From: Bacteroidaceae bacterium
GTDB taxonomy: Bacteria; Bacteroidota; Bacteroidia; Bacteroidales; Bacteroidaceae
Assembly (NCBI GenBank): GCA_017551925.1
Contig: JAFZKA010000099.1
Span: 1 to 41,138, forward strand
DNA: 41,138 nucleotides
Reading direction: 5' to 3'
Below, one piece after another: positions 1-41,138 of this stretch; position 1 is the first letter of the stretch, and each line of letters starts with the position of its first letter. Position numbers and translations under genes: made by a program. The notes under the pieces were generated by a model. The model did no database searches. It was not told the DNA's origin and saw only the letters and a list, made by a program, of their open reading frames with translations.

Positions 1-49
1 GACGGTTCCTTCCGCGGACGTTTTTCAAATGTCCGCGGAAGGAACCGTC
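1..49. repeat. Perfect 19-bp inverted repeat (strong hairpin) after the radical SAM gene
   Basis: Positions 1-19 and 31-49 are perfect reverse complements around an 11-nt spacer, giving a GC-rich stem. It lies 13 nt beyond the stop of the minus-strand radical SAM gene and could end that transcript, but no clean U-tract follows inside the window. The length and perfection of the arms also fit a dispersed palindromic repeat. The element may continue beyond the window edge. Confidence 0.7.
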
Positions 50-62
50 CCTAATGCGTACT

Positions 63-1139
63 TTATGCTTGCTTGAGTTTGAGGTAGTTGCAGGAGAGTA
101 TCTCTCCTTGTGCACCGCGAAGGTGCATGCCGCCGCCCTGGCAGTAGCGCCACACTTTGCAGTCACGGCACTCGCCCGTTTTCATCCATTTACGGTTGCG
201 GTACAACCGGAACCTGTTTTCCCATGCATCCCAAAAGTTATCGGTATGAATGTTCCCCTGATTGTAGTCACTGCGTATGCTGAGACAACCGGAGATAGCT
301 CCGTCATATCGGATTGAGGCAACGGTAAGTCCGGCAACACAGCGGAACAGATGGTCTCGGACAACACCCTCATACGGACCCACAAAACCTTCACATGAAT
401 AGTTCAGTTTGATCCTGCCTTCACGACGTACGGCAGCAATGTAATTCATCAACTGAACGAACTGTTCATTTGAGAGCATCAGTTCATCGTCACCGGCGGC
501 TCGGCCCATAGGTGCTACGGTAAAGATGCGCCACTGACGGACTCCGCGGCTTATAAGATACTCCTTGAACTTATCCAGATAGTCAAAATTGCGCTTGTTG
601 ACGCAGGTAATAAGGTCCCATGTGAGTCCGGGGTGCTCGTTAAACCAGTCTATGGCGGCATCGGCACGTTTGAAACTGAGTTCACTGCCTCGCATCCAGT
701 TGTGTTCCGGCTCAAAGCCGTCAAAACTCATGGCTACGGTATCAAGACCGGTTTTGACCAATTCATCGACCTTTTCACGGGTCAGGAGCATGCCGTTTGT
801 GACCATTCCCCAAAGATAACCGCGCTTTTTTATCTCAGCACCTACCTGTATTATATCAGGACGCACCAATGGCTCTCCGCCTGTGGTAATTATTACGCAA
901 CGGCCACGATCAAAATCCTTGGGGCTGCCGTCAAGTACTCCAAGCAGGTCACTCAACGGAGGATCTGCCATTCCGGCGGTCTTACGGCAGTCACTGCCGC
1001 AATGGCGGCAACTCAGGTTACAGCGCAATGTACACTCCCAGAACAACTGGGTCAGTTTATGCTCCAGTGCCTCTGTCCTAAGAGCGGCTCTGCCGGCCTC
1101 AAGCACAAGTCTTTTTGGAAATGATATTTTACAGTCCAT
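63..1139 (-). CDS. Radical SAM/SPASM domain protein
   Basis: A 358-residue cytoplasmic enzyme expected to cleave S-adenosylmethionine at a [4Fe-4S] cluster and start a radical reaction; its substrate is unknown. The radical SAM motif CNLSCRHC has its cysteines at 40, 44 and 47, and GGEP follows at 87-90. The C-terminal third is SPASM-like, with cysteines at 249, 267, 285, 324, 327, 333 and 350, including CX2CX5C, enough for auxiliary Fe-S clusters. I chose the ATG at 1139 because a longer frame to 1208 would overlap the preceding gene by 65 nt and adds residues unlike the family; with this start the gap to the upstream gene is 4 nt. It is the last gene of a three-gene operon. It resembles the Bacteroidetes rSAM/lipoprotein-system enzymes (TIGR04133 from memory), which would fit the lipoprotein next door. 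The exact subfamily is not certain. Confidence 0.88.
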   Translation of the reverse strand: MDCKISFPKRLVLEAGRAALRTEALEHKLTQLFWECTLRCNLSCRHCGSDCRKTAGMADPPLSDLLGVLDGSPKDFDRGRCVIITTGGEPLVRPDIIQVGAEIKKRGYLWGMVTNGMLLTREKVDELVKTGLDTVAMSFDGFEPEHNWMRGSELSFKRADAAIDWFNEHPGLTWDLITCVNKRNFDYLDKFKEYLISRGVRQWRIFTVAPMGRAAGDDELMLSNEQFVQLMNYIAAVRREGRIKLNYSCEGFVGPYEGVVRDHLFRCVAGLTVASIRYDGAISGCLSIRSDYNQGNIHTDNFWDAWENRFRLYRNRKWMKTGECRDCKVWRYCQGGGMHLRGAQGEILSCNYLKLKQA

Positions 1140-1143
1140 TTTT

Positions 1144-2580
1144 TCAAGGCTTATACTGCACCTGCTCGGGCTGCACATCATTGTAGAACGATGCAGCATC
1201 GCGGGCATTATATATTTCGGGTGTAGTGTAGAGTTCCGGAAGGTTGAATGATTTCAATGTGGTTACGTACCTGTCCGGATCCTTTTGCGGAAGTACAAAA
1301 GGCTTGCCGACATTGCCGTCTGGACCGATATAAGCTATGTACGGACGGCCATATACCAGGTCATCACGCTTTGAGGCGAACACCACCCAACGGCTGTTGC
1401 TGCTCCAACTGTGATAGGTATCGGCACCATAGGCATTTATCTTGGGCAGGACATCTATCTTGCGGGTATGCAGATCAATGAGCCACAACTCACTCTCCTT
1501 GTGCCAGACCGGAAATGTGCCATAACGGGCTGCAGTCGCCATAAGCCAATGGCCGTCAGGTGATGCTTTCAGATGGCTGAATGAAATGTTATCCCCCGCA
1601 CGGACAATGGTAATAGCCCTGTCCCCCATCTTACCGGTTTCAGGATCAAACGATATCACCGCTATGTTGTAATGCATGTCCGATATGCTGTCCGGCTGCT
1701 CATGATGTTCTGCACGGCAAAAGAATATGGTTCTGCCATCGGCTGAGAAGCATGGGAATGTCTCCTGATAATCATCGCCGCTTGTAGCCGGGCTGTCCGT
1801 AACGGTCAGGTTATCAAAATCAAGCACCACCAGGTCACTGCGTTGGTCATATACCTCCATCCTGAGGTCAACCTGGCTGTGAATTGCAAATGTAATATCG
1901 GCTGTAGTGAACACTCCGTAACGGCCGTCGGCCGATATATCACCATACACGGTATTACCTGTCTTTTCAGTTTTGGTGTTCAGTTTTACAAGTTTGCCGT
2001 TACGGTTCAGTATGGTGCCTCCTTTTGCGCCGCGCAGATGCATGAACGATGTTCCGTTACGGTTTGACGTGTGGCAGTTCATGCAGCACATGTCCGCGTT
2101 ACGGTTATCACCCAGCAGAACAGAACTGAAATTCTCCATATCACGCTGCTCAATCTGAATTTCAGACCAGACCTCATATGCGGGTTCTATCAAACGATAA
2201 CTCATGTACCTGTCAATAGAATCCGATGCGACTGTCCACGTAAATGAATCATTGCCCACGGAACGGTCACCTTTAGTCTGCCACTCCACACTTACATTCA
2301 GAGTGTTTCCCTTTTCATTTTCAAGCATTCCATGCCACTTTTTCAACGGGAACCTGACCAGCCCGTTCCGGCCGGCAAACTCATACTCCCCGGCATTGCC
2401 CTTTACGGTGACTTTGATCTTTCGGGCCTGACCCACCCTGAAATTCAGCGGAGCTATATTGCAAGGAACCGTGATGTCCCTGTAATCAGGGAACATTCCG
2501 GTCAGCGTACTGTCAGTACGGTTTGAACAACCGGCCAGCAGCAACAACGTTGAGACTAATATGATAATCCTGCTTTTCAT
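1144..2580 (-). CDS. PD40/TolB-like beta-propeller lipoprotein with a CXXCH motif
   Basis: A 478-residue exported lipoprotein. The signal peptide ends in the lipobox LAGC, with the lipidated cysteine at residue 18, so it is anchored in a membrane and faces the periplasm or outside. Residues 20-130 look like a beta-rich domain. A cysteine pair and the haem c-type motif CMNCH lie at 165-170. Residues from about 200 to the end carry TolB/PD40-like propeller repeats such as ISADGRYGVF, FSADGRTIFF and ASPDGHWLMA. Its start overlaps the stop of the upstream membrane protein by 4 nt (ATGA) and its stop is 4 nt before the radical SAM start, so the three are almost surely co-translated. Whether haem is really attached is an inference from one motif; a metal site or disulfide is the alternative. 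Confidence 0.85.
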   Translation of the reverse strand: MKSRIIILVSTLLLLAGCSNRTDSTLTGMFPDYRDITVPCNIAPLNFRVGQARKIKVTVKGNAGEYEFAGRNGLVRFPLKKWHGMLENEKGNTLNVSVEWQTKGDRSVGNDSFTWTVASDSIDRYMSYRLIEPAYEVWSEIQIEQRDMENFSSVLLGDNRNADMCCMNCHTSNRNGTSFMHLRGAKGGTILNRNGKLVKLNTKTEKTGNTVYGDISADGRYGVFTTADITFAIHSQVDLRMEVYDQRSDLVVLDFDNLTVTDSPATSGDDYQETFPCFSADGRTIFFCRAEHHEQPDSISDMHYNIAVISFDPETGKMGDRAITIVRAGDNISFSHLKASPDGHWLMATAARYGTFPVWHKESELWLIDLHTRKIDVLPKINAYGADTYHSWSSNSRWVVFASKRDDLVYGRPYIAYIGPDGNVGKPFVLPQKDPDRYVTTLKSFNLPELYTTPEIYNARDAASFYNDVQPEQVQYKP

Positions 2581-4340
2581 TGATTCTCTGTATTGTTGTA
2601 TCTCATAACCATTATGAAATGCCAGTATGTTCTCATTGCCTCGGTAGTTATTACACTCTCCGGGCGGGAATCTCCGGCTCTGGCCTCCAAAAGTTGCATG
2701 TACTTGTCATATACCCGTTGAGAGATATGGTATTTCTCAACTGTCTCAATGAGAGATTCCCTTGAATTTACATTTACAAGCAGTGCCTCCTGATAAAGGT
2801 CCGGAACGCTTACAATACGGTCCAACGCATTAAGATAATATCTGTCATAAAGGCTGATGAACGTATTGACGTTCTTGTCCAAAAGGTATGAGCACAAAAG
2901 ATAATCCACCGCCACCCTATTATAAGGCGACTGCGATGCTATTATTGACAATGAAGACCTGATATCCCCCTGTACAAAGAAACGGTCTTCGGGAACTGTC
3001 CTTGAACGCCATTGCAGATACTGCTCCGGAATCTTGTCTGCCGCAATGCAATCCAAAAGATTCTGCGCCCAGTTCCTGTGGTTCCTGGTACGAATAAGGA
3101 TATTCAGATATTTGGTGGCAACGGCGTAATCACCGGTAACAACCGCAATCTCAGCCAACCGCCGCAACATGCGTGTTGAATAGTAGCCGGGCATGACCGT
3201 CTGAGCCAGCAGGGCACAGTCAGTTGCCTGTGACACATCACCCATCTCAAGGAGCGCATCGGTATAATACATCATTGAAAAATACGGGTCCCCCTTAACC
3301 GTTGACAGGAACAGCATATCCGATGATCTGCCCCATCCGCCGTTGTTAAGCAGTTCATCGGCAAGATGACCCTGGCGGGCATTGCAGACATTCCAATAAA
3401 AGATCTTGTAAAAACCCGGTTTATGTGATGAGGCCATCATCTTGACCTCTTTCCATTCATTCCTGTATGCAAGCGTACCTATCTTGACAGTATTTTCCAG
3501 TTCTTCGGCACCAAACGCGGTTGCTGACAAAGGAATACCTGCCACAAACAGTAAAGGCAATATTACATTTTTCCAGCGCTTGTCCATTACCTTGTGATAA
3601 TGCAATGAGAGGATCATAACGGCAAGAATAATCCACGGCATCAGAATCAATAACCACTCAGGCGGATTGATATAACCGGGAGTGACAGGCCAAAGCAGCG
3701 TCTGAAACATTGTGAGATTATATAATCTGCCCAAGACAAGCAGTAACGCCATACCTGCAGCAATTGAAATCATCGGGGAAATTCCATCCCTGCGTTTAAC
3801 AAATGCAAGCAGCAGCGCCGCTGTAATGGCATGACCACCCGCTATCACAAACAGTGCAGGAACAGCGATTCCATATATCAGATAACTGAACTTTGAATTC
3901 TTGAGATGCGCCAGTGCACAGGCTGACCAAATCGACAAGGTCAATCCTACAGTGGCCGATACGGGATAATTTGGAAAAGTAATGAAATATCCCTCAAACA
4001 GGACCGGAACTGCTGACAATATCAGGCATACAGGCCTGTCAGGTTCAGCAAGTCTGAAGAATCTGGCCAGAGCGGCCATGATTAATGCAAAAAGAAAAAC
4101 GCTCAACGTTGCCGCCAATGTACTGTTGACATAGAATTGAGTTAACCAGTCTCCTGCAATTGACGCGAATAAGGCAGGATTGGAGAGATACCAGTTGATT
4201 CTGTCAGCACCAAACAGAAAAATGCTGACCTGTTCCTTGAAATCCAAACGGTAAGGCGCCTTTGAAAAAAGCAGTATCCATGATACGAATAATACACCTG
4301 CCGCAAAGAAAAAATCCTCACTCCTGTTTTTTCTGCCCAT
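2577..4340 (-). CDS. Polytopic membrane protein with C-terminal helical-repeat domain (DUF6057-like)
   Basis: A 587-residue protein of unknown function. The N-terminal half (about residues 10-270) has roughly nine hydrophobic segments. The rest, from about 280, is soluble and rich in paired helices like degenerate TPRs, for example the stretch around ALLEMGDVSQATDCALLAQT. It resembles Bacteroidetes proteins grouped as DUF6057 (from memory). It is the first gene of the operon and its stop overlaps the start of the CXXCH lipoprotein by 4 nt. An in-frame ATG exists at 4364, but a TAAGTTTG -7 box covers 4362-4369, so transcription would start downstream of that codon. I therefore use the ATG at 4340 (MGRKNRSED). 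Confidence 0.8.
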   Translation of the reverse strand: MGRKNRSEDFFFAAGVLFVSWILLFSKAPYRLDFKEQVSIFLFGADRINWYLSNPALFASIAGDWLTQFYVNSTLAATLSVFLFALIMAALARFFRLAEPDRPVCLILSAVPVLFEGYFITFPNYPVSATVGLTLSIWSACALAHLKNSKFSYLIYGIAVPALFVIAGGHAITAALLLAFVKRRDGISPMISIAAGMALLLVLGRLYNLTMFQTLLWPVTPGYINPPEWLLILMPWIILAVMILSLHYHKVMDKRWKNVILPLLFVAGIPLSATAFGAEELENTVKIGTLAYRNEWKEVKMMASSHKPGFYKIFYWNVCNARQGHLADELLNNGGWGRSSDMLFLSTVKGDPYFSMMYYTDALLEMGDVSQATDCALLAQTVMPGYYSTRMLRRLAEIAVVTGDYAVATKYLNILIRTRNHRNWAQNLLDCIAADKIPEQYLQWRSRTVPEDRFFVQGDIRSSLSIIASQSPYNRVAVDYLLCSYLLDKNVNTFISLYDRYYLNALDRIVSVPDLYQEALLVNVNSRESLIETVEKYHISQRVYDKYMQLLEARAGDSRPESVITTEAMRTYWHFIMVMRYNNTENQ

Positions 4341-4361
4341 AATCTTAGTTGTTGCGATATG

Positions 4362-4369
4362 CAAACTTA
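4362..4369 (-). promoter_or_regulatory. Bacteroidetes -7 box (TAAGTTTG) for the membrane protein/lipoprotein/rSAM operon
   Basis: The minus strand reads TAAGTTTG, matching TAnnTTTG. No convincing -33 TTTG sits 19-21 nt upstream. It places the transcript start near 4355 and supports the downstream start codon at 4340. Confidence 0.5.
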
Positions 4370-4402
4370 AGCAAAAAAAGCGTCAGTTACAGGGATTTTG
4401 AC

Positions 4403-4410
4403 TACTTTTG
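4403..4410 (+). promoter_or_regulatory. Bacteroidetes -7 box (TACTTTTG) for rsmI
   Basis: TACTTTTG matches TAnnTTTG and lies 28 nt before the rsmI start, divergent from the box at 4362-4369. A good -33 element is not visible. Confidence 0.5.
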
Positions 4411-4438
4411 TGTTTTGCAACGCACGCGCACGCACACG

Positions 4439-5116
4439 ATGGCAGGAAAACTCTATCTGGTACCCACTCCGGTGGGAAATCTTGAGGACATCACCTTGAG
4501 GGCATTACGCATCCTTAAGGAGGTGGACCTTATTCTGGCCGAAGATACCCGTACCAGTTCAGTTCTGCTCAAGCATTATGACATACATAAGCCCCTGCAG
4601 TCACACCACAAGTTCAATGAGCATGAAACATCGGCCCAGATGGCGGCAAGAATCCAGGCAGGTGAGTCGGTTGCACTTATCAGCGACGCCGGTACTCCGG
4701 GCATATCGGACCCTGGATTTATGCTGGTGCGTGAGTGCGTACAGCAGGGTATCGATGTTGAGTGCCTGCCCGGTGCTACTGCTTTTGTACCCGCTCTGAT
4801 TGACTCCGGACTGCCATGTGACAGGTTCCTCTTTGAGGGTTTCCTGCCACAGAAAAAAGGCCGCCAGACGCGCATCAACGCATTAAAGGATGAGCCCAGA
4901 ACCATAGTGTTCTACGAGTCACCATTCCGTCTGGTCAAAGCGCTGGAGCAGTTCATCGAGGCCTATGGTCCCGACCGCCCGGTAGCCGTGTGCCGCGAGA
5001 TTTCCAAGATCCACGAGGAGTGCGTACGTGGCACCCTCACAGAGGTTCTTGCCCATTTCAAGCAAAAAGAGCCCAAAGGAGAAATTGTAATAGTATTAGG
5101 AGGAGCCAACAGCTAA
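4439..5116 (+). CDS. rsmI: 16S rRNA (cytidine-1402-2'-O)-methyltransferase RsmI
   Basis: A 225-residue SAM-dependent methyltransferase that modifies the ribose of C1402 in 16S rRNA, at the decoding centre. The tetrapyrrole-methylase fold is recognisable from LYLVPTPVGNLEDITLRA at the N-terminus, LAEDTRTS near residue 40, and SDAGTPGISDPG near residue 82. The C-terminal part carries the family's FYESPFR. The open frame extends 30 codons upstream, but those residues are not family-like and the ATG at 4439 follows a promoter box. Length is normal for the short Bacteroidetes form. Its TAA stop lies inside an AGCCAAY heptamer array that separates it from hflX, probably co-transcribed. Confidence 0.95.
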   Translation: MAGKLYLVPTPVGNLEDITLRALRILKEVDLILAEDTRTSSVLLKHYDIHKPLQSHHKFNEHETSAQMAARIQAGESVALISDAGTPGISDPGFMLVRECVQQGIDVECLPGATAFVPALIDSGLPCDRFLFEGFLPQKKGRQTRINALKDEPRTIVFYESPFRLVKALEQFIEAYGPDRPVAVCREISKIHEECVRGTLTEVLAHFKQKEPKGEIVIVLGGANS

Positions 5117-5138
5117 TAGCCAATAGCCAACAGCCAAG
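5104..5138 (+). repeat. Heptanucleotide tandem repeat, 5 units (AGCCAAC/AGCTAAT type)
   Basis: Five 7-bp units run end to end: AGCCAAC, AGCTAAT, AGCCAAT, AGCCAAC, AGCCAAG. The array overlaps the last codons of rsmI, and the TAA stop at 5114-5116 is part of the second unit. It ends 2 nt before the hflX ATG. Related arrays occur at 8175-8209 and 27529-27584. Confidence 0.9.
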
Positions 5139-5140
5139 GT

Positions 5141-6397
5141 ATGAAAGAGGAATTCCAAGTCATAACCGAAAAGAAAGCCGAAACCGCCATACTGGTAGGC
5201 ATCATCACCCAGGAGCAGGACGAGCGCAAGACACAAGAGTATCTTGACGAACTTGAGTTCCTGGCCGATACCGCCGGAGTCCACGTGATGCGCCGTTTCA
5301 CACAGAAGATACCCCAGGCACTTGCCGCCACCTACGTAGGCAAAGGTAAACTTGAGGAGATGCGTGATTACATAAAACGCATGGAGGACATGGAGAATGA
5401 GGTTGGTATGGCCATCTTTGATGATGAACTCACCGCCAAGCAGATGTCGGCCATAGAAAACGTCCTGGGCGTCAAGGTGCTTGACCGCACATCACTCATT
5501 CTGGACATTTTCGCCATGCGTGCCCAGACTGCCCACGCCAAAACCCAGGTTGAGTTGGCGCAGTACCGCTATCTGCTGCCCCGTCTGCAGCGAATGTGGA
5601 CTCACCTGGAGCGTCAGGGAGGTGGTTCCGGTGCCGGTGGCGGTAAGGGATCAGTAGGACTCCGTGGACCTGGTGAAACCCAGTTGGAGATGGACCGCCG
5701 AATCATCACCAAGCGCATCAGTTGGCTCAAGGAGCAACTGGCCGACATTGACCGCCAGAAATCAACCATGCGCAAGAACCGCGGCCGCCTTATCCGCGTT
5801 GCCTTGGTAGGTTACACCAACGTAGGCAAATCAACCCTTATGAACCTGCTCTCCAAGAGCGATGTTTTTGCTGAGAACAAGCTATTTGCCACACTTGATA
5901 CAACAGTACGCAAAGTTGTGGTCGATAACCTGCCGTTCCTGCTCTCCGATACCGTTGGATTCATCCGCAAACTGCCCACAGACCTTGTGGAGTCATTCAA
6001 ATCCACACTTGATGAGGTTCGTGAGGCAGACCTGCTTATACATGTGGTAGATATATCGCACCCCGACTTTGAGGATCAGATGAAGGTGGTTGACAAGACT
6101 CTGGCTGACCTTGGTGCGGGTGAGAAACCTATAATAGTGCTCTTCAACAAGATTGATGCATACACATGGGTAGAGAAGGAGGCCGATGACCTCACTCCCG
6201 CCACCCGTGAGAACATCACATTCGATGAGCTTGAGCGCACCTGGATGGGCCGCCTTAACGGCGAGTGCCTCTTTGTATCTGCCCTCAAAAAGACCGGCAT
6301 TGAGAATATGAGAAAGGTACTATACGATAGAGTTAAGCAGTTGCACGTACAGAAATACCCCTACAACGATTTCCTCTACCCGGATACAGAACAATAA
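5141..6397 (+). CDS. hflX: Ribosome-associated GTPase HflX
   Basis: A 418-residue GTPase that binds the large ribosomal subunit and splits or rescues stalled ribosomes. The N-terminal HflX domain (about 15-190) includes ATYVGKGKLEE and the glycine-rich GGGSGAGGGKG linker before LRGPGETQLE. The G domain begins about 218: G1 GYTNVGKST at 224-232, G3 in the DTVGF motif, and G4 NKID. A short C-terminal tail ends the protein. It lies 24 nt behind rsmI with a heptamer array between, so it is probably read from the rsmI promoter. No Shine-Dalgarno is visible. Length and motif order are normal. Confidence 0.96.
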   Translation: MKEEFQVITEKKAETAILVGIITQEQDERKTQEYLDELEFLADTAGVHVMRRFTQKIPQALAATYVGKGKLEEMRDYIKRMEDMENEVGMAIFDDELTAKQMSAIENVLGVKVLDRTSLILDIFAMRAQTAHAKTQVELAQYRYLLPRLQRMWTHLERQGGGSGAGGGKGSVGLRGPGETQLEMDRRIITKRISWLKEQLADIDRQKSTMRKNRGRLIRVALVGYTNVGKSTLMNLLSKSDVFAENKLFATLDTTVRKVVVDNLPFLLSDTVGFIRKLPTDLVESFKSTLDEVREADLLIHVVDISHPDFEDQMKVVDKTLADLGAGEKPIIVLFNKIDAYTWVEKEADDLTPATRENITFDELERTWMGRLNGECLFVSALKKTGIENMRKVLYDRVKQLHVQKYPYNDFLYPDTEQ

Positions 6398-6399
6398 TG

Positions 6400-6487
6400 T
6401 CACACAGAAAGCACAGATATCACAGAAATAAAAGATTTTAAGACCGTAAGGCCAACCTTTTCTGTGCTTTCCGTGATTTCTGTGTGA
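6400..6487 (+). terminator. Long imperfect inverted repeat between hflX and the fumarase gene
   Basis: The stretch from 6400 to about 6429 pairs imperfectly with 6458-6487; both arms are built from the words CACAGAAA and GCACAGA or their complements. The stem is followed by GATTAAAAAAAGA. It may end the rsmI-hflX transcript, though it lacks a U-tract on the plus strand. It may instead be a dispersed intergenic repeat. Confidence 0.45.
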
Positions 6488-6524
6488 GATTAAAAAAAGA
6501 ATTTTGAAATTAAAAATATAGAGT

Positions 6525-8165
6525 ATGGCTAATTTTAAGTATGCGCCCATGTTCCAGTTGGGCAAGGACGAGACAGAGTACTATCTGCTCACCAAGGATT
6601 ATGTAAGTGTAAGCGAGTTTGAAGGCAAACCCATTCTGAAGGTTCAGAAAGAGGGCCTGACCAAGATGGCCAACGCCGCATTCCGCGATGTAAGTTTCCT
6701 GCTGCGCCGCTCACACAACGAGCAGGTGGCCAAGATACTGCGTGACCCTGAGGCATCAGATAACGATAAGTATGTAGCACTCACCTTCCTGCGCAACGCC
6801 GAGGTATCGGCCAAGGGTAAACTGCCTCTGTGCCAGGATACCGGTACCGCAATCATTCATGGCGAAAAGGGCCAGCAGGTATGGACCGGATTCTGTGATG
6901 AGGAGGCACTTTCTGAGGGCGTATTCAAGACATATACCGAGGAGAACCTGCGCTACAGCCAGAACGCTCCGCTGGATATGTACAATGAGGTGAACACCAA
7001 GTGCAACCTGCCTGCACAGATTGACATTGAGGCAACTGAGGGTATGGAGTATCGTTTCCTGATGGTTACCAAGGGCGGTGGCTCAGCCAACAAGACATAC
7101 CTGTATCAGGAGACCAAGGCACGCATCCAGAACCCCGGCACACTGATTCCGTTCCTGGTTGAGAAGATGAAGAGCCTGGGTACAGCAGCCTGCCCTCCCT
7201 ACCACATTGCATTCGTAATTGGCGGCACCAGTGCAGAAAAGAACCTTCTCACCGTAAAATTGGCATCAACTCACTATTATGATTCACTGCCCACCACAGG
7301 TGATGAGACCGGCCGCGCATTCCGTGACGTAGAACTTGAGAAGCAACTCCTGCAGGAGGCTTACAAGATTGGTCTGGGTGCCCAATTTGGCGGTAAGTAT
7401 ATGGCTCACGATGTCCGCGTTATCCGCTTGCCGCGCCACGGCGCAAGTTGCCCCATAGGTCTGGGTGTAAGTTGCTCTGCTGACCGTAACATCAAGGCCA
7501 AGATAAACAAGGACGGTATCTGGATTGAGAAGATGGATGACAAACCATACGAACTGATTCCTGAGGAACTGCGTCAGGCCGGTGAGGGCGATGCCGTAAA
7601 GGTTGACCTGAACCGCCCCATGGCTGAGGTCTGCAAGCAATTGTCACAGTATCCCGTTAGCACACGTCTGAGCCTTAACGGCACAATCATAGTAGGCCGT
7701 GACATAGCCCACGCCAAGATCAAGGCACGCCTTGACGCAGGTGAGCCTATGCCACAGTACCTCAAGGAACACCCCATCTACTACGCAGGTCCCGCCAAGA
7801 CACCTGCCGGTATGGCTTGCGGCTCAATGGGCCCCACCACAGCCGGACGGATGGACCCCTATGTTGATGAGTTCCAGGATCATGGAGGCTCAATGATTAT
7901 GCTGGCCAAGGGTAACCGCTCCCAGGCTGTTACCGATGCCTGCAAGAAGCACGGCGGTTTCTATCTGGGTTCAATTGGCGGCCCCGCTGCCATCCTGGCC
8001 CAGAACAACATCAAGTCTATTGAGTGCGTTGAGTATCCGGAACTGGGTATGGAGGCCATTTGGAAGATTGAAGTTGAGGACTTCCCCGCATTCATTTTGG
8101 TGGATGATAAAGGAAATGACTTCTTTAAGCAATTGAAGCCTTGCACTGGTTGCAGCATTTTATAG
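6525..8165 (+). CDS. fumA: Class I (iron-sulfur) fumarate hydratase
   Basis: A 546-residue oxygen-sensitive [4Fe-4S] enzyme interconverting fumarate and malate. In anaerobic Bacteroidales it runs mainly in the reductive direction, feeding fumarate reductase and succinate production. The N-terminal fumerase domain holds [10 protein letters not shown] (Cys103) and TAACPPYH (Cys223); [17 protein letters not shown] brings Cys317. These three match the cluster ligands of E. coli FumA (105, 224, 318). The C-terminal beta-type domain from about 370 carries [18 protein letters not shown] and [11 protein letters not shown]. It is the single-chain form, not the split alpha/beta type. The leader is AT-rich and follows a hairpin; no clear promoter box was found. 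Confidence 0.96.
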
Positions 8166-8174
8166 TTAAACTTT

Positions 8175-8209
8175 AGCTAACAGCCAACAGCCAACAGCCA
8201 ACAGCCAAT
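8175..8209 (+). repeat. Heptanucleotide tandem repeat, 5 units, running into the holB start
   Basis: One AGCTAAC unit is followed by three AGCCAAC units and one AGCCAAT. The final AT together with the following G forms the ATG start codon of holB at 8208-8210, so the array is the whole immediate 5' leader and leaves no room for a Shine-Dalgarno sequence. Confidence 0.9.
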
Positions 8210-9344
8210 GTTTTTTAGGAATATCATAGGACAGCAGGAGGTAATTGAGCGGCTTGTAAAGGACGCTCAGCGAGGCACTGTGCCCCATGCTCTGCTGTTC
8301 TGTGGTCCTGAAGGAACCGGTAAACTGCAGACAGCAATTGCTTTTGCACGCTATCTGCTCTGCCGCGACAAAGGCAGCGACACGGACTCCTGCGGCACCT
8401 GCCCATCGTGCGTAAAGATGGATAAACTTATCCATCCTGATCTGCACTTTGTCTATCCCGTCATAAACAAGAGCAAGACCGCCGGGCGCTCCACCATATC
8501 GGATGATGAGATTTCCACCTGGCGTGAGATGGTTACGGAGAACCATTACTTTGGATTTGAGGAGTGGCTGTCGGCCATTGATGCTGACAACAAGCAGGCC
8601 AGCATATTTGTAACAGAGAGTGAGTCTATCATGTCCAAACTGGCACTCAAATCAGTTGAGGGCGGTTACAAGATCATGATAATATGGCATGCTGATAAGA
8701 TGAACCCGCAGTGCGCCAACTCCCTGCTCAAACTGCTTGAGGAGCCACCCGCCCAAACGGTGTTCATACTTACTACCGATGCCCCGGAGCAGATGCTGGA
8801 GACCATACTGAGCCGCACGCAGCGCATTGACTTCCGCCGCATTCCGGAGCAGATAATTGAGGAGCGCCTTACCGGAGCAGGCTACTCACTTGACCCCGAT
8901 ATGGCCGCCAGGATAGCACATTTCAGCGGAGGCAGTTGGCTCAAGGCAGTGAGTGCACTGCGTGTAAATGAAGAGAGTGAGGAGTTCTTTGACTATTTCA
9001 CACAGTTGATGCGCCTCTCTTACGCGCGCCGCCTGAAGGATCTTAAACGGTGGTCAGAGAGCATTGCCGGTAATGGCCGTGAATGGCAGAAACGCTTTCT
9101 GGCATACTGTCAGCGCATGATTCGTGAGAACTTTATCTGCAATTTCCATCAGCCGGAACTCAACTATCTGACTGACCAGGAGCAGCAGTTCTCAGTCAAG
9201 TTCGCCCCGTTTGTAAATGAGACCAATATCATCGGACTCATGGATGTGCTGTCCGATGCCCAGAGAGATATAGAACAGAACGTTAACTCCAAGATGGTTT
9301 TCTTTGACCTGTCACTTAAGACCATCATGCTAATGAAACAATAA
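8208..9344 (+). CDS. holB: DNA polymerase III subunit delta'
   Basis: A 378-residue clamp-loader subunit of the replicative polymerase. The AAA+ domain has Walker A GPEGTGK at 33-39. A four-cysteine zinc site follows at 52, 62, 65 and 68, the usual place for delta' and DnaX. The later motifs LLKLLEEPPAQTVFILTT and TILSRTQRIDF are typical of delta' and DnaX, including the SRC-like sensor as SRT. A C-terminal helical domain completes the subunit. The start codon is formed by the last unit of the upstream heptamer array. The next gene, ricT, begins 15 nt after the stop, so they share a transcript. Confidence 0.93.
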   Translation: MFFRNIIGQQEVIERLVKDAQRGTVPHALLFCGPEGTGKLQTAIAFARYLLCRDKGSDTDSCGTCPSCVKMDKLIHPDLHFVYPVINKSKTAGRSTISDDEISTWREMVTENHYFGFEEWLSAIDADNKQASIFVTESESIMSKLALKSVEGGYKIMIIWHADKMNPQCANSLLKLLEEPPAQTVFILTTDAPEQMLETILSRTQRIDFRRIPEQIIEERLTGAGYSLDPDMAARIAHFSGGSWLKAVSALRVNEESEEFFDYFTQLMRLSYARRLKDLKRWSESIAGNGREWQKRFLAYCQRMIRENFICNFHQPELNYLTDQEQQFSVKFAPFVNETNIIGLMDVLSDAQRDIEQNVNSKMVFFDLSLKTIMLMKQ

Positions 9345-9359
9345 TACTTTTAAAGGACA

Positions 9360-10484
9360 ATGGATCAGGATTTCATACTAAATAACGGCAGCGGCGGTAT
9401 ATGCTGCAAGGGTTGCGGCCGCGGCATGGGCCAGTTGCACTCTTTTGACTATCTGGCAGGTGTACCCGGAGCCGATGACTGCGAATATGTTGAGGTTCAG
9501 TTCAAGAACACCCGCAAGGGATTCTTTATCAACTCCAACAATATCCCGCTTGAGAAAGGTGACATTGTTGCCGTTGAGTCCAATCCCGGCCACGACATTG
9601 GCACCGTAACCATGACCGGCCGTCTGGTCAAACTCCAGATGAAAAAGGCCAATCTGCGCCCTGACATTGAGATAAAGCGCATCTACCGCAAGGCACGTGA
9701 AGTGGATATGGAAAAGTATGCCGAGGCCAAAAGCCGTGAGCATGACACCATGATCCGCTCCCGCCAGATTGCCAAGGACCTGGGTCTGGAGATGAAGATA
9801 GGCGATGTTGAATACCAGGGTGACGGCCTCAAAGCCATCTTCTACTACATTGCTGACGGCCGCGTGGATTTCCGCCAACTCATCAAGGTTCTGGCCGATG
9901 CTTTCCACGTACGCATTGAAATGAAACAGATCGGTGCCCGTCAGGAGGCAGGCCGCATAGGTGGCATAGGCCCCTGCGGACGTGAACTGTGCTGCACCAC
10001 CTGGATGACCAGTTTTGTATCAGTATCCACCGGCGCCGCACGTTTCCAGGACCTCTCCATGAACCCGCAGAAACTGGCAGGCCAGTGCGCCAAGCTAAAG
10101 TGCTGCCTCAACTATGAGGTTGATGCCTACGTAGAGGCACAGAAGGGATTCCCCTCACGCGACATTCCTTTGGAGACCTTAGACAACACATACTATTTCT
10201 TCAAGGCCGATATCCTTAACGGACAAATCTCATACTCTACCGATAAGGTCTTTGCCGCCAACGTGGAGACTATCACTCCCGAGCGTGCTCTTGAGGTAAT
10301 AGCGTTGAACCGTAAAGGGCAGAAACCATTGAGCCTGGATGAGAATGCCGTTCACACCGACTCACGCATTGAGAATGACATCCTTACTGACGGTGACCTG
10401 TCCCGCTTTGACAAGAAGAAAAAGAAGAAAAAGCACCACAAGCCCAATCATGGTCCCCGTCCACAAGGACCTCAACAGCAGTAG
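9360..10484 (+). CDS. ricT: PSP1 domain protein, RicT/YaaT-like
   Basis: A 374-residue cytoplasmic protein with the PSP1 fold. In Bacillus the RicT homologue forms an Fe-S complex with RicA and RicF that affects RNase Y and RNA maturation; the role in Bacteroidetes is not established. An N-terminal cysteine cluster (15, 16, 19) is followed by a PSP1 core with GRIGGIGPCGRELCC (Cys206, 211, 212) and CAKLKCCLNYE (Cys243, 248, 249). The tail is a run of lysines then proline/glutamine-rich sequence, probably disordered and RNA-binding. It is 15 nt behind holB. In many Bacteroidetes I recall gldH coming next; here a structured non-coding block follows instead. Confidence 0.88.
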   Translation: MDQDFILNNGSGGICCKGCGRGMGQLHSFDYLAGVPGADDCEYVEVQFKNTRKGFFINSNNIPLEKGDIVAVESNPGHDIGTVTMTGRLVKLQMKKANLRPDIEIKRIYRKAREVDMEKYAEAKSREHDTMIRSRQIAKDLGLEMKIGDVEYQGDGLKAIFYYIADGRVDFRQLIKVLADAFHVRIEMKQIGARQEAGRIGGIGPCGRELCCTTWMTSFVSVSTGAARFQDLSMNPQKLAGQCAKLKCCLNYEVDAYVEAQKGFPSRDIPLETLDNTYYFFKADILNGQISYSTDKVFAANVETITPERALEVIALNRKGQKPLSLDENAVHTDSRIENDILTDGDLSRFDKKKKKKKHHKPNHGPRPQGPQQQ

Positions 10485-10494
10485 TATATTCATG

Positions 10495-10752
10495 GGAACA
10501 GAAGAGGTATATAGTCTCTGAAACTACGCGCTTCGCGCTATCCCTCCCATCCCTAATAAGACGCTCTGGAAGGCACGAGTAAACTCCTACCTTCCAGAGC
10601 ATCTTCTTAGGCACGGGCCCCTCCCGTTAAACTACGTTTTTCCTCCTCGTCGTTCGGTATAGAAAGCGAGCTTTCTATACTCTCACTTCCTTCGTCGGTT
10701 CACAAGCCCACGGGCGGCCATGGTTTTCAAGACTATATACCTTTTCTGTTCC
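10495..10752. repeat. Nested inverted-repeat element, non-coding, about 258 bp
   Basis: The outer arms 10495-10517 and 10730-10752 are 23-nt reverse complements with one mismatch, and pairing continues inward with a bulge to about 10526. Inside lie two more hairpins: 10551-10573 with 10590-10611 (core GCTCTGGAAGG, perfect over 11 bp) and 10657-10667 with 10670-10680 (GTATAGAAAGC, perfect, 2-nt loop). There is no credible reading frame. The block fills most of the gap between the converging ricT and rodA genes. It could be a MITE-like repeat, a bidirectional terminator or a structured RNA. Confidence 0.75.
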
Positions 10753-10770
10753 GCTCACTTAGGAACTTTT

Positions 10771-12231
10771 TCAATATGAGGTTTTTCTCTCACAATCAAT
10801 CCTAAGGAAGACTGTTAGGAGGATGGTAAAGCCCCAGAGCGAGGAGCCTCCGTAACTGAAGAAGGGGAGCGGGATGCCAATTACGGGCGTGATGCCCAAC
10901 ACCATACCTATATTAATAAATAGGTGGAAGAGCAGAATGCAGACCACAGAATAGCCATAGACCCTGCCGAATACTGAAGACTGCCGCTCTGCAAGCACAA
11001 TCAGACGCAGCAGAAGCCCCAGATAGAGCAGCAGCACAAATACGGAGCCTTTGAACCCCTGCTCCTCACCAACGGTGCAGAATATAAAGTCCGTATCCTG
11101 TTCAGGAACATACTTGAGTTTGGTCTGGGTGCCTTTCATAAAGCCCTTTCCGGTAAGGCCGCCGGAGCCGATGGCTATGAGGGACTGATTCACATTGTAC
11201 CCGGCACCCTTGGGATCATCCTCAAGGCCCAGAATCACGTTAATTCGGGTACGCTGATGAGGCTGCAAAATCTCATTGAAGGCATAATCAACTGAGAACA
11301 GATAGCCCACAGAACCGATGGCAAACAAAGCCACAAGCAGATATCGGCGGGCAATATCCTTAAAGGAACGGAAAATGATGTAAACGCTTGTCAGAACAAT
11401 CAGTCCGGCCTGAAGCAGAGTCACTTGGAACGGTTTGACATACAGGGAGACTCCAAGGCCAATGAGCATTCCGCCCACTCCAATGCCGAGTACGGTAAAG
11501 GTAAAGCCACGGTTGCGCCGTGACATAAACCAGATCAGCAGTGTCTGCAGCAACTGAATGATGGTAAGCACAAGCCAGGTGCCCAGTTTGAACGGCTGCC
11601 CCTCAAAACTGACTGAACTGAACTTGAGTTCAAGTATAAAGAACAGAATGGCGCAGAAACCCACAAGCAGCACACTGCCCGTCATGCCCTCACGGTACAT
11701 GACAAGCAGGAATGCCAGATAGACAAGTGCTGAACCTGTCTCATTCTGACCCACAATAAGCAGCATAGGTACCAGGAATATGCTGCAGGCCTTTAGCACG
11801 TCTTTCAGGTTTGAAGGATTGAAATCAAACCGGTCAACAAACTTGGCAAGTGCAAGTGCAGTGGCAAACTTAGCAAACTCGGCAGGTTGCAGGCTTACCG
11901 GGCCCAGATGAAGCCATGAACGTGAGCCCTTAGTATCAGAGGCAATGAATATTGTCACTATAAGCAAGAGCAGCAACAGGCCGTAAATGATATAAGCGTA
12001 AGAATTATAGAAAGTCTGCGTGATGAAAAGAATAACCGCTCCCAGGGCAAATGAACAGAGTATCCATACCATCTGCTTGCCAGGACGGGTTGCAAAAGAG
12101 AACAGATCAGGGTTCTCCAGGTCAGCGCTGGCACCGCAAATGCTGAACCAGCCGCATACCATGATGGCCATAACCAGCAGGACTGTGAGCCAGTCAAGTT
12201 TACCCAATATGCTACCGCTCCTCCTCTCCAT
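10771..12231 (-). CDS. rodA: Rod-shape SEDS peptidoglycan glycosyltransferase RodA
   Basis: A 486-residue polytopic membrane enzyme of the SEDS family that polymerises lipid II during cell elongation, partnered with PBP2. About ten membrane segments are visible. Family signatures include GSRSWLHLGPVSLQPAEFAK (substrate cavity region), GQNETGSALVYL and the C-terminal GIPLPFFSYGGSSL. The chain is longer than E. coli RodA, with extra membrane segments and a loop around residues 190-300, as in Bacteroidetes homologues. I chose the ATG at 12231 (MERRSG) over one at 12261: it lies closer to the first membrane helix and overlaps the end of mrdA by 20 nt. It is the last gene of the purH-mre operon. 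Confidence 0.94.
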   Translation of the reverse strand: MERRSGSILGKLDWLTVLLVMAIMVCGWFSICGASADLENPDLFSFATRPGKQMVWILCSFALGAVILFITQTFYNSYAYIIYGLLLLLLIVTIFIASDTKGSRSWLHLGPVSLQPAEFAKFATALALAKFVDRFDFNPSNLKDVLKACSIFLVPMLLIVGQNETGSALVYLAFLLVMYREGMTGSVLLVGFCAILFFILELKFSSVSFEGQPFKLGTWLVLTIIQLLQTLLIWFMSRRNRGFTFTVLGIGVGGMLIGLGVSLYVKPFQVTLLQAGLIVLTSVYIIFRSFKDIARRYLLVALFAIGSVGYLFSVDYAFNEILQPHQRTRINVILGLEDDPKGAGYNVNQSLIAIGSGGLTGKGFMKGTQTKLKYVPEQDTDFIFCTVGEEQGFKGSVFVLLLYLGLLLRLIVLAERQSSVFGRVYGYSVVCILLFHLFINIGMVLGITPVIGIPLPFFSYGGSSLWGFTILLTVFLRIDCERKTSY

Positions 12232-14056
12232 AGTCAATTGACCTGTTTGAATATAGTTCAACTTTCTGCATGCTTGCCTCAGACAGGCAACCGTTAATGT
12301 ACTGCTCCATCATCAAAGCACCGATAGGCACGCCATAGACGGCACCGAATCCGCCGTTCTCAACATAGACCGCAATGGCTATCTGCGGGTCATCCATAGG
12401 GGCGAATCCCATAAAAACGGAGTGGTCATTGCCGCGGTTCTGTGCCGTTCCGGTCTTGCCGCACACCAGATAGTCACTTGTATTGGCAGACCTGCAGGTT
12501 CCGTCTATAACCGACTGGCGCATACCCTGAACCACTATCTCATAGTTCTTTTTGTCAACATTCACATAGTGTGGAGTGATATATGCCGAATCAGGCTCCT
12601 CACCCTCAATGTAACTTACAACATGCGGGGTAATATAATAGCCACGGTTGGCTATGGTTGCACCCAGGTTGGCTATCTGGAGCGGAGTCAGCGTAACCTC
12701 ACCCTGCCCTATGGCATTACTGATTGTGGTCAGTCCGTTCCATGATCTGTTATAGTGACGGTCATAATAGTCAGAGTTGGGAATCATGCCGCGTGCTTCA
12801 CCCGGCAGGTCAACCCCAAGCGTATAGCCGAATCCCATATCGACCATATAGTCTTTCCAGACCGTAAGGGCATTTTGCGGCGTTCCGTACTTACTGGCTC
12901 CAATCATGTAGTAATAACCCCAGCAGAAATATCCGTTGCATGACGTGGCAATGGCAAAGTTCAATGAGAGAGGCGATGAATGGGCATGACATCCCACCCT
13001 CAGTCCCCTGAACACAAAACCTCCGGTGCAGGGATACTGTGTACGCGTATCAATTATCCCCTCCTGCAGGAACGTAAGAGCCTGTGATGTCTTGAACGTG
13101 GAACCCGGAGGATAGGTTCCCTGAATGGGCCGGTTAAGCAACGGCTTGTCAGGTCTGGCTGCAAGTTCCTGGAAGTGCTCGCCACGATGACGGCCTGACA
13201 GTTCCGAAGGATTGAATGTGGGCGATGACACCATGCACAGAATCTCACCCGTCTTGGGTTCTATGGCCACAATGCTGCCAATCTTGTTCTGCATGAGTTT
13301 TTCACCCAGCATCTGCAGTTCAATATCCAGGCCCAGTCTCAGATTACGGCCCGGCACGGCCTCTTTGTCATACTCACCATCATAATAACTGCCCTGAATG
13401 CGTCCATAGGCATCCTTAAGCAGCACCTCGGTGCCTTTCTCACCGCGCAACTTGGCCTCATAGTATTTCTCAACGCCCTGCTTGCCTATCACATCACCCT
13501 GGGTGTACCAACTGTCATTGTCAATCTCAGACTTTGACACCTCACCCAGATCACCCAACATGTGGGCGGCAGCCTCATAGTTGTACTTGCGTTGCTGACG
13601 CTGGTTTATACTGAAACCTCCAAAACGGTACAGATTCTCCCTGAAATCCGATATCTCATTAACCGATAACTGGGCCATGAACACCTGCTCAGTATAGGGA
13701 GAGTATCCGGGATTCTTGCGCAGGTTACGGATATCGGCCATGCGGCTGTCAAAATATTCAGGTGTTATGTCAAGTGAGCGGCAAAAAGCAAGAGTATCAA
13801 GATTCTTGACGTTACGCATAACCACCATGACATCAAATGATGGCTGATTGCTGACTATCATCCTGCCCTTACGGTCATAAATCACGCCGCGTGTGGGATA
13901 GACGGTACGGTAATAGAGAGCGTTGTTATCGGCCGAATAGCGGTATCTTGTATCAAGTATCTGAATCTGGAACAGGCGAATCACATACATCAGCACGACG
14001 GCTATAACCATTATGCCTATTACGAATTTCCTGTTGTCAAACCTGTGGCTATTCAC
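12212..14056 (-). CDS. mrdA: Penicillin-binding protein 2 (elongation transpeptidase)
   Basis: A 614-residue class B penicillin-binding protein that crosslinks peptidoglycan in the lateral wall together with RodA. A single membrane anchor spans about residues 10-30. The non-catalytic pedestal runs to about 230. The transpeptidase domain has the active-site STFK (Ser319, Lys322), SCN at 372-374 and KTG at 533-535, all intact. It starts 4 nt after the mreD stop and overlaps rodA by 20 nt. Beta-lactams would be expected to target it. Confidence 0.95.
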   Translation of the reverse strand: MNSHRFDNRKFVIGIMVIAVVLMYVIRLFQIQILDTRYRYSADNNALYYRTVYPTRGVIYDRKGRMIVSNQPSFDVMVVMRNVKNLDTLAFCRSLDITPEYFDSRMADIRNLRKNPGYSPYTEQVFMAQLSVNEISDFRENLYRFGGFSINQRQQRKYNYEAAAHMLGDLGEVSKSEIDNDSWYTQGDVIGKQGVEKYYEAKLRGEKGTEVLLKDAYGRIQGSYYDGEYDKEAVPGRNLRLGLDIELQMLGEKLMQNKIGSIVAIEPKTGEILCMVSSPTFNPSELSGRHRGEHFQELAARPDKPLLNRPIQGTYPPGSTFKTSQALTFLQEGIIDTRTQYPCTGGFVFRGLRVGCHAHSSPLSLNFAIATSCNGYFCWGYYYMIGASKYGTPQNALTVWKDYMVDMGFGYTLGVDLPGEARGMIPNSDYYDRHYNRSWNGLTTISNAIGQGEVTLTPLQIANLGATIANRGYYITPHVVSYIEGEEPDSAYITPHYVNVDKKNYEIVVQGMRQSVIDGTCRSANTSDYLVCGKTGTAQNRGNDHSVFMGFAPMDDPQIAIAVYVENGGFGAVYGVPIGALMMEQYINGCLSEASMQKVELYSNRSIDYGEEER

Positions 14057-14060
14057 CGTA

Positions 14061-14582
14061 TCATGAACGTTTGGGAGCCGGTACCACGAATGAATATTCT
14101 GCCACTATCATCAGTATGAAAGTGAACAGGGAACTGAGAGCCACCTTCAACATCAGCACCTGCCAATCGCCCAACGGGATACTGCGAAGTATGAAATAAA
14201 CGGTATGATGTAATACTGTAGAGAGTAACAGATAACCCGCAAACGGCCTGCCTCCCATTGAAACGGCTCCGGGAACCACTATATCATGACGGTCAACCGG
14301 AACGAACAGTTTTACCAGTCCCGGCTGGAACATGGCAAGAAGCGTTGCCGATGCCGCATTCAGGCCGGGAGTTCCTGAGAACATATCTATGAACAGTCCC
14401 AGAAAGAATGACCAGAGCAGGATACCTGAACGCGTCATGGAACTGTCAAACCTGACAATCATCCAGATATAGAAGAGCGGAGTAACATAACCGAACAGGG
14501 CTATCCTGTTCAGGAACAGCACCTGAATCAACGCCAATCCCAGCAAGGTGCCTGTTCTGCGAAAGAATGATACCGTCTCCAT
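14061..14582 (-). CDS. mreD: Rod shape-determining protein MreD
   Basis: A 173-residue inner-membrane protein with five or six hydrophobic segments; it belongs to the elongasome with MreB and MreC and is called mainly from length, topology and position. FFLGLFIDMFSGTPGLNAAS is the most family-like stretch, with the conserved G-x-x-x-D in the second or third helix. It lies 3 nt after the mreC stop and 4 nt before mrdA, so all are co-translated. Confidence 0.88.
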   Translation of the reverse strand: METVSFFRRTGTLLGLALIQVLFLNRIALFGYVTPLFYIWMIVRFDSSMTRSGILLWSFFLGLFIDMFSGTPGLNAASATLLAMFQPGLVKLFVPVDRHDIVVPGAVSMGGRPFAGYLLLSTVLHHTVYFILRSIPLGDWQVLMLKVALSSLFTFILMIVAEYSFVVPAPKRS

Positions 14583-14585
14583 CTT

Positions 14586-15398
14586 TTAATCCTTTATCTC
14601 TCTGTACAACTCATCAATCTCAGGGTCCTGCATACGGGAATGTACATAAACCCATCCCAGATCAGACATATCGACAGACAATCTGACCTGAACCTTGAGC
14701 GTATATCCGTTTCTGGAATGCTCAACACTTGCTACAGTGCCTACAGGAATATCCTCTGGAAAGACCGATGAAAAACCGGTAGTGACAATCGTATCACCCT
14801 GCTCCACTGCCGAATGATACGGCATATCCACAATCTGGGCGATATAAGGGTCACCTCCGTTCCACTCAAGGAATCCGAAACTGTCACTCCCCTTGACCTT
14901 GCAACTGATACTGGTATTGCCGTTCAGCACCGGCATGACCAATGAATACCGGTTGCCTGCCACCATGACCACACCAACAACACCTTCAGGGTTATAGACG
15001 CCCATGCCCTTGGCAACGCCGTCACGGCTACCCTTGTCAATGGTAATGTAATTGTCATCATAGCGGACCGAATTGTCAATTACGCGGGCGGCTATAGTTC
15101 TTTCGGCCGACAGATTCCTGGCCGTCTCAACATACTGGCTGTCAGCAAGTTCATACAACATATTGCGCAGCCTGCTGTTCTCCTGTACAAGAACGGCGTT
15201 CTCTTTGCGCAGGCCAAAATACTGGGCCACGCCGGAACGCCACTCAAACAGGGTACCTGATACTATATTGGCCGACGTCATATATGCCTCTTTCTGACGG
15301 TCATTAAAACCGAACAGAAGTACCAGCGATAACGTCTCCAGCAGGATGAACAGGAAAACGTAGCTGTGCTTTACTATGAAATCAAGTAGAGAACGCAC
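14586..15398 (-). CDS. mreC: Rod shape-determining protein MreC
   Basis: A 270-residue periplasmic scaffold anchored by one N-terminal helix (about residues 10-30). A coiled-coil segment around 60-90 (AVLVQENSRLRNMLYELADSQ) is followed by the beta domain with VIDNSVRYDDNYITIDKGSRDGV and the family signature VVTTGFSSVFPEDIPVG. MreC activates PBP2 and links it to MreB. It lies 15 nt after mreB and directly before mreD. Confidence 0.94.
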   Translation of the reverse strand: MRSLLDFIVKHSYVFLFILLETLSLVLLFGFNDRQKEAYMTSANIVSGTLFEWRSGVAQYFGLRKENAVLVQENSRLRNMLYELADSQYVETARNLSAERTIAARVIDNSVRYDDNYITIDKGSRDGVAKGMGVYNPEGVVGVVMVAGNRYSLVMPVLNGNTSISCKVKGSDSFGFLEWNGGDPYIAQIVDMPYHSAVEQGDTIVTTGFSSVFPEDIPVGTVASVEHSRNGYTLKVQVRLSVDMSDLGWVYVHSRMQDPEIDELYREIKD

Positions 15399-15413
15399 GG
15401 CTACTATGTAGGT

Positions 15414-16436
15414 TTATCTCATCAGGAATGAGAAACGGTCAACGTTCTTGAGTGCAATACCCGTACCTTTAGCCACACTGAGCAAAGGTTCAGTTGCAAC
15501 ATGGAACTCTATTCCTATCTTGTCAGACAGACGCTTGCTGATACCACGGAGCATGGAGCCGCCACCTGACAGGTATATACCGTTCTTGAGGATATCGGCA
15601 TAAAGTTCAGGAGGTGTGTTCTCAAGTGCGTTCAGCACAGCACTTTCAATCTTGGCGATTGAACGGTCCAGACAGTGTGCAATCTCCTGATAGCAGATTG
15701 GAACTGACATGGGCAGAGCGGTTATCTTGTTAGGACCGTTTACGATGTATTCCTCAGGAGCATCATCACCCAGTTCAGTAAGGGCGGCACCCACGTTTAT
15801 CTTGATACGCTCGGCCATACGCTCACTGACCTTGATGTTGTGCTGACGTCCCATATACTCCTGGATATCGGCAGTGAAATCATCACCGGCCACCTTGACG
15901 GAGTTGTTTGACACCAGACCGCCAAGTGAAATCACGGCAATCTCTGTTGTACCGCCGCCTATATCGACAATCATATTACCTTCAGGGGCCAGGACATCAA
16001 TGCCGATACCTATTGCGGCAGCCATAGGCTCAAAGAGCATATAGACCTCACGTCCGCCGGCATGCTCGGCAGAGTCACGTACGGCACGCAGTTCCACCTC
16101 AGTACTGCCTGACGGTACACCGATAACCATCTTGAGTGAAGGTGAGAAAAGACGGCGGCCTGTATCAACCATACTTATCAGACCGCGCATCATCTGCTCG
16201 CAGGCATCAAAGTCGGCAATCACACCGTTACGGAGAGGACGGATCACGCGGATAGCCGTGTTGGTCTTTTCGTACATCAGTTTAGCCTGATTGCCCACAG
16301 CCACCATCTTATCGGTACGACTGTCAAGAGCAACTATTGACGGCTCGTTGACCACAATCTTGTCATTGTGCATTATGATGGTATTGGCGGTGCCAAGGTC
16401 CATCGATAACTCCTGTGTTAATGAAAACAGTCCCAC
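15414..16436 (-). CDS. mreB: Rod shape-determining actin homologue MreB
   Basis: A 340-residue actin-fold ATPase that forms membrane-bound filaments and steers lateral wall synthesis. Phosphate 1 motif DLGTANTIIM is at about residues 13-22, phosphate 2 is MIVDIGGGTTEIAVISLGG near 155-175, and the adenosine motif GIYLSGGGSMLRG is near 285. The N-terminal MGLFSLTQEL is a short membrane-targeting helix. Length is standard. It follows purH by 26 nt with no terminator, so it is at least partly read from the purH promoter. Confidence 0.97.
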   Translation of the reverse strand: MGLFSLTQELSMDLGTANTIIMHNDKIVVNEPSIVALDSRTDKMVAVGNQAKLMYEKTNTAIRVIRPLRNGVIADFDACEQMMRGLISMVDTGRRLFSPSLKMVIGVPSGSTEVELRAVRDSAEHAGGREVYMLFEPMAAAIGIGIDVLAPEGNMIVDIGGGTTEIAVISLGGLVSNNSVKVAGDDFTADIQEYMGRQHNIKVSERMAERIKINVGAALTELGDDAPEEYIVNGPNKITALPMSVPICYQEIAHCLDRSIAKIESAVLNALENTPPELYADILKNGIYLSGGGSMLRGISKRLSDKIGIEFHVATEPLLSVAKGTGIALKNVDRFSFLMR

Positions 16437-16462
16437 TATAATATCAGTTATTTAGTTGTGAA

Positions 16463-17986
16463 TCAATGTTTGAAGTGACGGAATCCGGTCATGACCATAG
16501 TCATGTCATGCTGCTCGCAGTAGTCAATTGACTCCTGGTCACGGACTGAACCTCCCGGATGTATCACATTCTTTACGCCAGCCTTGTCAGCCAGTTCAAC
16601 ACAGTCAGGGAACGGGAAGAAAGCATCACTTGCCATGGCTGCACCCTCAAGAGTGAATCCGAATCCATGCGCCTTTTCAACAGCCTGCTTAAGGGCGTCA
16701 ACACGTGAAGTCTGACCTACGCCGCTTGCCAGCAACTGCTTGCCGCGTGCAAATACTATTGAATTGCTCTTGCTGTTCTTGACAATCTTGTTGGCAAAGA
16801 GCATATCCTCAATCTCATCATCGGTCGGCTTGCGTGAGGTTACCAACTTGAGTTCATCAGGGGTCTCAATCTTGGTATCCTTATCCTGTACCAGCACGCC
16901 GTTCAATGCGGAACGTACCAGTTTGACGGGCAGTTTCTGCTCCTTGCGTACCAGAATGATACGGTTCTTTTTCTGACCCAGTATCTCAAGGGCGTCAAAG
17001 TCATAGTCAGGAGCTATGATAACCTCAAAGAATATCTTGTTTATCTCCTCGGCAGTAGCCTTGTCAATGGGAGCATTGGCAATCAGCACGCCGCCGAATG
17101 CTGATACGGGATCACCGGCCAGAGCATCTTTCCATGCCTCAAGCAGTGTGGGACGTGAAGCCACGCCACAGGCATTGTTGTGCTTGAGAATGGCGAATGT
17201 AGTATCAGAGAACTCATCAATCAGGTCAATGGCTGCGTTTATGTCAAGCAGGTTGTTGTATGATATCTCCTTGCCGTGAACCTGGTCAAACATGGCATCC
17301 AGGTCACCGTGGAACACGCCATTCTGGTGAGGATTCTCACCATAGCGCATTGCCTTGTGACCGTCAAGAGCCAGACGGAAATGATCCTCATCATCACCTG
17401 CGAACCAGTTGTATATGCAACTGTCATAGTATGATGAAACGGCAAACGCCTCTTTGGCAAACCAGCGGCGCTCTTCAAGGGTAGTCTCGGCTCCGCGCTC
17501 GTTCAGTATGTCAAGCAGAGGCTTGTACTGGTCCTTGCTTGCCACAATCACTGAATCATTGAAATTCTTGGCACCGGCACGGATAAGTGAAATACCGCCT
17601 ATGTCAATCTTTTCAATTATGTCAGCATCCTGAGCACCTGACTTTACGGTATCCTCAAAAGGATAGAGATCAACTATTACAAGATCAATCTCAGGGATAT
17701 CGTAACTTGCCATCTGAGCCATATCGTTCTCCTCCTCACGACGGCCCAGAATGCCGCCGAAGATCTTAGGATGCAGGGTCTTTACACGACCACCCAGGAT
17801 TGACGGATAGCCGGTAAGTTCCTCTACTGCCTGGCAGGGTACTCCAAGCGACTCTATGAAACGCTGGGTTCCGCCGGTAGAAATAAGTTTGACACCCTCC
17901 TGATGGAGTTTACTGATGATCTCGTCAAGGCCGTCCTTGTGGAAGACCGATATCAGAGCTGATGAAATTCTCTTAGTCTCGGACAT
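16463..17986 (-). CDS. purH: Bifunctional AICAR formyltransferase/IMP cyclohydrolase
   Basis: A 507-residue enzyme for the last two steps of de novo purine synthesis: formylation of AICAR with 10-formyl-THF, then ring closure to IMP. The N-terminal IMP cyclohydrolase (MGS-like) domain includes KLISTGGTQRFIESLG and GGRVKTLHPKIFGGILGR. The C-terminal AICAR transformylase domain has KHNNACGVA, SAFGGVL and AMASDAFFPFPD. It leads the operon with mreB. A possible Bacteroidetes promoter sits at 18024-18054. Confidence 0.97.
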   Translation of the reverse strand: MSETKRISSALISVFHKDGLDEIISKLHQEGVKLISTGGTQRFIESLGVPCQAVEELTGYPSILGGRVKTLHPKIFGGILGRREEENDMAQMASYDIPEIDLVIVDLYPFEDTVKSGAQDADIIEKIDIGGISLIRAGAKNFNDSVIVASKDQYKPLLDILNERGAETTLEERRWFAKEAFAVSSYYDSCIYNWFAGDDEDHFRLALDGHKAMRYGENPHQNGVFHGDLDAMFDQVHGKEISYNNLLDINAAIDLIDEFSDTTFAILKHNNACGVASRPTLLEAWKDALAGDPVSAFGGVLIANAPIDKATAEEINKIFFEVIIAPDYDFDALEILGQKKNRIILVRKEQKLPVKLVRSALNGVLVQDKDTKIETPDELKLVTSRKPTDDEIEDMLFANKIVKNSKSNSIVFARGKQLLASGVGQTSRVDALKQAVEKAHGFGFTLEGAAMASDAFFPFPDCVELADKAGVKNVIHPGGSVRDQESIDYCEQHDMTMVMTGFRHFKH

Positions 17987-18023
17987 TGTTCTTATATGAT
18001 TTTCGGATTAATCTTTAATTGCG

Positions 18024-18054
18024 CGAAATTAACAATTTCCGCCTACTATACCAA
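18024..18054 (-). promoter_or_regulatory. Probable promoter of the purH-mre-mrdA-rodA operon
   Basis: On the minus strand a TTG at 18052-18054 is followed after 20 nt by TAATTTCG at 18024-18031, one mismatch from TAnnTTTG. This would start transcription about 30 nt before the purH ATG. The rest of the 194-bp divergent gap to the DUF362 gene is AT-rich, and I see no clear plus-strand promoter in it. Confidence 0.4.
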
Positions 18055-18180
18055 TAATATAGAGTGCAAATAATGAACAACTTTTATAATAAAACTAAAA
18101 TGGAAACGTGAATTGAAACAAAAATCATACCTTAGCGCAAAATAACATTACTAACCATTGTTTTTTTTATACAAATCAAT

Positions 18181-19125
18181 ATGGACAGACGGGAATTCTT
18201 AAAGACTCTGGCAGCAGCAGGAGCACTCGTAACAGTCAAAAGCAGCGGTATGATGGACGTCATGGCAAGCACCATGCCTGCCACCGCAACCGCCTCTGAG
18301 GGCAATGCTGACCTTGCCGCCATCATGAACGGTGAGCCCGCAGCAATGCTTCAAGCCGCAATGAAAGAACTGGGCGGCATAGGCCGTTTCATAAATAAAG
18401 GAGACAAGATAGTTATCAAACCCAACATAGGATGGGACCGCACGCCTGAACTGGCCGGAAACACCAACCCTGATCTTCTGGTCGCTCTTATCAAGATGTG
18501 CCAGGATGCCGGTGCCGCAGAGATCAAGGTCTTTGACCACACCTGTGACAACTGGACCCGCTGCTATGACCACAGCGGCATTGAGGCTGCCGTCAAGAAG
18601 GCCGGTGCCACAATGGTATATGCCCATGAGAGATCCTCATACCAGCAGGTTGACATACCTAAAGGCAAGGCTCTCAAGAGCGCAGAGGTTCATAAAGCCA
18701 TTGTAGAGTGTGACAAATGGATAAACGTTCCCGTGCTCAAGAACCACGGCGGTGCTCTCATGACCTGCGCCATGAAGAACCACATGGGCATAGTTTGGGA
18801 CCGTCGCGCTTTCCACTCACGCGGTCTGCACCAGTGCATAGCCGATATCTGCACCTACAAACCGGCCGTTCTGCATATCGTTGACGCCTATCGCACAGTT
18901 GCCACCAACGGTCCTCAGGGCCGCAGCGCAAGTGACGTGGTACTGACCAAGGCCCTCTTTGCATCGGCCGATATAGTGGCTGTCGATACCGCCGCAGGCA
19001 AGTTCTTTACCCAGATAAACAAGAACATCAGTTTTGATGACATTGAGCACATTCCTGACGGACAGCAACTCGGACTGGGCACAATGGATCTGGAATCAAT
19101 CAACGTAAAGAGAGTAAGACTGTAA
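18181..19125 (+). CDS. DUF362 domain protein with twin-arginine-type signal
   Basis: A 314-residue protein of the DUF362 family, which is often found with ferredoxins; the reaction is unknown. The N-terminus MDRREFLKTLAAAGALV is a typical twin-arginine signal, suggesting export of a folded, possibly cofactor-bound protein. Family features include KIVIKPNIGWDR, FDHTCDNWTRCYDHSG, VPVLKNHGGALMTCAMKNHMG and the later DIVAVDTAAGKFF. Cysteines in the central part (for example CAMKNH and HQCIADIC) could bind a cluster, but no full ferredoxin motif is present. The polyferredoxin gene follows 24 nt later, so the two form an operon and probably one redox module. Confidence 0.88.
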   Translation: MDRREFLKTLAAAGALVTVKSSGMMDVMASTMPATATASEGNADLAAIMNGEPAAMLQAAMKELGGIGRFINKGDKIVIKPNIGWDRTPELAGNTNPDLLVALIKMCQDAGAAEIKVFDHTCDNWTRCYDHSGIEAAVKKAGATMVYAHERSSYQQVDIPKGKALKSAEVHKAIVECDKWINVPVLKNHGGALMTCAMKNHMGIVWDRRAFHSRGLHQCIADICTYKPAVLHIVDAYRTVATNGPQGRSASDVVLTKALFASADIVAVDTAAGKFFTQINKNISFDDIEHIPDGQQLGLGTMDLESINVKRVRL

Positions 19126-19149
19126 CCTGTTCAACAACAAACTCTCATT

Positions 19150-20643
19150 ATGTTCAGAAAGATCAGGATTGCAGTTGCGATAGCCGTAATTGCCATACTT
19201 ACCTTTGGTTTCATAGACTTTGCGGGGATTATTGACAACCCGCTGCTGCAAAAGATTCAGTTCGGTCCCGCACTGCTGTCATTAAGCATTGTAACACTGG
19301 TGTGCCTTATTGCCGCCACACTGCTGCTTGGACGCCTGTACTGTTCCGTAATCTGTCCGCTCGGCATTTTTCAGGATTTCTTTAACTGGTTGTCAAAGAA
19401 ATTTGACAAGAAAAAGAAATACGGATACAAAACTGAACAGCCATGGCTGCGCTGGGGAGTGCTGGCAGTTCTGGTGATTGCATGGATATGCGGCTTTACC
19501 TTCCTGACAGGCCTTGTGGAACCTTACAGTGCATACGGGCGCATGGCCGATGAACTGTTCCGCCCGGTCTATCTCTTTGGCAACAACCTGCTTGCCACCA
19601 TTTTTGAGAAATTCGGCAACTACAGTTTCTTTAAAGTTGTGATTTCACTTAAGTCCATAACGGCATTTGCGGTTGCCTTGCTAACCTTGCTGGTTGTAGG
19701 ACATATATCATACCACTACGGCCGCACCTGGTGCAACGCCATCTGCCCTGTCGGCACTTTGTTAGGATTTTTCTCCCGTTTTTCACTCTTGCGCATACGC
19801 ATAGACAAGGACAAGTGCAACCACTGTCTGGCCTGCCAGCGCAAGTGCAAGGCCTATTGCATAGACTCAAAAAACCAGGCCATAGACTACTCACGTTGCG
19901 TTGACTGTTTTGACTGCATTGATGCATGCAAGCAGAAAGCGCTCTCTTTCGGTCCTGTAAAATGCAGCAAAGCCCCAAATGAGAATCAGACCGACAGCGT
20001 TGATGAGTCAAAGCGTCAGTTCCTTAAATCAACGCTGGTCATTGCAGCCCTTGCTCCTGCCGCCCTTGAGGCCAAGGTAACGGGTAAGAAGGATGAGCGT
20101 GTGCCCATGTCCCCTCCCGGCTCCATAAGCCACAGGAACCTGCTTCAGCACTGCACCGCCTGCCATCTGTGCGTCAGCAAGTGCCCAAGCCATGTGCTCA
20201 AACCGGCCGGTATGGAATACGGTCTGGGTGGAATAATGCAGCCTGTCATGAAATTTGATGACGGCTACTGCAACTATGACTGCAACCTTTGCAGCCAGGT
20301 ATGCCCTGCCGGTGCAATCAGACCGCTTACTGTTGAGCAGAAGCACAGCACCCAACCGGGCCGCGTGGTATTCAACAAGGATATCTGCGTAGTGAACGTG
20401 AACCGCACCAGTTGCGGAGCATGTGCCGAGCACTGTCCTGTACAGGCTATCCACATGGTTCCGTTTGAGGGCGGTCTGACTATTCCTCAAACCACTCCTG
20501 AACTGTGCGTGGGCTGCGGCGGATGCGAATACATCTGCCCCGTCAAGGCTGTACATATTGAGGGTAATCCTGTACATCTGGAGGCTAAAGCCCCTGAGCA
20601 GGACAACAACATCCAAACAGACAATTTCGATTTCGGTTTCTGA
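19150..20643 (+). CDS. Membrane-bound polyferredoxin, NapH-like with NapG-like C-terminal half
   Basis: A 497-residue membrane iron-sulfur protein. Residues 1-215 hold about five hydrophobic segments and two paired NapH-family motifs, GRLYCSVICPLG (61-72) and GRTWCNAICPVG (191-202). Ferredoxin clusters follow at Cys223/226/229/233 and 250/253/256/260. At 287-294 a twin-arginine-like SKRQFLKS precedes a hydrophobic stretch and alanine-rich cleavage-like site. After this come four more cluster motifs, around 335-345, 374-385, 413-429 and 453-463. This looks like a NapH-type electron-transfer protein fused to a NapG-type secreted ferredoxin. It probably moves electrons across the membrane to or from the DUF362 partner; the donor and acceptor are unknown. 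Confidence 0.88.
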   Translation: MFRKIRIAVAIAVIAILTFGFIDFAGIIDNPLLQKIQFGPALLSLSIVTLVCLIAATLLLGRLYCSVICPLGIFQDFFNWLSKKFDKKKKYGYKTEQPWLRWGVLAVLVIAWICGFTFLTGLVEPYSAYGRMADELFRPVYLFGNNLLATIFEKFGNYSFFKVVISLKSITAFAVALLTLLVVGHISYHYGRTWCNAICPVGTLLGFFSRFSLLRIRIDKDKCNHCLACQRKCKAYCIDSKNQAIDYSRCVDCFDCIDACKQKALSFGPVKCSKAPNENQTDSVDESKRQFLKSTLVIAALAPAALEAKVTGKKDERVPMSPPGSISHRNLLQHCTACHLCVSKCPSHVLKPAGMEYGLGGIMQPVMKFDDGYCNYDCNLCSQVCPAGAIRPLTVEQKHSTQPGRVVFNKDICVVNVNRTSCGACAEHCPVQAIHMVPFEGGLTIPQTTPELCVGCGGCEYICPVKAVHIEGNPVHLEAKAPEQDNNIQTDNFDFGF

Positions 20644-20645
20644 AA

Positions 20646-21797
20646 TCAGTCTCTGTAGAAGATGAGAATTGGATTGGAGTCTTCAGTGACCGACGGGAAC
20701 AGCCTGCGGTAATGCTCATTGTCAAGAATCATACCGGAATCCAGGAACCCGATAAGCGTGCCCTCAGAGCATCCCACAAGGTACGGGAATGATTCAACAT
20801 TCTCCATCATATACTTGAAGTCACTTGTATATACATACATGCGGTAACTGGTCCAGTCTTTCTTGTCAACAAGCGTCATGACCAGGTTGGCACCATAGTT
20901 GGTTGATACAAAGTAAAGGAACCTGTCAGTTTCCAGATAGCCGCACTTGGTGTATTCCCTTTCAGGATTGGTAAAGACCTTGTCACTCTTTTTAAGGTCA
21001 TCGGGAATGACTATATCGGTAGTCATATGGCAAGTGACTGAAATGGTATCGGCCGAATAATGATAGAAAAGATCATTATCCTCAACTCCCATGAAACCTA
21101 TCATACCCGGGTTGATATGATTCAGGTATGGGTTGTTTATGCTGACATGGGCAAAATCAGGATCATACTCCAACAGTTGCTCAATAAACTTTCCGTCAGG
21201 ATCAGTACGCCATAATCCACGGCGGTAATTACGTCCGGAATACTTTATCGGATTGGTGAACAGAAAATCACCGTTGGGCATTACGGCAAAATCTGTTACA
21301 AAATCATCAATCGCAACCTGCCTTTTGAAAGTGCCGTCAAAATCATACACCAGAACCTTGTTGTTATGACCATCCATAATGTACAGTTCGTTCGTTGAAC
21401 GAAGCACATCAAAGCGGTCTATTACACGGTAGTTGCCGGTACCTTTGCCCCTATGGTCAAAACGGCTCAGGAACTTACCCTCACTGTTAAAGAAATAGAG
21501 GACATCGGCCGAACGGATAATGATTGTATCACCGAATGAAACCACGACATCAACTGAACTGACCATACTTTCAACACCGGCATTCTCCAGATAAATGGTG
21601 TCAATTGATGAGCACATCTTTGACAAAAGGGGATATTCGGTAGGATCATCATGAAGAAGCGGGACATTGATGTCATGCAGACAGGTAAAGCAAGGCTCTT
21701 TTTTCTGCTTGCATCCGATCAGGAAAGACAAGCATAACAGCAATGAGAACATACCCATTGCAACCTTAATGTCTGACAGCCTGAGATTCCTTTTCAT
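20646..21797 (-). CDS. 6-bladed beta-propeller lipoprotein
   Basis: A 383-residue predicted lipoprotein of unknown function. The signal sequence ends in FLIGC, with lipidation at Cys28. The body shows NHL/6-bladed propeller strands typical of Bacteroidetes 6-bladed beta-propeller proteins, for example YFFNSEGKFLSRFDHRGKG, VYDFDGTFKRQ and WRTDPDGKFIEQL. A longer frame opens at 21932, but it would cover the symporter terminator and its extra residues do not resemble a signal peptide, so I use the ATG at 21797. It stands alone, and its stop is 2 nt from the stop of the convergent polyferredoxin gene. Confidence 0.82.
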   Translation of the reverse strand: MKRNLRLSDIKVAMGMFSLLLCLSFLIGCKQKKEPCFTCLHDINVPLLHDDPTEYPLLSKMCSSIDTIYLENAGVESMVSSVDVVVSFGDTIIIRSADVLYFFNSEGKFLSRFDHRGKGTGNYRVIDRFDVLRSTNELYIMDGHNNKVLVYDFDGTFKRQVAIDDFVTDFAVMPNGDFLFTNPIKYSGRNYRRGLWRTDPDGKFIEQLLEYDPDFAHVSINNPYLNHINPGMIGFMGVEDNDLFYHYSADTISVTCHMTTDIVIPDDLKKSDKVFTNPEREYTKCGYLETDRFLYFVSTNYGANLVMTLVDKKDWTSYRMYVYTSDFKYMMENVESFPYLVGCSEGTLIGFLDSGMILDNEHYRRLFPSVTEDSNPILIFYRD

Positions 21798-21846
21798 TTC
21801 GGGATGCGAAGATATACAATATTGAGCAAACATTAACACATGTTGG

Positions 21847-21882
21847 CAAAAAAAAGAGCCGGTCCGCATAGGAACCGGCTCT
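21847..21882 (-). terminator. Rho-independent terminator of the GPH symporter gene
   Basis: On the minus strand AGAGCCGGT at 21882-21874 pairs with ACCGGCTCT at 21863-21855, and is followed by eight U residues at 21854-21847. It lies 21 nt past the symporter stop. Confidence 0.93.
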
Positions 21883-21903
21883 CTATAATCATCAGAGTAA
21901 TAA

Positions 21904-23304
21904 TTATTTCTTTGCAGCGTGCTTAGCCTCAATCTCCTTGTTCATCTCATCAAGTCTCTCATCGGTAAGAGGATACTTGAATACCAGATATCCTACTACG
22001 ACAAGAAGAACTGCAGGAATGATGGTTGTAAAGATAAGGATTGCATTCTGAACAGTCGGATTATAATCACTCAGGTGAGTATAATAAGCATTTACCGGTG
22101 CGCTGATGAATGATGCCAGGAACACAACGATAAAGATGCTCAGTACCAACTGCAGGCACTTGTTTGCCTTGAACTCCTGCCACATCTCACCGAATGAAAC
22201 GGGTTTTTCAGGAGTGGTGGTGATGTTCTCCTTGCTGCCCATGAAGCAGAGAGTAAGCAGAACAAAACCTACAATTGCAAAGATGCAAGTTACAGTGAAC
22301 CATGCCTTGGGATCAGTAGGCAGCGCTGACTCCTCACTGGCCAGGTTGAAGCCGATAAGGCCCATCACCCAAGGAGTGATGAAACCTGCAAGTGAGAAAC
22401 CGGCCTTGAAAGCAACGCCTGCCAGAGCGTTAACGGTAGCAGCAGGACGGTTGCCTGTACGGTACTCAGCATCAGTAATTACCTCAGGAACAAGAGCCCA
22501 CATGAGTGAACCTACCAGCAGACCTACACCGGTCAGAACCTTTGCACCCTGAACAATTATATTGCAATTCTGAACATCAAAGAACTTACCGATGATGAAC
22601 AGTGTGATGAATCCTACAAGACCTACTGAAAGAAGCAGATAATAAAGTCCTTTCTTTCCGAACAGTTTCTTTAAGACAGGAAGTAAAGGCAGGATTATGA
22701 AGGCAGGGATTGTACCGATAGCCATGAATACAGCCTGGTTCCAGTCAACGGCAATACCCACGCACATAGCAAGTCCGATGGGGAAACCGGCCTGAACGAC
22801 AATCTGGCCGATATTGGCGCAAACCATACGGGTTGAAGTAAGAATAAGAACCTCATCGTTATCACGGGTCATTGAAGCCATGATAGAGCCGTAAGGTATA
22901 TTCACTACTGAGTAAATCATGCTGAGCAGGGTGTAACTTACTGTAGCATAGACAATCTTACCGGTCATGCCCCATGTGGCTACGGTCGGAAGCATCAGGA
23001 AGCAGGCAGCAACCGTAAGAGGAATACCACCGTACAGAAGATATGTACGATACTTGCCTAACTTGGGATTGTGGTTATCAATATATTTTCCGACTACAGG
23101 ACTCCAGAAACAGTCAAGGAGTCTTACTGCAAGAATAAGTCCGCTTACAAATCCGGGGTTGATTTTGAGTACTGTGCAGAGGTACAGCATCAGGAAACAT
23201 GCAACCGTCTGGAAGATAAGATTCTGGGCAAGGTCACCGGAACCGAAACCGATTCTCTGGCCCCAACTCAGTTTGTAATAACCGTTGTTAACTTCGTTTG
23301 CCAT
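21904..23304 (-). CDS. GPH-type MFS sugar:cation symporter
   Basis: A 466-residue inner-membrane transporter with about twelve hydrophobic segments. The N-terminus KLSWGQRIGFGSGDLAQNLI and the loop GKYIDNHNPKLGKYRTYLLY are characteristic of the glycoside-pentoside-hexuronide (MelB-like) family. LLDCFWSPVVG carries the acidic residue of helix II that binds the coupling cation in relatives. The substrate cannot be told from sequence, and there is no glycosidase or regulator beside it. It is a single-gene unit with its own promoter (23356-23386) and terminator (21847-21882). Confidence 0.88.
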   Translation of the reverse strand: MANEVNNGYYKLSWGQRIGFGSGDLAQNLIFQTVACFLMLYLCTVLKINPGFVSGLILAVRLLDCFWSPVVGKYIDNHNPKLGKYRTYLLYGGIPLTVAACFLMLPTVATWGMTGKIVYATVSYTLLSMIYSVVNIPYGSIMASMTRDNDEVLILTSTRMVCANIGQIVVQAGFPIGLAMCVGIAVDWNQAVFMAIGTIPAFIILPLLPVLKKLFGKKGLYYLLLSVGLVGFITLFIIGKFFDVQNCNIIVQGAKVLTGVGLLVGSLMWALVPEVITDAEYRTGNRPAATVNALAGVAFKAGFSLAGFITPWVMGLIGFNLASEESALPTDPKAWFTVTCIFAIVGFVLLTLCFMGSKENITTTPEKPVSFGEMWQEFKANKCLQLVLSIFIVVFLASFISAPVNAYYTHLSDYNPTVQNAILIFTTIIPAVLLVVVGYLVFKYPLTDERLDEMNKEIEAKHAAKK

Positions 23305-23355
23305 AAAAATGATTTTATTGATTAATAATTTTGGTTAATCTGTTTTTTGAGCCCA

Positions 23356-23386
23356 CAAACTTACACAAAAAATGTAAGGAAACAAC
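23356..23386 (-). promoter_or_regulatory. Promoter of the GPH symporter gene
   Basis: On the minus strand TTG at 23383-23385 is followed after 19 nt by TAAGTTTG (23356-23363), a full TAnnTTTG match, about 52 nt before the start codon. A small inverted repeat (CTTACA at 23360-23365, TGTAAG at 23373-23378) lies between the two elements and touches the -7 box. It may be an operator or simply the end of the upstream gene's transcript. Confidence 0.7.
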
Positions 23387-23388
23387 AT

Positions 23389-25050
23389 TTATTGCCCGGT
23401 TTCCATCAGTTTGACAGCCCTTTGTATTGTCTCATCAAGTTCCTGTATCACCTGATAATATGCATTCATTCCCCAAATCATACGGGCAATGGTTGCCTTA
23501 AGTTGAGTCTTGAATATGGCCAGGCTCTCGTTATACTGCTCTTCATCATACTCCACATTGGCGTCTTTGGCCTTGTCAAGGAACATCCTGAGCACATCGG
23601 GGCCCACCTCAAAACCCTTCCGGTACTCCTCAAAAGTCTTGAAGCGGCGCTGCAGCATTCTGCGGTTACGTTCAGTATATTGCATTGACGTCTGAAGCAC
23701 CACGTTCTTGGCGGTGACATTCCGATAATACTTGTTGGTACGTGTGGTGTCAAGCGGTACAAAGACATCGGGCATGATGCCTCCGCCGCCATATACGGTG
23801 CGATGCTTTATTATGGTGCTGTACTTGAGCGAATCAGGGAAATGAATGCTGTCAGGGTTGGTCAGTTCACCATGATGCAGGCGTTCCATGATATCATCAC
23901 CGTAATCCACATCCTTGCCGTAAGGTTTCTGGATACAGCGGCCTACCGGAGTAAAGTACTTGGCAACGGTAAGGCGTATGAGCGAACCGTCATGGAACTC
24001 AATGGGACGCTGTACAAGGCCTTTTCCGAATGAACGGCGGCCCACAATGGTGGCACGGTCCCAGTCCTGGACGGCTCCAGAAACAATCTCACTGGCCGAT
24101 GCTGAATACTCGTCAATCAGCACCACCAGTTTGCCGTCACGGAAATGTCCGCGACCGTCAGCCACATAACCGCTCTTGGGTGAACGGCGCCCTTCTGTAT
24201 AAACCACCATCTGGTCGCGGCCCAAGAACTCGTTCGCAATACCAACTGCAGCCATGAGCAGTCCGCCGCCGTTACCCTGAAGGTCAAGTATAAGTGATGT
24301 GGCACCCTGTGAGCGCAGTTCTGACAGTTTGGTCTCAAACTCCTCAACCGTAGTTGCCCCAAAACTGGAAATCTTGATGTAGCCTATTCCCGGTTTGATC
24401 ATATAGCCGGCGTCAACGGTATTCACGGGAATCTTGTCACGGATCACGATAAAATGAATCAGGTCATCAACGCCACGGCGGCATATTCCCAGGTCAACCT
24501 TGGTTCCCTTGGGACCGCGCAGACGTTTCATTATGGTCTCCTGTGACATCTTTACACCGGCAATGGCAGTATCATTGACAGTCACAATGCGGTCGCCTGC
24601 CAGGATACCCACCTTTTCAGAGGGACCGTCAGGAATCGGCTGCACAATGAAAAGCGTATCTTCAATCATATTAAACTGAACGCCGATGCCCTCAAAAGAG
24701 CCCACCAGAGTCTCACTTGACTTGTCATTCTCCTCGGCCGTAAGATATGTGGAATGGGGATCCAGTTCCTCAAGCATACCTATAATGGCCTGCTCTACCA
24801 ATTTCTTTTCATCAACCTCCTCAACATAGAGAGCCGAAATGGCACCCTCGGCCACCAGCAGTTTCTGCAGTTCGGCATCAATGGCCGTAGCCTGGGGCTG
24901 CGGCTGACGCTGCACCTGTGGCTGTGGCTGGCGCTGGATTTGCGGCTGTACCTGACGCTGCGGCTGAGGCTGTGTCAAGCCGCGTCCCGGCTGAGCAAGG
25001 ACTGAAAGCGGAATCATTCCGGCTAACAGCAAGATATATCTCAGTTTCAT
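23389..25050 (-). CDS. S41 family C-terminal processing peptidase
   Basis: A 553-residue exported serine protease of the CtpA/Prc type. The signal peptide (1-19) is followed by a Gln/Pro-rich linker at about 20-54, unusual for the family. A PDZ domain lies at about 118-200 (GIGVQFNMIEDTLFIVQPIP, KVGILAGDRIVTVND). The protease core has DLQGNGGG, the SASASE motif at 316-321 with Ser318 as likely nucleophile, and Lys343 in GRRSFGKGLVQ; Ser and Lys are 25 apart as in the family. Its start overlaps the coaD stop by 4 nt, so it is the last gene of parE-coaD-S41. Confidence 0.93.
   Translation of the reverse strand: MKLRYILLLAGMIPLSVLAQPGRGLTQPQPQRQVQPQIQRQPQPQVQRQPQPQATAIDAELQKLLVAEGAISALYVEEVDEKKLVEQAIIGMLEELDPHSTYLTAEENDKSSETLVGSFEGIGVQFNMIEDTLFIVQPIPDGPSEKVGILAGDRIVTVNDTAIAGVKMSQETIMKRLRGPKGTKVDLGICRRGVDDLIHFIVIRDKIPVNTVDAGYMIKPGIGYIKISSFGATTVEEFETKLSELRSQGATSLILDLQGNGGGLLMAAVGIANEFLGRDQMVVYTEGRRSPKSGYVADGRGHFRDGKLVVLIDEYSASASEIVSGAVQDWDRATIVGRRSFGKGLVQRPIEFHDGSLIRLTVAKYFTPVGRCIQKPYGKDVDYGDDIMERLHHGELTNPDSIHFPDSLKYSTIIKHRTVYGGGGIMPDVFVPLDTTRTNKYYRNVTAKNVVLQTSMQYTERNRRMLQRRFKTFEEYRKGFEVGPDVLRMFLDKAKDANVEYDEEQYNESLAIFKTQLKATIARMIWGMNAYYQVIQELDETIQRAVKLMETGQ
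24885..24995 (-). repeat. In-frame Q/P-rich coding repeat in the S41 peptidase
   Basis: This part of the peptidase gene is made of repeated CAG/CCG-type codons that encode QPQPQ(R/V) blocks, residues about 20-54. It forms a flexible linker after the signal peptide and is likely to vary in length between strains. Confidence 0.75.
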
Positions 25051-25511
25051 TTTTTCTGGAAATATGGTTTGAATGTTTCTATTATCAGGCTATCTACAGG
25101 GCGGCCGAATGAATGCATCTCACGCACCAGGCTGCTGCTTACATGCTGCATGGACTCCTCTGACACAAGTATCACGGTCTCAACACCCTCAATTGAACGG
25201 TTGGCATAGGCAAGACCACGTTCCTTGTCATAGTCAGTCACTGAACGTATGCCACGCAGAATGGCATCACAACCATACTGACGCACCGCATCGACTGTCA
25301 GCCCTTTATATATCGCCACAGATACCCTGGGATTGTCTTTGTAATATGAGCGTATGGCCTCCTCACGCACATCAGCACTAAGCAGCGGTGATTTTTCACC
25401 GTTTATGCCGATGGCTATCACCACCTCGGCGCCCAACTTGAGGGCACGCTCCACAAGGTCTGCATGACCTGTTGTGAACGGGTCGAATGACCCCGGAAAA
25501 AACAGTTTCAT
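25047..25511 (-). CDS. coaD: Phosphopantetheine adenylyltransferase
   Basis: A 154-residue enzyme making dephospho-CoA from 4'-phosphopantetheine and ATP, the penultimate step of coenzyme A synthesis. The nucleotidyltransferase motif GSFDPFTTGHADL is at 7-19; ILRGIRSVTDYDKE and the C-terminal VSSSLVRE (the ISS.R motif of the fold) are both present. Length is standard. It begins 15 nt after parE, and its stop overlaps the next start as ATGA. Confidence 0.97.
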   Translation of the reverse strand: MKLFFPGSFDPFTTGHADLVERALKLGAEVVIAIGINGEKSPLLSADVREEAIRSYYKDNPRVSVAIYKGLTVDAVRQYGCDAILRGIRSVTDYDKERGLAYANRSIEGVETVILVSEESMQHVSSSLVREMHSFGRPVDSLIIETFKPYFQKK

Positions 25512-25526
25512 AGTCCTTTCTGTTCT

Positions 25527-27485
25527 TTAAAATTTCTCTCCTTCATCCTCATCAACGATATCCTCCTCAACAACCAGGTTGTCAATGATAAAGTTCTGAC
25601 GTTCCATGGTGTTCTTACCCATGTAGAATGACAAAAGGTCATCAACGGCATCGGTCTTTTTGAGTGTCACCATCTCAAGACGCATGTCAGGGCCGATGAA
25701 ATTCTTGAATTCATCGGGTGAAATCTCACCAAGTCCTTTGAATCGGGTTATCTCAGGATTTGGAGAGAGTTTCTCAATGGCCTGGCGTCGCTCCTCCTCG
25801 GTATAGCAGTAGATGGTCTCAAACTCACCTTTCTCTGTAACCACGCCGTCAACATGACCGGCGGGGCCTTTTTTCTTTTTGCGTTTGTTGCGCACGCGGA
25901 ACAGCGGGGTCTGCAGGATATAGACATGACCTTTTCTGATCAGTTCAGGGAAGAACTGCAGGAAGAAAGTAATCATGAGCAGACGTATGTGCATGCCGTC
26001 AACATCGGCATCGGTAGCCACTATTATCTTGTTGTAGCGCAGGTCATCAAGGCCCTCCTCTATGTTCAGGGCTGCCTGAAGCAGGTTGAACTCCTCATTC
26101 TCATAGACCACCTTCTTGGTAAGACCGTAACTGTTCAGGGGCTTACCGCGCAGGCTGAATACGGCCTGAGTGTTCACATCACGGCTCTTGGTTATTGAGC
26201 CGCTCGCAGAGTCACCCTCAGTAATGAAAATGCAACTCTCCTCCTGGCGGTCACCACGTGTATCGTTCAGGTGTATGCGGCAGTCTGCCAGTTTGCGGTT
26301 GTGCAGATTGGCTTTCTTGGCACGTTCACGGGCCTGCTTGGTTATTCCGGCTATCTCCTTGCGCTCCTTTTCTGACTCAAGTATCTTTTTGAGTATGACA
26401 TCGGCCACCTCTGAATCCTTGTGTAGCAGGTCATCAACCTCTTTCTTTATGAAATCACCCACAAACTTGTTGAGTGACACGCCGCCGTTGGGGCTCATTG
26501 TGGTAGAGCCCAACTTTATCTTGGTCTGGCTCTCAAACACCGGCTCTTCAACGTTCAGGGCTATGGCAGCCACAATGCCGTTACGTACATCGCCCAGTTC
26601 AAAGTTCTTGCCGTAGAACTCCTTGATGGTACGGGCTATGTGCTCCTTGAATGCGCTCTGATGTGTTCCGCCCTGTGATGTGTATTGGCCGTTCACAAAT
26701 GAATAATACTCCTCACCGTACTGGTTGGTATGGGTAAATGCTATCTCAATGTCCGTACCCTGCAGATGGATTATCGGATAGAGGCTCTGGGCACTCATTC
26801 GTTCACCGAGCAGATCCTCAAGACCATTGCGCGACATGAAACGCTGCCCGTTGTACATGATGGTAAGACCAGTATTCAGGTAGGTATAGTTCCTGAGCAT
26901 GGTCTCGATTATGGCAGGACGGAACTGATAGCCTGTAAACAACTGCTCATCAGGTTCAAATATCACCTGCGTTCCGTGTTCATCGGCACTTGGAACAGTC
27001 TCGTCAGACATCAGTTTGCCGCGCTCAAAACGGAGCGTACGCACCTGACCCTCACGCCAACTGCTTACAACAAAACTACGGCTCAGAGCATTTACCGCCT
27101 TAAGACCGACGCCATTCAGACCAACGCTTTTCTTGAACGCCTTGCTGTCAAACTTACCGCCGGTGTTAAGCATGCTCACAGCCTCGACAAGTTTGCCCTG
27201 CGGAATACCGCGACCGTAGTCACGTACAGAAACGCGTCCTGTATCAGTCAGGTCAATATCAATGCGTTTGCCAGTGTTCATACGGAACTCATCCACACTG
27301 TTGTCAATAATCTCCTTGAGCAGCACGTAGATACCGTCATCGGCCTGTGAGCCGTCACCCAACTTGCCAATATACATACCTGGACGGTTACGGATATGCT
27401 CCATATCGTCCATGTGACGTATGTTATCCTCATTGTACTGCACCTCAGGCGGTCTCTGGTCAAATAATTCGTCTGTCTCTGCCAT
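25527..27485 (-). CDS. parE: DNA topoisomerase IV subunit B (type IIA topoisomerase ATPase subunit)
   Basis: A 652-residue GHKL ATPase and TOPRIM subunit that partners ParC to decatenate chromosomes. The GHKL domain holds [28 protein letters not shown] and the [11 protein letters not shown] glycine box. The transducer domain is in the middle, and the TOPRIM domain has [11 protein letters not shown] and [25 protein letters not shown] is near the C-terminus, followed by an acidic tail. I favour parE over gyrB because of the Bacteroidetes ParE-like N-terminus and the coaD-S41 protease neighbours, but the two are close relatives. A heptamer array at 27529-27584 lies in its 5' leader. Confidence 0.9.
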
Positions 27486-27528
27486 ATATCTTTATTATAC
27501 TATTCAAATAAAAACGTCAAAAATCCAA

Positions 27529-27584
27529 AGCCAACAGCCAATAGCCAACAGCCAATAGCCAATAGCCAATAGCCAACAGCCAAA
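27529..27584 (-). repeat. Heptanucleotide tandem repeat, 8 units (AGCCAAC/AGCCAAT)
   Basis: Eight 7-bp units fill the space between the acyltransferase-like stop (27586) and parE (start 27485). On the plus strand they read AGCCAAC or AGCCAAT, ending AGCCAAA; relative to the neighbouring genes they lie in reverse (GTTGGCT), the opposite orientation from the arrays at 5104 and 8175. Confidence 0.92.
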
Positions 27585-27585
27585 G

Positions 27586-28731
27586 TCATATCATCCTGTA
27601 AAACACCGCCCTCCGCCTGACAATCTCAGAACCGGGAAAATAACTCCACAGGGACTGCATCTTTACATTGGTTTCAAGTTCCGGGTTGCTCTCTCCATAG
27701 GCGCATCCTACCGAATTGATCAGTGAGGTTACATTGTTGGTCAGGATAGCAAGCACGCCCTTGTCCTGATACTCCGGTTTAACTGCCACAAAAAGCATCT
27801 CTACAAGGCTTGAACTCTTAGGCCTCAGAGCGCTTAATATACGCCACCAGCCAAACGGAAACAGGCGACCTTGTGATTTATGCAGGGCCATGGCGATTGA
27901 CGGCATGGTAAGTGCGCAAGCCACAACGTCATCATTACTGTCAAGAAGAATTGTCACAAACTTTCTGTCCAGCATGAACAGGTAACGCCTTACGAATATG
28001 TCAATCTGCTTTTCTGAAAACGCCGAGTAACCATACAGCGGAGCGTATGCCTCATTGACAAGGCGGAACAGTTTGTACGCATACTTTCTGGCCTCTTTTG
28101 TCTTGCTGCGCCCGTAAACAGCCAGATGCAGGTTATAACGCTCCATGACAATCTTGGACAGGCGCTGTATCTTTTCAGGAACAGGATTCGGAAAATGTAC
28201 GAACCATTCAACCCATTTTGCCGATGTCTCCAGCCCCAACCTTTTCATGTGCTCCGGGTAATAGGGGTAGTTGTATATGGTTGCCATTGTGCTTATGCGG
28301 TCAAAGCCGTCAGTAAGCATTCCTTCAGGATCAAAATCAGTAAAGCCGAAAGGTCCCTCCAGCCGGTTCATGCCACGTTCCTTTCCCCACTCAGCCACAG
28401 CATTCAGCAAAGCCTCTGACACCCTGATGTCATCAATGAAATCAATCCATCCGAACCTTACGGTCCTGACGTTCCACACATCATTTGCCTTATGATTGAT
28501 GATTGCGGCGACGCGCCCCACCACCTTTCCGTCAATCAGCGCTATGAACGGCTGAGCCTCACAGAACTCAAAGGCCGCATTCCTTGAAGGGGTGAAAGAG
28601 TTTTTGGTATCACCTATAAGGTCAGGAACCGAGTATGGGTTATCCTTATAGAATTTGACGTTGAACCTGGCAAACCTGCGCAAATCCCTGCGGGTCCTGA
28701 CCGGTACAACTGATATATTGCTGACTGACAT
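27586..28731 (-). CDS. GNAT-like acyltransferase family protein (YghO-like)
   Basis: A 381-residue cytoplasmic protein of unknown substrate. Two regions look like GNAT folds: an N-terminal part with GKVVGRVAAIINHKAN and GWIDFIDD, and a C-terminal part with VEMLFVAVKPEYQDKGVLAILTN, close to the acetyl-CoA-binding motif. LEGPFGFTDFDPEGML is a conserved stretch of this family as I recall it; the E. coli relative is YghO. It probably stands in its own transcript; the start is near a TATCTTCG box at 28756-28763. The heptamer array begins immediately after its stop. Confidence 0.8.
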   Translation of the reverse strand: MSVSNISVVPVRTRRDLRRFARFNVKFYKDNPYSVPDLIGDTKNSFTPSRNAAFEFCEAQPFIALIDGKVVGRVAAIINHKANDVWNVRTVRFGWIDFIDDIRVSEALLNAVAEWGKERGMNRLEGPFGFTDFDPEGMLTDGFDRISTMATIYNYPYYPEHMKRLGLETSAKWVEWFVHFPNPVPEKIQRLSKIVMERYNLHLAVYGRSKTKEARKYAYKLFRLVNEAYAPLYGYSAFSEKQIDIFVRRYLFMLDRKFVTILLDSNDDVVACALTMPSIAMALHKSQGRLFPFGWWRILSALRPKSSSLVEMLFVAVKPEYQDKGVLAILTNNVTSLINSVGCAYGESNPELETNVKMQSLWSYFPGSEIVRRRAVFYRMI

Positions 28732-28755
28732 CTTATCCTCCTGAATTCAATTCAG

Positions 28756-28763
28756 CGAAGATA
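28756..28763 (-). promoter_or_regulatory. Possible -7 box (TATCTTCG) of the acyltransferase-like gene
   Basis: On the minus strand TATCTTCG is one mismatch from TAnnTTTG and lies 25 nt before the start. The same GTATCTTCGC word lies at the same distance before the SpmA/B fusion gene (40951-40958). No -33 element is clear. Confidence 0.35.
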
Positions 28764-28797
28764 CTAAAAATAACAATGCCCTGGATGGCTTATACAC

Positions 28798-28830
28798 AAA
28801 AAAACAATCCATTCTCAGCGAATGGATTGT
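28798..28830 (-). terminator. Rho-independent terminator of the tRNA gene
   Basis: On the minus strand ACAATCCATTC (28830-28820) and GAATGGATTGT (28814-28804) form a perfect 11-bp stem with a 5-nt loop, followed by a U run at 28804-28798. The first base of the stem is the tRNA discriminator position, so the terminator abuts the mature 3' end. Confidence 0.93.
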
Positions 28831-28903
28831 GGGCCATCTAGGGCTTGAACCTAGGACCTCCAGATTATGAGTCTGTTGCTCTAACCAACTGAGCTAAAAG
28901 CCC
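28830..28903 (-). tRNA. tRNA with CAU anticodon (elongator Met, or Ile2)
   Basis: The 74-nt minus-strand sequence folds as a cloverleaf. The acceptor is GGGCTTT against ATGGCCC, with U5-G68 wobble and a U6-U67 mismatch. The D arm is GCTC/GAGC, the anticodon loop is CTCATAA (CAU), and the T arm is CTAGG/CCTAG with loop TTCAAGC. The 27-43 pair is A-G. The discriminator is A and no CCA is encoded. CAU can serve Met, or Ile if lysidine is added; C4-G69 would permit TilS recognition, so Ile2 cannot be excluded. It is not initiator-like, because position 1 pairs normally with 72. Confidence 0.93.
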
Positions 28904-28946
28904 GGAGAAGGAATCATCGGCCTGAACCGACGTCATCATTCGGGTG

Positions 28947-28977
28947 CAAAAGTACTCCATTAACCCGAAATTGCAAA
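28947..28977 (-). promoter_or_regulatory. Promoter of the tRNA gene
   Basis: On the minus strand TTTG (28974-28977) is followed after exactly 19 nt by TACTTTTG (28947-28954): a full Bacteroidetes consensus promoter. The transcript would start near 28940, about 37 nt before the mature tRNA. Confidence 0.85.
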
Positions 28978-28998
28978 GTTTTGAAGCAAAAAATTCCG

Positions 28999-29025
28999 TT
29001 GGCCCGCTTATCTTGATTACTTTTG
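28999..29025 (+). promoter_or_regulatory. Promoter of ribF
   Basis: TTG at 28999-29001 and TACTTTTG at 29018-29025 (16 nt between them, at the short end for this class) lie 24 nt before the ribF start, divergent from the tRNA promoter. Confidence 0.55.
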
Positions 29026-29048
29026 CAGTCTGAAACAAGCACAGTCAC

Positions 29049-29963
29049 ATGACCATACCCGATCCGCAGAACAACAGATACGCCGCAACGATAGGATTCT
29101 TTGACGGAGTCCACATGGGGCATGTACACCTGCTGCAGCAACTCAAAGACATTGCTGCACAGCGCGGTCTTAAGAGCATGGCCATAACGTTTCCTGAGCA
29201 TCCGCGCCAGATACTGCAGTCCGATTACCGTCCGCGCCTGCTCTCAACCCCAGAGGATAAGATGAAACTGCTTGAAAAGACAGGCATTGACTACTGTTTC
29301 CCTCTGCATTTCACAACGGCGATAGCCGCCATGGATGCACGCAGTTTCATGACTGATTTCCTGCAGAAAAGACTTGGCGTAGAGACACTGCTTGTAGGTC
29401 ATGACCACCATTTCGGACATGACACCAATCTTACCGTTGATGACTACAGACAGATAGGCAATGAGATAGGAATGGAGGTTATTCCTGCCTCTGCATATCT
29501 TTATGAGGGCAGTCCCGTAAGCAGTTCCCGCATTCGCCGTGAACTGGTGGCCGGAAACGTCAAAGCGGCCGCAGCCATGCTGGGATACAGATATACCCTG
29601 TGCGGTACCGTGATACACGGGCTCCAGAACGGCCGCAAGATGGGATTCCCCACCGCCAACCTGGGTCCCTACTGCGAGTTCATGCAGATACCGGCCGACG
29701 GGGTTTACGCCGCACTGGCAACAGTTGACGGCGAGACCTGGCCCGCCATGGTCAACATCGGATTCCGCCCCACCTTTGAGGGTAAGGCCCGCACCATTGA
29801 GGCGCATCTGCTGGGATTTGACCGCGACATCTATTTTCATGAACTGACCATTGAATTCAAAGATTTCATCAGGGCTGAGCGCAAGTTTGCCTCACCTTAT
29901 GAACTGGCTGCTCAACTTGAAGCAGACAGGCGTCTTACACAACAAGTGATTGACAACAAATAA
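29049..29963 (+). CDS. ribF: Bifunctional riboflavin kinase/FAD synthetase
   Basis: A 304-residue enzyme converting riboflavin to FMN and then FAD. The N-terminal FAD synthetase domain has the nucleotidyltransferase motif FFDGVHMGHVHLL at about 18-30 and SSSRIRREL near 160. The C-terminal riboflavin kinase domain has GRKMGFPTANLG near 198 and DGVYAA, then GFRPTFEG. Length is normal. It follows its own promoter, and the CPBP protease gene begins 9 nt later. Confidence 0.96.
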   Translation: MTIPDPQNNRYAATIGFFDGVHMGHVHLLQQLKDIAAQRGLKSMAITFPEHPRQILQSDYRPRLLSTPEDKMKLLEKTGIDYCFPLHFTTAIAAMDARSFMTDFLQKRLGVETLLVGHDHHFGHDTNLTVDDYRQIGNEIGMEVIPASAYLYEGSPVSSSRIRRELVAGNVKAAAAMLGYRYTLCGTVIHGLQNGRKMGFPTANLGPYCEFMQIPADGVYAALATVDGETWPAMVNIGFRPTFEGKARTIEAHLLGFDRDIYFHELTIEFKDFIRAERKFASPYELAAQLEADRRLTQQVIDNK

Positions 29964-29972
29964 GACAACAAT

Positions 29973-30806
29973 ATGGGCAAGATCAGAAAAACTCTAATTT
30001 CCATAGGTCTATGGGGACTGTTACAGATAATTGTAGGTATCACGTTTGCCATTGTGTCCAAAATCAGAGGCGTTGATTACCTGGACATTATGGCTCCCGC
30101 ATTGCTCATATCGAACCTGACCTTTATAATTATACTTTGGATCATACGGTTCTATAAGATAAAGGAACTTGGACAGAGCGTACCCTCAATAGTGTTGCTT
30201 ATGTCACTTGTGTTGGGATTCTGTGCACTGTACGCAGTTGATATCCTGAGCATGCCATTCAATCTGCCAAATAACATGGCAGCCGTTTTTGATGCAATGG
30301 TAAAGAACAAATGGGGCTTTCTGTCAATCGCCATAGTCGGCCCCATTGCCGAAGAGGTACTGATGCGTCGTGTAATCCTTACAGAGATAGCCCAGGCTAC
30401 CGGAAAGAAATGGTGGGGTATTTTTGTTTCGGCCTTTCTTTTTGCCTTGATTCACGGCAACCCTCTCCAGATATTCTTTGCCCTGCCTGCAGGAATACTC
30501 CTGGGCTGGCTCTACTGCAAAACCGGCAGACTGATTGTTCCGATATGCGTGCACATCATGAACAACAGCATTTCATTCTTCTCAATAAAGTCAGGAGAGC
30601 AGTCCGATATGCAGTTTACTGACACATTGACTCAGGTCATACTTTATGCCTGCATTGCTGTCACAGTTACACTGGTCATCTGGTTCAACATCTATTACAG
30701 CCGTCATGAGACAGATACGGCCCTGCCAATTGATGACAAGGCCGTTCAGGTTATTCAGGATGAACCTGTTGCGGAATCAGAACAGCAACAGGTTACAGAG
30801 CAATAG
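29973..30806 (+). CDS. CPBP family intramembrane metalloprotease
   Basis: A 277-residue membrane protein of the CAAX-protease/bacteriocin-processing (CPBP, ABI) family. About seven hydrophobic segments are seen. The catalytic motifs are intact: EEVLMR (Glu127, Glu128, Arg132), FALIHG (His161) and HIMNN (His194, Asn197). The C-terminal tail is hydrophilic and glutamate/glutamine-rich. The substrate is unknown; members are reported in immunity to bacteriocins and in membrane protein processing. It is 9 nt after ribF. The last 14 nt of its frame overlap the end of argB on the other strand. Confidence 0.9.
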   Translation: MGKIRKTLISIGLWGLLQIIVGITFAIVSKIRGVDYLDIMAPALLISNLTFIIILWIIRFYKIKELGQSVPSIVLLMSLVLGFCALYAVDILSMPFNLPNNMAAVFDAMVKNKWGFLSIAIVGPIAEEVLMRRVILTEIAQATGKKWWGIFVSAFLFALIHGNPLQIFFALPAGILLGWLYCKTGRLIVPICVHIMNNSISFFSIKSGEQSDMQFTDTLTQVILYACIAVTVTLVIWFNIYYSRHETDTALPIDDKAVQVIQDEPVAESEQQQVTEQ

Positions 30807-31566
30807 TAGTGCCTGTAAGTTTGTCAAGTGACTCAGCCTGAGTAATCAGGACCGATGACACACCGGCCTGCAGGGCATTGAAAGCGTTCTGAATCTTGGG
30901 AATCATACCTCCGCTAATTGTGCCGTCCTGCACCAGGCGCGGAAAATCATAGTATGAAATATACGGAATGACACTGTTGTCATCATCCTCATGCAGCAGC
31001 ACGCCCGGCTTTTCAAAGCAGAATATCAGCGTAACCTTGAACATTGAGGCAAGCGCCTTGGCAGCCTCACCGGCTATGGTATCGGCATTGGTGTTGAGCA
31101 ACTGGCCCTTACCGTCATGGGTAAGCGGAGCAAGCACGGGAACAATGCCCTTCTCTATCAGACTGGCCAGAAAACCGGCATTGACCTCCTTGGGATCACC
31201 CACAAAACCGTAGTCAATCTCCTTGACCGGACGCTTGTCAGAGCGCATCACGTTGCAGTCTGTACCTGTAAGTCCGATGGCGTTGATACCCTCGGCCTGC
31301 AGTTTGGCCACTATGTTCTTGTTTACCAGTCCGCCATAGACCATTGTCACCACGTCAAGCATATCGGCATCGGTAATACGGCGACCGTCAACCATCTTGC
31401 TCTCTATACCCAGACGGGCAGCCATGGCTGTTGCGGAACGACCGCCGCCATGCACAAGCAGTTTGTTGCCCGGTATTGCCTTGAAGTCTGCAAGCAGACG
31501 CTCCAGAGTTTCAGGTTGTTCAACTATCTTGCCTCCTACCTTGACTATGACAAGTGACTGTTTCAT
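30793..31566 (-). CDS. argB: Acetylglutamate kinase
   Basis: A 257-residue amino-acid kinase that phosphorylates N-acetylglutamate in arginine synthesis. Family motifs are VKVGGKIVE at the N-terminus, LLVHGGGRSATAMAARLG near 37-54, and the substrate region LNTNADTIAGEAAKAL. DGTISGGMIPKIQNA near the C-terminus is typical. It begins 12 nt after the aroK stop. In some Bacteroides I recall speA between aroK and argB; it is absent here. No other arginine genes are nearby. Confidence 0.95.
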   Translation of the reverse strand: MKQSLVIVKVGGKIVEQPETLERLLADFKAIPGNKLLVHGGGRSATAMAARLGIESKMVDGRRITDADMLDVVTMVYGGLVNKNIVAKLQAEGINAIGLTGTDCNVMRSDKRPVKEIDYGFVGDPKEVNAGFLASLIEKGIVPVLAPLTHDGKGQLLNTNADTIAGEAAKALASMFKVTLIFCFEKPGVLLHEDDDNSVIPYISYYDFPRLVQDGTISGGMIPKIQNAFNALQAGVSSVLITQAESLDKLTGTTIAL

Positions 31567-31578
31567 ATTATGTATCTG

Positions 31579-32109
31579 TTATTTCAAATTCAAAAGTCCT
31601 TCAATATACTTCACTGTTTCCGATATCTGGTCACGGCTCTCCAGGCGGTCTCCGGGGCAGATATATTCCGCCTTCAGGTAACCTGGCTCACGCCGGCGGG
31701 TCTCGGATTCTATGAACGCAGAGAGTTCATCATCGGTCTTGCCTGCAATAAGCGGCCTTGTAGCGCTGGCAGCCTTAAGACGGCGCAGCAGAGTGTCATT
31801 GTTGCATTTCAGATAGACCGTCTGCCCCTGTGCAAGCATGTAATCCATATTGTCACCGATGAGCGGCGTAGAGCCTCCGCATGATACTATCACATCATTG
31901 AACTCACCTGCCTCACGCAGCAGACGGCTCTCAATCTCACGGAATCCCTGCTCGCCACGGGTTGCAAATATCTGGCTCACGCTTTTCATATACCTGCGCT
32001 CAATATACTGGTCCAGGTCTATGAAAGAGATACCCAGATCTTTAGCCAGAGCCTTACCGAGAGTGGTCTTGCCCGCTCCCATAAAACCCATCAGAAAAAC
32101 CCTGGTCAT
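31579..32109 (-). CDS. aroK: Shikimate kinase
   Basis: A 176-residue P-loop kinase for shikimate to shikimate 3-phosphate in aromatic amino acid synthesis. Walker A GFMGAGKTT is at 7-15, the shikimate-binding DLDQYIERR near 32, and VIVSCGGSTPL near 77-87. The frame opens at 32199, but the upstream 30 codons overlap topA and are unlike the family, so I use the ATG at 32109, 8 nt after the topA stop. Confidence 0.95.
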   Translation of the reverse strand: MTRVFLMGFMGAGKTTLGKALAKDLGISFIDLDQYIERRYMKSVSQIFATRGEQGFREIESRLLREAGEFNDVIVSCGGSTPLIGDNMDYMLAQGQTVYLKCNNDTLLRRLKAASATRPLIAGKTDDELSAFIESETRRREPGYLKAEYICPGDRLESRDQISETVKYIEGLLNLK

Positions 32110-32117
32110 TGGCCTGA

Positions 32118-34460
32118 TCAGCTTTTCTTGGTCTTGAATATCCTGCGTTTCGGAGCGCCTCCGGTCTTCTCTATCTGACGCTTGATGATATCCATGCATT
32201 CATCTTCAGTCAGAGTTGTGGGGTCAACGCTCTTTGATATCTTGTAGTTGCTTCCCTGATATGCTATGTAGGCACCGTACCGGCCGTTCATGATCTCAAT
32301 GTCAGCATTGCCGGGGAATGTCTTGAGCACTTTCTTGGACTCAGACTCACGCTTGTTCATTATCAGTCTGACAGCCTCGTCAAGAGTGATGGTAAGCGGA
32401 TCAGCCACACCGTTAAGTGACACGTAGAATTTGTCATGACGAATGTAAGGTCCGTATTTTCCGGTACCCACACTTACCGTGCTACCCTCAAACTCACCCA
32501 ATGTACGTGGCAGACGGAACAGTTCAAGTGCATCATCAAGAGTGATGGTTTCAATTGTCTGACCCTTTTTCATCTGGGCAAAACGCGGCTTATCCTCATC
32601 ATCGGCACTGCCTATCTGGACAATGGGACCGTAACGGCCAATCTTGACTGATACGGGCTTGCCTGAGATGGGATCAGTACCCAATATGCGCTCACCCACC
32701 TTATGCTCGTTCTTAAGGGCCATGGCGTTGTTCACGGCAGGATTGAACTTGTCATAGAAAGTGCTGATTACGCTCTTCCACTGCTTGTCACCTTCGGCTA
32801 TATCATCAAACTCCTTTTCAACCTGAGCGGTAAAGTTGTAGTTCATGATATCGGGGAAATAATCGATAAGGAAATCATTTACGACCATACCGATGTCTGT
32901 GGGCACCAGTTTTGACTTTTCAGTGCCGTAAACCTCAGTGATTGTCTGCTCCTTGATTTCACCGTTCTCAAGGCGCAGCATGTCACAATCGCGCTTGCTG
33001 CCCTCAATATCCTCACGCAGAACATATTCGCGCTGCTGTATGGTTCCTATTGTAGGAGCGTATGTTGAAGGACGTCCTATGCCAAGTTCCTCCATCTTGT
33101 GAACCAGAGCGGCCTCATTGAAACGCTGCGGATGCTGGGTGAATCTCTCATATGCAGATATCTGGCTGAAACTGAGATTCTCTCCCTTCTTGAATTCCGG
33201 CAATCCCTGAACCTCCTGTGATTCGGCTGAATCATCATCGCGGCTCTCACGATATACGCGCAGGAAACCATCAAACTTGACAACCTCACCGGTTACAGTA
33301 AACTCACCTTCAATCTGAGGTGATGTGATTGACACTATGGTCTTTTCTATCTCGGCATCGGCCATCTGTGATGCTATGGTACGCTTCCAGATCAGTTCAT
33401 ACAGTCTCTTTTCAGGTGCGGTTCCGTCAATTGTCTGGTTCTCCATGTAAGTGGGGCGGATAGCCTCATGAGCCTCTTGGGCACCCTTGGCCTTCTGGGT
33501 GTATTGGCGGCTCTTTACATACTCATCACCCATTGTTTCTGCTATCACCTTGCTGCATGAATCAATGCAAAGGGTTGAAAGGTTCACAGAGTCAGTACGC
33601 ATATAGGTAATCTTACCTGACTCGTACAGACGCTGAGCAAGCATCATGGTCTGCATTACGGTGAACCCGAACTTACGGGTTGCCTCCTGCTGCATGGTTG
33701 ATGTTGTAAATGGCGGTGAAGGCAGTTTCTTTATGGGTCTGGTAGTTATCTCATTCACCGTAAACTGGGCGTCCTTGCATTTCTCAAGGAATGCATAAGC
33801 CTCCTGCTTGGTCTTGAAACGGCCGTTGTAATCTGCACGGACATCATGTTCAACACCGGCATGCTTCAGTTTGAAAATGGCTACCACCCTGTATGATGCC
33901 TCGGGTACAAACTCCTTGATCTCACGTTCACGCTCCACAATCAGACGTACGGCTACAGACTGTACGCGGCCTGCAGAGAGTGACGGCTTGACCTTGCGCC
34001 AAAGGATTGGTGAAAGTTTGAAACCCACAATACGGTCCAGCACGCGGCGGGCCTGCTGTGCATATACCAGATTGGTATCAATGTCACGCGGAGTCTCTAT
34101 AGCGTGCAGTATGGCATTCTTGGTAATCTCATGGAAAACAATACGCTTGGTCTTTTCCGGCTTGAGCCCCAATGTCTCAAAAAGATGCCAACTGATGGCC
34201 TCTCCCTCACGGTCCTCATCAGACGCCAGCCATACCATCTCGGCCTTCTTGGCTGCCTCCTTGAGTTCGCTTACCACCTTCTTTTTGTCAGATGGTATCT
34301 CATATATGGGTTCAAACGTATCTATGTTAATACTCAGGTCTTTCTTTTTCAGGTCACAGATATGTCCATAACTTGACATAACCTTATAGTCAGAACCTAA
34401 AAATTTCTCAATTGTCTTGGCCTTGGCCGGAGACTCAACAATAACCAGATTCTTCTGCAT
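32118..34460 (-). CDS. topA: DNA topoisomerase I
   Basis: A 780-residue type IA topoisomerase that relaxes negative supercoils. The TOPRIM domain opens the protein (KNLVIVESPAKAKTIEKFLG) and has DEDREGEAISWHL. The active-site tyrosine lies in GKITYMRTDSVNLS. SAGRVQSVAVRLIVERE is also diagnostic. The C-terminal third has three toprim-C repeats with GRYGPIV, GKYGPYI and GRYGAYI, and there are no four-cysteine zinc ribbons, unlike E. coli. A basic tail ends the chain. It leads the topA-aroK-argB operon; a TACTTTTG box lies at 34494-34501. Confidence 0.97.
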   Translation of the reverse strand: MQKNLVIVESPAKAKTIEKFLGSDYKVMSSYGHICDLKKKDLSINIDTFEPIYEIPSDKKKVVSELKEAAKKAEMVWLASDEDREGEAISWHLFETLGLKPEKTKRIVFHEITKNAILHAIETPRDIDTNLVYAQQARRVLDRIVGFKLSPILWRKVKPSLSAGRVQSVAVRLIVEREREIKEFVPEASYRVVAIFKLKHAGVEHDVRADYNGRFKTKQEAYAFLEKCKDAQFTVNEITTRPIKKLPSPPFTTSTMQQEATRKFGFTVMQTMMLAQRLYESGKITYMRTDSVNLSTLCIDSCSKVIAETMGDEYVKSRQYTQKAKGAQEAHEAIRPTYMENQTIDGTAPEKRLYELIWKRTIASQMADAEIEKTIVSITSPQIEGEFTVTGEVVKFDGFLRVYRESRDDDSAESQEVQGLPEFKKGENLSFSQISAYERFTQHPQRFNEAALVHKMEELGIGRPSTYAPTIGTIQQREYVLREDIEGSKRDCDMLRLENGEIKEQTITEVYGTEKSKLVPTDIGMVVNDFLIDYFPDIMNYNFTAQVEKEFDDIAEGDKQWKSVISTFYDKFNPAVNNAMALKNEHKVGERILGTDPISGKPVSVKIGRYGPIVQIGSADDEDKPRFAQMKKGQTIETITLDDALELFRLPRTLGEFEGSTVSVGTGKYGPYIRHDKFYVSLNGVADPLTITLDEAVRLIMNKRESESKKVLKTFPGNADIEIMNGRYGAYIAYQGSNYKISKSVDPTTLTEDECMDIIKRQIEKTGGAPKRRIFKTKKS

Positions 34461-34493
34461 GATATTCTAATTATGAATTGCCCTAAGGCGCGG

Positions 34494-34501
34494 CAAAAGT
34501 A
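34494..34501 (-). promoter_or_regulatory. Bacteroidetes -7 box (TACTTTTG) of the topA operon
   Basis: On the minus strand TACTTTTG matches TAnnTTTG, 34 nt before the topA start. A -33 TTTG is not evident; a run of T lies there instead. Confidence 0.55.
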
Positions 34502-34520
34502 GAATAAAAAATAGATATAG

Positions 34521-34552
34521 AAAAAGCGAACGGACAGAAAAAAATCTGTCCG
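34521..34552 (-). terminator. Terminator of the SpmA/B-ybeY-TPR-barrel operon
   Basis: On the minus strand CGGACAGA (34552-34545) pairs with TCTGTCCG (34538-34531) around a poly-T loop, followed by TTCGC and five T. It lies about 35 nt after the barrel gene. An AT-only palindrome, TTATTAAAT with ATTTAATAA, lies between at about 34559-34580. Confidence 0.7.
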
Positions 34553-34586
34553 CTCACCTTATTAAATATTTATTTAATAAAAGAAT

Positions 34587-36251
34587 TTAAAATCGGTATG
34601 ATGCCCCGAGCATGAAGGCGGGTTTAAGAGAGCGATATCCGGCATAGTAATAGAAATCACCACCCATCAGATGCTTGACCGATGTGTAGAATGACAAACG
34701 GTCATTGTAGTCATAATCAACAGTAAATGAAAAATCGTTCACTGTAGGCATGGATTTGCCCATCACCCAATGGAATAACATAAACCTGTAGGAGAACATT
34801 GCGTCAAGCCCCTTCATTATATTCACCCTTCCAAACGCATTTGCATCAAAAGCAGGCTTAAGGTCCATCTTGTGGCCGCGGTAACTGCCTATATAGTTGG
34901 AATAGGTCAGATCAATTTTGAACTGGGTCTTGTCAGAGAAATGCATATCGGCATCAAAACGCATGTAGAACACATCGGCATCCTGCTGTTTCAATACCGA
35001 TGTCACAATAAGGCTGTCAGACTTGGTCTGGAACACCTCATTCTTTGTATGACGGTAACCCATTCTGCCTGACAGGATAAGCCATCGGCCCTGATTGAAT
35101 GTTATTCCGCCATAAAGGTTCATCACATTATATCCGTCTGTTATGCTGCTCTGCTCTGACCAGTAAGGCGATATGCGGGCCAGTTTGCGCATATCATACT
35201 CCTCAAGTCCGCCAACTGCACCCAGATTCAGGGTATAACGCTCATTTAAGTTATAATCAAGAGTGGCAACGGGTGACATAAGGAATGCATTGCCTCCATT
35301 GGTACGGATATCCAGATTCAATCCCAATGACGTTCTCAGGTTTTCATCTCCGTAATGCCATACCGGTGAGAGTGTAAATGCCGTAAAGCCGTCATATTTG
35401 TATCCGTTCAGTCCCTGCCAACTGTAAACCTTTGTCTTTTGTTTATATCCTACTTCAAGATGACTGCCGTTGTACAGCATTTTGTCAACACCGGCCGATA
35501 TACGAATGATACCCTCCTTGTTGTTGGGCTCCTTACCGTTCACATTCAAGCCGCTGCGGATCAGCCACTCTCCACCGCCTTTAAGATATATTGACAGATC
35601 GTCACTGACCTTATAATCAGCCTTACCCCACAATGAGCCCTCATTTACGTTCTGTGTAAGATTGCTGGCAGCCTGCATTGCATCGGTCAGCAATTGACCG
35701 GGCATATAGTTGAAACGTGAAAAGCCGAAATCAGACCCCAGGCCCACTGACAGCCTCTCATTGAAACGGTGAGTATATTCTGCAGCAATATTACTGTTGA
35801 ACATTCTTGAACGCCAGTTGTCATCAGGCTTTGAACTCCAGCCGTCCATAGTACCTGACACTTTCAGGAAATCTGATTCCGTTATATGCCAGCCAAAATC
35901 CAACAATCCGTCACTCAGGTTCCTGAGTCCATATCCCAAGCGGACCAGACCATAATAATCAGGTTGCCTGATACTGTCTGACGTTTGGCTGAAAACGCCC
36001 ATAGGCTCTCTTTTCAGGTCAGTATAGGCCGAAGGTTCCGTCAGATAACTGACAGCGACGCTTTCCCTTACATTACGCTGTTTCTCAGGAACAGGCATTA
36101 TCTTGCCCTGCTCTGTCATTGAAGGATTGTATGCTCCCTCAATTGTAAGTGACCTTGACGGCAAAACGTTCTGTTGAGCCTTGAGTCCCGACTGGCATAT
36201 TACAGCCAGAGTAACCAGAACAATATATTTCTTCATAATACGCATATTCAT
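34587..36251 (-). CDS. Predicted outer-membrane beta-barrel protein
   Basis: A 554-residue exported protein that I do not recognise as a named family. The signal peptide ends at about LKAQQ (residue 25). After a short N-terminal region the chain is a series of alternating beta strands rich in Tyr/Gly (for example SVGLGSDFGFSRFNY, RISAGVDKMLYNGSHLEVGY, YFYYAGYRS-like strands), and it ends in GASYRF, a C-terminal phenylalanine as in barrels inserted by BamA. No TonB box or plug domain is seen. Its start overlaps the TPR gene stop by 4 nt (ATGA); an alternative ATG is at 36236. It may be the membrane partner of the TPR protein. Confidence 0.78.
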   Translation of the reverse strand: MNMRIMKKYIVLVTLAVICQSGLKAQQNVLPSRSLTIEGAYNPSMTEQGKIMPVPEKQRNVRESVAVSYLTEPSAYTDLKREPMGVFSQTSDSIRQPDYYGLVRLGYGLRNLSDGLLDFGWHITESDFLKVSGTMDGWSSKPDDNWRSRMFNSNIAAEYTHRFNERLSVGLGSDFGFSRFNYMPGQLLTDAMQAASNLTQNVNEGSLWGKADYKVSDDLSIYLKGGGEWLIRSGLNVNGKEPNNKEGIIRISAGVDKMLYNGSHLEVGYKQKTKVYSWQGLNGYKYDGFTAFTLSPVWHYGDENLRTSLGLNLDIRTNGGNAFLMSPVATLDYNLNERYTLNLGAVGGLEEYDMRKLARISPYWSEQSSITDGYNVMNLYGGITFNQGRWLILSGRMGYRHTKNEVFQTKSDSLIVTSVLKQQDADVFYMRFDADMHFSDKTQFKIDLTYSNYIGSYRGHKMDLKPAFDANAFGRVNIMKGLDAMFSYRFMLFHWVMGKSMPTVNDFSFTVDYDYNDRLSFYTSVKHLMGGDFYYYAGYRSLKPAFMLGASYRF

Positions 36252-39200
36252 TCAAGTCGTTTAGCAATCATCTCGGCAATATCGTCATTCTCAGTATAAT
36301 TGGATTGGAGTGAAAGCAGATATTGACGGGCCTCCACATCCTTTCCCTGTGACTTGTAAATATCACTGAGCAGAATAAAACTGCGAGCCAGCCAGTACAT
36401 GTGCGGCGTACCCTCTTTGATAAATGCCATGATGACCTTTTCGGCCTCCTCCTGGTCACCGCTGTCAAACAGCAACTGACTCAGCAGGTAGTCAGATTCT
36501 GCGCCATACTTTGAGCGGGTATCCTTTGAAAGTTCCTCAAGCAACGGACGGGCATCTGATTTCCTGTTCTTGGCAAGCAGGGCCTTGGCGTACCAATACT
36601 TGACCTCAATTATCTGTTGGTTTGACAACTGAGCCTGCAATGCCTTGTCAGCGTACTGGAGTACGGCATCATACTCCTCTATCTTACCGGCACTGCTCAC
36701 AATGGAATAGAGACTGCGGTTCTGACGTTCCGCACTTGTTGTCTTTTCATACAGCCTTATGTACGTATCCATTGAAGTCTCCCAGTCCTGAGCGTTCCAT
36801 ACCATAACTGCCGCGCGGTCAAGGGCGCTCTCACAGAAACGGCTGTTCTCATGGGCTGCAGCCTGCATATAACTCTCATAAGCATAGTCAAGATTATGCT
36901 TTTCATCAAGAATAACTCCCTGATAATACCATGCATTGGCTGCAAAGGCACCGTTCGGGAACTTTTTCAGATAATCCTCAAAATGCTCAAGGGCTGCATC
37001 CTTCTGTCCGCGGCTGAACAACCCTTCGGCTGCCGTATAAGTGAGTGAATCACGCTCGGTCGATGCTATGGGCGCTGCACCCTGAACACTCTCGGCATAC
37101 TCAATGTATGAGTTTATATCACCAGTCTCTACATAGATGGACTTGAGGTCAACCATTGCGGTCTTGGCCTCATCGCTGCCGGGATATTTGGATATCACAT
37201 CCTTGTATGCAGCAATGGCATTGTCAATATTGTTGGTCTGATAGTAAATGAGAGCCGTCTCGGCCGATGCCTTACGTGCCAGGTCGCTTGTAGGATAATC
37301 CCTGACAATACGCTTGAAAGCGGTAACAGCCTGAGTGGGTTTGTCTGTCTGCTGATAAGCCCTGCCCTCCTCATATAATGCCGAAGGTACATATGCAGAC
37401 TCAGGATAATCATTCACCAAAGTCTCCAGGTCCCGGATCTTCTGAGCATAGTTGCGCTGCAGGCCGTTTACTATGGCTGTCTGATAAAGCGCATAATCAC
37501 CTACACGCCTGTCAGCGCTCAAAGCCCTGCCGTAATACTCCCTGGCCTGGGAATACTGACGCTCATAGAACATGCAGTCAGCCGCTCTCAGACAGGCATC
37601 GGCAAGAACGTCATTGCTTATCCCTGACTTGGCAGCACCGTCAATGACAGTACGCATTGACTTGTACGCATCATTGTATTTCTGCCTGTTGTAGGCAATA
37701 TAGCCCATTCCGTAATTGGCCAGGCCGCTGTATTCAGTCACCCTTGAACCTATCAGTGACAGGTAACGGCGATAGTCATTCTCTGCCATATCGGGCTTGT
37801 TCAGGCGGTAATATGCCTCGCCGCGCCAGAATGTGGCGTTAACCGCTGTTCCATGATTATAGCGGTCAAGTGCTATTACACTTGTCAGCAGGCTGGGCGC
37901 GTCATTATACTGACCGGCGGCCATCTGGTCCATTGCCTTGTTGTAAAGCAACTGCATCTTGGCGGCAAGTATGGACTGACCGGGATTATTGATCTTTGCT
38001 ATTGAATTGAGAGCCGCATCATAACTGTTGGTGCTCAGATACACGTCAACCAGGTAACTGTTCACCCTTTCTGAATACTTTGAGTTGGGAAACTCATTCA
38101 AAAAACGCTCAAATGATGTTACAGACTCCGCAAACGGTGAAAAGGCTGTTTCATGAATGATCATTGCATAGTTGTACAGGGCCTGCTCCCTTACCTCAGG
38201 TTTTCCCGGTATGGCCGATGCACGCTCAAATGCCATTCGGGCCAGACTCTTGTCACCTTTTGCCAATGCAGTGAGACCTAAATTCAGGGCGGCATTCTGA
38301 GCAAGTTCATCCTGCCCCTCTGATACCTCTGACAGATTCTCTATAGCGCCTGCCATATCACCTGTCTGAGCACAGGTCATACCCAGAATGTATTTGTCAT
38401 GACGCGGATCCGGACTGATGCCCAGAGCCATGTAACTTTTAAGCAGGTCATAAGCCTTACTGTATTCACCCTGACGATACCAGTACTCTCCAAGAATACG
38501 CTCAGCCTCTGCCTCCAGCAACATATCGGTTGCATTCTCAATCATCATCTGCGCAGTCTCATAGGCGACTCTGCGATCACCCTGTCCGTTAAGGTCGATA
38601 TCGGCCAGATAAAGGAGAGCCTCCTGGGCATGACTTGAATCCAATGAGTTCCTGAACCCCTCGGCAGCCTGTTCAAAGTTTCCCTGACGATAATTCATAT
38701 ATGCCTTATAGAAAACCACATCGGCATCTGACTCAGGTTCATCAATCAACTGCTCCAGTATGCTCAACTGAAGCCTGCCCTCATCAATCCTGCCTGTACG
38801 GATAAGCGATATGGCATTATGACGTACCATACGGCGGCAATCTCCGTCATCAAGCAACAACGGGTCTGTTTCATCAAAACATTCAATTGCCTTTTCAAAA
38901 TCATATCCTGCAAAATATGCCGAACCCAGCAATGCATTCATGCGGTTTGAATACATTGATTCCGGATACTTGTCCATAAAACTTTGTATTGACTCCAGCG
39001 AGCCTGCAGGATTGAGTTCCGCTCCTATTACAGTACGGATATATTCCGTCTCCTCTGTAAACATCAGACTTGACATTCCTGCCGCCTGCTCCCACTTTTC
39101 AAGCAGAGTACCCGCAGCGCTGTAATCAGCCTGCAGAAACAACGTACGGCACTCGTCAAGCAAACGTGAATCACGGTCTGTAAGCCTTCCTTGAGCCATT

Positions 39201-39265
39201 ATGCCCTGTCCGGCAGAACCAATCACCAGCAGACAGACCGGTACTATCAGTTTTCTTATCATCAT
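36248..39265 (-). CDS. Large periplasmic tetratricopeptide repeat protein
   Basis: A 1005-residue exported protein made almost wholly of TPRs. A signal peptide (about 1-25, ending IMAQG) precedes many repeats such as YRQGNFEQAAEGFRNSLD, YERQYSQAREYYGRALSAD, KPTQAVTAFKRIVRDYP and NIDNAIAAYKDVISKYPGSD. The later ones have the YPxSxxA spacing of periplasmic CpoB/BamD-type repeats. It is a likely scaffold; the ligand is unknown. I chose the ATG at 39265 over 39286 because it overlaps the ybeY stop as TGATG and begins a normal signal peptide. The barrel gene follows with a 4-nt overlap. Confidence 0.85.
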   Translation of the reverse strand: MMIRKLIVPVCLLVIGSAGQGIMAQGRLTDRDSRLLDECRTLFLQADYSAAGTLLEKWEQAAGMSSLMFTEETEYIRTVIGAELNPAGSLESIQSFMDKYPESMYSNRMNALLGSAYFAGYDFEKAIECFDETDPLLLDDGDCRRMVRHNAISLIRTGRIDEGRLQLSILEQLIDEPESDADVVFYKAYMNYRQGNFEQAAEGFRNSLDSSHAQEALLYLADIDLNGQGDRRVAYETAQMMIENATDMLLEAEAERILGEYWYRQGEYSKAYDLLKSYMALGISPDPRHDKYILGMTCAQTGDMAGAIENLSEVSEGQDELAQNAALNLGLTALAKGDKSLARMAFERASAIPGKPEVREQALYNYAMIIHETAFSPFAESVTSFERFLNEFPNSKYSERVNSYLVDVYLSTNSYDAALNSIAKINNPGQSILAAKMQLLYNKAMDQMAAGQYNDAPSLLTSVIALDRYNHGTAVNATFWRGEAYYRLNKPDMAENDYRRYLSLIGSRVTEYSGLANYGMGYIAYNRQKYNDAYKSMRTVIDGAAKSGISNDVLADACLRAADCMFYERQYSQAREYYGRALSADRRVGDYALYQTAIVNGLQRNYAQKIRDLETLVNDYPESAYVPSALYEEGRAYQQTDKPTQAVTAFKRIVRDYPTSDLARKASAETALIYYQTNNIDNAIAAYKDVISKYPGSDEAKTAMVDLKSIYVETGDINSYIEYAESVQGAAPIASTERDSLTYTAAEGLFSRGQKDAALEHFEDYLKKFPNGAFAANAWYYQGVILDEKHNLDYAYESYMQAAAHENSRFCESALDRAAVMVWNAQDWETSMDTYIRLYEKTTSAERQNRSLYSIVSSAGKIEEYDAVLQYADKALQAQLSNQQIIEVKYWYAKALLAKNRKSDARPLLEELSKDTRSKYGAESDYLLSQLLFDSGDQEEAEKVIMAFIKEGTPHMYWLARSFILLSDIYKSQGKDVEARQYLLSLQSNYTENDDIAEMIAKRLE

Positions 39266-39693
39266 CAGAATTGTTTGTTGTACCACATATCCAAGGCACG
39301 GTTCTCGGCAGCCTCCATGACCGCCCTTTCACCACGCCCTTTGTCATTCATGCCGCACAGGTGCAGCACTCCGTGAATTATCACTCTCATCAGTTCCTTG
39401 TCATATGACGTACGGAACTTTTCACTGTTGGTAAGAACAGTATCCAGACTGATATACATGTCACCGCTCACCACCCCAGGCTCACTGTAGTCAAAGGTGA
39501 TAATGTCTGTAAAGTAATCATGCCCAAGGAACTCCCTGTTCACCTCAAGAATTCGGTCATCATTACAGAAAATATAATTCAGACTGCCAACCTTGCGCCC
39601 GTCATACGTGGCTGCCACAGCACTGATCCAGGCCCTTACCGCCTTGCGGTCCAGTTTTGGCATCTTTATATTCTCATTCAGGAACGATATCAT
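39265..39693 (-). CDS. ybeY: Endoribonuclease YbeY
   Basis: A 142-residue metal-dependent RNase needed for 16S rRNA 3'-end maturation and ribosome quality control. The N-terminus has ITFDYSEPGVVSGDMYIS, the usual TDVLSF-like region. The metal motif is HGVLHLCGMND: His107 and His111 are in place, but the third His of the canonical HGxLHLxGYDH is Asp117. I recall Asp there in other Bacteroidetes homologues, so it is probably functional. It begins 6 nt after the SpmA/B fusion gene, and its stop overlaps the TPR start. Confidence 0.92.
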   Translation of the reverse strand: MISFLNENIKMPKLDRKAVRAWISAVAATYDGRKVGSLNYIFCNDDRILEVNREFLGHDYFTDIITFDYSEPGVVSGDMYISLDTVLTNSEKFRTSYDKELMRVIIHGVLHLCGMNDKGRGERAVMEAAENRALDMWYNKQF

Positions 39694-39699
39694 ATTATC

Positions 39700-40926
39700 T
39701 TATCCAAAAAACAGGTAACACAACAATATTGCCGCAATTATTCCGGCCAGGTCTGCCAGCAGCCCGCATCCCACAGCATGACGTGTGTTCTTTATGTTCA
39801 CACTGCCAAAATATACTGCCAGAATATAGAATGTAGTATCGGTGGAACCCTGGAACAGGCAGGCCAGACGCCCGGTAAATGAATCGGCACCGTAAGTTGT
39901 CATGGCGTCAATCATCAGTCCGCGCGCACCACCGCCTGATAGAGGTTTCATCAGGGCTGTAGGCAGAGCACCCACAAACTGGCTGTCAAGGCCGCACTTT
40001 TCTGCACACCAGCCAATGCCGTTCACCAGAGCATCCATCGCGCCCGATGCGCGGAACACGCCAATGCCCACCAGAATGGCAATCAGATAGGGAATTATCT
40101 TGACCGCAGTGGTAAAGCCCTCCTTGGCTCCTTCAACAAACGCTTCATAAACATTTATCTTACCCTTTATGCCCGATATGATAAAACCTATTATCACCAC
40201 AAACAGGATTATATTGGCAATTGACGTTGATACCGGACCGATCTTTACAGCCGGAAGTTGTGAGAATCCCCATATAATCAACGCTACTATTGCACTCAGT
40301 CCGCCCACAAAGGCTATCAGCACCTTGTCAAACCTTATCTTCTGTACAAAACAGGTAACCAGCAGGCCCACCAGGGTTGAAAAGAATGTGGCCAGCAGTA
40401 TAGGGATGAATACATCGGCCGGCTGGGCTGCACCCATCTGTGCGCGATACACCAAAACACTGACCGGAATAAGGGTAAGGCCCGATGTGTTAAGCACAAG
40501 GAACATGATCATGGGATTTGAAGCCACATCCTTGTTTTTGTTCAACTCCTGCATGCGCTCCATAGCCTTGAGGCCCATGGGGGTGGCGGCATTGTCAAGT
40601 CCCAGCATATTGGCGGCCACGTTCATGAAAATATGGCCATAAGCAGGATCATTTTTGGGCAGGTCCGGGAACAGGCGTGAGAACACGGGGCTTAGCCAGC
40701 GGGCAAAGGTATTCACCAAACCGCCCTTCTCACCAATCTTCATGATTCCGAGCCATAATGACAGGACACCGGTTAAACCCAACGATATCTCAAAGCCTGT
40801 CTTGGCCGATGAGAACGTTGAATCCATAATGTCCTGAAATACGCTGGCATCACCCATGCAGAGCCGCACCACGGCCACCGCAAAAGCAATCAGAAAGAAA
40901 GAAACCCAAATCCAGTTCAGTACCAT
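39700..40926 (-). CDS. Nucleoside recognition/SpmA-SpmB fusion membrane protein
   Basis: A 408-residue inner-membrane protein with about ten hydrophobic segments. The N-terminal half resembles SpmA (NVAANMLGLDNAATPMGLKAM) and the C-terminal half SpmB (KPLSGGGARGLMIDAMTTYGADS, FQGSTDTTFYILAVYFGSV). In Bacillus the two are separate proteins acting in spore core dehydration; Bacteroidales do not sporulate, so the role here must differ and transport is likely. It is first in the operon with ybeY, the TPR protein and the barrel. A TATCTTCG box precedes it. Confidence 0.9.
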   Translation of the reverse strand: MVLNWIWVSFFLIAFAVAVVRLCMGDASVFQDIMDSTFSSAKTGFEISLGLTGVLSLWLGIMKIGEKGGLVNTFARWLSPVFSRLFPDLPKNDPAYGHIFMNVAANMLGLDNAATPMGLKAMERMQELNKNKDVASNPMIMFLVLNTSGLTLIPVSVLVYRAQMGAAQPADVFIPILLATFFSTLVGLLVTCFVQKIRFDKVLIAFVGGLSAIVALIIWGFSQLPAVKIGPVSTSIANIILFVVIIGFIISGIKGKINVYEAFVEGAKEGFTTAVKIIPYLIAILVGIGVFRASGAMDALVNGIGWCAEKCGLDSQFVGALPTALMKPLSGGGARGLMIDAMTTYGADSFTGRLACLFQGSTDTTFYILAVYFGSVNIKNTRHAVGCGLLADLAGIIAAILLCYLFFG

Positions 40927-41138
40927 GCGCGCACGTACAATTATTATCCGCGAAGATACTATTTTTCAGCGTACTCTTCCCCTCTTTTAGGGGAATTTAA
41001 GGGGTATAGACTCAAAATATTTGCCTTCGCCGAACTATCAGTTTGGGGAGCAGACGCTCCTTGGCTACGCAAGACCTTTCCGGACCCTAAACGGCGAACT
41101 CCTCCATCATAGCCGCCTACGGCGTCTATTCGTCGTCA
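40927..41138. other. Non-coding window end with small palindromes
   Basis: There is no credible gene in these 212 nt. TATCTTCG on the minus strand (40951-40958) may be the -7 box of the SpmA/B fusion gene. TTCCCCT and AGGGGAA (40977-40983, 40989-40995) form a 7-bp hairpin. TTCGCCG (41026-41032) and CGGCGAA (41092-41098) enclose a GGAGC/GCTCC hairpin at about 41047-41060. The structured, palindromic composition recalls 10495-10752, but no long shared sequence was noticed. Confidence 0.55.

Follow-up and report, generated by a model that had tools for sequence, protein, structure and literature searches.

A DUF6057/CXXCH-propeller pair and a TIGR04133 radical SAM enzyme meet as two modules at a Bacteroidaceae locus, and the enzyme probably has substrates encoded elsewhere in the genome

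Three closely spaced genes at one end of a Bacteroidaceae contig had been read, from the letters of that contig, as a single system in which a radical SAM enzyme, an exported lipoprotein and a membrane protein act together. The three genes are in fact two modules, a DUF6057 membrane protein paired with a CXXCH propeller lipoprotein and a radical SAM enzyme, because the enzyme gene is present in 4 of the 80 named lipoprotein loci and each module occurs without the other. Judged from sequence patterns, the enzyme probably modifies exported proteins encoded elsewhere, at a Tyr-Gly-x-Pro motif, and this probable dispersed substrate set is of more interest than the three-gene claim. The window (the whole stretch analysed, 41,138 nucleotides) spans one entire contig, out of 127 in the assembly, and all three genes lie on its minus strand:

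1..49, no strand assigned: palindrome at the contig end, belonging to a repeat found throughout the genome, which masks the sequence beyond the radical SAM gene
63..1139, minus: TIGR04133 radical SAM/SPASM enzyme, 358 aa, ATG at 1139, YGxP lipoprotein absent upstream
1144..2580, minus: exported lipoprotein, 478 aa, N-terminal domain plus predicted TolB-like propeller
1342..1356, minus: VYGRP of the propeller, residues 409-413, resembling the partner motif and not taken as a substrate site
2071..2085, minus: CMNCH of the lipoprotein, residues 166-170, a CXXCH kept in 40/40 and 130/130 homologues
2577..4340, minus: DUF6057 membrane protein, 587 aa (Pfam DUF6057)
4362..4369, minus: TAnnTTTG (-7) box-like sequence, 22 nt upstream of the DUF6057 start
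4439..5116, plus: divergent gene that we take, from sequence resemblance, to be rsmI-like; it marks the site where modules come and go in relatives

The gene arrangement was as the sequence-only reading had described it: the DUF6057 stop and the lipoprotein start overlap by 4 nt (2577-2580), a 4-nt gap separates the lipoprotein gene from the radical SAM gene, and the CMNCH lies where it had been placed (the DUF6057 start was taken at 4340; the longest frame opens at TTG 4364). The single -7 box assigned to the three genes can be found, as TAnnTTTG at 4369-4362, but is weak promoter evidence, since chance alone would give 22.3 copies of this pattern in the window and 20 are present. At the other end, the contig stops 62 bases past the radical SAM stop codon, within the genome-wide repeat. 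Allowing two mismatches and counting both arms, the palindrome arm TGTCCGCGGAAGGAACCGTCC has 49 matches in the genome; its reversed control has 0 in the same genome. The palindromic repeat breaks the contig at window positions 1-49, and because the contig ends in this repeat, the enzyme's downstream neighbour is off the contig. Elsewhere in the window, intergenic tandem heptamer arrays, (AGCCAAY)n, occur at 5104-5137, 8175-8208 and 27529-27583, in the same orientation throughout (15 overlapping matches, 0.12 expected).

The assignment of the enzyme as a radical SAM protein with SPASM cysteines was confirmed. It carries the Pfam Radical_SAM and SPASM domains, scores 491 bits against NCBIfam TIGR04133 (rSAM_w_lipo; curated cut-off 425) and has all of the invariant cysteines of a 20-row alignment; its frame is open, and it is 80-89 percent identical to the enzymes of L031, L066 and L068. 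TIGR04133 was found above cut-off in 14 of 61 family, 22 of 37 genus and 52 of 247 order genomes. After TIGR04133 itself, the NCBIfam model closest to the window enzyme is TIGR04103 (nif11-class maturase 3), presumably the PlpX family; the window enzyme reaches 118.9 bits, far below the curated cut-off of 725, and TIGR04103 is also the nearest other model for the enzymes of L003 and L214, not for the other 8 of the 11 enzymes scanned. The pairing of a radical SAM enzyme with a lipoprotein is already known as an NCBIfam-named, functionally unassigned kind of system (TIGR04133/TIGR04134), which is extended here; in agreement with the earlier statement that these families have no assigned product, none was found in the literature searched.

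In that known system, the usual partner of the enzyme is a small exported protein, a lipoprotein, encoded immediately upstream. Sixty-six enzyme loci among the matches listed (L001-L014, L039-L060 and L189-L218) were compared: a small or medium ORF abuts the enzyme start in 56, the propeller gene abuts it in four (the window, L043, L046 and L049), and no ORF abuts it in six, two of them at contig edges. With no motif presupposed, the three-residue gapped pattern met most often in these ORFs was YGxP (47 of 56, versus 0.4 in shuffles), and 18 of these 47 came from the window's genus and 29 from outside it. Among the nine abutting ORFs without YGxP, one is truncated by the contig start (L208), three have a YGxP ORF further upstream (L196, L211 and L218) and five are unexplained (L011, L012, L045, L198 and L210). 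Where no ORF abuts the enzyme, YGxP ORFs lie slightly beyond the distance limits set in L003 and L007, and two lie on the other side of the enzyme in L006; L215 has a YGxP protein downstream. At least two tandem small lipoprotein ORFs with YGxP stand by one enzyme in L004, L006, L191, L204, L209, L214 and L218. The TIGR04134 model scored above cut-off for 2 of the 10 proteins scanned, and did not recognise the three genus partners and the one in-trans candidate that were scanned.

The window departs from this two-gene arrangement, as it has no small lipoprotein gene upstream of the enzyme and the propeller gene abuts the enzyme instead. In G024, a genome of the window's genus, a 132-aa lipoprotein with VIYGTPE sits between propeller and enzyme. 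The earlier remark that there is no room for a separate precursor gene holds for the window; in relatives, however, a precursor-like lipoprotein of about 100-150 aa occupies that place, and candidate substrates are encoded on other contigs of the window genome itself. A search of the window genome with the G024 partner gave weak matches (E 0.001 to 0.1) that share its N-terminus, among them:

contig C120, 183 aa, in-trans candidate with MYGVQPP
contig C111, 96 aa, in-trans candidate with MYGVQMP
contig C111, 295 aa, in-trans candidate with MYGPWPP
contig C87, 125 aa, in-trans candidate with MYGPPP
contig C117, 228 aa, in-trans candidate with MYGPIP

From these matches we infer that at least five proteins on other contigs are candidate substrates in the window genome. 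Their common N-terminus consists of a basic stretch followed by (S/A)KGW where the signal peptide begins, and the Trp is the sole invariant column of the N-terminus alignment (15 rows). Relative to the known TIGR04133/TIGR04134 system, the cis partner is missing here, and there are several candidate substrates per genome with a common KGW signal-peptide motif. The C-terminal parts of the in-trans KGW/MYG proteins of L062, L064 and L070 (G000 C111, C117 and C120) differ from one another, and several of these proteins terminate in what resembles a TonB plug box; a similar protein by the enzyme fragment in L083 gave weak matches to SusC signatures, below cut-offs.

A profile of the N-terminus, with matches counted at E up to 3.5e-8 (the search's own limit is 0.01), found at least one match in every one of the 22 enzyme-bearing genomes of the genus and in 4 of the 15 that lack the enzyme (7 of 15 at 0.01). 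Matches away from the enzyme gene were present in 18/22 and 4/15 genomes, respectively (p 0.0017; means of 2.9 and 0.27 per genome); at the limit of 0.01, the figures were 18/22 and 7/15 (p 0.036), and leaving out G000 and G061, which had donated rows to the profile, they were 16/20 and 4/15 (p 0.0024). In the eight genomes that are at least 90% complete, profile matches occurred in 5/5 with the enzyme and 0/3 without it. Furthermore, all five genomes with a partnerless enzyme have matches (G000, 5; G078, 2; G082, 6; G091, 5; G094, 2). Of 54 proteins that have this N-terminus, which come from 44 chosen loci and include many orthologues, 45 carry YG(x)1-3P past the first 30 residues; in a background of 457 further ORFs, 80-330 aa long and with partner-like ORFs removed from three of the background loci, 24 do. 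This pattern was broadened from YG(x)1-2P after near-misses had been seen; the narrower form gives 35/54 versus 16/457. The residue before the Tyr in the 45 proteins is Met in 28 and Ala in 17. As for the four loci fetched from enzyme-less genomes, the proteins of L269, L271 and L272 lack the motif (L272 is cut by the contig end), and L270 has one protein with it and one without.

The explanation to which we give close to even confidence, taken as a whole, is that two independent modules meet at this locus and that the enzyme acts on exported YG(x)1-3P proteins by splicease-type chemistry. In the first module, the TolB-like lipoprotein, which may carry one c-type haem, would be the working partner of a membrane protein that combines a GT-C-like domain with a TPR tail. 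In the second, the TIGR04133 enzyme would act in the cytoplasm on exported proteins with the common signal-peptide motif, at a target site of the form [M/A/V/I/L]YG(x)1-3P; with the cis partner missing from the window genome, it would act there on proteins from other contigs. A piece would then be cut from the backbone of the target proteins, a step less well supported than the substrate assignment. PlpXY removes tyramine at an X-Tyr-Gly site, which occurs naturally as MYG and LYG, and does so without requiring a leader; LYGLP and GYGVVFP are found in its published tags (PMC10533398). Both of these sequences conform to YG(x)1-3P, with a Pro shortly after the Gly, and the X-Tyr-Gly motif, as that paper defines it, is present in the partner proteins. 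PlpX, like the window enzyme, is a SPASM enzyme, placed in IPR026482 (PMC11002830). The likeness has limits: the window enzyme falls far short of TIGR04103, no PlpY was noticed in the mapped loci, and the candidate substrates are exported proteins and lipoproteins, not Nif11/nitrile-hydratase leader peptides. By analogy, tyramine excision would be the favoured, though unproved, chemistry because the motif resembles the XYG splice site; the sequence relationship is neutral.

There is also a substantial, if less than even, possibility that these YGxP exported proteins are indeed the targets but that the reaction is another one, for example epimerisation, decarboxylation, Calpha cleavage or the formation of a Tyr cross-link. 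With several models of enzymes of other chemistry (AhbD, NirJ2 and MftC), TIGR04133 enzymes reach much the same scores, which favours such a reaction, as does the conserved Pro one to three residues past the Gly, for which we know of no PlpXY requirement. However, tyramine excision is in keeping with the X-Tyr-Gly core, in which Met or Ala often precedes the Tyr, and some partners tolerate Gly right after YG (YGGP in L010, L214 and L218), which would argue against a three-residue cyclophane there.

Carried further, the splicease-type reading leads to a more tentative proposal, which we regard as possible but doubtful: that gut Bacteroidales have a splicease-type radical SAM enzyme that equips exported proteins and lipoproteins with alpha-keto-beta-amino residues, groups that are reactive and resemble protease inhibitors, and that in the window's genus one enzyme serves a dispersed set of proteins with KGW and [MA]YG(x)1-3P, as a general protein modification rather than one made for a single natural product. 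If this is true, protein backbone editing would be part of Bacteroidales envelope biology, with one enzyme serving many unlinked substrates. With the probable substrate motif named, and with its likeness to a known splice site, what was a genomic pattern without an answer can be put to one mass-spectrometry test.

The co-occurrence survey that the sequence-only reading had proposed for the three families showed that the genes do not stay together, and the three-gene claim fails on it; what stands of the idea that they act together is the DUF6057/lipoprotein pair, and the enzyme is not a fixed third member. Near the rsmI-like gene, all four genes (DUF6057, propeller, partner and enzyme) are found together in, for example, L031, L078 and L080-L082; partner and enzyme occur without DUF6057/propeller in L072, L073 and L085; DUF6057/propeller and enzyme occur without partner in the window, L066, L067 and L069; and DUF6057/propeller occurs without enzyme in L076. 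L068 has the enzyme alone, at another place. Three changes of the label 'propeller, no partner' are required on the enzyme tree, and the number stays at three when only the starred branches are counted (7 of 20 inner branches); the three could be one gain and two losses. The cis partner is absent in separate lineages, and in the partnerless relative G082 no small YGxP ORF was present among the ORFs mapped downstream of the enzyme (L066).

A single system in which the enzyme's substrate is the CXXCH lipoprotein, or else a small molecule, and in which the membrane protein uses the product is improbable. The tight spacing in the window, the four loci in which the enzyme directly follows the propeller gene and the VYGRP within the propeller would suit such a three-gene system, but the enzyme is missing from most lipoprotein loci, and the modules are found apart near the rsmI-like gene. 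Furthermore, YG[RK]P occurs in many propellers whose locus shows no TIGR04133 gene (for example L112, L114, L115 and L116), and for this reason VYGRP, which borders a predicted strand (412-418), is not evidence of a substrate role. It is equally improbable that the window enzyme is a decaying leftover, as the missing partner gene in the window and three relatives might suggest, given its conserved cysteines, its open frame, its identity to relatives, its TIGR04133 score and the in-trans candidates kept in five of five partnerless genomes.

The membrane protein, called DUF6057-like at first, proved to be a true, full-length member of Pfam DUF6057 (PF19529; 303.8 bits, gathering cut-off 29.8), a family to which Pfam gives no function. 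Its layout is a multi-helix membrane domain followed by C-terminal TPR-like repeats, and the AlphaFold model is consistent with the many membrane helices and helical-repeat tail that had been predicted; Glu36, right after the first helix, is invariant in 70 rows. The model weakly resembles GT-C glycosyltransferases (Pmt1, oligosaccharyltransferases and AftD), with a Z that is low for a helical protein, no sequence match, and the TPR-like repeats as an addition. New for DUF6057 are this weakly GT-C-like model and the pairing with a CXXCH propeller: DUF6057 is present in 38 of 38 surveyed genomes that have the lipoprotein, and 119 of 130 lipoproteins adjoin it. The two form a stable Bacteroidales pair, and this strict pairing provides a first context for a multicopy Bacteroidales family.

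The lipoprotein has its lipobox Cys at residue 18 and, in Pfam, PD40 repeats in the propeller. In its model the propeller is TolB-like in fold, and the likeness is one of fold alone, as it scores 16.8 bits against TolB (TIGR02800; cut-off 343) and belongs to a lipoprotein with an invariant CXXCH. The conservation of CXXCH had been named as a check, and the motif was kept in all 40 fetched homologues and in all 130 lipoproteins of the wider sample. As in c-type cytochromes, it lies in an exported protein; the site looks like a c-type haem site, and haem binding is plausible. Of the genomes with the lipoprotein, 35 of 38 have ResB, as do 16 of 23 of those without it (p 0.03, uncorrected for relatedness), and the window genome (G000) has both ResB and a PF01578 domain. 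Cytochrome c maturation genes are not in every lipoprotein-positive genome, with ResB missing from 3 of 38. Among the 16 genomes searched for PF01578, G040 and G045 have neither ResB nor PF01578, G012 lacks PF01578, and G042 lacks ResB but has PF01578. The cases of G040, G045 and G012 are counter-evidence to the haem reading; the lipoproteins fetched from G012 (L100) and G040 (L096) retain CXXCH.

The orientation of the pair varies. In several Prevotella-like records (L140, L145, L153, L154, L159 and others), two DUF6057/propeller pairs are convergent, and in some of these an extra copy comes after them, adjoining a protein of about 200 aa. L076 (7689-7713) comes from G050, a member of the genus that lacks the enzyme; its DUF6057 and propeller genes converge and overlap, unlike the same-strand order of the other mapped genus loci.
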